Assembly (NCBI GenBank): GCA_905612535.1 | Contig: CAJQSJ010000035.1 | Span: 1-37,833 of the forward strand | Direction: 5' to 3' | DNA: 37,833 bases | Origin: an uncultured Pelagibacteraceae bacterium | Lineage (GTDB): Bacteria > Pseudomonadota > Alphaproteobacteria > Pelagibacterales > Pelagibacteraceae | Shown here: positions 1 through 37,833 of the stretch, one piece after another | Layout of the letters: each line of letters starts with the position of its first letter | How positions within the stretch are numbered: the stretch's first letter is position 1 | Translations under genes and position numbers: made by a program | Notes under the pieces: model-generated | Told to the model about the DNA's origin: nothing | What the model saw: only the letters and a program-made list of their open reading frames with translations | Database searches by the model: none

Positions 1-1244
1 AAGTCTTCTTCATCAGCGCCATGTATAATTCTTTTAATTGTATCAAAGTTGGTTTTGGTTTTTGTTTTTTTATCTATTAAATCAATGATTTCTAATATTT
101 TTTGTTCTTGAAATCTTTTTTCAACCCTTCCAAAGCGTATATGAGAAATATTTTTTACCCATTCAAAGTATGAAACAACTACCCCACCAGCATTAACATA
201 TATATCTGGAATAATTATAACACCTTTTTCATACAATTTTTTATCAGCATCAAAAGAAATGGGTCCATTTGCGGCTTCAATTATTAATTTACATTTTATT
301 TTATAAACGTTTTTAATTGTAATGACATTTTCTAATGCAGCGGGTATTAAAATATCACAATTAAGTTCTAATAATTCGCTGGGTTTATTTTTAAACTCTC
401 CAAGTTTTGGATTGTTTATGCTTTGATTATTTTTATAAAATTCATTTAAAGCGTTTATATCAATACCGTTTTTGTTAAATAAATAACCATCACGCTCACC
501 TATCGCAATAATTTTAGCTTTATCTCTATTGTATAAGTGTTTTGCTAAATTGCTGCCTACATTTCCAAAACCTTGAATTACAATATTATTATCTTTTAAT
601 TCATTTTTTAATCCAGATTCTTTAATTATATCTGCGTGTCTAAATATTTCTCTTATAACCTCTTCAATACCTCTGCCTGTAGCTTCAGTTCTTCCATATA
701 TTCCTCCTCTGTGTAATGGTTTGCCAGTTACACATCCTCTATGATTTATATCATCTGGTTTAAGAGATTTATAAGTTTCCATAATCCATTCCATTTCTCT
801 TTCAGACGTACCAACATCAGGGGCAGGAACATTTAGAGCTGGAGAAATAAAACCTTTATTAATAAGCTTAGTTGCAAAGGCTTTAGTAATTTTTCTTAGT
901 TGTGGTATTGTATAATTTTTTGGATTTATTTTAAGACCTCCCTTAGAGCCGCCAAAAGGAATATTAACTATCGCACATTTATAGGTCATTAAGGACGCTA
1001 AAGCTTCCGTATCATCTTGATCAACACTTTCTGAGTATCTCATTCCACCTTTACTTGGAAGAATGTGTTCAGAGTGAACTGCTCGCCATCCTGTAAAATT
1101 ATGAATTTTTTCATCTATCACTACGCCCACATTTACTTTTATTAAGGAGTGAACAGATTTTATATGCTCTAATACATCGTTACTAAAATTTAGTAGCTTT
1201 GCAGACCTATCAACATGCAAATTAACGTTTTTTTTGAAACTCAT
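1..1244 (-). CDS. gdhA: Glu/Leu/Phe/Val-family dehydrogenase, probably glutamate dehydrogenase (C-terminus cut by window edge)
   Basis: Oxidative deamination of glutamate to 2-oxoglutarate, or the reverse, with NAD(P). My translation gives 414 residues open to the window edge; family members are about 410-430 residues, so only a short C-terminal tail should be missing. Visible motifs: GGMRYSE at about residues 66-72, the catalytic-lysine segment PFGGSKGG at 96-103, APDVGT at 141-146 with the family's catalytic aspartate, a Rossmann GFGNVG at 225-230 and EAANGP further on. The start is an ATG in the middle of an AT-rich leader. The next gene on the same strand is a small ORF about 190 bases upstream. 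Glutamate dehydrogenase rather than leucine or phenylalanine dehydrogenase is inferred from the GGMRY..PFGGSKGG pattern; cofactor preference cannot be read. Confidence 0.88.
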   Translation of the reverse strand, partial: MSFKKNVNLHVDRSAKLLNFSNDVLEHIKSVHSLIKVNVGVVIDEKIHNFTGWRAVHSEHILPSKGGMRYSESVDQDDTEALASLMTYKCAIVNIPFGGSKGGLKINPKNYTIPQLRKITKAFATKLINKGFISPALNVPAPDVGTSEREMEWIMETYKSLKPDDINHRGCVTGKPLHRGGIYGRTEATGRGIEEVIREIFRHADIIKESGLKNELKDNNIVIQGFGNVGSNLAKHLYNRDKAKIIAIGERDGYLFNKNGIDINALNEFYKNNQSINNPKLGEFKNKPSELLELNCDILIPAALENVITIKNVYKIKCKLIIEAANGPISFDADKKLYEKGVIIIPDIYVNAGGVVVSYFEWVKNISHIRFGRVEKRFQEQKILEIIDLIDKKTKTKTNFDTIKRIIHGADEED

Positions 1245-1433
1245 TTTTTAAAATTCTATAATTAATAATCTGAGTATATATTTTTTAATTGTGGTGTCTT
1301 AATTATATTGCACAACGCTTGTAAAATTTAGACAACAAATCAGCAATATTGCGTCTAGATACTAAAAGCACTAATTAATCTTTACTTAACTATAGAAGTG
1401 CAGTCTTGGCACCTGGTAACAGAACGACTCTAC

Positions 1434-1586
1434 TTACTTTTTTGACAGTAGATCTTTCATCTTTAATTTAAGCTTCTTTAATGTTCTTAAATAGGACCAA
1501 CTTTTTTGTCCTCTTCTTAAGTTTCTTTCTATTTCAGCAATATTGACCTTTTTTTTAAGATCTTTATGTTTTTCTTTTATCTTCAT
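1434..1586 (-). CDS. Small lysine-rich protein, 50 residues, possibly DUF465/YdcH-like
   Basis: ATG to TAA, 50 residues, very basic (about 17 Lys) with no membrane segment. The C-terminal half has a regular leucine/lysine pattern (LKKLKLKMKDLL, about residues 36-47) that should form an amphipathic helix, and the N-terminal part (KHKDLKKKV, about 5-14) looks like a second helix. This resembles the helical-hairpin layout of small DUF465/YdcH proteins, but that is a weak, by-eye resemblance. It lies alone between gdhA and tRNA-Thr, on the same strand as gdhA. A 12-codon ATG-to-TGA stretch ends on its start codon (ATGA overlap), which could be a leader peptide or chance. No function is assigned. 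Confidence 0.5.
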   Translation of the reverse strand: MKIKEKHKDLKKKVNIAEIERNLRRGQKSWSYLRTLKKLKLKMKDLLSKK

Positions 1587-1955
1587 TTATTTTGAGCCAC
1601 GATCCGTAAAAGCCTTTTCATTCTGACTAAACCTAGCATAGATAGTATGGACTCGCTAGAACTCAGATTAGGGAGTCTGTGCTAATATAATATTGATTAC
1701 ATTAGAAATTTTTATTTTTTGTTAGACTTTATTATCTTTTTTTTAATCAGTAGATGACTTCATTTTCACTCCATAGTTAATTGTTCATATGCAGAGTGAC
1801 TTTTGAAATCCCACAATGTGTGAGACTGGCGTGCACTACTTTTTGCACTACGGATAACTCACTTCAGATCACAAAAGGGCTACAAATCAATTTTAAACCA
1901 ACAAGGAGCAGCGTCAACTGCGAGTGGAAAAAAAAGCTAATGAGGTATATAAACC
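1587..1955. other. Gene-free stretch of higher GC with inverted repeats
   Basis: No convincing gene. Bases 1801-1920 are about 40% G+C by hand count, clearly above the neighbourhood. Two nested inverted repeats are visible: TAGCA/TGCTA enclosing GACTC/GAGTC at 1634-1684, and GTGAG/CTCAC enclosing GTGCA/TGCAC at 1820-1862. The second also holds an 8-base direct repeat TGCACTAC at 1832 and 1844. It could be a structured small RNA, a leader of the small gene on the minus strand, or the remains of a lost gene. I do not recognise tmRNA, RNase P, SRP or 6S RNA signatures in it. Confidence 0.35.
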
Positions 1956-1984
1956 TTGAAGAATTAAATAAAAAATTCTATAAA
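1956..1984 (+). promoter_or_regulatory. Promoter of tRNA-Thr
   Basis: TTGAAG at 1956-1961 and TATAAA at 1979-1984 are separated by exactly 17 bases, close to the sigma-70 consensus. The -10 element ends nine bases before the first base of the tRNA, so the transcript should begin almost at the mature 5' end. Confidence 0.7.
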
Positions 1985-1993
1985 ACCTTTAAG

Positions 1994-2069
1994 GCCCTCA
2001 TAGCTCAATTGGTAGAGCAACTGATTTGTAATCAGTAGGTTCGCGGTTCGAGTCCGTGTGAGGGCACCA
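1994..2069 (+). tRNA. tRNA-Thr (anticodon UGU)
   Basis: A complete cloverleaf of 76 bases. The acceptor arm GCCCTCA pairs with TGAGGGC, the anticodon stem ACTGA/TCAGT encloses loop TTTGTAA (anticodon TGT at 2027-2029), and the T arm has the usual GGTTCGAGTCC core. The CCA end is encoded. The gene ends only nine bases before the stop codon of the convergent nadK. No clear terminator hairpin follows; there is a T run at about 2113-2119. Confidence 0.95.
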
Positions 2070-2078
2070 ATGAAAAAA

Positions 2079-2849
2079 CTAAGAAATCTGCTTTCGTAAT
2101 TGTTCAAGTTTAATTTTTTTATTTAAGCTGTTATTCTTGTCGTGTAATAACTTGAAAGTTATTGAACGATTAATTTTAATGTTAACGCTTTTAACATTTC
2201 TAACTTCAATATTATCAGCCACAACACTAACTGGTCTTTTTTTAATATTTAAATTTTTAATTTTTACTAAAGTTGAATCAGAAACTATTTTACCCTTCCA
2301 TCTTCTTGGTCTAAATGGGCTTATTGGTGTTATAGCAATTTTTTTTGAATTTAAAGATAATATAGGCCCATGTACTGAAAGATTGTATGCGGTACTACCT
2401 GCTGGTGTAGAAACTAAAACTCCATCAGAAACTAGTTTCTTTATTAAAGTTTTTTTTCCACATATAATCTCAAGGGAAGCGGTTTGACGGCTTTGTCTTA
2501 ATAAAGATATTTCATTAATGGCTATAGCTTTTCTTTTAGTGTTATTTGTTGTTACAGCAGTCATGGACAAAGGTGAAACTATAACTTGTTTTGCTTTACT
2601 AATTTTTTTATCAATTTTTTTTAAATCAAATTTATTCATTAAAAAACCAAATGTACCTTTATTAATACCATAGAATGGTTTGTTAAATTTTTGATATTTT
2701 TTTAAAGTTTCTAGCATAAATCCGTCGCCACCTATAACAACTATAATGGTAGATTTTTTTGGAGAAAAATTCGTATATTTTTTGAATATAATTTGCTTTA
2801 AATCATTATCTTTTATGGTTTTATCAATAACAAAATGTAATTTTCTCAT
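2079..2849 (-). CDS. nadK: NAD kinase
   Basis: Phosphorylates NAD to NADP in the cytosol, the only known route to NADP. With the ATG at 2849 the protein has 256 residues, somewhat short for bacterial NadK (about 260-300). Family motifs are clear: GGDG at 40-43, NKGTFGFL at 63-70, and the DGVLVSTPAGSTAYNLS segment in the middle (STPTGSTAY in relatives). A longer GTG-started reading would begin inside tRNA-Leu, so it is rejected. The chosen ATG lies six bases after the 3' CCA end of tRNA-Leu, so the two are almost surely made as one transcript and the mRNA freed by tRNA processing would have practically no leader. No Shine-Dalgarno site fits in that space. Confidence 0.93.
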   Translation of the reverse strand: MRKLHFVIDKTIKDNDLKQIIFKKYTNFSPKKSTIIVVIGGDGFMLETLKKYQKFNKPFYGINKGTFGFLMNKFDLKKIDKKISKAKQVIVSPLSMTAVTTNNTKRKAIAINEISLLRQSRQTASLEIICGKKTLIKKLVSDGVLVSTPAGSTAYNLSVHGPILSLNSKKIAITPISPFRPRRWKGKIVSDSTLVKIKNLNIKKRPVSVVADNIEVRNVKSVNIKINRSITFKLLHDKNNSLNKKIKLEQLRKQIS

Positions 2850-2855
2850 ATTTAT

Positions 2856-2941
2856 TGGTGCCCTCGGCCAGACTCGAACTGGCACTCCATAAATGGCAAG
2901 GATTTTAAGTCCTTTGTGTCTACCAATTTCACCACGAGGGC
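2856..2941 (-). tRNA. tRNA-Leu (anticodon UAA)
   Basis: Eighty-six bases on the minus strand with a long variable arm as expected for a class II tRNA. The acceptor arm GCCCTCG pairs with CGAGGGC, the anticodon stem AAGGA/TCCTT encloses loop CTTAAAA (anticodon TAA, plus-strand bases 2905-2907), and the CCA end is encoded. nadK starts six bases after it. Confidence 0.95.
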
Positions 2942-2950
2942 ATTGCCTTT

Positions 2951-2980
2951 TTTATATATCACGCTCATACGTTGTGTCTA
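2951..2980 (-). promoter_or_regulatory. Promoter of tRNA-Leu and nadK
   Basis: Read on the minus strand, TAGACA (plus-strand 2975-2980) matches the -35 consensus at five of six positions. It is followed by TATATA with 16 bases between or TATAAA with 18. The -10 ends about ten bases before the tRNA. The -35 sits at one edge of a 12-base tandem repeat. Confidence 0.55.
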
Positions 2981-2999
2981 GTCCTCCGTCTAGTCCTCC
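2976..2999. repeat. 12-base tandem duplication (GTCTAGTCCTCC twice)
   Basis: Two perfect adjacent copies of GTCTAGTCCTCC. The copy nearer the tRNA contributes most of the -35 element of the tRNA-Leu promoter; the second copy differs only in the flanking base. No other copies were noticed in the window. Confidence 0.85.
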
Positions 3000-3008
3000 T
3001 TATTTCTA

Positions 3009-3048
3009 AAATTGTTACAATTTCTTAAAAGTTATTCAAATAACTTTT
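3009..3048 (-). terminator. Two AT-rich hairpins after the 3032-6250 gene run
   Basis: A perfect 10-base inverted repeat (AAAAGTTATT/AATAACTTTT, 3027-3048) overlaps the stop codon of the SGNH-like gene. Just beyond it on the minus strand AAATTG/CAATTT (3009-3023) is followed by TTTT. Position and base pairing suggest transcription termination, though the GC content is low for a classical intrinsic terminator. Confidence 0.45.
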
Positions 3049-4156
3049 CAAATATCTTTTTAACGAAAGGAATACGGGCATTTATCTTTAGATGCGAAGC
3101 TGCATCGTTAACGATAAAAACATCTTTAAAATTTGCAGTCTCATCTCCATAAAAATATACATTATAAAATTCTTTTTTAAAATCTAATATGGTTATTTGG
3201 TTTTTAAACTTATTATTTGATATTATGTCTTTTAAAAAATCAGCAAAGTAAAATTTATACTCACCTGTAAAATGTTTCATATGAGGGTGAATTACAAGCA
3301 AAAGTTTTTTAACATTTTTATCTGAAAAAACTTCATTTATATATCTAAAAACTACCGCTTTTAAATATGTGCGTTCATCTTCATCAATCCCATCTCTTAC
3401 TGGTCGCATAATTTCTGGAAAAGTACATTTAGGTGAGTGTATAGTTGTTTTCCTTTTCTTAAGTTCGCTCCTAAATTTTTTATTTTTTATATATTTTATA
3501 ATATTATAATCGTCAGATGTATATATGCCGACTTTTGTTAAATAAATTCCTACATTGTAAATTTCTGGTGAATATAGATCTTCAGGATTAACTTTATTCA
3601 AGGTGCCATCATTATTTATTTCTAATTTATTTTTATAACGACAAAGTTCATCTCCAAGGTCAGTATGATCAATCATGGTAATTATTCTTTCAGGATTTAT
3701 ATTAAAATCTCTTTTTAAAATCTTCAACTGTACAGTTGTTGGAGAGAAGGAATAGGACGAAGTTCCAGATACAATAATATTAAGATCTCTTTCCTTTTTT
3801 ATTTTAATTAATTCATCAATAACAATTTTATTTGATCCTGATCCAAAAGGTAATGATATTAAATTTTCAGCCCATGAATCTCCATTAATTAAAACTTTTG
3901 AATTATTATTGTTTGCATCTTTAGCTTCTACATATGTAAACATTAAACCATTTTGATAAAACCAAGGAGCAAAATCCCTAAGATGATGTAATTCTTTATA
4001 ATATTTTTTATAAAATTTATATGCATCCTTATCCGGTATATTATGATGATTTTTTAACCAATTAGTACCTATAACAAATTCGATGAATACTAAAGCCAAT
4101 AGAGTAGAAAAAATAACTAAAAGAAATGACGATATTCTATCTTTAATTTTTTTCAT
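3032..4156 (-). CDS. Membrane-anchored SGNH/GDSL-hydrolase-like protein
   Basis: 374 residues with one hydrophobic segment at about 10-30 after a basic N-terminus, so probably anchored in the inner membrane with the rest in the periplasm. NGDSW at 91-95 looks like SGNH block I, with Ser94 as nucleophile. Near the C-terminus NDAASHLKI places Asp351 and His355 where the family has its Asp-His pair, although the usual spacing is three rather than four. Such proteins often deacetylate or acetylate surface sugars. The start overlaps the 3' end of the glycosyltransferase gene by 14 bases, so the two are cotranscribed and may act on the same glycan. SGNH membership is probable; the substrate is unknown. 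Confidence 0.5.
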   Translation of the reverse strand: MKKIKDRISSFLLVIFSTLLALVFIEFVIGTNWLKNHHNIPDKDAYKFYKKYYKELHHLRDFAPWFYQNGLMFTYVEAKDANNNNSKVLINGDSWAENLISLPFGSGSNKIVIDELIKIKKERDLNIIVSGTSSYSFSPTTVQLKILKRDFNINPERIITMIDHTDLGDELCRYKNKLEINNDGTLNKVNPEDLYSPEIYNVGIYLTKVGIYTSDDYNIIKYIKNKKFRSELKKRKTTIHSPKCTFPEIMRPVRDGIDEDERTYLKAVVFRYINEVFSDKNVKKLLLVIHPHMKHFTGEYKFYFADFLKDIISNNKFKNQITILDFKKEFYNVYFYGDETANFKDVFIVNDAASHLKINARIPFVKKIFEKLFE

Positions 4157-5057
4157 AACGAAGACTTTTTTCTATTTCCTTTCCTTCTATAGATTTAATA
4201 GCTATTTTAATATTTTTATCTTTTCTCATATCTGTTCCATTTTTCCAAAGACCAGCCGCTAAATGCATAATGCCTATTTTATTATGAGGCAAATACGGTT
4301 CTACAAATGTATTTTTTACAACATCAAATTTTGGCAATACATTACTAGCAATCCAGTTGCAATATAAAGGAAGAAACTCTACGTCAGCATTATTGTTATA
4401 TACCGCAATATTTATTGCTAACCCTTCGGACCCAAAAATTTTACCTGATGATAGAGATTTTCTTAAAATATCTTGCCATAACTTCCAACATTTTGAATCA
4501 TTTTCTAAAGAAAAAACTCCAATATTAATATGAGGAGCAAAAGCAATTTTTCGGGCTATGCTTTCAGAAAAGCCAGATTTTTTTGCATGTTTATAATTTT
4601 GTGATTTAATTAATGCAATTTTACCAAAGACCCATTTAACTTTTGTCAAAATTTTGTAACCAGAACCAATTGATTGTGTAATTCCAAGCTTGCCGTTATC
4701 ACAAGCTTTAAAATACAATTCAACAGAATCCCAAGAATTAACCCAAGCATCACAATCGATCCATAAATATTTTTTAAAGCCAGGAAAGTAATCGGGTAAA
4801 AATGCTCTTGATACCTGGCTCTTCAACCATTCTTTTCCTGAGACTTTATATGATGGAACCGGAATATCCCATTTGGCTTTTTTAATTGAAAAAACTTTAG
4901 TTTTTAAAATTTCACATTGTTCTTTTGTAAGACCGGCATCTAAAATACAAATAGATATATTTTCACTATCCTTATATCTTTTTATTGAATCAACAAGTTC
5001 ATTAAGTAATTCGAAGTAATTGCTATCTGCTAAAGTTACTATTGCTTTTGAATTCAT
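4143..5057 (-). CDS. Glycosyltransferase, GT-A fold with DxD motif
   Basis: 304 residues. The N-terminus (AIVTLADSNYFELLNELVDS) looks like a nucleotide-sugar-binding beta-strand and helix as in GT8-like enzymes, and LWIDCDAWVN at 98-107 carries the DxD motif (Asp101, Asp103) that binds metal and sugar nucleotide. SEGLAIN and HLAAGLW further on fit an acceptor-side region. No membrane segment or signal peptide is seen, so it is probably cytosolic. It lies between the SGNH-like gene (14-base overlap) and the GGCT-like gene (10-base gap), suggesting a role in glycan assembly. Donor, acceptor and exact GT family cannot be told from sequence. Confidence 0.7.
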   Translation of the reverse strand: MNSKAIVTLADSNYFELLNELVDSIKRYKDSENISICILDAGLTKEQCEILKTKVFSIKKAKWDIPVPSYKVSGKEWLKSQVSRAFLPDYFPGFKKYLWIDCDAWVNSWDSVELYFKACDNGKLGITQSIGSGYKILTKVKWVFGKIALIKSQNYKHAKKSGFSESIARKIAFAPHINIGVFSLENDSKCWKLWQDILRKSLSSGKIFGSEGLAINIAVYNNNADVEFLPLYCNWIASNVLPKFDVVKNTFVEPYLPHNKIGIMHLAAGLWKNGTDMRKDKNIKIAIKSIEGKEIEKSLRYEKN

Positions 5058-5067
5058 ATTTATAAAA

Positions 5068-5493
5068 TTATCTCGTCGAAATATGTTTTGACTGTGACAA
5101 GGCGTTATTTAAGCTTTTAAGGTTAATTTTACAATCCTTATAACCTTGCTTAACGACATTTAAGTAACGAGTGGTAGGTGGAACGAATTTTGTTTTCCTT
5201 ACCATTGTATAAGTCATCATTTTTTTACCATCATATTGGAAGTGCATTTTTTTATATATAATTGGATAATCTTCATATTTATCTAATCTACTTTCATCAG
5301 TCTTAGAAATTATATATAAACCTCCATAAACTTTTTTGCCATTTTTTTTTTCTACATCAGCCCAGCCTCCTTTATTTCTAAAAGTTAATTCATAATTTTT
5401 TAAAATAATTTTTTTTATATAGCGACATTCGGGACATCTCCTTTGCATCTGGTCATGATGTAAATTACTTCCATATGCAAAATAATAAATCAT
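5068..5493 (-). CDS. Gamma-glutamylcyclotransferase-like (GGCT/AIG2) protein
   Basis: 141 residues, normal for the small GGCT/AIG2 fold. The signature YFAYGSN lies at 4-10 and LDKYEDYP at 70-77 holds the probable general acid/base Glu74. Family members release 5-oxoproline from gamma-glutamyl-amino acids or related gamma-glutamylamines. It starts one base after the stop codon of the CinA-like gene and reads on toward the glycosyltransferase, so it belongs to that run. The real substrate is not readable from the sequence. Confidence 0.75.
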   Translation of the reverse strand: MIYYFAYGSNLHHDQMQRRCPECRYIKKIILKNYELTFRNKGGWADVEKKNGKKVYGGLYIISKTDESRLDKYEDYPIIYKKMHFQYDGKKMMTYTMVRKTKFVPPTTRYLNVVKQGYKDCKINLKSLNNALSQSKHISTR

Positions 5494-5494
5494 A

Positions 5495-6250
5495 CTATTT
5501 TCTTACTATAACTTTAATTTTTTTCTTTTTTATAAACTTCATAATATCACACAGGCACTTTTCTATTAATTTGAGATTATCTGATCTCATTACTAATGAA
5601 ACTCCAATTTTACCTTGTTGGAAAAATGGATAGCTGCCAATTTCTAAATTTTTATATTTATTCTGAACTTTTTCTAAAGGAATAGAAATTTCACTTTCCA
5701 CAGTTCTTAAGCTCAACGTTTTGCTTAAAATTTTATTTCCACCAATTATTTTGTTATTCAATCCACCGAGCATAGATTTAAGTATGGATGGTACTCCCGG
5801 TAAACAATAAACATTTTTTACATAGAAGCCTGGGGCAGCACTTGAAGGATTATATATTAGAGTGGCGTTCTTAGGAGTTTTTGCCATTTTTCTACGCCCC
5901 ACATTAAACTTTCCTTTTTCATAATAATTTTTTAGAATCTTATACGCCTCTGGGTGATAGCAGTATTTTATCTTAAAGGCTTTTGCTATTGATTTGGAGG
6001 TAATATCATCGTGTGTGGGACCTATACCTCCGGTAGTAAAAATATAATTAAATTTTTTTCTTACTGTGTTAACAGTATTGACAATAGTGCTTTCAATATC
6101 CGGTATAACTCTAACTTCTTCGAGTTTTATGCCAAGATTATTGAGCCATGTGGATATATTTACGACATTAACATCTTGGGTTCTGCCAGATAATATCTCA
6201 TTACCTATAATAATAATGGCGGCATTTAATTTTTTGTTGGCTTTTTTCAT
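5495..6250 (-). CDS. CinA N-terminal / molybdopterin-binding (MoaB-Mog fold) domain protein
   Basis: 251 residues. The segment IIIIGNEILSGRTQD (about 11-25) and TTGGIGPTHDDITSKSIAKAF (about 71-91) are the hallmark of the COG1058 CinA N-terminal domain, which in characterised members hydrolyses ADP-ribose or related pyrophosphates. The C-terminal nicotinamide-nucleotide deamidase (PncC) domain of full-length CinA (about 400 residues) is absent. It heads the run 6250-3032 and is divergent from sfsA across only 22 bases. Confidence 0.8.
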   Translation of the reverse strand: MKKANKKLNAAIIIIGNEILSGRTQDVNVVNISTWLNNLGIKLEEVRVIPDIESTIVNTVNTVRKKFNYIFTTGGIGPTHDDITSKSIAKAFKIKYCYHPEAYKILKNYYEKGKFNVGRRKMAKTPKNATLIYNPSSAAPGFYVKNVYCLPGVPSILKSMLGGLNNKIIGGNKILSKTLSLRTVESEISIPLEKVQNKYKNLEIGSYPFFQQGKIGVSLVMRSDNLKLIEKCLCDIMKFIKKKKIKVIVRK

Positions 6251-6272
6251 TATCTAATAATATTTATATTTA

Positions 6273-6965
6273 ATGAAGTTTAAAGAACAATTATTACAAG
6301 GAACCTTAATAAAAAGATACAAAAGATTTTTTGCTGATATTAAATATAAAAATAATACCATTACAGCGCACTGTCCAAATACAGGTTCTATGCATGGTTT
6401 ATTAACTGAGGGAAATAAAGTTTTTTTTTCTAGATCTGATAACCCTAAGCGTAAACTAAAATATACATTAGAAATTATTAAAGATGTGAAGAGCTTTGTA
6501 GGAATTAATACATTGCTTACTAATAAAATAGTTTTAGAAGCACTGGAAAAAAAATGGATAAAAGAATTAACTAAGTTCCCTAAAATAAAAAGTGAAGTAA
6601 AATTTAATGATCAAACAAGGTTTGATTTTTTAGTTTCAAATACTTCAGAAAAATGTTTTCTTGAAGTTAAAAATGTTACTTTAAATAGAAATAAATATAT
6701 AGCTGAATTTCCAGATGCTCCTACATCTAGAGGTTTAAAACATTTAAATGAACTTTGTATAGCAAAAAAAAATGGTTATAAGAGTTACGTTTTATTTCTA
6801 ATTCAAAGAACTGACTGTAGCTCTTTTAAAATTGCCAGCGATATAGACAATGAATATCTATCTGGGTTTAAAAAAGCTTTAAAGTTTGGTGTAAAAATGA
6901 TTTGTTACGATTGTAAGTTAAGCAATGAAGAGATAAAACTTAATAAGCAAATTAAAATAATCTAA
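6273..6965 (+). CDS. sfsA: SfsA family protein (sugar fermentation stimulation homologue)
   Basis: 230 residues, the usual length. Recognisable family segments: AHCPNTGSMHGL at about 31-42, VGINT near 77, FDFLVS and CFLEVKNVTL around 112-136 (a nuclease-like E-V-K core), FPDAPTSRGLKHLNEL around 145-160. The molecular role is poorly defined; the E. coli protein was described as DNA-binding and the fold suggests a nuclease. First gene of a long plus-strand run. map follows after two bases. Confidence 0.88.
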   Translation: MKFKEQLLQGTLIKRYKRFFADIKYKNNTITAHCPNTGSMHGLLTEGNKVFFSRSDNPKRKLKYTLEIIKDVKSFVGINTLLTNKIVLEALEKKWIKELTKFPKIKSEVKFNDQTRFDFLVSNTSEKCFLEVKNVTLNRNKYIAEFPDAPTSRGLKHLNELCIAKKNGYKSYVLFLIQRTDCSSFKIASDIDNEYLSGFKKALKFGVKMICYDCKLSNEEIKLNKQIKII

Positions 6966-6967
6966 TT

Positions 6968-7744
6968 ATGTCACAGGACTATAAAGAAAATTTTGAAAAG
7001 GTAAAAATTTCAGGCAATTTGGCAGCTAAAACTTTAGATGAGATTACTTCACACGTAGTTCCCGGTGTATCTACAAATAGATTAGATAAAATTTGTTACG
7101 AATTTATTAGAGACAATGGTGGTTATTCTGCTCCACTTTTTTATAGAGGTTTTCCTAAATCTTGTTGTACATCTATTAACCATGTGATTTGCCATGGCAT
7201 ACCATCTGATAAATATTTAAACGATGGAGATATGGTCAATATTGATGTTACTGCTATAGTTAATGAGTGGCATGGAGATACAAGTAGAATGTTTTTTGTA
7301 GGAGACGTGTCAGTTAAAAAAAGAAATTTAGTTTCAGTAACTTATGAATCTATGATGAAGGGAATATCTGTAGTTAAAAACGGTGCACACCTTGGTGATA
7401 TAGGTGAAGCTATACAATCATGCGCTGAAGGCAACGGATTTTCTGTCGTACGTGATTTTTGTGGCCACGGTACCGGAAAAATCTTTCATGAAGAACCTAA
7501 TATATTACACTATGGAAAAAAAGGTCTTGGAAGTAAGTTGCAAACAGGAATGATTTTTACTGTGGAGCCAATGATAAATGAAGGTAAGCATGATTCAAAA
7601 ATGCTTAAAGATGGTTGGACAGCGGTAACTAGAGATAAAACACTTTCAGCACAATTTGAACATACAATAGGTGTAACAAAAGATAGCTTTGAAATTTTTA
7701 CAAAATCTAAAAAAAATTATGAACAACCACCCTACTCAATATGA
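6968..7744 (+). CDS. map: Methionine aminopeptidase, type I
   Basis: Removes the initiator methionine from nascent proteins in the cytosol. 258 residues as usual for type Ia. The five metal ligands are all present: Asp93, Asp104, His167, Glu200 and Glu231, offset by a constant four from the E. coli enzyme, plus the HGIP segment with His76. Ends in a 4-base ATGA overlap with purB, so translational coupling is likely. Confidence 0.95.
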   Translation: MSQDYKENFEKVKISGNLAAKTLDEITSHVVPGVSTNRLDKICYEFIRDNGGYSAPLFYRGFPKSCCTSINHVICHGIPSDKYLNDGDMVNIDVTAIVNEWHGDTSRMFFVGDVSVKKRNLVSVTYESMMKGISVVKNGAHLGDIGEAIQSCAEGNGFSVVRDFCGHGTGKIFHEEPNILHYGKKGLGSKLQTGMIFTVEPMINEGKHDSKMLKDGWTAVTRDKTLSAQFEHTIGVTKDSFEIFTKSKKNYEQPPYSI

Positions 7745-9036
7745 TTGATAGATATTCAAGAAAAGTAATTAAAGATATTTGGAATGATAAAAATAAATAT
7801 CAAATTTGGTTAGATATCGAGATTGCAGCCGCACAATCAATGGAAAAACTGAAAATTATTCCTAAAGGTGTTTCTGCTAAAGTTAAAAAAAAAGCAAAAA
7901 TTAATGTCGATCGTATTAATAAAATTGAGAGCCAAGTTCATCATGATGTAATTGCATTCTTAACTTCAATAACTGAAAAAGTAGGTCCAGAAGGTAAGTT
8001 TTTACACAAAGGAATGACTTCATCTGATGTGCTGGATACTTGTTTTAACATTCAATTAATACAAGCAAGTAAAATTTTGTTAAAAGATATAGATGGCATT
8101 TTAAAAGTTTTAAAAGGCAAGTCCTTAAAATATAAAAACACTGTATGCATAGGAAGAAGTCATGGAATACATGCAGAACCCACAACTTTTGGTCTTAAAC
8201 TATTAGGATTTTATGAAGAATTCAAAAGAAATAGAAAAAGATTAGAGAGTGCTGTAAAAGAAATTTCTACTTGCGCTATATCAGGTGCCGTAGGTACTTT
8301 TGCAAATATAAATCCCAAGGTTGAGGCCTATGTAGCAAAAAAACTAAATTTGAAAGTTGAGCCTATATCTACTCAAGTAATACCTAGAGATAGACATGGT
8401 TATTTTTTTTCAATCTTAGGAATAATTGCTGGATCTGTTGAGAGGGTAGCCACTGAAATAAGAAACCTTCAAAGAACTGAATTACAAGAGGTTGAGGAGT
8501 TTTTTGGCAAAAAACAAAAAGGATCTTCGGCCATGCCTCACAAAAAAAATCCTATACTAAGTGAAAATTTAACTGGTCTTGCTCGAATGGTAAGAAGTTA
8601 TGTTGTTCCGGCATTAGAGAATATTTCTTTATGGCATGAAAGAGATATTTCACATTCTAGTGTTGAGAGAAACATAGGACCCGATTCTACTGTTACGCTA
8701 GATTTTGCTCTGAATCGATTAAAGAACATTTTACAAAATTTGAATGTTTATCCACAGAAAATGATAAAGAATCTTAATATAACAAATGGTATGATCTTTT
8801 CACAAAGAATAATGTTAGAAATAACAAAATATGGTTTTTCAAGAGAACAAGCATATAAAATTGTTCAAAATAACGCACACAATTCTTGGAAAAAAAATAT
8901 ATCTCTTTATGAAAGTTTAACTAAAGACTTGCTCATTAATAAAAAAATTTCTAATGCTGATTTAAAAAAAATGTTCGATATTAATTATCATATGAAACGA
9001 ATTAATATAATTTTTAAAAGAGTTTTAAATAAATAA
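7741..9036 (+). CDS. purB: Adenylosuccinate lyase
   Basis: Splits fumarate from SAICAR and from adenylosuccinate, used twice in purine synthesis. 431 residues. The fumarase/aspartase superfamily signature [11 protein letters not shown] is at 261-271 and carries the catalytic serine; [12 protein letters not shown] at 139-150 contains the active-site histidine His141; [11 protein letters not shown] at 90-100 is also typical. It overlaps map by four bases and shares one base with the start of purC (TAATG). Confidence 0.96.
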
Positions 9037-9821
9037 TGAATAAAGGAAAAAAATTATATGAAGGTAAGGCAAAAATCATTTATGAAGGTCCTGAAAAAGG
9101 TACTGCTATTCAACATTTTAAAGATGACGCAACAGCTTTTAATAATTTAAAAAAATCCAGCGTTGAAGGTAAGGGGATTCTGAATAATAGGATATCAGAG
9201 CATATCTTAAATAATCTAAACCAAATTGGTATTAAAACTCATCTTATAAAAAGGTTGAATATGAGAGAGCAACTTGTAAAGATTGTTGAAATTATTCCAG
9301 TGGAGTTTATTGTTAGAAATATAGCAACAGGTTCTCTTACAAAAAAATTAGGCATAACTGATGGAACAATACTTTCTAAACCATTAATTGAATATAGCTA
9401 TAAAAACGATGATCTTGGAGACCCACTTATAGCTAAGGAACATATACTCGAATTTAACTGGGCAACAGAAGAGGAATTAGATTTTATTAAAGAAAATTGT
9501 CTACGAATTAATGATTTTATGCAAGGCATGTTTAGAGGCGTAGGAATAAAATTAGTTGATTTTAAATTAGAATTTGGACGAATAAATAATGAAGATAAAA
9601 ATGAAATTTTATTAGCAGACGAAATCAGTCCCGACACTTGCAGATTATGGGATGTTATTAGTGAAAAAAAACTAGACAAAGACAGATTCAGAAAAGATCT
9701 CGGAAATATTATAGAAGCGTATCAAGAAGTTGCCAGACGGCTTGGTATAATGCATGAGAAAGCTAATATTAGTGAAGTTCAATTTGGTAAACCAAAAGCT
9801 GTAAATCTAAAGAAAAAATAA
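9036..9821 (+). CDS. purC: SAICAR synthase (phosphoribosylaminoimidazole-succinocarboxamide synthase)
   Basis: Joins CAIR with aspartate using ATP to form SAICAR. 261 residues, somewhat longer than the E. coli enzyme (237). [12 protein letters not shown] near the N-terminus is the ATP-binding strand-loop, [12 protein letters not shown] and [14 protein letters not shown] are the PurC signatures. Its start overlaps the purB stop by one base; purS follows after one base. Confidence 0.95.
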
Positions 9822-9822
9822 A

Positions 9823-10065
9823 TTGAAAATCTCAGCTATCGTAACTTTAAAAAATGAAGTACTAGACCCGCAAGGTAAAGTTGTAAAACAGACATTAAAG
9901 AACATGGGTTATTCAAATATTTCTGATGTAAGGCAAGGGAAATTTTTTGAAATTCATATAAAAGAAAAAGACCCTATTAAAGGTAGAAAATTAGCAGAGC
10001 AGGTTTGTAAAAAACTTTTATCTAATACAGTTATAGAAGATTATAAAATTAAAGTTGACGAATGA
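9823..10065 (+). CDS. purS: FGAM synthase subunit PurS
   Basis: 80 residues, the small subunit that bridges PurQ and PurL in the three-protein formylglycinamidine ribonucleotide synthase. The VLDPQGKVVKQTL segment and the DVRQGKFFEI strand are typical. The start is a TTG at 9823, one base after the purC stop; no ATG in frame would give a complete protein. It ends in a 4-base ATGA overlap with purQ. Confidence 0.93.
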   Translation: MKISAIVTLKNEVLDPQGKVVKQTLKNMGYSNISDVRQGKFFEIHIKEKDPIKGRKLAEQVCKKLLSNTVIEDYKIKVDE

Positions 10066-10739
10066 ATTCTTCAGTTATAGTTTTTCCGGGTTCTAATTGT
10101 GACAGAGATATTGCTGTAGCATTAGAAAAATTTAAAATTAAAAATAAAATGGTATGGCATAATGAGACAAATCTACCTAAATCGGATCTTGTTGTCCTTC
10201 CCGGTGGTTTTTCTTATGGAGATTATCTTAGAACCGGATGTATCGCTGGTAAATCAAAAATTATTAACGATGTAATAAAACATGCTAAAAAAGGTGGTTT
10301 ACTTCTTGGTATATGTAATGGTTTCCAAATTTTAACTGAAGCATCCTTATTGCCTGGTATTCTGCTTAGAAATAAAAAATTAAAATTTATCTCGAAAGAC
10401 GTTTTCATTAAAGTTCTTAATTTTAAGAATAGTTTTTGCTCTAATTATAAAGATAAAAATATAATCAAAATACCCATAGCGCATAATGAAGGTAATTTTT
10501 TTGCTAATAATAATTTACTAGATAGACTGGAAGATAAAAATTTAATTGCATTTAAGTATTGTGACATTAAAGGTGATATTAACGAACTTTCTAATCCAAA
10601 CGGTTCTTCAAAGAATATTGCTGGTATATTTAACGAAAACAAAAATATTTTAGGAATGATGCCTCATCCAGAAAGATCTATAGATCCTTTTCTTTCAAGC
10701 GAAGATGGTTCTTTGATTTTTAAAAGCTTATTAAAATAA
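10062..10739 (+). CDS. purQ: FGAM synthase glutaminase subunit PurQ
   Basis: Class I glutamine amidotransferase that supplies ammonia to PurL. 225 residues. Triad residues are visible: Cys85 in GICNGFQ, His202 and Glu204 in MPHPER. The N-terminal VIVFPGSNCDRD and LPGGFSYGDYLR are PurQ-specific. Follows purS with translational coupling; purL starts five bases after its stop. Confidence 0.95.
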   Translation: MNSSVIVFPGSNCDRDIAVALEKFKIKNKMVWHNETNLPKSDLVVLPGGFSYGDYLRTGCIAGKSKIINDVIKHAKKGGLLLGICNGFQILTEASLLPGILLRNKKLKFISKDVFIKVLNFKNSFCSNYKDKNIIKIPIAHNEGNFFANNNLLDRLEDKNLIAFKYCDIKGDINELSNPNGSSKNIAGIFNENKNILGMMPHPERSIDPFLSSEDGSLIFKSLLK

Positions 10740-10744
10740 TAATT

Positions 10745-12937
10745 ATGCTTATCTCAAAAGATTTAATTAAAAAGCATGGTCTTAAAACTGACGAGTTCAG
10801 TAAAATAGTTAAATTGATTGGGCGAGAACCTAATCTTTTAGAACTTGGTATCTTTTCAGCAATGTGGAATGAACACTGTTCATACAAGTCTTCTAAAAAA
10901 TATTTAAAAAAATTACCTACCAAAAATAAATCTGTAATACAGGGGCCGGGCGAGAATGCGGGTGTAATTGATATCGGGGATAATGATGCAATAATTTTTA
11001 AAATTGAAAGTCATAATCACCCATCTTTTATTGAACCGTATCAAGGTGCCGCTACTGGTGTTGGTGGAATTTTAAGAGATGTTTTTACTATGGGTGCTAG
11101 ACCGATAGCTACTTTAAATTCAATTCACTTTGGAAGCCCCGAACATCCTAAAACTAAAAATTTATTAAATGGGGTGGTTTCGGGAATCGGAGGATATGGA
11201 AACTGTATGGGAATACCTAATGCTGGAGGAGAAGTAAAGTTTAATTCATGTTTTAATGAAAATAACCTTGTTAATGCAATGGCCGTTGGTCACGTAAATA
11301 AAAATAAAATTTTTTACTCAAAAGCAAAAGGTGTAAACCAACTCGTGGTTTATGTGGGTTCAAAAACTGGTCGCGATGGTATTCATGGGGCAAGCATGGC
11401 ATCTGCAGAATTTGATGAAAACTCTGAAGATAAAAAACCAACTGTTCAAGTTGGAGATCCTTTTACCGAAAAGCTTTTACTAGAAGCTTGTTTGGAGCTA
11501 ATGAAAGGAGACTCAATTATATCAATACAAGATATGGGTGCAGCTGGATTAACTTCTTCAAGTGTTGAAATGGCCTCAAAAGGAAATTTAGGCATAGAAA
11601 TTGATTTAGATAAAGTTCCTTGCAGAGAAGAACAAATGACACCATATGAGATGATGCTTTCTGAAAGCCAAGAAAGAATGTTAATAATAATAAAAAATGG
11701 TGATGAAAAAAATGCAGAAAAAATATTTAAAAAATGGGATCTTGATTTTTCAATAATAGGAAAAACAACTAATACAAAAAATTTAGATTTATATTTTCAT
11801 GGCTCTAAAGTTGCAAACCTTCCAATAACTTCACTATCTACTGATGTACCTATATATGACAGGAAATGGAAAAAAACTCCACTACCTAAAAAGGAAAAAA
11901 ATTTAGTTAATTATAAAAAACTTAAAATTTTAGATTCACTTAAAAAAATATTATCAAGCCCAAATAATTCTAGCAAAGAATGGGTATGGGAACAGTATGA
12001 TAATACTGTAATGGGAGATACTGTACAAAAAAATGGTGGCGATGCATCTGTAATAAGAATACATGGTAAAAACAAAGGTATAGCTTTAACTGTCGATTCT
12101 TCATCTCACTACTGTTTTGCTTATCCTCAGTTTGGTGGAATGCAAGTAGTTTGTGAGGCTTGGAGAAATTTAGTGTCCGTTGGAGCAAGACCCTTAGCAA
12201 TAACTAATTGTTTGAACTTTGGTAATCCTGAAAAAGAAATAGTTATGGGTCAGTTTGTTGAATGCTTAAATGGAATTTCTGATGCGTGTACGTATTTAGA
12301 TTTCCCAATAGTATCGGGTAATGTTTCTTTTTATAACGAAACAAACAATAAATCTATCGAACCAACACCAACTATTGGTGGAGTTGGGGTAATTTTAAAT
12401 TTAAATAACATGGTTTCGCAAAGTCTAAAATCTATAAATAGCTTAGTATTAGTTATTGGTAAAACAAATGGTCATATGCATCAAAGCGAATTATTTAGAG
12501 AAGTATGTAATATAAATAGCGGTCCCCCACCTGAGATTAATTTATTTAATGAGAAAAATAATGGATTAATATTATTAAAACTAATAGAAAAAAAATTAAT
12601 AAAAGCCGCTCATGATGTTTCTTCAGGTGGCATTATTCTAGCATTAACAGAAATGTGTTTACTTGGTGATATAGGTGCTAAAATCAAAATAAACAGCAAT
12701 AATTTATCTAATATCGAATATTTATTTGCTGAAGATCAAAGTAGATACTTAGTTGAAATTGATGAAAAAGACCAAAAAGCCACATTTAATATATTAAAAG
12801 AAAATGATATATTCTATGAAATGATTGCAGAAACTAAAAAAGAAAGCTTAGATTTTGACAAAGAATTCAGTATTAATTTGAAAGATCTTAAAAAAATAAA
12901 TACTGATTGGTTTACTAAATATAATGAAATAAAATAA
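10745..12937 (+). CDS. purL: FGAM synthase synthetase subunit PurL (small form)
   Basis: ATP-dependent conversion of FGAR to FGAM with ammonia from PurQ. 730 residues, the size of the small PurL that needs PurS and PurQ, in contrast to the about 1,300-residue fused form of gammaproteobacteria. Segments such as EHCSYKSSK, GPGENAGV, KIESHNHPS, GAATGVGGILRD and IQDMGAAGLTSS are clear, and the second half repeats the PurM-like fold (GVGVI, AAHDVSSGG). bolA follows after five bases. Confidence 0.97.
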   Translation: MLISKDLIKKHGLKTDEFSKIVKLIGREPNLLELGIFSAMWNEHCSYKSSKKYLKKLPTKNKSVIQGPGENAGVIDIGDNDAIIFKIESHNHPSFIEPYQGAATGVGGILRDVFTMGARPIATLNSIHFGSPEHPKTKNLLNGVVSGIGGYGNCMGIPNAGGEVKFNSCFNENNLVNAMAVGHVNKNKIFYSKAKGVNQLVVYVGSKTGRDGIHGASMASAEFDENSEDKKPTVQVGDPFTEKLLLEACLELMKGDSIISIQDMGAAGLTSSSVEMASKGNLGIEIDLDKVPCREEQMTPYEMMLSESQERMLIIIKNGDEKNAEKIFKKWDLDFSIIGKTTNTKNLDLYFHGSKVANLPITSLSTDVPIYDRKWKKTPLPKKEKNLVNYKKLKILDSLKKILSSPNNSSKEWVWEQYDNTVMGDTVQKNGGDASVIRIHGKNKGIALTVDSSSHYCFAYPQFGGMQVVCEAWRNLVSVGARPLAITNCLNFGNPEKEIVMGQFVECLNGISDACTYLDFPIVSGNVSFYNETNNKSIEPTPTIGGVGVILNLNNMVSQSLKSINSLVLVIGKTNGHMHQSELFREVCNINSGPPPEINLFNEKNNGLILLKLIEKKLIKAAHDVSSGGIILALTEMCLLGDIGAKIKINSNNLSNIEYLFAEDQSRYLVEIDEKDQKATFNILKENDIFYEMIAETKKESLDFDKEFSINLKDLKKINTDWFTKYNEIK

Positions 12938-12942
12938 AAGTA

Positions 12943-13173
12943 ATGGGTCTTAAAATTAAAGAAATAGAAGATTTAATAAAAGAAGCTATGCCGGATGCTG
13001 AGATTTCTATCGAAGATTTGGCTGGAGATGAAAATCACTACTCTGCAACTATTAAATCAAAAATCTTTTCTGGAAAAAGTAAAGTAGAACAACATAAGAT
13101 TGTTTATAAAGCACTCAAGGGAAAAATGGGCACTGAACTACATGCTTTAGCATTAAATACAATAGAAGGATAA
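12943..13173 (+). CDS. bolA: BolA family protein
   Basis: 76 residues, a short stand-alone BolA/IbaG-type domain. The C-terminal segment HKIVYKALKGKMGTELHALAL holds the family helix and the conserved histidine region that binds [2Fe-2S] together with a monothiol glutaredoxin. The partner, grxD, starts three bases downstream, which supports a joint role in Fe-S trafficking. Confidence 0.92.
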   Translation: MGLKIKEIEDLIKEAMPDAEISIEDLAGDENHYSATIKSKIFSGKSKVEQHKIVYKALKGKMGTELHALALNTIEG

Positions 13174-13176
13174 ATT

Positions 13177-13491
13177 ATGAATGAAGAAACAAAAAATAAA
13201 ATTACAAATATCTTAAAAGATAATAAAATATGTCTATTTATGAAAGGAACACCGGAGGCTCCTCAATGTGGTTTTTCATTAGCTGTGTGTACTATCTTGA
13301 AAAACTTAAAAGCTGACTTTAAAGACATTAATGTTCTTGAAAATACAGAAATTAGAGATGGCATTAAGGTTTATAGTGACTGGCCAACGATACCACAGTT
13401 ATATATTGGTAAAGAATTTATTGGTGGATGTGACATAGTTAAAGAAATGTTTGAAAACGGTGAGTTACAAAAAAAAATAGGAATTAATTAG
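13177..13491 (+). CDS. grxD: Monothiol glutaredoxin, CGFS type
   Basis: 104 residues. The active-site CGFS is at 31-34 (in APQCGFSLAV), preceded by FMKGTPEAP; WPTIPQLYIGKEFIGGCDI is the typical cis-proline and glutathione-binding region. CGFS glutaredoxins carry [2Fe-2S] clusters with glutathione and partner BolA. Last gene of the run; its 3' end overlaps the convergent methyltransferase by eight bases. Confidence 0.95.
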   Translation: MNEETKNKITNILKDNKICLFMKGTPEAPQCGFSLAVCTILKNLKADFKDINVLENTEIRDGIKVYSDWPTIPQLYIGKEFIGGCDIVKEMFENGELQKKIGIN

Positions 13492-13499
13492 TTTTTTTT
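13469..13499. terminator. A-run/T-run pair at the grxD-methyltransferase convergence
   Basis: Nine A (13469-13477) and eight T (13492-13499) flank 14 bases at the meeting point of two convergent genes. The RNA could fold into an A:U hairpin in either direction and each strand ends in a U run. It lies within the overlapping 3' ends of both coding regions, and stability would be low. Confidence 0.3.
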
Positions 13500-14107
13500 A
13501 AAAACGCTCTTAACTTCTTGCTAAAATATTTTTTTATTATTGTTAAAAAAAATAATTTCTTCATATTTAAGTTTTGAATTTTTTCATCAATAACATAATT
13601 AATTTTTTCTTCCCAATATAGTTCCAAAACCATGCTTTCTCTAAAGTAACTGTCAATCATTTTACCTGTTGCTACTGACATAAACGGTTCCACTAATTGA
13701 TTTCTTTTTGAAACAACAAGTTTGCTTGTCTGGTCATTAAAAACAAACCACCATATATGATCAGATTTATTTTCAAAAATTAAATTGTCTCCAAATCTAG
13801 TTGGTAATTCTATATATCCTTTTTTTGCGACTCTTTCTAATTCTTTTATAAAAAATTGAAAATCCTCAACATGCTCTATAACGTGACTTGCAATAACAAA
13901 ATCAAATTCATTATCTTTGAAAGGTAATTTTTTATCAGTAATTTTAATAAATGTTTTTTTTGAATAAAAATTTGATAAATCCTGAATGTCTGCGATTACA
14001 GTAGCATTTTTATTTGCTGTAAATCCGCAACCTATATCTAACACTTTCCACTGTAAATTTTTTTGTATTAAATTGTTTACAATATTTAATGAGGTTCTTT
14101 TAATCAA
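13484..14107 (-). CDS. Class I SAM-dependent methyltransferase
   Basis: 207 residues. VLDIGCGFT near residue 22 is the SAM-binding motif I, FDFVIASHVIEHVED the motif IV/post-motif typical of the UbiE/COQ5-like Methyltransf_11 group. The C-terminal part is lysine-rich with no further signature. The start is a TTG at 14107, ten bases after the rpsD stop; no in-frame ATG precedes motif I. Cotranscription with rpsD is likely. Substrate unknown. Confidence 0.75.
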   Translation of the reverse strand: MIKRTSLNIVNNLIQKNLQWKVLDIGCGFTANKNATVIADIQDLSNFYSKKTFIKITDKKLPFKDNEFDFVIASHVIEHVEDFQFFIKELERVAKKGYIELPTRFGDNLIFENKSDHIWWFVFNDQTSKLVVSKRNQLVEPFMSVATGKMIDSYFRESMVLELYWEEKINYVIDEKIQNLNMKKLFFLTIIKKYFSKKLRAFLKKTN

Positions 14108-14117
14108 ACTGAAACTT

Positions 14118-14735
14118 CTATCTTGAGTAATATTCTATAACCAAATTAGGTTCCATAATTGCCGGATAAGGGACTTCAGAAAACTTGGGGACTCTTAAAA
14201 ATTTTGCACTCTTATTTTTTTCATCCATCTGAATATATTCAGGAACTTCTCTTTCTTTGTTTACTAAAGAACCCACAATAACTAAAATTTCTTTTGATTT
14301 ATCTTTTACTTCAATGGCATCTTCAACTTTAACTAGATAGCTCGGAATATTAACTTTTTTTCCATTAACTTTTATATGTCCATGGTTAATAAGTTGTCTA
14401 GCAGAAAAAACTGTTGTCGCAAACTTAGCTCTATAAATAACCGTGTCTAGTCTTCTTTCTAAAAAAGCAACTAAATTTTCAGAAGTATTTCCTTTTTGGT
14501 TCATTGCTTTACGATAAGTATTTCTGAATTGTCTTTCGTTCATATTACCATAATAAAATTTCATTTTTTGTTTTGCTTGAAGTTGAATACCGTAATCTGA
14601 TGGTTTGCCTTTTCTGGATTTACCATGCTGTCCAGGACCATAATCTCTTGAGTTAAAAGGACTTTTCGGCCTTCCCCATAAATTTACTTTTAGTCGTCTA
14701 TCAACTTTATGTTTAGATGCTAATCTTTTTGTCAT
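14118..14735 (-). CDS. rpsD: 30S ribosomal protein S4
   Basis: 205 residues, full length. [22 protein letters not shown] at the N-terminus and [39 protein letters not shown] (about 92-130, the S4 RNA-binding domain) identify it. It binds 16S rRNA early in 30S assembly. It stands alone, not in the alpha operon, and has its own near-consensus promoter just upstream. The predicted leader is only about ten bases. Confidence 0.98.
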
Positions 14736-14751
14736 ATTTAATTATTTGTGA

Positions 14752-14779
14752 GTTATAAACTATGAAGCGCTTTTGTCAA
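14752..14779 (-). promoter_or_regulatory. Strong sigma-70 type promoter of rpsD
   Basis: On the minus strand TTGACA (14774-14779) is followed after 16 bases by TATAAC (14752-14757). The -10 ends 16 bases before the rpsD ATG. The element fills the gap between the trmJ stop and rpsD, so rpsD is transcribed from here even if it also receives read-through. Confidence 0.75.
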
Positions 14780-14780
14780 T

Positions 14781-15506
14781 TCAGCTTTTGTTGTTTAGGT
14801 CGTTTAAAGTAGTAAAAATTCCTAATAAAATACGTATTTCTTGTTCTGATAAATTTATTCTATGAAATATATTGTTAATATTTCTTATCATGCTTTGTCT
14901 CTTGTGGATTGGTTGTAAAAACCCCTTATTATCTAAACCTTTAATTATAAAGCTTAAAAACTTATTTATTTCTGCTTTAGATGCATTCACACTCTTATAA
15001 GTAGAAACAAATCCAATTTTTTTTTTATTAAAATATTGATATAACTGATAACAAAATAAAATTGCACTATGAGAAAGATTTAAAGAACTAAAGTTTTTAT
15101 TTGTAGGTATAGTAACCAAATAGTCGGCATAACTTAACTCATCATTACTTAAACCTGAGGCTTCTGGGCCAAAAAGTATACCTATTTTTTTGTTTTTTTT
15201 AATTTTTTTAGTAAAATCTTTAATTGAAATTATTTTTTTATTTATTTTTCTAACTCGCGCAGTACTTGCAAATATTATATCTAAATTTCCAATAGATTTT
15301 TCTAATGAGTTATAAACTTTAGTTGTTTTTAAAATATTTTTTGCACCTACTGATGTGTCTATTGCTTTTTGGTTTGGCCAAACGCATCTGGGATTTACTA
15401 TACGTAAATTCGGTATATTAAAATTTTTGAGAGCTCTAGCTGTAGATCCAATGTTTTCACCAAGTTGAGGTCGTACTAAAACAAAATAAGTATTTTTTAA
15501 ACTCAT
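14781..15506 (-). CDS. trmJ: SpoU/SPOUT RNA 2'-O-methyltransferase, TrmJ type
   Basis: 241 residues. FVLVRPQLGENIGSTARALKNF near the N-terminus, LFGPEASGLSNDEL around 109-122 and SLNLSHSAIL around 144-153 are SpoU motifs 1, 2 and 3 that form the knotted SAM site. TrmJ methylates the ribose of nucleotide 32 in tRNAs. The lysine-rich C-terminal extension of about 80 residues fits TrmJ. It overlaps cimA by four bases. Confidence 0.85.
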   Translation of the reverse strand: MSLKNTYFVLVRPQLGENIGSTARALKNFNIPNLRIVNPRCVWPNQKAIDTSVGAKNILKTTKVYNSLEKSIGNLDIIFASTARVRKINKKIISIKDFTKKIKKNKKIGILFGPEASGLSNDELSYADYLVTIPTNKNFSSLNLSHSAILFCYQLYQYFNKKKIGFVSTYKSVNASKAEINKFLSFIIKGLDNKGFLQPIHKRQSMIRNINNIFHRINLSEQEIRILLGIFTTLNDLNNKS

Positions 15507-17107
15507 TTATTATTTGCGGGAGCTTTATCTTTGTAAAGTTTATAATCTAGACTATCAACTAAAGCTTTAAAAGATGCTTCAATAATATTTGGTGAGACTC
15601 CTATTGTGAACCAACTTTTTCCTTCTCTGTCAGTACTTTCAATGGAAACTCTAGTTGTGGCATTAGTTCCTGTATTTAAAATTCTTACTTTATAATCTAC
15701 AAGTTTTAAATCTTTCAAGTACTTTGCATATTTGCCAACATTTTCAACGTTTGCTCTAATTGCATTATCTAAAGCATTAACAGGTCCATTTCCTGTTCCT
15801 TCGCAAACGATTTCCTTTCCATCAACCAATATATGTGCCTTTGCTGTAGAATTAATTTTATTTGTTGAGTCTTTTTTTACAGACACGTCATATTTAGAAA
15901 TAGTTAAATATTTTGGTATTTCATCTAAGAGTCGTCTTGCTAATAATTCAAATGATGCGTCTGCGCCATCATAACTATAACCAATAAACTCTCTATCTTT
16001 TACTTCCTCCAAAAGTTTTTTAATTTTGGGATCGTCTTCTTTAATATCTATCCCAATAGTTTTTAAACGAGATATTATATTTGATTTTCCTGCTTGGTCA
16101 GAGACAATAATATTTCTTGAGTTACCTACTTCTTCAGGATTTATATGTTCGTATGTTTTGGGATTTTTTTGAACAGCGGAAACATGTAGCCCTCCTTTGT
16201 GAGAAAATGCAGCTGCTCCAACATATGGTAAATGTTTATTAGGTTTTCTATTTAAAATTTCATCTAGAAGTCTTGAACATTGAGTTAAATTTTTAATATT
16301 ATTTGGTTTAATATTAATTTCAAACTTAGAAGAAAAATCTTTTTTTAAAAAAAATGTTGGAATCAATGACATTAAATTTGCATTACCACACCTTTCACCA
16401 AGGCCATTTACTGTACCTTGTACTTGTCTCACCCCAACTAAAACTGCTGCTAAAGAGTTTGCTACAGCATTTCCAGTGTCGTTATGAGCATGAATTCCTA
16501 AATTTTTTCCTGGGATAACTTTAGAAACTTCAGTAACAATTTTAGTAACTTCATGTGGTAAAGTGCCACCGTTAGTATCACACAAAACTATCCATCGTGC
16601 TCCTTGATCAAAAGCTGCATTAAGACAAGTAATTGCATAGTCAGAGTTAGCCTTATATCCATCAAAGAAATGCTCGGCATCAAACATGAATTCTTTTTTA
16701 TTTTTAATAAAATGTTTTGCACTCTCTCTGATATTTTCTAAATTTTCTTCATTGGATATTCCAAGAGCTACATCCACATGAAAGTCCCAAGATTTACCCA
16801 CCAAACAAACTGATGAAGTATTAGAATTCATAAGAGCAGATAAACCTGGGTCATTATCAGCACTACGCCCAGTTTTTTTTGTCATTCCAAATGAAGTTAG
16901 TTTAGCATTCTTAAAACTATGTTTTTTTTGAAAAAACTCTGTGTCAGTTGGATTAGCTCCTGGCCATCCACCCTCAATATAATCTACACCGAGATTATCC
17001 AAAGCAACTGATATTTTTTCTTTATCATCCAAAGAAAAGTCTACTCCTTGAGTCTGTGCTCCATCTCGAAGTGTCGTATCAAATATATACAGTCTTTCTT
17101 TGCTCAT
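15503..17107 (-). CDS. cimA: Citramalate synthase (LeuA family)
   Basis: Condenses acetyl-CoA with pyruvate to (R)-citramalate, the threonine-independent entry to isoleucine. 534 residues: an N-terminal HMGL-like TIM barrel (DTTLRDGAQTQGVDFS near 10-25, HAHNDTGNAVANS, GTVNGLGERCGNANL) and a C-terminal LeuA-type regulatory dimerisation domain from about 390. The GGWPGANPTD segment and AFSHKGGLHVSAV support CimA over isopropylmalate synthase, by comparison with known CimA proteins from memory. The start overlaps cysS by four bases and the end overlaps trmJ by four. Confidence 0.85.
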   Translation of the reverse strand: MSKERLYIFDTTLRDGAQTQGVDFSLDDKEKISVALDNLGVDYIEGGWPGANPTDTEFFQKKHSFKNAKLTSFGMTKKTGRSADNDPGLSALMNSNTSSVCLVGKSWDFHVDVALGISNEENLENIRESAKHFIKNKKEFMFDAEHFFDGYKANSDYAITCLNAAFDQGARWIVLCDTNGGTLPHEVTKIVTEVSKVIPGKNLGIHAHNDTGNAVANSLAAVLVGVRQVQGTVNGLGERCGNANLMSLIPTFFLKKDFSSKFEINIKPNNIKNLTQCSRLLDEILNRKPNKHLPYVGAAAFSHKGGLHVSAVQKNPKTYEHINPEEVGNSRNIIVSDQAGKSNIISRLKTIGIDIKEDDPKIKKLLEEVKDREFIGYSYDGADASFELLARRLLDEIPKYLTISKYDVSVKKDSTNKINSTAKAHILVDGKEIVCEGTGNGPVNALDNAIRANVENVGKYAKYLKDLKLVDYKVRILNTGTNATTRVSIESTDREGKSWFTIGVSPNIIEASFKALVDSLDYKLYKDKAPANNK

Positions 17108-18465
17108 TTAATTTTCCATGATGTTTTACCATCTTTATCTTCTATTAAAACTTCTTTTTCTAAAAGTTCATCTCTAATTATATCAGCTTCTTTATAATCC
17201 TTACGTTCTCTAGCTTTATTTCTTAATTCTATTTTTTTAAGAATATCCTTTTCAGAGATTAAAGATTTTTTTGTTTTGAAATCCAACCATTCTGTTTTTG
17301 TCTCATTTAGAATTCCAATAAAGTTACAAGCTGAAACGAATATTTTTTTATCATTATCATTACCATTGTTAGCTTTATCAAATAGCTTGTGAAGATTTGC
17401 TATATAACCAGGAGTATTCAAATCATCATATAAAGGTAAAAGCATGTCATCGGGAATTTTAGGTAGATTTTTTAAAGATATATAAACGGTATACCATTTT
17501 TCAATTGTGCTTTTGCAATCATTTAATAGTTTGTCATTCCATTCAAGTGGTTGTTTGTAATGTGCACTCATCAGAGCAAATCTTAAAACTTGTCCATTAA
17601 TTTTATCTCTAAAATCTTTTATCTTTAAAATGTTTCCCTGTGATTTTGCCATTTTTTCATTAGACATTGTAATAAAAGCATTATGTACCCAATAATTTGC
17701 AAATACTTTAGTGTCATTTACACATCTTGATTGAGCTATTTCATTTTCATGATGTGGAAAAAGTAAATCAATTCCTCCTCCATGAATATCAAATTCTTTA
17801 CCTAAAAAATTTTTTGACATAGCAGAACATTCTAAATGCCAACCAGGTCTTCCTTTGCCCCAAGGAGAGTCCCAGAAAGGCTCCTCTTTAATTGATGGCT
17901 TCCACAAAACAAAATCTTCTGCTTTTTTTTTATTTTTTGAAACCTCAACTCTTGATCCGGCAATTAAATCTTCTAATTTTTTATTAGATAATTTTCCATA
18001 ATCATTAAATTTATTTACTTGAAAATAAACATGATCATTGTTTTCATAAGCAAAGCCTTTGGTAATAAGTTCAGAAATCATTTTAATCATTAAATCAATA
18101 TGGTCAGTGGCTCTTGGTTGATTTGATGGTGTTTCACAATTTAAGAATTTACAATCTTCACTAAAACTTTTAATTATGTTTTTAGTTAAATCTGAAATAG
18201 AAGTATTATTTTCTTGTGCTGATTTAATTATTTTATCATCTACATCAGTAATATTTCTTACATAATTAACTGAAGCTTTACCATACTTGCATTTTAAAAC
18301 TTTAAATAGAATATCAAAGATAACTAAAGGTCTTGCATTGCCTATGTGTGGGTCATCATAAACTGTAGGACCACATACATACATACCAATTTTCTGTTCA
18401 TTTATAGGAATAAATTTTTCTTTTTTATTACTTAAATTGTTTGTTAAAAAAATATCTTTATTCAT
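17104..18465 (-). CDS. cysS: Cysteinyl-tRNA synthetase
   Basis: Charges tRNA-Cys. 453 residues, normal length. The class I signature is HIGN at 40-43 and the second signature is KMAKS at 271-275 with Ala in place of the usual Ser, a tolerated variant. The zinc ligands correspond to Cys31, Cys213, His238 and Glu242, in the same spacing as the E. coli enzyme. A 7-base-stem hairpin lies in the 45-base gap from nadE. Confidence 0.96.
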   Translation of the reverse strand: MNKDIFLTNNLSNKKEKFIPINEQKIGMYVCGPTVYDDPHIGNARPLVIFDILFKVLKCKYGKASVNYVRNITDVDDKIIKSAQENNTSISDLTKNIIKSFSEDCKFLNCETPSNQPRATDHIDLMIKMISELITKGFAYENNDHVYFQVNKFNDYGKLSNKKLEDLIAGSRVEVSKNKKKAEDFVLWKPSIKEEPFWDSPWGKGRPGWHLECSAMSKNFLGKEFDIHGGGIDLLFPHHENEIAQSRCVNDTKVFANYWVHNAFITMSNEKMAKSQGNILKIKDFRDKINGQVLRFALMSAHYKQPLEWNDKLLNDCKSTIEKWYTVYISLKNLPKIPDDMLLPLYDDLNTPGYIANLHKLFDKANNGNDNDKKIFVSACNFIGILNETKTEWLDFKTKKSLISEKDILKKIELRNKARERKDYKEADIIRDELLEKEVLIEDKDGKTSWKIK

Positions 18466-18488
18466 TATTCTAGAAATATACTTTAATT

Positions 18489-18506
18489 ATAGATTTGTGA
18501 ATCTAT
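18489..18506. other. Small hairpin between nadE and cysS
   Basis: ATAGATT and AATCTAT form a perfect 7-base inverted repeat around TGTG, between the nadE stop and the cysS start. No U run follows on the minus strand, so it is not a typical terminator; it may be an mRNA processing or stability element, or chance in AT-rich DNA. Confidence 0.3.
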
Positions 18507-18510
18507 TTGA

Positions 18511-19248
18511 TTAGTTTGGAATCTTGCATACTGGAATTGGCTCCATTTTATGCAAATTTAATTTTCTTATTTTATCGTATTTTTCACGATTTGGAGAATT
18601 TAGATCGTTCATTGCTTCTTCTAATTCACTGTACTTTAATCCCAATTGACCTTCATCTGTCCTGCCGTCGTCCCACAAACCATCAGTTGGTGCAGCATCT
18701 ATTATTTCTTGTAATATTTTTAATTCTCTTCCTAATTCCCATATTTCAGTTTTATTACAATCGGCTATAGGGGATATATCGACTCCACCATCACCATATT
18801 TCGTATAAAAACCGACACCAAAATCTTCAACTTTATTTCCTGTTCCAACGACAATACCTTTGTTGGCAGCTGCTACTTGATAAAGAGTTGTCATTCTAAG
18901 CCTCGCTCTTGAGTTCGCCATACCATGTTCATCATTAAATTTTGATAAGTTGTCTTCAAAAGCTTTAAATAATTCATCTAGATTTATTAAATGAGCTTCA
19001 ACATTTTTAAAATTTTTAATTAACCACTCTTGGTGCTTAAGACTTAAATCATGTTGTGAAGATTTTTGTTTTATAGGCATTGATAAAACAATAGTCTTTA
19101 AACCAGACATAGCACTTAAGGTGCTAGAAACAGAAGAGTCAATTCCACCAGAAATTCCAATTACTAATGATTTTGCCTTACTGGGCATATTATCAACATA
19201 GTTTTTGATCCAGTTACTTATAAAAAGTACTTTTTCAGAAGATTTCAT
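18511..19248 (-). CDS. nadE: NAD+ synthase, ammonia-dependent type
   Basis: Adenylates and amidates nicotinic acid adenine dinucleotide to NAD. 245 residues from the chosen ATG. The PP-loop SGGIDSS lies at about 34-40; ARLRMTTLYQVAA, GTGNKVEDFGVGFYTKYGDGGVDI and the DEGQLG segment are NadE-specific. The N-terminal nitrilase-like glutaminase domain is absent, so it uses free ammonia. A TTG 18 bases upstream would add six residues, but the ATG at 19248 is preferred. With nadK at 2079 the window holds the last two steps of NADP synthesis. Confidence 0.94.
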   Translation of the reverse strand: MKSSEKVLFISNWIKNYVDNMPSKAKSLVIGISGGIDSSVSSTLSAMSGLKTIVLSMPIKQKSSQHDLSLKHQEWLIKNFKNVEAHLINLDELFKAFEDNLSKFNDEHGMANSRARLRMTTLYQVAAANKGIVVGTGNKVEDFGVGFYTKYGDGGVDISPIADCNKTEIWELGRELKILQEIIDAAPTDGLWDDGRTDEGQLGLKYSELEEAMNDLNSPNREKYDKIRKLNLHKMEPIPVCKIPN

Positions 19249-19287
19249 AATTATAAACTTAAACAAAATTGTATTTAATACAATTGT

Positions 19288-20667
19288 TTAAGACGCCGCT
19301 TTAATATTATTTTTTGAATATTGTGAATTTTTCTTAATTTCATCAGAGATTAAGAATGCCAGTTCTAATGCTTGACTTGCGTTTAGTCTTGGATCGCAAT
19401 GGGTATGATATCTGTGAGATAAATCTTTATCTGATATTTTTTGAGCACCCCCAGTGCATTCAGTAACATTTTGCCCAGTCATTTCAATATGAAGGCCGCC
19501 TGCAAAACTACCTTCTGACTGATGAACTGCAAAAACATTTTTAACTTCCTTAACTACATTATTAAAAGGTCTCGTTTTAAATCCTGTTGCTGATTTAATA
19601 GTATTACCATGCATTGGGTCACATGACCAAATAACATTTAACCCTTCTTTTTTAATAGTTCTAATTAATTTAGGTAAAAATTTTCCTACATTGTCGTGTC
19701 CAAATCTAGAAATTAATGTAATCTTTCCTTTTTCATTTTTTGGATTAATTACATTGCAAATTTTCACTATTTCTTCTGCTTTAGACGTGGGGCCACACTT
19801 AATTCCAATTGGATTTTTTATTCCTCTGCAAAATTCAACATGAGCACCATCAATTTGTCTTGTTCTGTCTCCTATCCAAACAAAATGAGCAGATGTATCA
19901 TGGTATTCTCCTGTAGTTGAGTCTACTCTTGTCATCGATTCTTCAAATGGTAGTAAGAGCGCTTCATGAGAAGTCCAAAAATTTACTGTTTTTAATCTTC
20001 TATTAAAATCTGAATTAATTCCGCAAGCTTCCATGAAAGCTAGTGCGTCTGCAATTTTATCCTCAAGGTCTTTAAATTTTTTATCTTGCTTGCTTTTTTT
20101 TATAAATCCCAAGTTCCATGTATGAACCATTTTTAAATCTGCAAAACCACCATGGGAAAATGCTCTTATGAGATTCAAAGTAGATGCTGATTGAGAATAA
20201 GCTTTAAATAACCTTTTAGGGTCAGGCGTTCTTAGTCTTTCATTAAATTCAATGCCATTAATATTGTCACCTAAGTAGCTGGGTAGCTCTACACCATCTT
20301 TTATTTCAGTGTGAGCACTTCTGGGTTTTGAAAATTGTCCTGCAATTCTACCTAGCTTAACAACCGGTAATGAAGCAGAATAAGTGAGAACCAATGACAT
20401 TTGTAACATTAGTTTAAAAGTGTCTCTAATATTGTCGGGATGAAATTCAGCAAAACTTTCTGCGCAGTCACCACCTTGAAGTAAAAATGCTTTTCCATCA
20501 ACAACGTCTGCCAACTGTTGTTTTAAATGTCTTGTTTCACCTGCAAAAACTAAAGGAGGAAATGTTCTAATTTTCCCAAGAACCGTTTCCAATTCTTTTT
20601 TATTCGGATATTCCGGAATATGCTTTGCTGGATAATTCTTCCAGCTGTTTATTGTCCATTTTTTCAT
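19288..20667 (-). CDS. 3-deoxy-7-phosphoheptulonate (DAHP) synthase, class II
   Basis: First step of the shikimate pathway: PEP plus erythrose 4-phosphate to DAHP. 459 residues from ATG; the longer TTG start two codons upstream is judged less likely. The length and the segments GKAFLLQGGDCAESF, VKLGRIAGQFSKPRS, WSCDPMHGNT and GGLHIEMTGQNVTEC are those of the plant-like class II enzymes, unrelated in sequence to the E. coli AroF/G/H type. Metal-binding residues should include Cys in GGDCAESF and His/Glu in the later motifs. It heads the minus-strand run and is divergent from pgl. Confidence 0.93.
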   Translation of the reverse strand: MKKWTINSWKNYPAKHIPEYPNKKELETVLGKIRTFPPLVFAGETRHLKQQLADVVDGKAFLLQGGDCAESFAEFHPDNIRDTFKLMLQMSLVLTYSASLPVVKLGRIAGQFSKPRSAHTEIKDGVELPSYLGDNINGIEFNERLRTPDPKRLFKAYSQSASTLNLIRAFSHGGFADLKMVHTWNLGFIKKSKQDKKFKDLEDKIADALAFMEACGINSDFNRRLKTVNFWTSHEALLLPFEESMTRVDSTTGEYHDTSAHFVWIGDRTRQIDGAHVEFCRGIKNPIGIKCGPTSKAEEIVKICNVINPKNEKGKITLISRFGHDNVGKFLPKLIRTIKKEGLNVIWSCDPMHGNTIKSATGFKTRPFNNVVKEVKNVFAVHQSEGSFAGGLHIEMTGQNVTECTGGAQKISDKDLSHRYHTHCDPRLNASQALELAFLISDEIKKNSQYSKNNIKAAS

Positions 20668-20682
20668 ATTCAACTTAGAGTA

Positions 20683-20711
20683 TATATAGTGTATAGAAAG
20701 AGAAAAACCAA
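20683..20711 (-). promoter_or_regulatory. Possible promoter of the DAHP synthase gene
   Basis: On the minus strand TTGGTT (20706-20711) and TATATA (20683-20688) are separated by 17 bases, ending 15 bases before the ATG. The divergent pgl must have its own promoter in the same 70 bases; an AT-rich TATTATATAG stretch close to its ATG could be the -10. Confidence 0.35.
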
Positions 20712-20737
20712 GTTTGAATATATTATATAGCTAAAAA

Positions 20738-21424
20738 ATGGCCGAATTTTCAAAAATTATAAGAGAAAATAACGAAAATATTTTAATAAAAAAATTTATA
20801 AAATTTTTTAAACGTTCTTTAAACACTGAGTTAAAAAGAGCAAAAAGATTCTCATTTGTTTTAACTGGAGGAAACAGTCCAATAAAATTATATAAACAAA
20901 TCTCCAAAGATAAAAATATCAACTGGGATAAAATAGATTTTTTTATAGGAGACGAAAGATATGTTAATGAAAAATCTAAACACTCAAATATTAATAACTG
21001 TAAAAAATATCTTTTAAATAAGATTAAAATTTCTAAATCGCAAATATTTAAAATACCGACAGGTAGTAAATCTGTTAAAAAAGATTCTGTTAACTATGAA
21101 AAAATTTTAAAAAAATATTTTAAAAATAAAAAAATTAGTTTTAGCTTAATATTATTAGGGATTGGTGACGATGGGCATATAGCTTCACTTTTTAGCGATA
21201 ATATTAGAATAAAAAATAACGAGAATGTAAGCTATGTTAAAAGAAAAGATTTTAATAGAATTACCTTAACCATAAAATCGATAAATAATAGTAAACTAAT
21301 ATTTTTATGGGCTCCAAATAAAATTAAAAATAAAATTGTTAAAAAAATACAACTTGATAAAATAAAAAAATACCCAGCCTCTTATTTAAGGAAAAGAAAT
21401 AATCTTCTATTCTACAGTAACTGA
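20738..21424 (+). CDS. pgl: 6-phosphogluconolactonase
   Basis: Hydrolyses 6-phosphogluconolactone in the pentose-phosphate or Entner-Doudoroff route. 228 residues. FVLTGGNSPIKLYKQI (about 40-55), FFIGDERYVN (about 68-77) and LLGIGDDGHIASLF (about 138-151, with the catalytic histidine) are the family motifs shared with NagB-like isomerases. It is alone on the plus strand; its 3' end overlaps the end of glmS by 18 bases. zwf and edd are not in the window. Confidence 0.9.
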   Translation: MAEFSKIIRENNENILIKKFIKFFKRSLNTELKRAKRFSFVLTGGNSPIKLYKQISKDKNINWDKIDFFIGDERYVNEKSKHSNINNCKKYLLNKIKISKSQIFKIPTGSKSVKKDSVNYEKILKKYFKNKKISFSLILLGIGDDGHIASLFSDNIRIKNNENVSYVKRKDFNRITLTIKSINNSKLIFLWAPNKIKNKIVKKIQLDKIKKYPASYLRKRNNLLFYSN

Positions 21425-23224
21425 TTTAGCTAAATTTCTTGGTTTATCTATATCTAGATTTTTTAATGACGCGATATGATAGGCTAAAAGCTGAAGTGGT
21501 ATAGTTATCAAAAAAGTAGTTAATTGATTGTCTGTCTTTGGAACTTCTATTGAAAATCTTATATTTTCGCTTATTATATTATTTTCTTCATTTGTTATTA
21601 ATAATACTTTTGCACCGCGCGCTATAACTTCCTGCATATTTGAAATTGTTTTTTCGTAGTATCTGTCTTGTGGAGCTAAAATAACTACAGGTAAACCTTC
21701 TTCAATTAATGCTAATGGTCCATGTTTCATTTCACCAGCCGGATAACCTTCTGCATGTAAATAGGATAATTCTTTAAGTTTTAAAGCTCCCTCTAACGCT
21801 ATAGGAAATGACGGTCCTCTTCCCAGAAAAATGAAACCTTTTGAGAGATATACATCTTTTGCGATTATTTTGATTTTAGATTCACATTTTAATGTTTTAT
21901 TAATTAAATCTGGAAGTTTTTTAATATTTGAAATTTTTGTAATGTACTCTGCTTTAGGTATTTCATTTCTAATTTTGGAAATTTTTAAAGCCAATATATA
22001 AAGGACTAGCATTTGACCGATAAAAGCTTTGGTTGAGGCAACTCCTATTTCTGGTCCAGCATGAATAGGTAAAATAAAATCGGATGATCTTGCTATAGAA
22101 CTCTCAACTGCATTAACTACTGAACAGGTTTTAACTTCATTTTTTTTGCATAAATCTAAAGCAGCAAAAGTGTCAGCTGTCTCACCTGATTGTGATACAA
22201 AAATATATAAATTTTTTTTACTAAATTTAATTTTTCTATACCTAAACTCTGAGGCCACATCTGTTTCAATTTCTATGCTTGTAAGCTCTTCAAACCAATG
22301 TTTTGCTGCAAGACAAGCGTGATAAGCGGTTCCACAACCAATGATAACTATTTTGTCAATATTTTTTGGTTCTATTGGAAAATTATATAAATTTATATCT
22401 TTTTTTAAATGGTTAACATATTCTTTTATGCATACTTTGGTGGAAAACTTTTGCTCATTAATTTCTTTTGACATAAAATCTTTGAAGTCACCTTTATCTG
22501 CAGTTTGTTTATCACTTGAAAGGGTTTGAATTCGTTTATTTATTTTCATACCATTTTTATTATAAAAAATTATTTTATCATTTGACAAAATACAAACATC
22601 TCCGTCATCTAAATATGTTATTTTATTTGTCATAGATTTGAGAGCATATGAGTCTGAGCCAAGAAAGTTTTCATTATGTCCATAACCAACAGCTAAAGGA
22701 CTCCCTCTTCTGGCTCCCACAATAATATTATTGTGTTTTTTAAAAAGAATACCCAGTGCAAAACTTCCAATAAGCTTTTCTAGTGTTTTGTTAATTGCCA
22801 AAACTAGGTCAAATTTCTTTAAAAAATCTGTCAGCAAAATTGTTATTACTTCTGTGTCTGTTTGCGATTTAAATTTATAACCCGTTTTTTCTAAGTTTTT
22901 TTTTAATATAGTAGAATTTTCTATGATACCATTATGAACAACCGAAACTTCCTCAGATGAATGAGGGTGAGCATTTATTTTACTTGGAGCTCCATGAGTT
23001 GCCCATCTGACATGACCTATTCCTAAATTTCCTAATGAAGGAGTTTTAAAAATAATTTTTTCAAGAGCAGCAACTCTACCTGTGCATTTTTTTTCATCAA
23101 TCTCTCCATTTGAAATTGTTGCAATGCCAGCAGAATCATAACCTCTATATTCAAGTTTTTTTAAAGATTCAATTATATTTGAGCTTACTTGTTTATTGCT
23201 TGCTATGCCTATTATTCCACACAT
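21407..23224 (-). CDS. glmS: Glucosamine-fructose-6-phosphate aminotransferase
   Basis: Makes glucosamine 6-phosphate from fructose 6-phosphate and glutamine. 605 residues, near the usual 609. The N-terminal MCGIIGIAS exposes Cys2 as glutaminase nucleophile; GHVRWATHG, the two SIS domains (VSQSGETADT, LGRGPSFPIALEGALKLKE) and the conserved tail LAKSVTVE are present. It starts at the stop of the glmU-like gene (one-base overlap). No glmS ribozyme is visible upstream, as expected outside Gram-positives. Confidence 0.97.
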   Translation of the reverse strand: MCGIIGIASNKQVSSNIIESLKKLEYRGYDSAGIATISNGEIDEKKCTGRVAALEKIIFKTPSLGNLGIGHVRWATHGAPSKINAHPHSSEEVSVVHNGIIENSTILKKNLEKTGYKFKSQTDTEVITILLTDFLKKFDLVLAINKTLEKLIGSFALGILFKKHNNIIVGARRGSPLAVGYGHNENFLGSDSYALKSMTNKITYLDDGDVCILSNDKIIFYNKNGMKINKRIQTLSSDKQTADKGDFKDFMSKEINEQKFSTKVCIKEYVNHLKKDINLYNFPIEPKNIDKIVIIGCGTAYHACLAAKHWFEELTSIEIETDVASEFRYRKIKFSKKNLYIFVSQSGETADTFAALDLCKKNEVKTCSVVNAVESSIARSSDFILPIHAGPEIGVASTKAFIGQMLVLYILALKISKIRNEIPKAEYITKISNIKKLPDLINKTLKCESKIKIIAKDVYLSKGFIFLGRGPSFPIALEGALKLKELSYLHAEGYPAGEMKHGPLALIEEGLPVVILAPQDRYYEKTISNMQEVIARGAKVLLITNEENNIISENIRFSIEVPKTDNQLTTFLITIPLQLLAYHIASLKNLDIDKPRNLAKSVTVE

Positions 23225-23862
23225 TATTTTTTTCTATAATTTTTAATTTCAATTTGGTTTGACCTGGTCAAAGCTAAAGATTTATCTCTAACGTTTTTTG
23301 TTATTGAAGAGCCCGCTCCTATAATTGATTTTTTTCCAACTTTAACAGGAGCTACCAAAGAAGTATTAGAACCTATAAAAGCTCCATCTAAAATTTTTGT
23401 CTTATGTTTGTTTTTTCCATCATAATTACAAGTAATGGTACCTGCTCCAATGTTAACGCTCTTTCCAATAAAAGAATCTCCAATGTATGATAAGTGATTA
23501 ATTTTTGAATTCTTTCCAACTTTACTTTTTTTAATTTCGACGAAATTACCAACTCTCACGCCCTTAGATAAATGTGCCCCTGGTCTTAATCTTGAAAATG
23601 GACCAACATTGACATCAGATTCTAAAGTTGCGTTTTCAATATGTGTAAATGATAAAATTTCTACATTGTTTCCAATTTTTGTTTTTTTTCCAATTACAAC
23701 ATAAGGGTTTATCACTACATTTTTTCCAAATTTAGTATCTTTGGATAAAAATACTGTTTCTGGTGCTTTTAATACAACACCCATTTTCATTGCTTTATTT
23801 CTTAGCTTTTCTTGATTTATTTTTTCTGAAATAGCAATATCTTTTTTGTTTATTTGCTTCAT
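23224..23862 (-). CDS. glmU: Stand-alone GlmU C-terminal domain: glucosamine-1-phosphate N-acetyltransferase
   Basis: 212 residues made only of the left-handed beta-helix half of GlmU. The first 40 residues align with the linker helix that follows the uridylyltransferase domain in the E. coli enzyme, so the protein begins just after the missing half. Hexapeptide repeats run from about 45 to 195. Residues matching the E. coli acetyltransferase site are kept: Arg93 in RLRPGA, Lys111 in GNFVEIKK, His123 and Tyr126 in NHLSYIGD, Asn146-Tyr147 in ITCNYDG, and [10 protein letters not shown] for acetyl-CoA. No part of the GTxxxPK nucleotidyltransferase domain is found upstream, where gph is divergent. 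It should make GlcNAc-1-phosphate; the uridylyl step must come from another gene. Confidence 0.9.
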
Positions 23863-23917
23863 GCATATATTTCTTTATATTAATATAGATTTTTTAATAA
23901 CTCACAAAATATTTCTT

Positions 23918-23923
23918 TATAAT
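23918..23923 (+). promoter_or_regulatory. Possible -10 element of gph
   Basis: A perfect TATAAT ends ten bases before the gph ATG; the -35 position holds only a weak AT-rich match. If used, the transcript would have at most a few bases of leader. Confidence 0.35.
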
Positions 23924-23933
23924 ACTAAATTAT

Positions 23934-24617
23934 ATGACTCATAAGTTAACAATATTATTTGATTTAGATGGAACACTAGTAGACACAGCTCCAGATCTGG
24001 TGATTGCACACAATCATGTTATGAAAAAATTTGGCTTTCCGACAAAACCACCAAATGAAATTAAAGCATTAGTGGGTATGGGAGCTGGAACAATGATGGG
24101 TAAAACTTTATGGAATTACGCAAAAGATGAATTAAAAAACATTAAAGAAAAGGATATGAAAAATAAAATGGTAAAAGAGTTTATAAAATTTTATGGAAAT
24201 AATATTTTAGTTGAAAGTAAATTAATTTCAGGAGCAAAAGATTTTTTAGTTTGGTGTAAAAAAAATAAAATCTCTATGGGTGTTTGTACTAACAAACAAG
24301 AACATCTTGCAATAGATCTTTTAAAAAAAATTGGAATAGCGCATTTTTTTGAATACGTTGCTGGAAGTAATACTTTTGATTGGTGCAAACCCGATTCTAG
24401 ACATCTTACTAATGTAGTTGAAATTTTGAATGGAGATATCAAAAAAACAATTATGGTTGGTGATAGTGAAGTAGATGGTAAATCTGCTGAAAATGCATCC
24501 ATGCCTTTTATTTTATTAGAAGACGGTTATACTGATGTTAAAATTTCTGACATTAAATACAATCACTTAATAAAAGATTTTATTGGTTTGGAAAAAATAA
24601 TAAAAAACTATTTATGA
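23934..24617 (+). CDS. gph: HAD-superfamily phosphatase, phosphoglycolate phosphatase type
   Basis: 227 residues. Motif I FDLDGTLVD at 9-17 supplies nucleophile Asp10 and Asp12; the cap region follows (AHNHVMKKFGFP, VGMGAGTMM); motif II is VCTNK, motif III the lysine in WCKPDSRH, and motif IV MVGDSEVD. Length and cap fit Gph, which clears 2-phosphoglycolate, but other small phosphate esters are possible. A 4-base overlap joins it to the LysE-type gene. Confidence 0.85.
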   Translation: MTHKLTILFDLDGTLVDTAPDLVIAHNHVMKKFGFPTKPPNEIKALVGMGAGTMMGKTLWNYAKDELKNIKEKDMKNKMVKEFIKFYGNNILVESKLISGAKDFLVWCKKNKISMGVCTNKQEHLAIDLLKKIGIAHFFEYVAGSNTFDWCKPDSRHLTNVVEILNGDIKKTIMVGDSEVDGKSAENASMPFILLEDGYTDVKISDIKYNHLIKDFIGLEKIIKNYL

Positions 24618-25213
24618 TTGAGTTAAAACTTTTTTTAGCTCTTGTTAGTTATTATTTTGTTATGTTTGCCACGCCAGGACCAAATAATGCTATGTTAACT
24701 GCCTCTGGCATTAAGTTTGGTTTTAAGAAAACTTTACCTCATCTCGTTGGAATACCATTTGGTCACACAATTCAAATTACATTAGTATGTTTTGGTTTGG
24801 GCAGTTTATTTCAAAAATACCCATTAATTCAATTTTATTTAAAATGGGTTTGTTTTGCCTATTTAATTTTTTTGGGCTGGAAAATCCTAGGATCTTTTTC
24901 GAATGGAAAAAAAGAAAGCGGCAGACCTTTAAAGCTTTATGAAGCTGCGCTTTTTCAATTCATCAACCCTAAAGCTTGGGTTGTAGCCTTAACGGCTGCT
25001 ACTGCTTTTTTTCCAAATGAAGAAAATTTTTTAACAGCTACAATGTTTGTTGCTATTACTGCACCAATTATTTGTTTTCCTTCAATATGTTTGTGGGCAT
25101 TATTTGGATCTTCAATAAAATCTATTATTAAAAACGTTAAAGTTAAAAAAATTATTGAGTACTTATTAGCTGTATTATTGTTACTAACTGCTGTTATAAT
25201 AGTTATTGAATAA
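24614..25213 (+). CDS. LysE/RhtB family exporter
   Basis: 199 residues with about five or six hydrophobic segments. ATPGPNNAML near 20-29 is the family signature, followed by GIKFGFKKTLPHLVGIPFG; FQFINPKAWVVALTA matches the conserved FLNPKAW loop. These inner-membrane proteins export amino acids or related small molecules. It overlaps gph by four bases and lies 11 bases before prpB. The substrate cannot be read. Confidence 0.87.
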   Translation: MIELKLFLALVSYYFVMFATPGPNNAMLTASGIKFGFKKTLPHLVGIPFGHTIQITLVCFGLGSLFQKYPLIQFYLKWVCFAYLIFLGWKILGSFSNGKKESGRPLKLYEAALFQFINPKAWVVALTAATAFFPNEENFLTATMFVAITAPIICFPSICLWALFGSSIKSIIKNVKVKKIIEYLLAVLLLLTAVIIVIE

Positions 25214-25224
25214 AACATGATGCT

Positions 25225-26121
25225 ATGCACTTTACTAAAAAAAATCACTTAAAAAAAAGAGAAGATTTAAAAAAAAAACTTAAAAAAAATAAATTACTAA
25301 AATTTCCTGGAGCTTATAATCCTTTAACTGCGAAACTTATTGCTGAAATAAATTTTGATGGAATTTATATCTCTGGAGGTGTCATGGCTAACGATTTAGG
25401 CGTCCCTGATATTGGATTAACAACATTAAAAGAAGTTAGTTATAGAGCAAATCAAATATCAAGAGTTACTGACTTACCTTCTATTGTAGATGCAGATACT
25501 GGTTTTGGTGATTGCTCAAAGACAATTGAAACTTTTGAATATTTGGGACTCACCGGATGCCATATAGAAGATCAAATAGATCAAAAACGATGTGGTCATT
25601 TAGATAATAAAGAAATTATTTCATTAAAGGAGATGGTAAAAAAAATTAACATGGCCGTAAAAGCAAAAAAAGATAAAAATTTTCTAATCATTGCTAGAAC
25701 TGATGCCAATGCCATTGAAGGAATAGAAAAAACTATTGAGCGTATTAAAGCTTATGAAGGTGCTGGAGCGGACGTCATATTTCCAGAAGCAATGAAAGAC
25801 GAAAAAGAGTTTGAGAAAGTTAGAAAAAGTTCAAAAATAAGCCTACTTGCCAATATGACGGAATTTGGAAAATCTAAAATATTAACCGACAAAGAGCTAG
25901 AAAATCTTGGTTATCAAATAGTAATATACCCCGTAACTACACAAAGATTAGCTATGAAAAATGTTGAAGATGGATTGCGAGCTATTATGAGGGATGGACA
26001 CCAAAATAATATTATAGATAAAATGCAAACACGTAAAAGATTATATGAATTGGTTGAATACAAAAAGTACAATACATTAGACAAAAAAATTACTGATTTT
26101 AAAACCGATGGGCACGAGTAA
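25225..26121 (+). CDS. prpB: Isocitrate lyase/PEP mutase family, probably 2-methylisocitrate lyase
   Basis: Splits 2-methylisocitrate to pyruvate and succinate. 298 residues, the length of PrpB rather than of isocitrate lyase. The catalytic KRCGH is at 121-125 (Cys123) and DADTGFGD at 89-96 carries the Mg-binding aspartates; PGAYNPLTAKL at the N-terminus is also typical. The adjacent methylcitrate synthase supports the PrpB assignment over carboxyvinyl-carboxyphosphonate or other lyases. The first 25 residues are unusually lysine-rich. Confidence 0.85.
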   Translation: MHFTKKNHLKKREDLKKKLKKNKLLKFPGAYNPLTAKLIAEINFDGIYISGGVMANDLGVPDIGLTTLKEVSYRANQISRVTDLPSIVDADTGFGDCSKTIETFEYLGLTGCHIEDQIDQKRCGHLDNKEIISLKEMVKKINMAVKAKKDKNFLIIARTDANAIEGIEKTIERIKAYEGAGADVIFPEAMKDEKEFEKVRKSSKISLLANMTEFGKSKILTDKELENLGYQIVIYPVTTQRLAMKNVEDGLRAIMRDGHQNNIIDKMQTRKRLYELVEYKKYNTLDKKITDFKTDGHE

Positions 26122-26124
26122 ATT

Positions 26125-27249
26125 ATGAATGATAATATAAAAAAAGGATTACATGGAATTATTGTAGACGAAACGACTATTTCACAAGTAATGCCAGGTA
26201 TAAATTCTTTAACTTATAGGGGTTATGCAGTTCAAGATCTTTGTGAAAAATGTAGTTTTGAAGAAGTTGCTTATCTTATTTTAAATAAAGAATTACCAAA
26301 TAAACTTCAACTAAAAAAGTTTAATAAAAAATTAGAAGATAATAGAAATATTTCTACTAACATGAGGAAAACATTAAAACATATGCCTAAAAAAGCTCAT
26401 CCAATGGATGTTGCTAGAACAGTAGTCAGCATGATGGGCCTTGAAGATAAAGAATCCAGCAACAATTCGCCAGAGTCAAATATGCAGAAAGCAATCAGAA
26501 TATTTGCAAAAACACCTACTGCGCTAGCTATCTTTTTTAGAGCTAGAAAAGGCAAAAAGATTTTATCCCCTAAAAAAGGTTTGGGTTTTTCTGAAAACTT
26601 TTTTTACATGTGTTTTGGAAAAGTGCCCAGCAAAGAGATTGTTAAAGCTTTTGATGTATCATTAATTTTATATGCAGAACACAGTTTTAATGTTTCTACT
26701 TTCACGGCCAGAACTATCACAAGTAGTTTGTCAGATATTCATAGTGCTATTACTGGTGCCATTGGCAGTTTAAAAGGACCCTTGCATGGGGGAGCAAATG
26801 AAGAAGTGATGTACATGATAAATAAAATTAAAAAACCTGAAAATTCTTTAAAGTGGATAAATAAAGCGCTTGATAACAAAGATGTAATAATGGGATTTGG
26901 CCATAGGGTTTATAAAAAAGGTGACTCACGAGTTCCAACTATGGAACAATATTTTAAAAAAGTTTCTAAAATAAAAAATGACAAAAAATTACTAAAAATT
27001 TATGAAACGGTTAAAAGTATTATGATTAAGAGAAAGCATATTCATCCAAATGTAGATTATCCGACGGGACCAACTTATCATTTAATGGGCTTTGATACAG
27101 ACTTTTTTACACCAATATTTGTGTTATCAAGAATAACAGGATGGTCAGCACATATAATGGAGCAACACGCTTCTAATAAATTGATTAGACCGCTTTCCAA
27201 ATATAGTGGTGAAGATTATCGTAAAGTGCCCCTCCTAAACAAAAGATAA
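26125..27249 (+). CDS. prpC: Citrate synthase family, probably 2-methylcitrate synthase
   Basis: Joins propionyl-CoA and oxaloacetate to 2-methylcitrate. 374 residues, the short form typical of PrpC and some citrate synthases. AEHSFNVSTFTAR, GPLHGGANEEVM and GFGHRVYKKGDSR carry the active-site histidines and the last part (DTDFFTPIFVLSR) the region of the catalytic aspartate. It starts three bases after prpB. Citrate synthase activity in place of, or besides, methylcitrate synthase cannot be excluded by sequence; the prpB neighbour favours PrpC. Neither prpD nor acnD/prpF follows. Confidence 0.83.
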   Translation: MNDNIKKGLHGIIVDETTISQVMPGINSLTYRGYAVQDLCEKCSFEEVAYLILNKELPNKLQLKKFNKKLEDNRNISTNMRKTLKHMPKKAHPMDVARTVVSMMGLEDKESSNNSPESNMQKAIRIFAKTPTALAIFFRARKGKKILSPKKGLGFSENFFYMCFGKVPSKEIVKAFDVSLILYAEHSFNVSTFTARTITSSLSDIHSAITGAIGSLKGPLHGGANEEVMYMINKIKKPENSLKWINKALDNKDVIMGFGHRVYKKGDSRVPTMEQYFKKVSKIKNDKKLLKIYETVKSIMIKRKHIHPNVDYPTGPTYHLMGFDTDFFTPIFVLSRITGWSAHIMEQHASNKLIRPLSKYSGEDYRKVPLLNKR

Positions 27250-27270
27250 TATTATTATTTTTAAATTTAT

Positions 27271-27434
27271 TTAAGTTGCGCTTTTAGTGATTTTAGCAAA
27301 CCTGCAGTGTAAACTTTTTAAATGAGAATTATTAAGAAAAATGTATTCATCTATTGCTTTTTTTGCAGCGGAGCATATGTCAAATCGTAATCATCACAAA
27401 GTATAACTCTATTATTTTTTATATTTGATATTAT
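27271..27434 (-). pseudogene. Probable frameshifted C-terminal remnant of a TylF/MycF-like methyltransferase
   Basis: Directly after the nrdB stop one minus-strand frame reads NNRVILCDDYDLTYAPL and then stops at 27351-27353. A second frame, open from 27390 to a TAA at 27271, reads CSAAKKAIDEYIFLNNSHLKS and on. Joined by a one-base shift near 27370, the two give a DDY....C.AAKKAIDEY pattern, like the motif near the C-terminus of TylF/MycF-type O-methyltransferases (DDY..cpGakkAvdeF). There is no start codon or N-terminal part. A degraded gene end is the simplest reading; a sequencing error or chance is possible. Confidence 0.35.
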
Positions 27435-27437
27435 TTA

Positions 27438-28445
27438 TCAACTGAACGCTTCGGACCAATTTCCTTTTGTAGAAGCTTTAGAATATTCAGTTGCTCTGCC
27501 TTCAAAGAAGTTCATGTGTTCGACGGCATTTAACATCGTGTCTAACCAAGTCAATGGATTTTTATCAACTTTATAAATGGGCTCAAGTCCAAGTTGTACT
27601 AATCTTCTATTCCCTATCCAGCGAATATACTGTTTAACTTCTTCAGGTGTTAGACCTTTAATAGGTCCCATCTCAAAAGCCAAATTAATAAAAGCGTCTT
27701 CATGAGAAATAATTGTTCTGCAAGCTTCATAGATTTCTTTTTTTAATTGTGGTGTCCAAATTTTTGGGTTTTCATCAATAAAAGTTCTAAATAATTTGAT
27801 CATAGAATTGCAGTGCAAAGTTTCATCACGTACAGACCAAGTTACAATTTGACCCATACCTTTCATTTTGTTTTGTCTTGGAAAATTTAGCAAAATTGCA
27901 AAGCTAGCAAATAATTGTAATCCTTCTGTAAAAGCACTGAATACCGCGATTGTTTTTGCAATGTCGTGGTTTGATTTTACATCAAAGCTTTGCATATAAT
28001 CATATTTGTCTTTCATTGCCTTGTATTTCATAAAAGCTGAATACTCGGATTCCGGCATTCCAATGGTATCTAATAAATGTGAATAGGCAGCTATATGAAC
28101 GGTCTCCATAGATGCAAAAGCGGACATCATCATTAAAGTTTCGGTAGGTTTAAAAACATTCATGTAGTGTCTTATATAGCAATTGCTGACCTCAACATCT
28201 GCTTGAGTAAAAAATCTAAATATTTGGGTCAGTAAGTTTTTTTCTGGTGCACTTAAATTTTTTTGCCAATCTCTAACATCATCACCTAAAGGCACTTCTT
28301 CTGGTAACCAGTGTATTCTTTGTTGTGTTAGCCAAGCATCATAACACCAAGGATATCTAAAAGGTTTATAGACTGGACTTCCAGTCAGCAATCCTGACTT
28401 TTTAGTAATAATTTTATTTTCTTTTTTTATTTCGCTTACTGGCAT
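27438..28445 (-). CDS. nrdB: Ribonucleotide reductase class Ia, small subunit
   Basis: Houses the di-iron tyrosyl radical. 335 residues from the ATG at 28445; a GTG nine bases upstream (28454) would add three residues. Counting from the ATG, Asp83, Glu114, His117, Tyr121, Glu174, Glu208 and His211 reproduce the spacing of E. coli Asp84, Glu115, His118, Tyr122, Glu204, Glu238 and His241 within each cluster (METVHIAAY, FTEGLQLF, RDETLHC). The radical tyrosine is therefore kept, so it is not a Mn/Fe class Ic type with Phe. No ATP-cone is seen at the N-terminus. It overlaps nrdA by 10 bases. Confidence 0.95.
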   Translation of the reverse strand: MPVSEIKKENKIITKKSGLLTGSPVYKPFRYPWCYDAWLTQQRIHWLPEEVPLGDDVRDWQKNLSAPEKNLLTQIFRFFTQADVEVSNCYIRHYMNVFKPTETLMMMSAFASMETVHIAAYSHLLDTIGMPESEYSAFMKYKAMKDKYDYMQSFDVKSNHDIAKTIAVFSAFTEGLQLFASFAILLNFPRQNKMKGMGQIVTWSVRDETLHCNSMIKLFRTFIDENPKIWTPQLKKEIYEACRTIISHEDAFINLAFEMGPIKGLTPEEVKQYIRWIGNRRLVQLGLEPIYKVDKNPLTWLDTMLNAVEHMNFFEGRATEYSKASTKGNWSEAFS

Positions 28446-30367
28446 GACAGGCACTCTTCATAATCTTTGCTTTCTTTCGAATCATTTTTTGTCACATTTG
28501 TTGACAAATTATTATTAACATTTTCTGCTCTTTGTATTGATTTAGATCTACAGTAATACAAGCTTTTCAAACCTTTTTTCCATGCTTGGAAATGGATTTG
28601 GTGTAAGTCTTTTTTATGAACATCAGCAGGTAAGAAAATATTAATAGATTGTGCTTGAGAAATATAAGGTGTTCTATCTGCACCAAGTTCTACAATCCAT
28701 CTTTGATCTAACTCAAAAGCAGTTTTAAATACATCTTTTTCATTTTGAGTTAAAAAATCTAAATGATCAACTGATCCTTGGTTAGTTGTAATAGATGACC
28801 AAACTTCCTGATTGTCTTTTTCATATTTTTCTAAAACTTTTTTTAAATACCTGTTCCTAACATTGTATGATCCGGACAGTGTTTTGTGTGTGTAGCTATT
28901 TGCAGCAACAGGCTCAACACCAGGAGAAGCACCTCCACAAATTATTGAAATTGATGCTGTTGGTGCTATAGCAGTTTTGTTTGAAAATCTTTCATTAAAT
29001 CCATACTCTTTTGCATCAGGACAAGCGCCTCTTTCCTCAGATAATTTTTTAGAAGCTTCATCCGTGGTTTTTTTAATGTATTTAAAAATTTTATTATTCC
29101 ATGTCTTGCTCATAACCGATTCTAAAGGTATTGAGTTTTGTTGTAAAAATGAATGGAAGCCCATTACACCAAGTCCAACACTTCTTTCTCTCATGGCTGC
29201 GTACTTTGCGTGTTTGAAAGAGTCTGGCGCTCTATTAATAAAATCGGTTAAAACATTATCCAAAAACCTCATAACATCTTCAATAAAATTCGGTTCATCT
29301 TTCCATTCGTCGTATGTTTCTAAATTTAAAGATGACAAACAGCAAACAGCAGTTCTTTCATTGCCTTCTTTATCTATACCTGTTGGTAAAGTAATTTCAC
29401 TGCAAAGATTTGATGTTTTTACATTTAGTCCTGCTAACTTATGATGTTGTGGTATAAGTCTATTTACCGTATCTATAAAAATAATATAGGGCTCTCCCGT
29501 CTCTACTCTCGCTGTCAACAGTCTTATCCAAAGGTTTCTTGCTGATATAGTTGATTGTACAATTCCATCTTTTGGACTTTTTAAAGCCCATTGAGAATTT
29601 GTTTCTACGGCCCTCATAAAAGCATCGCTCACTAAAATACCATGATGTAGATTTAATGCTTTTCTATTTGGGTCTCCACCTGTTGGTCTTCTCATTTCAA
29701 TAAATTCTTCAATTTCCGGATGGTCTATCGGAAGGTAGCAAGCTGCCGATCCTCTTCTTAAAGAACCTTGACTGATTGCCATGGTTAAAGAATCCATAAC
29801 TTTAATAAATGGAATAATTCCAGATGTTTTACCAACTCTACCTATTTTTTCACCAATAGATCTAAGGTTTCCCCAATAACTTCCTATACCTCCACCTTTC
29901 GCAGCAAGCCAAACATTTTCGTTCCACAGATCCAAAATTCCATTTAGGCTATCTCCCGCTTCATTTAAAAAACAAGAAATGGGTAAGCCTCTTTCGGTTC
30001 CACCGTTAGATAAAACTGGCGTTGCGGGCATAAACCATAAATTACTTATATAGTTATAAAGTCTTTGTGCATGCAAATTATCATCTGCATATATGCTGGC
30101 AACACGTGCAAATAAATCTTGGTAAGATTCATTTTGCCCTAAATATCTGTCGCTTAAAGTAGCTTTACCAAAATCAGTTAACTTCGAATCTTTTGATCTG
30201 TCTATTTTGATTGTAATACCCTTGTCGTTTTGAAAAAGCTCAGTTTGCGATGTTAAAGAAAACAAATCAGGTTTTTTATCAGTATTTGTGACGCTGGATG
30301 AGAAACTTTCTTTTGGGTTAATTTTCCCGACAGCTTTCTCGAGAGCTAAAGATAAGTTTTTATTCAT
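28436..30367 (-). CDS. nrdA: Ribonucleotide reductase class Ia, large subunit (no ATP-cone)
   Basis: Reduces ribonucleoside diphosphates. 643 residues, shorter than E. coli NrdA (761). Active-site residues are visible: Cys132 and Cys342 or Cys343 as the redox pair, Asn320, Cys322 and Glu324 in SNLCSEI, Tyr604-Tyr605 in LYYCRS for radical transfer, and the swinging-arm pair Cys639 and Cys642 in the ECLSCQ tail. The N-terminal 70 residues hold no ATP-cone (no VxKRDG-like motif), so the standard dATP off-switch is absent from the visible protein. Upstream lie two NrdR-like boxes. Confidence 0.95.
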   Translation of the reverse strand: MNKNLSLALEKAVGKINPKESFSSSVTNTDKKPDLFSLTSQTELFQNDKGITIKIDRSKDSKLTDFGKATLSDRYLGQNESYQDLFARVASIYADDNLHAQRLYNYISNLWFMPATPVLSNGGTERGLPISCFLNEAGDSLNGILDLWNENVWLAAKGGGIGSYWGNLRSIGEKIGRVGKTSGIIPFIKVMDSLTMAISQGSLRRGSAACYLPIDHPEIEEFIEMRRPTGGDPNRKALNLHHGILVSDAFMRAVETNSQWALKSPKDGIVQSTISARNLWIRLLTARVETGEPYIIFIDTVNRLIPQHHKLAGLNVKTSNLCSEITLPTGIDKEGNERTAVCCLSSLNLETYDEWKDEPNFIEDVMRFLDNVLTDFINRAPDSFKHAKYAAMRERSVGLGVMGFHSFLQQNSIPLESVMSKTWNNKIFKYIKKTTDEASKKLSEERGACPDAKEYGFNERFSNKTAIAPTASISIICGGASPGVEPVAANSYTHKTLSGSYNVRNRYLKKVLEKYEKDNQEVWSSITTNQGSVDHLDFLTQNEKDVFKTAFELDQRWIVELGADRTPYISQAQSINIFLPADVHKKDLHQIHFQAWKKGLKSLYYCRSKSIQRAENVNNNLSTNVTKNDSKESKDYEECLSCQ

Positions 30368-30401
30368 AATTCTTTTATTTAGTTAATGTTTTATGTAAAA
30401 A

Positions 30402-30439
30402 CAACTATATGTTGTGTACACTTTGACTAGATATACCAC
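30402..30439 (-). promoter_or_regulatory. Two NrdR-like boxes upstream of nrdA
   Basis: On the minus strand ACACAACATATAGTTG (30402-30417) agrees with the NrdR consensus ACACWATATMTWGTGT at 13 of 16 positions. GTGGTATATCTAGTCA (30424-30439) agrees at 10 of 16, including all of the central WATATMTWGT. The boxes are offset by 22 bases, two helical turns, and the nearer one lies 34 bases before the nrdA ATG. Repression by NrdR in response to (d)ATP is inferred; nrdR itself is not in the window. Confidence 0.5.
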
Positions 30440-30539
30440 ATGTTTATGCAAATCAATAGAACATTATAGGAACATAAACATAATAGCAAGGATAAAAATT
30501 AAATGCTGATAAAATATCAAAAATATTAGATAAGAAACA

Positions 30540-32000
30540 ATGTCAAAGTTAACAGAAATTAATATAAGTCCTTTAGGATTTAGAGAATACGACGCTAGAT
30601 GGATATACGAAAAAGATATTAATCAATTAGGAATAGATAATCTAGGCAAGGGTTTGGGTACACAGATTATCAGGCATACGAAAAAAAAAAATCCAAGGGT
30701 TATTCTGGGACACGATTATAGATCCTATAGTGAAGAAATTAAATCAGCTTTAAAAAGAGGCTTAATTTCTACTGGGTGTTTTGTAGAAGATATAGGTTTA
30801 TCTTTATCACCAACAGTTTATTTTGCTCAATTCAATTTAAATGCAGATGCAGTGGCAATGGTTACAGCAAGCCATAATGAAAATGGTTGGACTGGTGTTA
30901 AAATGGGAATACAAAAAGGTTTAACACATGGACCGAATGAAATGCAAGAGTTAAAAGATATTACTTTAAACAAAGATTTTATAACAGGGAAAGGAAATGA
31001 AAAAAAAATAAATAATTTTCAAAAAATATATAAAGAGGATTTAATAAATAAAAATAAAATTAATAAAAAAATAAAAGCTGTTGTTGCTTGTGGCAATGGT
31101 ACAGCGGGAATATTTGCTCCAGAGATTTTAAAAGGCATTGGATGTGAAGTAATAGAGCTTGATTGTAAATTAGATTGGACCTTTCCAAAATATAATCCAA
31201 ACCCTGAAGATCTTAAAATGTTACGCGCTATTAGTAAAGCCGTGAAAGAAAATAAAGCAGATATTGGTTTTGGTTTTGATGGAGATGGAGACCGTGTAGG
31301 TGTCATTGACGATAAAGGTAATGAGATATTTTCAGATAAAATAGGATTATTAATTGCAAGAAATTTATCAACCAAACATAACGGATCAAAATTTGTAGTA
31401 GATGTAAAATCTACCGGTTTATATGCAAAAGATAAAGTTCTTTTAAAAAATAATTGTAAAACAATTTATTGGAAAACTGGACACTCGCACATTAAAAGAA
31501 AAGTTAATTCTGAAAAAGCTTTAGCGGGATTTGAAAAAAGTGGTCATTTCTTTTTTAATAAACCATTAGGATATGGTTATGATGATGGAATAAATTCAGC
31601 AATTCATGTTTGTCATTTATTAAATAATCAAAATAAAAAAATTAATGAAATAATAAATGAACTACCTATTACATACCAAACTCCTACTATGGCACCATTT
31701 TGCAAAGACGAGGAAAAATATCAAGTTGTAGATGATTTAGTTAAACAAGTTGAAAAAATTAAAAATAATAAAACTAAAATTGATGATCAGATAATCGTAG
31801 AAATACTAACTGTTAATGGAGTAAGATTTTCATTTGAAGATGGTTCGTGGGGACTTATAAGAGCGTCATCGAATAAACCTTCATTAGTAGTAGTTACGGA
31901 AAGTCCCACCTCAGATACCAGAAAGAAAAAAATATTTGATTTCATTGATAATTTGCTACAAAAAACTGGAAAAGTTGGCGAATACGATCAAAAAATTTAA
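30540..32000 (+). CDS. Phosphomannomutase/phosphoglucomutase
   Basis: Interconverts 1- and 6-phosphates of mannose or glucose, feeding envelope sugar nucleotides. 486 residues. The alpha-D-phosphohexomutase features are all present: TASHNENGWTG with phosphoserine Ser111, the metal loop FDGDGDR around residue 245, the sugar-binding GFEKSGHFFF and YGYDDG, and a C-terminal phosphate-binding EDGSWGLIRASSNKP. Length and motifs fit AlgC/ManB-type PMM/PGM rather than GlmM (about 445 residues), though a GlmM role cannot be ruled out. It is monocistronic and overlaps the convergent TauE gene by four bases. Confidence 0.88.
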   Translation: MSKLTEINISPLGFREYDARWIYEKDINQLGIDNLGKGLGTQIIRHTKKKNPRVILGHDYRSYSEEIKSALKRGLISTGCFVEDIGLSLSPTVYFAQFNLNADAVAMVTASHNENGWTGVKMGIQKGLTHGPNEMQELKDITLNKDFITGKGNEKKINNFQKIYKEDLINKNKINKKIKAVVACGNGTAGIFAPEILKGIGCEVIELDCKLDWTFPKYNPNPEDLKMLRAISKAVKENKADIGFGFDGDGDRVGVIDDKGNEIFSDKIGLLIARNLSTKHNGSKFVVDVKSTGLYAKDKVLLKNNCKTIYWKTGHSHIKRKVNSEKALAGFEKSGHFFFNKPLGYGYDDGINSAIHVCHLLNNQNKKINEIINELPITYQTPTMAPFCKDEEKYQVVDDLVKQVEKIKNNKTKIDDQIIVEILTVNGVRFSFEDGSWGLIRASSNKPSLVVVTESPTSDTRKKKIFDFIDNLLQKTGKVGEYDQKI

Positions 32001-32830
32001 ATTTGGAAATAACGATATAAGAATATAGATCCAACAAAAAATAAAAATATTCCAAATAATTTTGTTACATTTTTTTTGTTGATTTTATGAACGGTGTTTG
32101 CCCCTATTCTAGCCATAACAGTTGTTATTGGTATAAATATTAAAAAAGCTGGAATATTAATGAAACTAATGCTTAGTGGTAAGTTAACCTTCAAGACTAA
32201 ACCTGAGGTTAAAAAACCTATCGCTCCAAATACTGCTATTATAAAACCAATAGCTGCAGCACTTCCAATTGCTCTATTAATTGAATAGCCAAAATATTTT
32301 AATATGGGAACGTTCATAACGGCTCCTCCTATTCCCATAGGAGCAGAAATAAAGCCTGAAATAAAGCCAAATATAATTCTGGGTAGCATGGTAAAATTAA
32401 TTTTAATATCTTCGGCTTTGTCTTTAAGAAATAAAAGATAGATTCCAAGAAGATAGACGATAATAGAAAAAAATAAAACTAGAGATTTTGTTTCCAAAAA
32501 GGTAGCAAAAATTGTGCCGGATATAACTCCTGATATTACAAAAATTCCATAGGATTTTATTATTTTAAAATCAACTGAGCTATGTTTATTGTGAGTGAAG
32601 ACAGAAACAAAAGAAGTTGGTATAATAATTGCAAAGGAAGTTCCTACGGCAAGGTGCATAACATACATTTTATCTACATCTAGAGCTTCAAATATAAAAA
32701 ATAAAAAAGGAACAGTAATTAGACCTCCACCAATTCCAAATAAGCCAGCAAAAAAACCTACTGGTATAGCGGTAATTATCATAAGCAAAATAAAATAAGA
32801 ATACTCGCTTGATAATATAATATTAATCAT
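31997..32830 (-). CDS. TauE/SafE family permease (DUF81)
   Basis: 277 residues with about eight hydrophobic segments in two related halves. AGLFGIGGGLITVPFL near 28-43 and SAPMGIGGAVMNVPIL near 161-176 are the twin family motifs. These inner-membrane proteins export or import small anions, often sulfite, sulfonates or sulfoacetate. The start overlaps the end of dusA by eight bases. Substrate unknown. Confidence 0.87.
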   Translation of the reverse strand: MINIILSSEYSYFILLMIITAIPVGFFAGLFGIGGGLITVPFLFFIFEALDVDKMYVMHLAVGTSFAIIIPTSFVSVFTHNKHSSVDFKIIKSYGIFVISGVISGTIFATFLETKSLVLFFSIIVYLLGIYLLFLKDKAEDIKINFTMLPRIIFGFISGFISAPMGIGGAVMNVPILKYFGYSINRAIGSAAAIGFIIAVFGAIGFLTSGLVLKVNLPLSISFINIPAFLIFIPITTVMARIGANTVHKINKKNVTKLFGIFLFFVGSIFLYRYFQI

Positions 32831-33812
32831 GAATTTTTTGATTAGCTTTTTCGTTATTTTGGGCGATTGTCATAATGTGTTTTGACTTTTGAAAATCCGA
32901 ATCTCTTGCCATCATATTGTCGCTTAAATATCTTTTCCATTTCTTTGAACCTGCTTGCCCGTGATACAAACCTACAGTATGTCTCATGACATGATTTACC
33001 TTAGTTCCAAGTTTAACTTCTTTTTCAAGATACTCAATTAACTTTTCAGCAATTGACTCTCTAGTTGGCGTTTTTTTTGTACCAAATATTTCTTTTTCTA
33101 CGTCAACTAAAAAATAAGGATTTTGATATATCGCTCTTCCAATCATAACGCCATCACATAACTTTAAGTGTTTTTTAATCTCTTCAGTGTTAGTAATTCC
33201 ACCATTTATAATTATTTCTAAGTCTGGATTTTTTTTTTTAATATTATAAACCATTTCATAATTTAACTTTGGAATATTTAAATTTTGCTTTGGTGACAAG
33301 CCTTTAAGCATTGCTTTACGAGCATGAAGTATGAATGTATTACACCCTGCCATCTTCATTTTAAAAATAAAATTATTTAAATAATCAAAATCTTCAGTGT
33401 CATCAAAACCAATTCTTGTCTTGGCAGTAACTGGAATGTTGCAAGAATTTACCATTGAATCAATACAATCTGAAACTAAATCGGGTTCTTTCATTAGGCA
33501 GGCTCCAAACATATTTTGTTGCACCTTCTTGCTTGGGCATCCTAAATTAATATTAATTTCATCATATCCCATATCCTCGGCTATTTTCGCCACTTCAGAA
33601 AGTTCCTTTTTATCTGAACCTCCAACTTGTAAAGCCAATGGTTTTTCTTCTAAACTAAATGATAAAATTTTATCTCTATCACCATGTATTGCTGCTTTTG
33701 TTGCAACCATTTCTGTATAAAGCATTACGTTTTTACTTATTAATCGTAAAAAAAAACGGTCGTGTCTATCTGTGCAGTCCATCATAGGTGCGACTGAAAT
33801 TTTTCTTAACAT
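32823..33812 (-). CDS. dusA: tRNA-dihydrouridine synthase A
   Basis: FMN enzyme that reduces uridine in the tRNA D-loop. 329 residues. APMMDCTDRHDRFF at the N-terminus, INLGCPSKKVQQNMFGACLM at 88-107 with catalytic Cys105, KTRIGFDD and INGGITN are diagnostic; the RHDRFF and GCPS.KVQ variants point to DusA rather than DusB or DusC. It lies 24 bases after the rpoZ stop. Confidence 0.93.
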   Translation of the reverse strand: MLRKISVAPMMDCTDRHDRFFLRLISKNVMLYTEMVATKAAIHGDRDKILSFSLEEKPLALQVGGSDKKELSEVAKIAEDMGYDEININLGCPSKKVQQNMFGACLMKEPDLVSDCIDSMVNSCNIPVTAKTRIGFDDTEDFDYLNNFIFKMKMAGCNTFILHARKAMLKGLSPKQNLNIPKLNYEMVYNIKKKNPDLEIIINGGITNTEEIKKHLKLCDGVMIGRAIYQNPYFLVDVEKEIFGTKKTPTRESIAEKLIEYLEKEVKLGTKVNHVMRHTVGLYHGQAGSKKWKRYLSDNMMARDSDFQKSKHIMTIAQNNEKANQKIHD

Positions 33813-33836
33813 AATAAAAGGTTATTTTTTATTTTA

Positions 33837-34292
33837 CTACTTTGACTTGCTGTCTTCGGAGATTTTTTCTTCTTCAATTGGTGCCTCAGATTCAACGCTC
33901 TCATTATCTTGTGTCGCTAAATCAATCTTAACGTTTTCTGACATTCTTTTTGCTCTTTTAGAAGGAAGTATTGCTGTGCCACTTTTTGAAATTTCACCTT
34001 TATAGATTTTATCGAAGTCGTCTTCTTGAATAATTTCTTCATCTTCTACTTCTGAAGCTTTGCTTTCTTGATGTTTTCTTAGTTTATCAATCCCAAAATC
34101 TTCTAACGTTTTTATAGAAACTTTCCCTTCAGCTATTTCCCGAAGTGCTATTACTGTATTCTTATCATCGTCTTTAGGAACTAACATTGGATTACCAGAA
34201 TTAAGCTGTGATGTTCTTTCTTTAGCAAGCATAACCAGTTCATACTGACTATCAATTCTTTTCAAACAATCTTCTACTGTAATTCTCGCCAT
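33837..34292 (-). CDS. rpoZ: RNA polymerase omega subunit with extended acidic tail
   Basis: Assists folding and assembly of the beta' subunit. 151 residues; E. coli omega has 91. ARITVEDCLKRIDSQYELVMLAKERTSQLNSG is the conserved N-terminal helix pair and NTVIALREIAEGKVS the second conserved block. From about residue 75 to the end the chain is low-complexity and rich in Glu, Asp, Ser and Lys, a longer tail than usual. A promoter-like pair stands just upstream. Confidence 0.93.
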   Translation of the reverse strand: MARITVEDCLKRIDSQYELVMLAKERTSQLNSGNPMLVPKDDDKNTVIALREIAEGKVSIKTLEDFGIDKLRKHQESKASEVEDEEIIQEDDFDKIYKGEISKSGTAILPSKRAKRMSENVKIDLATQDNESVESEAPIEEEKISEDSKSK

Positions 34293-34303
34293 AAGATGAG
34301 CAA

Positions 34304-34332
34304 TAAATAAAGAAAAGTAATGGTAAAATCAA
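34304..34332 (-). promoter_or_regulatory. Possible promoter of rpoZ
   Basis: On the minus strand TTGATT (34327-34332) and TATTTA (34304-34309) are separated by 17 bases. The -10 ends 11 bases before the rpoZ ATG, between the MFS stop and rpoZ. Confidence 0.45.
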
Positions 34333-34335
34333 GTT

Positions 34336-35547
34336 TTATTTAACTAAAACAGGCTCAATTTTTCCTTTAAAAATAATAATTAAAATATTTGCAGTTATTA
34401 TGTATAAAAAACTTAACATGGCTATAAACTCAATAGAATAACCAAAATCAATAATTGCACCAAATACCGCTGTGCCAAAAGCGGTAGAAAAGACCATCAT
34501 TGAAGTTGTTAGAGCTTTAATTGAACCAATATATTTTACACCATAAATTTCTGCCCAAGTTGAAGATCCCAAGACATTAGCCATACCATTTGAGATTCCC
34601 ATTAAACCAAACACAAAATACGAAATAAAATATCTATCAAAGGAAAATAAAATAATCATAGCAAATAAAGAAGGTATATTCATAATGAGTATAAGTTTTC
34701 TACTTGTAAACTTATCAACCAGTGGTCCGGTAATGAATAAGGTTCCTACTGACAAAATTGCATAAAACATAAATGATTTTGCTATTACAAAATCTCCCCA
34801 TCCCTTTGATTCAAGGATAAATGATTGATAAACGAAAACACCAGTATTGATTGTAGGCAAAGCTAACATCACTAATGAAATTATGTAAAATTTAGAATCT
34901 AACAAAACTTCTTTTCTTGTCCAATTTTTAATATTATTTTTTTTTAATCTTTCATTTTTTTCTTCACGAGAAGATAGTTTAATTTTTTTAACCGTTAAAA
35001 AAGACAAAATAGGTAAAAACAAAATTATTAAAAATGCAATTGATATCCAAATATCTCGCCACGAATAAATAGAAAGAAAAAAAACAATAGTAATAGGCAT
35101 AATAAATTCAGCAGCTGAGAGACCTAACCACGTAGCGCTAAGAGCTTTTCCCCTATTTAAGCTAAAATACCTTGAAACACTTGTCGTTGCAGTATGGGAC
35201 ATTAGACCTTGTCCAGAAAGTCTTAAAAAGAAAATTCCAGCTACTAATAAATAAATATTGCTTACAAATGAAAACAAAATAGATGAAAAAAATAACAGTA
35301 AAATAACAAAAAAAGAAAATTTTATTAATTTAAAATCATCAATCTTTTTTCCAATCCAGATCAAAGAAAAGCCGCTTATTAATGTGGCTATGGCATAAAT
35401 TGTGCCGAATTGTCCGTGAGTTATATTTAAATCTGCTCTAATGTTTGAGTTAAATAACCCTATAAAAAAACTCTGTCCAAAACTTGAAAAAAATGTAAAT
35501 ATAAATCCGAAAATAATTATTTTAATACTTAGTTTAATATTTAACAT
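34336..35547 (-). CDS. Major facilitator superfamily transporter
   Basis: 403 residues with about twelve hydrophobic segments and a charged central loop (about residues 190-210) as in two six-helix bundles. WIGKKIDDFKL after helix 2 is the MFS motif A loop (GxxxDxxxxR-like) and GKALSATWLG lies in helix 5. It most resembles the oxalate/monocarboxylate-type MFS group by eye, which is a weak guess. It is 10 bases from the divergent dehydrogenase gene and 43 bases before rpoZ. Substrate unknown. Confidence 0.85.
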   Translation of the reverse strand: MLNIKLSIKIIIFGFIFTFFSSFGQSFFIGLFNSNIRADLNITHGQFGTIYAIATLISGFSLIWIGKKIDDFKLIKFSFFVILLLFFSSILFSFVSNIYLLVAGIFFLRLSGQGLMSHTATTSVSRYFSLNRGKALSATWLGLSAAEFIMPITIVFFLSIYSWRDIWISIAFLIILFLPILSFLTVKKIKLSSREEKNERLKKNNIKNWTRKEVLLDSKFYIISLVMLALPTINTGVFVYQSFILESKGWGDFVIAKSFMFYAILSVGTLFITGPLVDKFTSRKLILIMNIPSLFAMIILFSFDRYFISYFVFGLMGISNGMANVLGSSTWAEIYGVKYIGSIKALTTSMMVFSTAFGTAVFGAIIDFGYSIEFIAMLSFLYIITANILIIIFKGKIEPVLVK

Positions 35548-35557
35548 TTAAAATTTT

Positions 35558-36430
35558 ATGAGTTGCAAAGTTTCTTTCATTGGTCTTGGTGTAATGGGTT
35601 ATCCTATGGCTGGATATATATCAAAAGCAGGACACAATGTAACCATTTATAATAGAACGGTTTCTAAAGCTGATAAGTGGCTTTCAGAGCACAAAGGGAA
35701 GAAGGCCGATACTCCCGCAAAAGCTGCTGATGGAGCAGAATATATATTCACATGTGTAGGCAATGACAATGATTTAAGGGAAGTAACATTTGGAGACCAT
35801 GGTATTTTCAAAGCAATGAAAAAAAATGCTATATACATTGATAACACTACTGCTTCAGCAACTATTGCAAGAGAAATTTATGATTATTCAAAAAAAAAAG
35901 GGTTTGGTTTTTTAGATGCGCCAGTATCAGGTGGACAAGCTGGGGCTGAGAACGGGGCTTTAACTGTAATGATTGGTGGTGATAAGAAACATTTTGATAA
36001 AGCTAAAGATAAAATTGAGTGCTACAGCAAAAAAATGAAACTGCTTGGTGGTGCAGGATCTGGACAGCTTGCTAAGATGGTAAATCAAATTTGTATTGCA
36101 GGCTTGGTGCAAGGATTATCAGAAGGAATTAATTTTGGAATGAAAGCTGGTTTGAATATGGAAGACGTCATTGAAGTAATTTCTAAAGGTGCTGCGCAGT
36201 CTTGGCAAATGGATAATAGATACAAAACAATGATTGCAGACAAGTTTGATTTTGGTTTTGCTGTTGATTGGATGAGAAAAGATTTAAAAATTGCACTAGA
36301 AGAAGCTAAAAAAAACAACTCTTTATTACCGGTTACGGAAATAGTTGACAAATACTACGGTGAAGTTCAGGAAATGGGTGGTAATAGGTGGGATACTTCA
36401 AGTCTTGTAAAAAGATTTAGAAAAAAGTAA
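35558..36430 (+). CDS. Beta-hydroxyacid dehydrogenase (3-hydroxyisobutyrate / tartronate semialdehyde reductase family)
   Basis: NAD(P)-dependent reductase of small 3-hydroxy acids or semialdehydes. 290 residues. FIGLGVMGYPMAGY at 7-20 is the family signature and dinucleotide loop; DAPVSGGQAGAENGALTVMIGG at 120-141 binds substrate, and GQLAKMVNQI holds catalytic Lys173 and Asn176. GarR, GlxR, MmsB and glyoxylate reductase share these motifs and cannot be separated here. It begins a plus-strand run; the next gene starts with GTG right after its stop. Confidence 0.88.
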   Translation: MSCKVSFIGLGVMGYPMAGYISKAGHNVTIYNRTVSKADKWLSEHKGKKADTPAKAADGAEYIFTCVGNDNDLREVTFGDHGIFKAMKKNAIYIDNTTASATIAREIYDYSKKKGFGFLDAPVSGGQAGAENGALTVMIGGDKKHFDKAKDKIECYSKKMKLLGGAGSGQLAKMVNQICIAGLVQGLSEGINFGMKAGLNMEDVIEVISKGAAQSWQMDNRYKTMIADKFDFGFAVDWMRKDLKIALEEAKKNNSLLPVTEIVDKYYGEVQEMGGNRWDTSSLVKRFRKK

Positions 36431-37045
36431 GTGCAAATAAATAAACCTGACTACTACAACGATCTCGATGAAATTTATTTAAAAACTTGGGACCTTTTAG
36501 AAAATGGTCTAGCAAATAGAGATTCTCCATTTCATATACCTGTATTTATAAATGGTAATCAAAATATATTTGATGGGAGAATAGTTGTATTAAGAGGAAT
36601 AGATCAAAAAGAAAAAAAAATATGGTTTCATAGTGACATTAGATCAAACAAAGTAAAAATTATTAAGGCAAATTCACCAGCCAGTTTGCTATTTTATGAT
36701 AGGAGCCAAAAAATCCAATTAAGAATCTGCGGTTTTGCAAAAATTAATTACAAGAATGACACAACTAAAAAATCATGGAAAAAGACCGTTCATATGAGCA
36801 GACAATGTTATTTAGGTGATGAGGCACCTGGTTCTGATACTTTAAAACCTACTTCAGGGTTAACTGCTGTTTTTGATAATTCAGAATATACAATTGAAGA
36901 AAGTGAAATTGGTTATGAAAATTTTTGTGTTATTGAAACTTTTATCAAATCAATAGAATGGTTATATTTAGCTGCCAAAGGTCATAGACGTGCTTATTTT
37001 AATTTAGATAAAAATAAGATTGAAAAAAAATGGTTAATTCCTTAA
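36431..37045 (+). CDS. Pyridoxamine 5'-phosphate oxidase-like FMN-binding protein
   Basis: 204 residues with the split-barrel flavin-binding pattern: RIVVLRGIDQ followed by KIWFHSDIRSNKVKII (about 57-77), then PASLLFYDRSQKIQLRICGFAKI (about 82-104), and IEWLYLAAKGHRRAYFN near the end. The pattern resembles PNPOx and its Alr4036-type relatives, but the catalytic residues of true PdxH were not confirmed. The start is GTG at 36431, directly after the preceding stop codon. Confidence 0.78.
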   Translation: MQINKPDYYNDLDEIYLKTWDLLENGLANRDSPFHIPVFINGNQNIFDGRIVVLRGIDQKEKKIWFHSDIRSNKVKIIKANSPASLLFYDRSQKIQLRICGFAKINYKNDTTKKSWKKTVHMSRQCYLGDEAPGSDTLKPTSGLTAVFDNSEYTIEESEIGYENFCVIETFIKSIEWLYLAAKGHRRAYFNLDKNKIEKKWLIP

Positions 37046-37085
37046 TAGGCTGGATATTAAATTAAATTTAATCTATAAACAAAAT

Positions 37086-37637
37086 ATGGCTGTGTCTTCA
37101 TCAATATGTAACTTTGGAGAAAAATCTCATGACTTCAGTCTTCAATCTACCGATGGTAAATTGGTAAACTTAAATGACGTAAAAGGAGAAAATGGTTATT
37201 TAATAACATTTATTTGTAACCACTGCCCGTACGTCAAAGCAATTATAAAGTTTCTGGTAAATGACGTTAAGTATCTTGAGGGCATTGGTATAAAATCAGT
37301 AGCTATAATGTCAAATGATACAAAAAACTACCCAGAAGACTCTTTCGAAAATATGAAAAAATTCGCAAAAGAATATAATTTTTCATTTCCTTATCTGTAT
37401 GACGAAAGTCAACAAGTGGCAAAAAAATATGAAGCAGTTTGTACGCCTGATTTTTTTGGTTATAACAAAAAATCAGAATTACAATATAGAGGTAGAATTT
37501 TAGATGCTAGAAAGCTAGAACCAATACGTACTGGCGAGACTGAACTAAGAAAAGCAATGAAATCAATTGCTGAAAATGGAAATGGTCCTGAAGAACAAAT
37601 CCCAAGCATGGGTTGTGGCATAAAGTGGTTTAAATAA
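37086..37637 (+). CDS. Thioredoxin-fold (AhpC/TSA-like) protein with CxxC
   Basis: 183 residues, cytosolic by lack of a signal peptide. CNHCPYVKAI at 44-53 supplies a CxxC pair (Cys44, Cys47) followed by the Pro-x-x-Lys helix; SFPYLYDESQQVAKKYEAVCTPDFFGYN contains the cis-proline segment (CTPDFF). This matches the redoxin/TlpA-like group often annotated as thioredoxin family protein. It probably acts in thiol redox or peroxide removal. The following glycosyltransferase gene shares one base with its stop codon. Confidence 0.85.
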   Translation: MAVSSSICNFGEKSHDFSLQSTDGKLVNLNDVKGENGYLITFICNHCPYVKAIIKFLVNDVKYLEGIGIKSVAIMSNDTKNYPEDSFENMKKFAKEYNFSFPYLYDESQQVAKKYEAVCTPDFFGYNKKSELQYRGRILDARKLEPIRTGETELRKAMKSIAENGNGPEEQIPSMGCGIKWFK

Positions 37638-37833
37638 TGTTTCTTATAGCGACAAGAAATTTTCCACCCGATATCGGTGGCATACAAAGCTTAATGGGTG
37701 GATTGGCAGAAGGTCTTTTAAACCATGGTCCTGTTGAAGTCTTTGCAGATGAATTTAAAAATTCGGATTCTTTTGACTCAGAATCTCAAATGAAAATAAA
37801 AAGAATAAAAGGAATTAAGCTTTTTAAAAAATA
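37637..37833 (+). CDS. Glycosyltransferase, GT4-like N-terminus (cut by window edge)
   Basis: ATG overlapping the preceding stop (TAATG); 65 codons are open to the window end. FLIATRNFPPDIGGIQSLMGGLAEGL is the typical start of group 1 (GT4) glycosyltransferases, with the first Rossmann strand, the PP.IGGI loop and helix. The donor-binding half lies outside the window, so the assignment rests on this N-terminus alone. Confidence 0.65.
   Translation, partial: MFLIATRNFPPDIGGIQSLMGGLAEGLLNHGPVEVFADEFKNSDSFDSESQMKIKRIKGIKLFKK

Follow-up and report, generated by a model that had tools for sequence, protein, structure and literature searches.

A gene-free gap before tRNA-Thr in an uncultured Pelagibacteraceae bacterium: possible leader remnants of cassettes anchored at the tmRNA gene end

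SAR11 genomes are a textbook case of streamlining, and a stretch of several hundred bases without a gene in one of them raises the question of what that DNA is. The contig considered here (G000:C35, 37,833 nt, called the window throughout) comes from an assembly of 69 contigs that is 57.55% complete. By a hand-made gene list, 95.5% of the window is covered by ORFs and tRNAs. The gap, at 1587-1993 (407 nt, 32.9% GC), is bounded by the start codon of a 50-aa ORF (1434-1586, minus strand) and the start of tRNA-Thr at 1994, and no spacer in the window is longer. The initial annotation, made from sequence alone, had reported about 370 gene-free bases in a gene-dense genome, and these are real. Reading from the left, the order is a dehydrogenase gene of glutamate/leucine type that the end of the contig truncates (gdh; 3-1244, minus; PF00208/PF02812), the 50-aa gene (minus; DUF465-like at 12.3 bits, below the Pfam cut-off of 25), the gap, tRNA-Thr (tgt; 1994-2069, plus), nadK (2079-2885, minus; named by Pfam) and tRNA-Leu (2856-2941, minus).

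A part of the gap had been described as GC-richer, near 40%. The segment 1801-1920 has 41.7% GC, a value reached or exceeded by 1.2% of all 120-nt segments; one other spacer of the window attains 40.8%. An exact 8-nt direct repeat, TGCACTAC, occupies 1832-1851 with copies at 1832 and 1844, a spacing of 12 nt. It is overlapped by one of two hairpins (1820-1862); the other lies at 1643-1684 and is stable on the plus strand only. These repeats, direct and inverted, are the ones that had been noted earlier, and all are present. The final ~40 nt of the gap resemble a promoter for tRNA-Thr, probably TTGAAG-17-TATAAA at 1956-1984 (plus), which was read by eye and was not listed by a scan of the sequence.

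A clue to the origin of the gap lies on the far side of the 50-aa gene. There, at 1406-1430 (plus strand), is a copy of the 3' end of the tmRNA gene without a tmRNA body in front (0 mismatches to the pattern, profile E 1.3e-6), presumed to be a duplicated attachment core. It is the sole copy in the window, where the next best place has a profile E of 1.5. The pattern has no further match in the 57.6%-complete assembly, and RF01849 detects no tmRNA body, either across the window at gathering score or within 1200-2100 at E<=10. The same word is common to the regions around homologs of the 50-aa gene, and it occurs in 48 of 60 genomes at one mismatch or fewer (reversed control, 0). The word corresponds to the 3' end of the permuted tmRNA gene, with RF01849 (alpha_tmRNA) matching there in 17 of the 20 loci scanned; L076, L080 and L122 stay below the cut-off. 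Four homologs of the 50-aa gene are known at 44% identity. With a profile, 32 of 347 family genomes gave matches at E<=0.05; nine of these (E<=1.2e-10, own genome included) are taken as real and 23 were set aside as chance. On its other side the tmRNA-end copy adjoins gdh, which is accessory and sporadic in the order: full-length relatives are found in 5 of 396 other genomes (one, in another genus, is 87% identical) and in 0 of the 22 other genomes of the genus sample.

In relatives, bodiless copies of the tmRNA end follow the true tmRNA gene on its downstream side and mostly share its orientation. Between copies there are one to a few genes, mostly small and mostly reading against the tmRNA. 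For example, loci L168 (G263), L165 (G034), L164 (G012), L163 (G016) and others hold same-oriented copies adjoining the tmRNA gene, and a unit can be ~220 bp with one ORF of 54-59 aa. Next to the tmRNA the arrays are flanked by thyX; the opposite flank consists, in several cases, of a PRA-PH/MazG-type gene and fumarase. Among 268 family genomes (at least 80% completeness requested; own genome included), 252 have at least one tmRNA-end match, 131 have two or more and 30 have four or more; 100 of the 131 multi-copy genomes have all their matches on a single assembly strand. Three of five named Pelagibacteraceae records have more than one copy, and one of these has four.

Some tmRNA ends occur in other settings. 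Copies away from the tmRNA gene are found in L176 (G232:C9) and L187 (G201:C5), beside a superoxide dismutase gene and a small gene of secreted-protein-like type. In L160 (G014), a gene for a C-5 cytosine DNA methylase sits in a 5.5-kb unit between two copies. The tmRNA end is also present on eight viral contigs (L188-L195), with the tmRNA body in front in all eight by a simple motif test and a small ORF or nuclease-like ORF following.

An enzyme for moving such units was sought in 25 array genomes with PF00589, the tyrosine-recombinase family. There were 23 matches in 21 genomes: one in each of 19, two in G277 and G311, and none in G012, G014, G197 and G447. None of the 23 falls within the array stretches examined; in G024 and G187 the match and the array share a contig and are hundreds of kb apart. 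Therefore, if the cassettes move by site-specific recombination, the enzyme would act in trans. Most of the matches are open frames of 300-325 aa, a length consistent with a Xer recombinase.

The DNA that follows a core copy has a character of its own. In clear cases, ~95-160 nt separate a bodiless tmRNA-end copy from the start of the next gene. Fifty-one of these leaders were compared, with exclusion of identical ones, of copies less than 200 nt from a locus end and of copies with a tmRNA body. Direct repeats of 7-8 nt were found at a spacing of 11 in 19 leaders and of 12 in 7 (20 leaders in all), where 40 shuffles gave means of 1.3 and 1.0 and a maximum of 3 in either case. At any other spacing from 6 to 20 the number was never above 3. 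The repeated words differ among leaders with similar flanks (L170, L178, L179, L180, L182 and others), and in some of the 20 (L160, L173 at 2800) the repeat lies in coding-looking sequence.

Counts in noncoding DNA point the same way. In 28 array loci (27,749 nt noncoding) there were 36 pairs at spacings of 11 or 12 versus 11 at other spacings, and the 36 are not independent because array loci are related to one another. The noncoding DNA of two relatives (400 kb of each sampled; 52,093 nt) had 0 versus 13, so the notion of a genome-wide feature of SAR11 spacers, hinted at by loci biased toward tmRNA, was not borne out. An E. coli control (50 kb, own composition; 3,679 noncoding nt) gave 1 versus 3. 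Both noncoding pairs of the window are at 12-nt spacing, one at 1832 in the gap and one at 2976-2999 (minus strand) upstream of tRNA-Leu. With a stricter threshold the counts become 13 versus 2 for array loci, 0 versus 1 for the relatives and 0 for E. coli; in the window the repeat of the gap is lost and 2976-2999 alone is kept. A 12-nt-spaced repeat upstream of tRNA-Leu is seen in G007 (L029) as well, and not in 13 other relatives examined.

The left end of the gap holds a further feature, a frame of 12 codons, MKRLLRIVAQNK and a stop, at 1583-1621 (minus strand). It appears to be the relic of a gene start of signal-peptide type, and its TGA stop shares bases with the ATG at which the 50-aa gene begins. 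Ahead of it TATGCTA (1634-1640, minus) is a possible -10 element; similar words precede starts in leaders L170, L178 and L151. The stretch 1594-1621 (minus) is 85.7% identical over 28 nt to the start of a gene beside a core copy (L164/L132), with 0 of 200 shuffles reaching the score. That gene is open, begins MKKLLGIVVLGLLLASS... and has at least 346 aa. In addition, 1601-1638 has a 38-nt match at 73.7% in G004 (L151/L080), where the matching stretch lies immediately ahead of the homolog of the 50-aa gene. A 30-codon frame starting MKKLLGILV is present in G004, and its TGA overlaps the ATG of the small gene, as in G000. Similar gene starts recur in other cassettes. The ATGA overlap, found in two species, would also fit a kept, coupled leader frame in place of mere decay. 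The idea that this left motif formed part of a tmRNA coding piece was dropped once the stretch was recognised as the beginning of protein genes. Several short frames had initially been called protein-like. The 12-codon frame alone resembles a known gene start; an 85-aa frame at 1781-2038 (plus), which extends into tRNA-Thr, has no Pfam match.

On balance, and with restrained confidence, the gap is more likely than not partly decayed leader DNA, from the promoter side of accessory cassettes such as those that Pelagibacteraceae carry at the tmRNA-gene 3' end. The points in favor are the tmRNA-end copy at 1406-1430, a repeat of the 11-12-nt class and the relic frame at 1583-1621. One or two cassettes would have been inserted at the gap; their genes would have decayed while the leaders stayed. 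The left leader, with TATGCTA, the relic start and the ATGA overlap, may now drive the 50-aa gene. The tmRNA-end copies would be attachment cores duplicated when a recombinase in trans, perhaps the single Xer-size recombinase of most of these genomes, inserted a cassette. To judge from layout only, the repeats could be activator sites near -35 or arm sites for the recombinase.

Against the cassette reading, the gap has no tmRNA-end copy by profile search, and its right half aligns to no leader. The nearest copy is beyond the 50-aa gene, and the gap therefore lies outside the standard place of a leader relative to the copy. A unit with core copies at both ends is not seen, there being one copy in the window and a contig end inside gdh. 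A degenerate copy at 1903-1925, suspected by eye, was unlisted by the profile at permissive settings. The initial annotation had offered a foreign or decayed fragment beside a tRNA gene as one explanation. This is supported in kind, with the correction that the fragment seems to be anchored where the tmRNA gene ends (3'), not at tRNA-Thr.

The strongest competitor, itself rather unlikely, is that the gap represents plain spacer, or else some decayed gene of other origin, unrelated to tmRNA-anchored cassettes, with the repeat and the short match being coincidental. The absence of a core copy from the gap fits this, as does the alignment of the right half (1761-1955, minus) to the 51 leaders, which is no better than for shuffles (195 of 200 reach its score). 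The spacer between core and gdh (1245-1407) fares no better (200 of 200), and an unrelated control spacer, 2070-2200, scores 21 (the score of the relic is 20), which 6 of 200 shuffles reach. Six-frame comparison of the gap with the collected loci gave a best E of 0.006 (L143, with gaps and stops), all others being at or above 0.09. Matches of the gap to L003, L007 and L009 were taken as chance because they are in coding-looking or AT-rich sequence. The direct repeat has a shuffle p of 0.006-0.01 and, as noted above, does not survive the stricter threshold. Coincidence accounts less well for a window in which both noncoding pairs have 12-nt spacing, versus none at 11 or 12 in 52 kb of other spacer. 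The same holds for G004, in which the relic match and the ATGA overlap recur in the corresponding position ahead of the homologous gene.

A conserved structured RNA was the other explanation initially proposed, together with a covariance-model search as the check. That search has been run, and the proposal is unsupported. Rfam at gathering score finds two tRNAs only in the whole window, and in 1200-2100 nothing credible outside tRNA appears even at E<=10. Overall folding is ordinary: the whole gap has z -0.88 on the plus strand (22 of 100 shuffles) and z -1.68 on the minus strand (3 of 100). DNA searches with the gap, run on 60 relatives and on 397 members of the order (each set including the source genome), gave matches in the AT-rich parts. 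Such matches occur in 129 of the 397 genomes, and a bare match count is therefore misleading. The exception is one 29-nt match (90%, G194) that touches the left GC-rich block; apart from it, no relative of the GC-rich blocks was found in either search. There was no match to phages and one to plasmids (E 0.06), and the viral contigs lack two exact words taken from the gap.

A narrower form of the RNA explanation, a species-specific small RNA transcribed from the plus strand, folding at 1643-1684 and 1820-1862 and acting in trans, is improbable. It draws on the hairpins, both of which beat shuffles in stretches picked out after the fact. On the plus strand 1630-1688 folds at -20 kcal/mol (z -3.38, 0 of 200 shuffles) and on the minus strand at z -0.31; for 1816-1866 the values are -14.2 (z -2.80, 2 of 200) on the plus strand and -12 (z -2.38, 4 of 200) on the minus. 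Set against this are a gap that as a whole folds like shuffles on the plus strand, the lack of an Rfam match and the fact that no relative of the gap body was found. A different candidate RNA was seen in relatives. Upstream of homologs of the 50-aa gene, a stretch of ~100 nt (L054 ~1280-1400; L057 ~1750-1850, minus) is nearly identical in four genomes, starts with promoter-like sequence, includes a stem with a run of T after it, and has no Rfam match at E<=5. From these sequence features it is possibly a small RNA.

Little weight is likewise given to the possibility that a join made during assembly or amplification lies at or close to the gap, which would make the arrangement partly artificial. 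The assembly is incomplete and fragmented (57.6%, 69 contigs), and in G001, G003 and G020 (L024, L027, L031; Pfam for L024) a SpoU-methylase (rlmB-type) gene, not a gap, is directly 5' of tRNA-Thr. In the assembled part of G000 nothing beyond matches of 28-31% was found for that gene. Against a join, the gap's left end has its match at the corresponding place in G004, and G007 has a homolog of the 50-aa gene directly after nadK, so the neighbourhood exists elsewhere. That the gap is a fragment left by an element integrated at the adjoining tRNA-Thr is very improbable, since it lies on the 5' side of that gene and no convincing partial copy of it was found elsewhere in the assembled genome (weak matches in G000, best E 8e-4, are tRNA-like or AT-rich).

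The cassette reading of the gap leads to a broader and more tentative proposal. An integron-like system, unrelated to integrons, may exist at the Pelagibacteraceae tmRNA gene, in which small accessory genes, delimited by tmRNA 3'-end copies of one orientation, are mobilised in trans, perhaps by a lone Xer-size recombinase. Its leaders would carry a 7-8-nt direct repeat at a fixed spacing of 11-12 nt whose sequence varies by cassette, the self-similarity of the pair being what is conserved, and the gap would be a fossil of such leaders. The gap matters only as an example of cassette leftovers; the tmRNA-anchored rows in relatives are the more interesting by-product. How accessory genes arrive in SAR11 is open: a 2007 survey (PMC2217521) describes four hypervariable regions without integron attC sites, HVR2 having an integrase gene and HVR4 being flanked by tRNA. 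Rows of cassettes bounded by tmRNA ends (at least two copies in 131 of 268 family genomes) would provide a concrete entry point and a recombinase to seek. No report of tmRNA-anchored cassettes in SAR11, or of the leader repeats, was recognised among the open-licence papers listed; the word tmRNA is absent from the main text of PMC7318151.

Several known systems are similar in part. Additive flexible genomic islands with repeated tRNA ends occur in streamlined aquatic bacteria, e.g., tRNA-Lys repeats in Methylophilaceae (PMC10872708) and tRNA-targeted gene cassettes in Actinomarinales (PMC7771536). They share with the rows in Pelagibacteraceae the short direct repeats of a stable-RNA gene end that bound small, variable sets of accessory genes, and growth at the RNA gene. 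They differ in that the anchor here is a permuted tmRNA gene and the leaders carry 11-12-nt-spaced repeats of differing sequence; the gap itself, unlike an additive island, has lost its genes and holds no core. Genomic islands that use tRNA or tmRNA genes as targets form an established class (Islander, PMC4383910), and there too a displaced copy of the end of the target gene marks the end of the element; in contrast, no integrase is near the arrays in the 25 genomes checked here. With alpha_tmRNA (RF01849) the window shares the 25-nt word at 1406-1430, which is the 3' end of that gene, but no tmRNA body. Integron cassette arrays are also rows of small single-gene units, each with a recombination site, whereas the repeated site in Pelagibacteraceae is the end of tmRNA.
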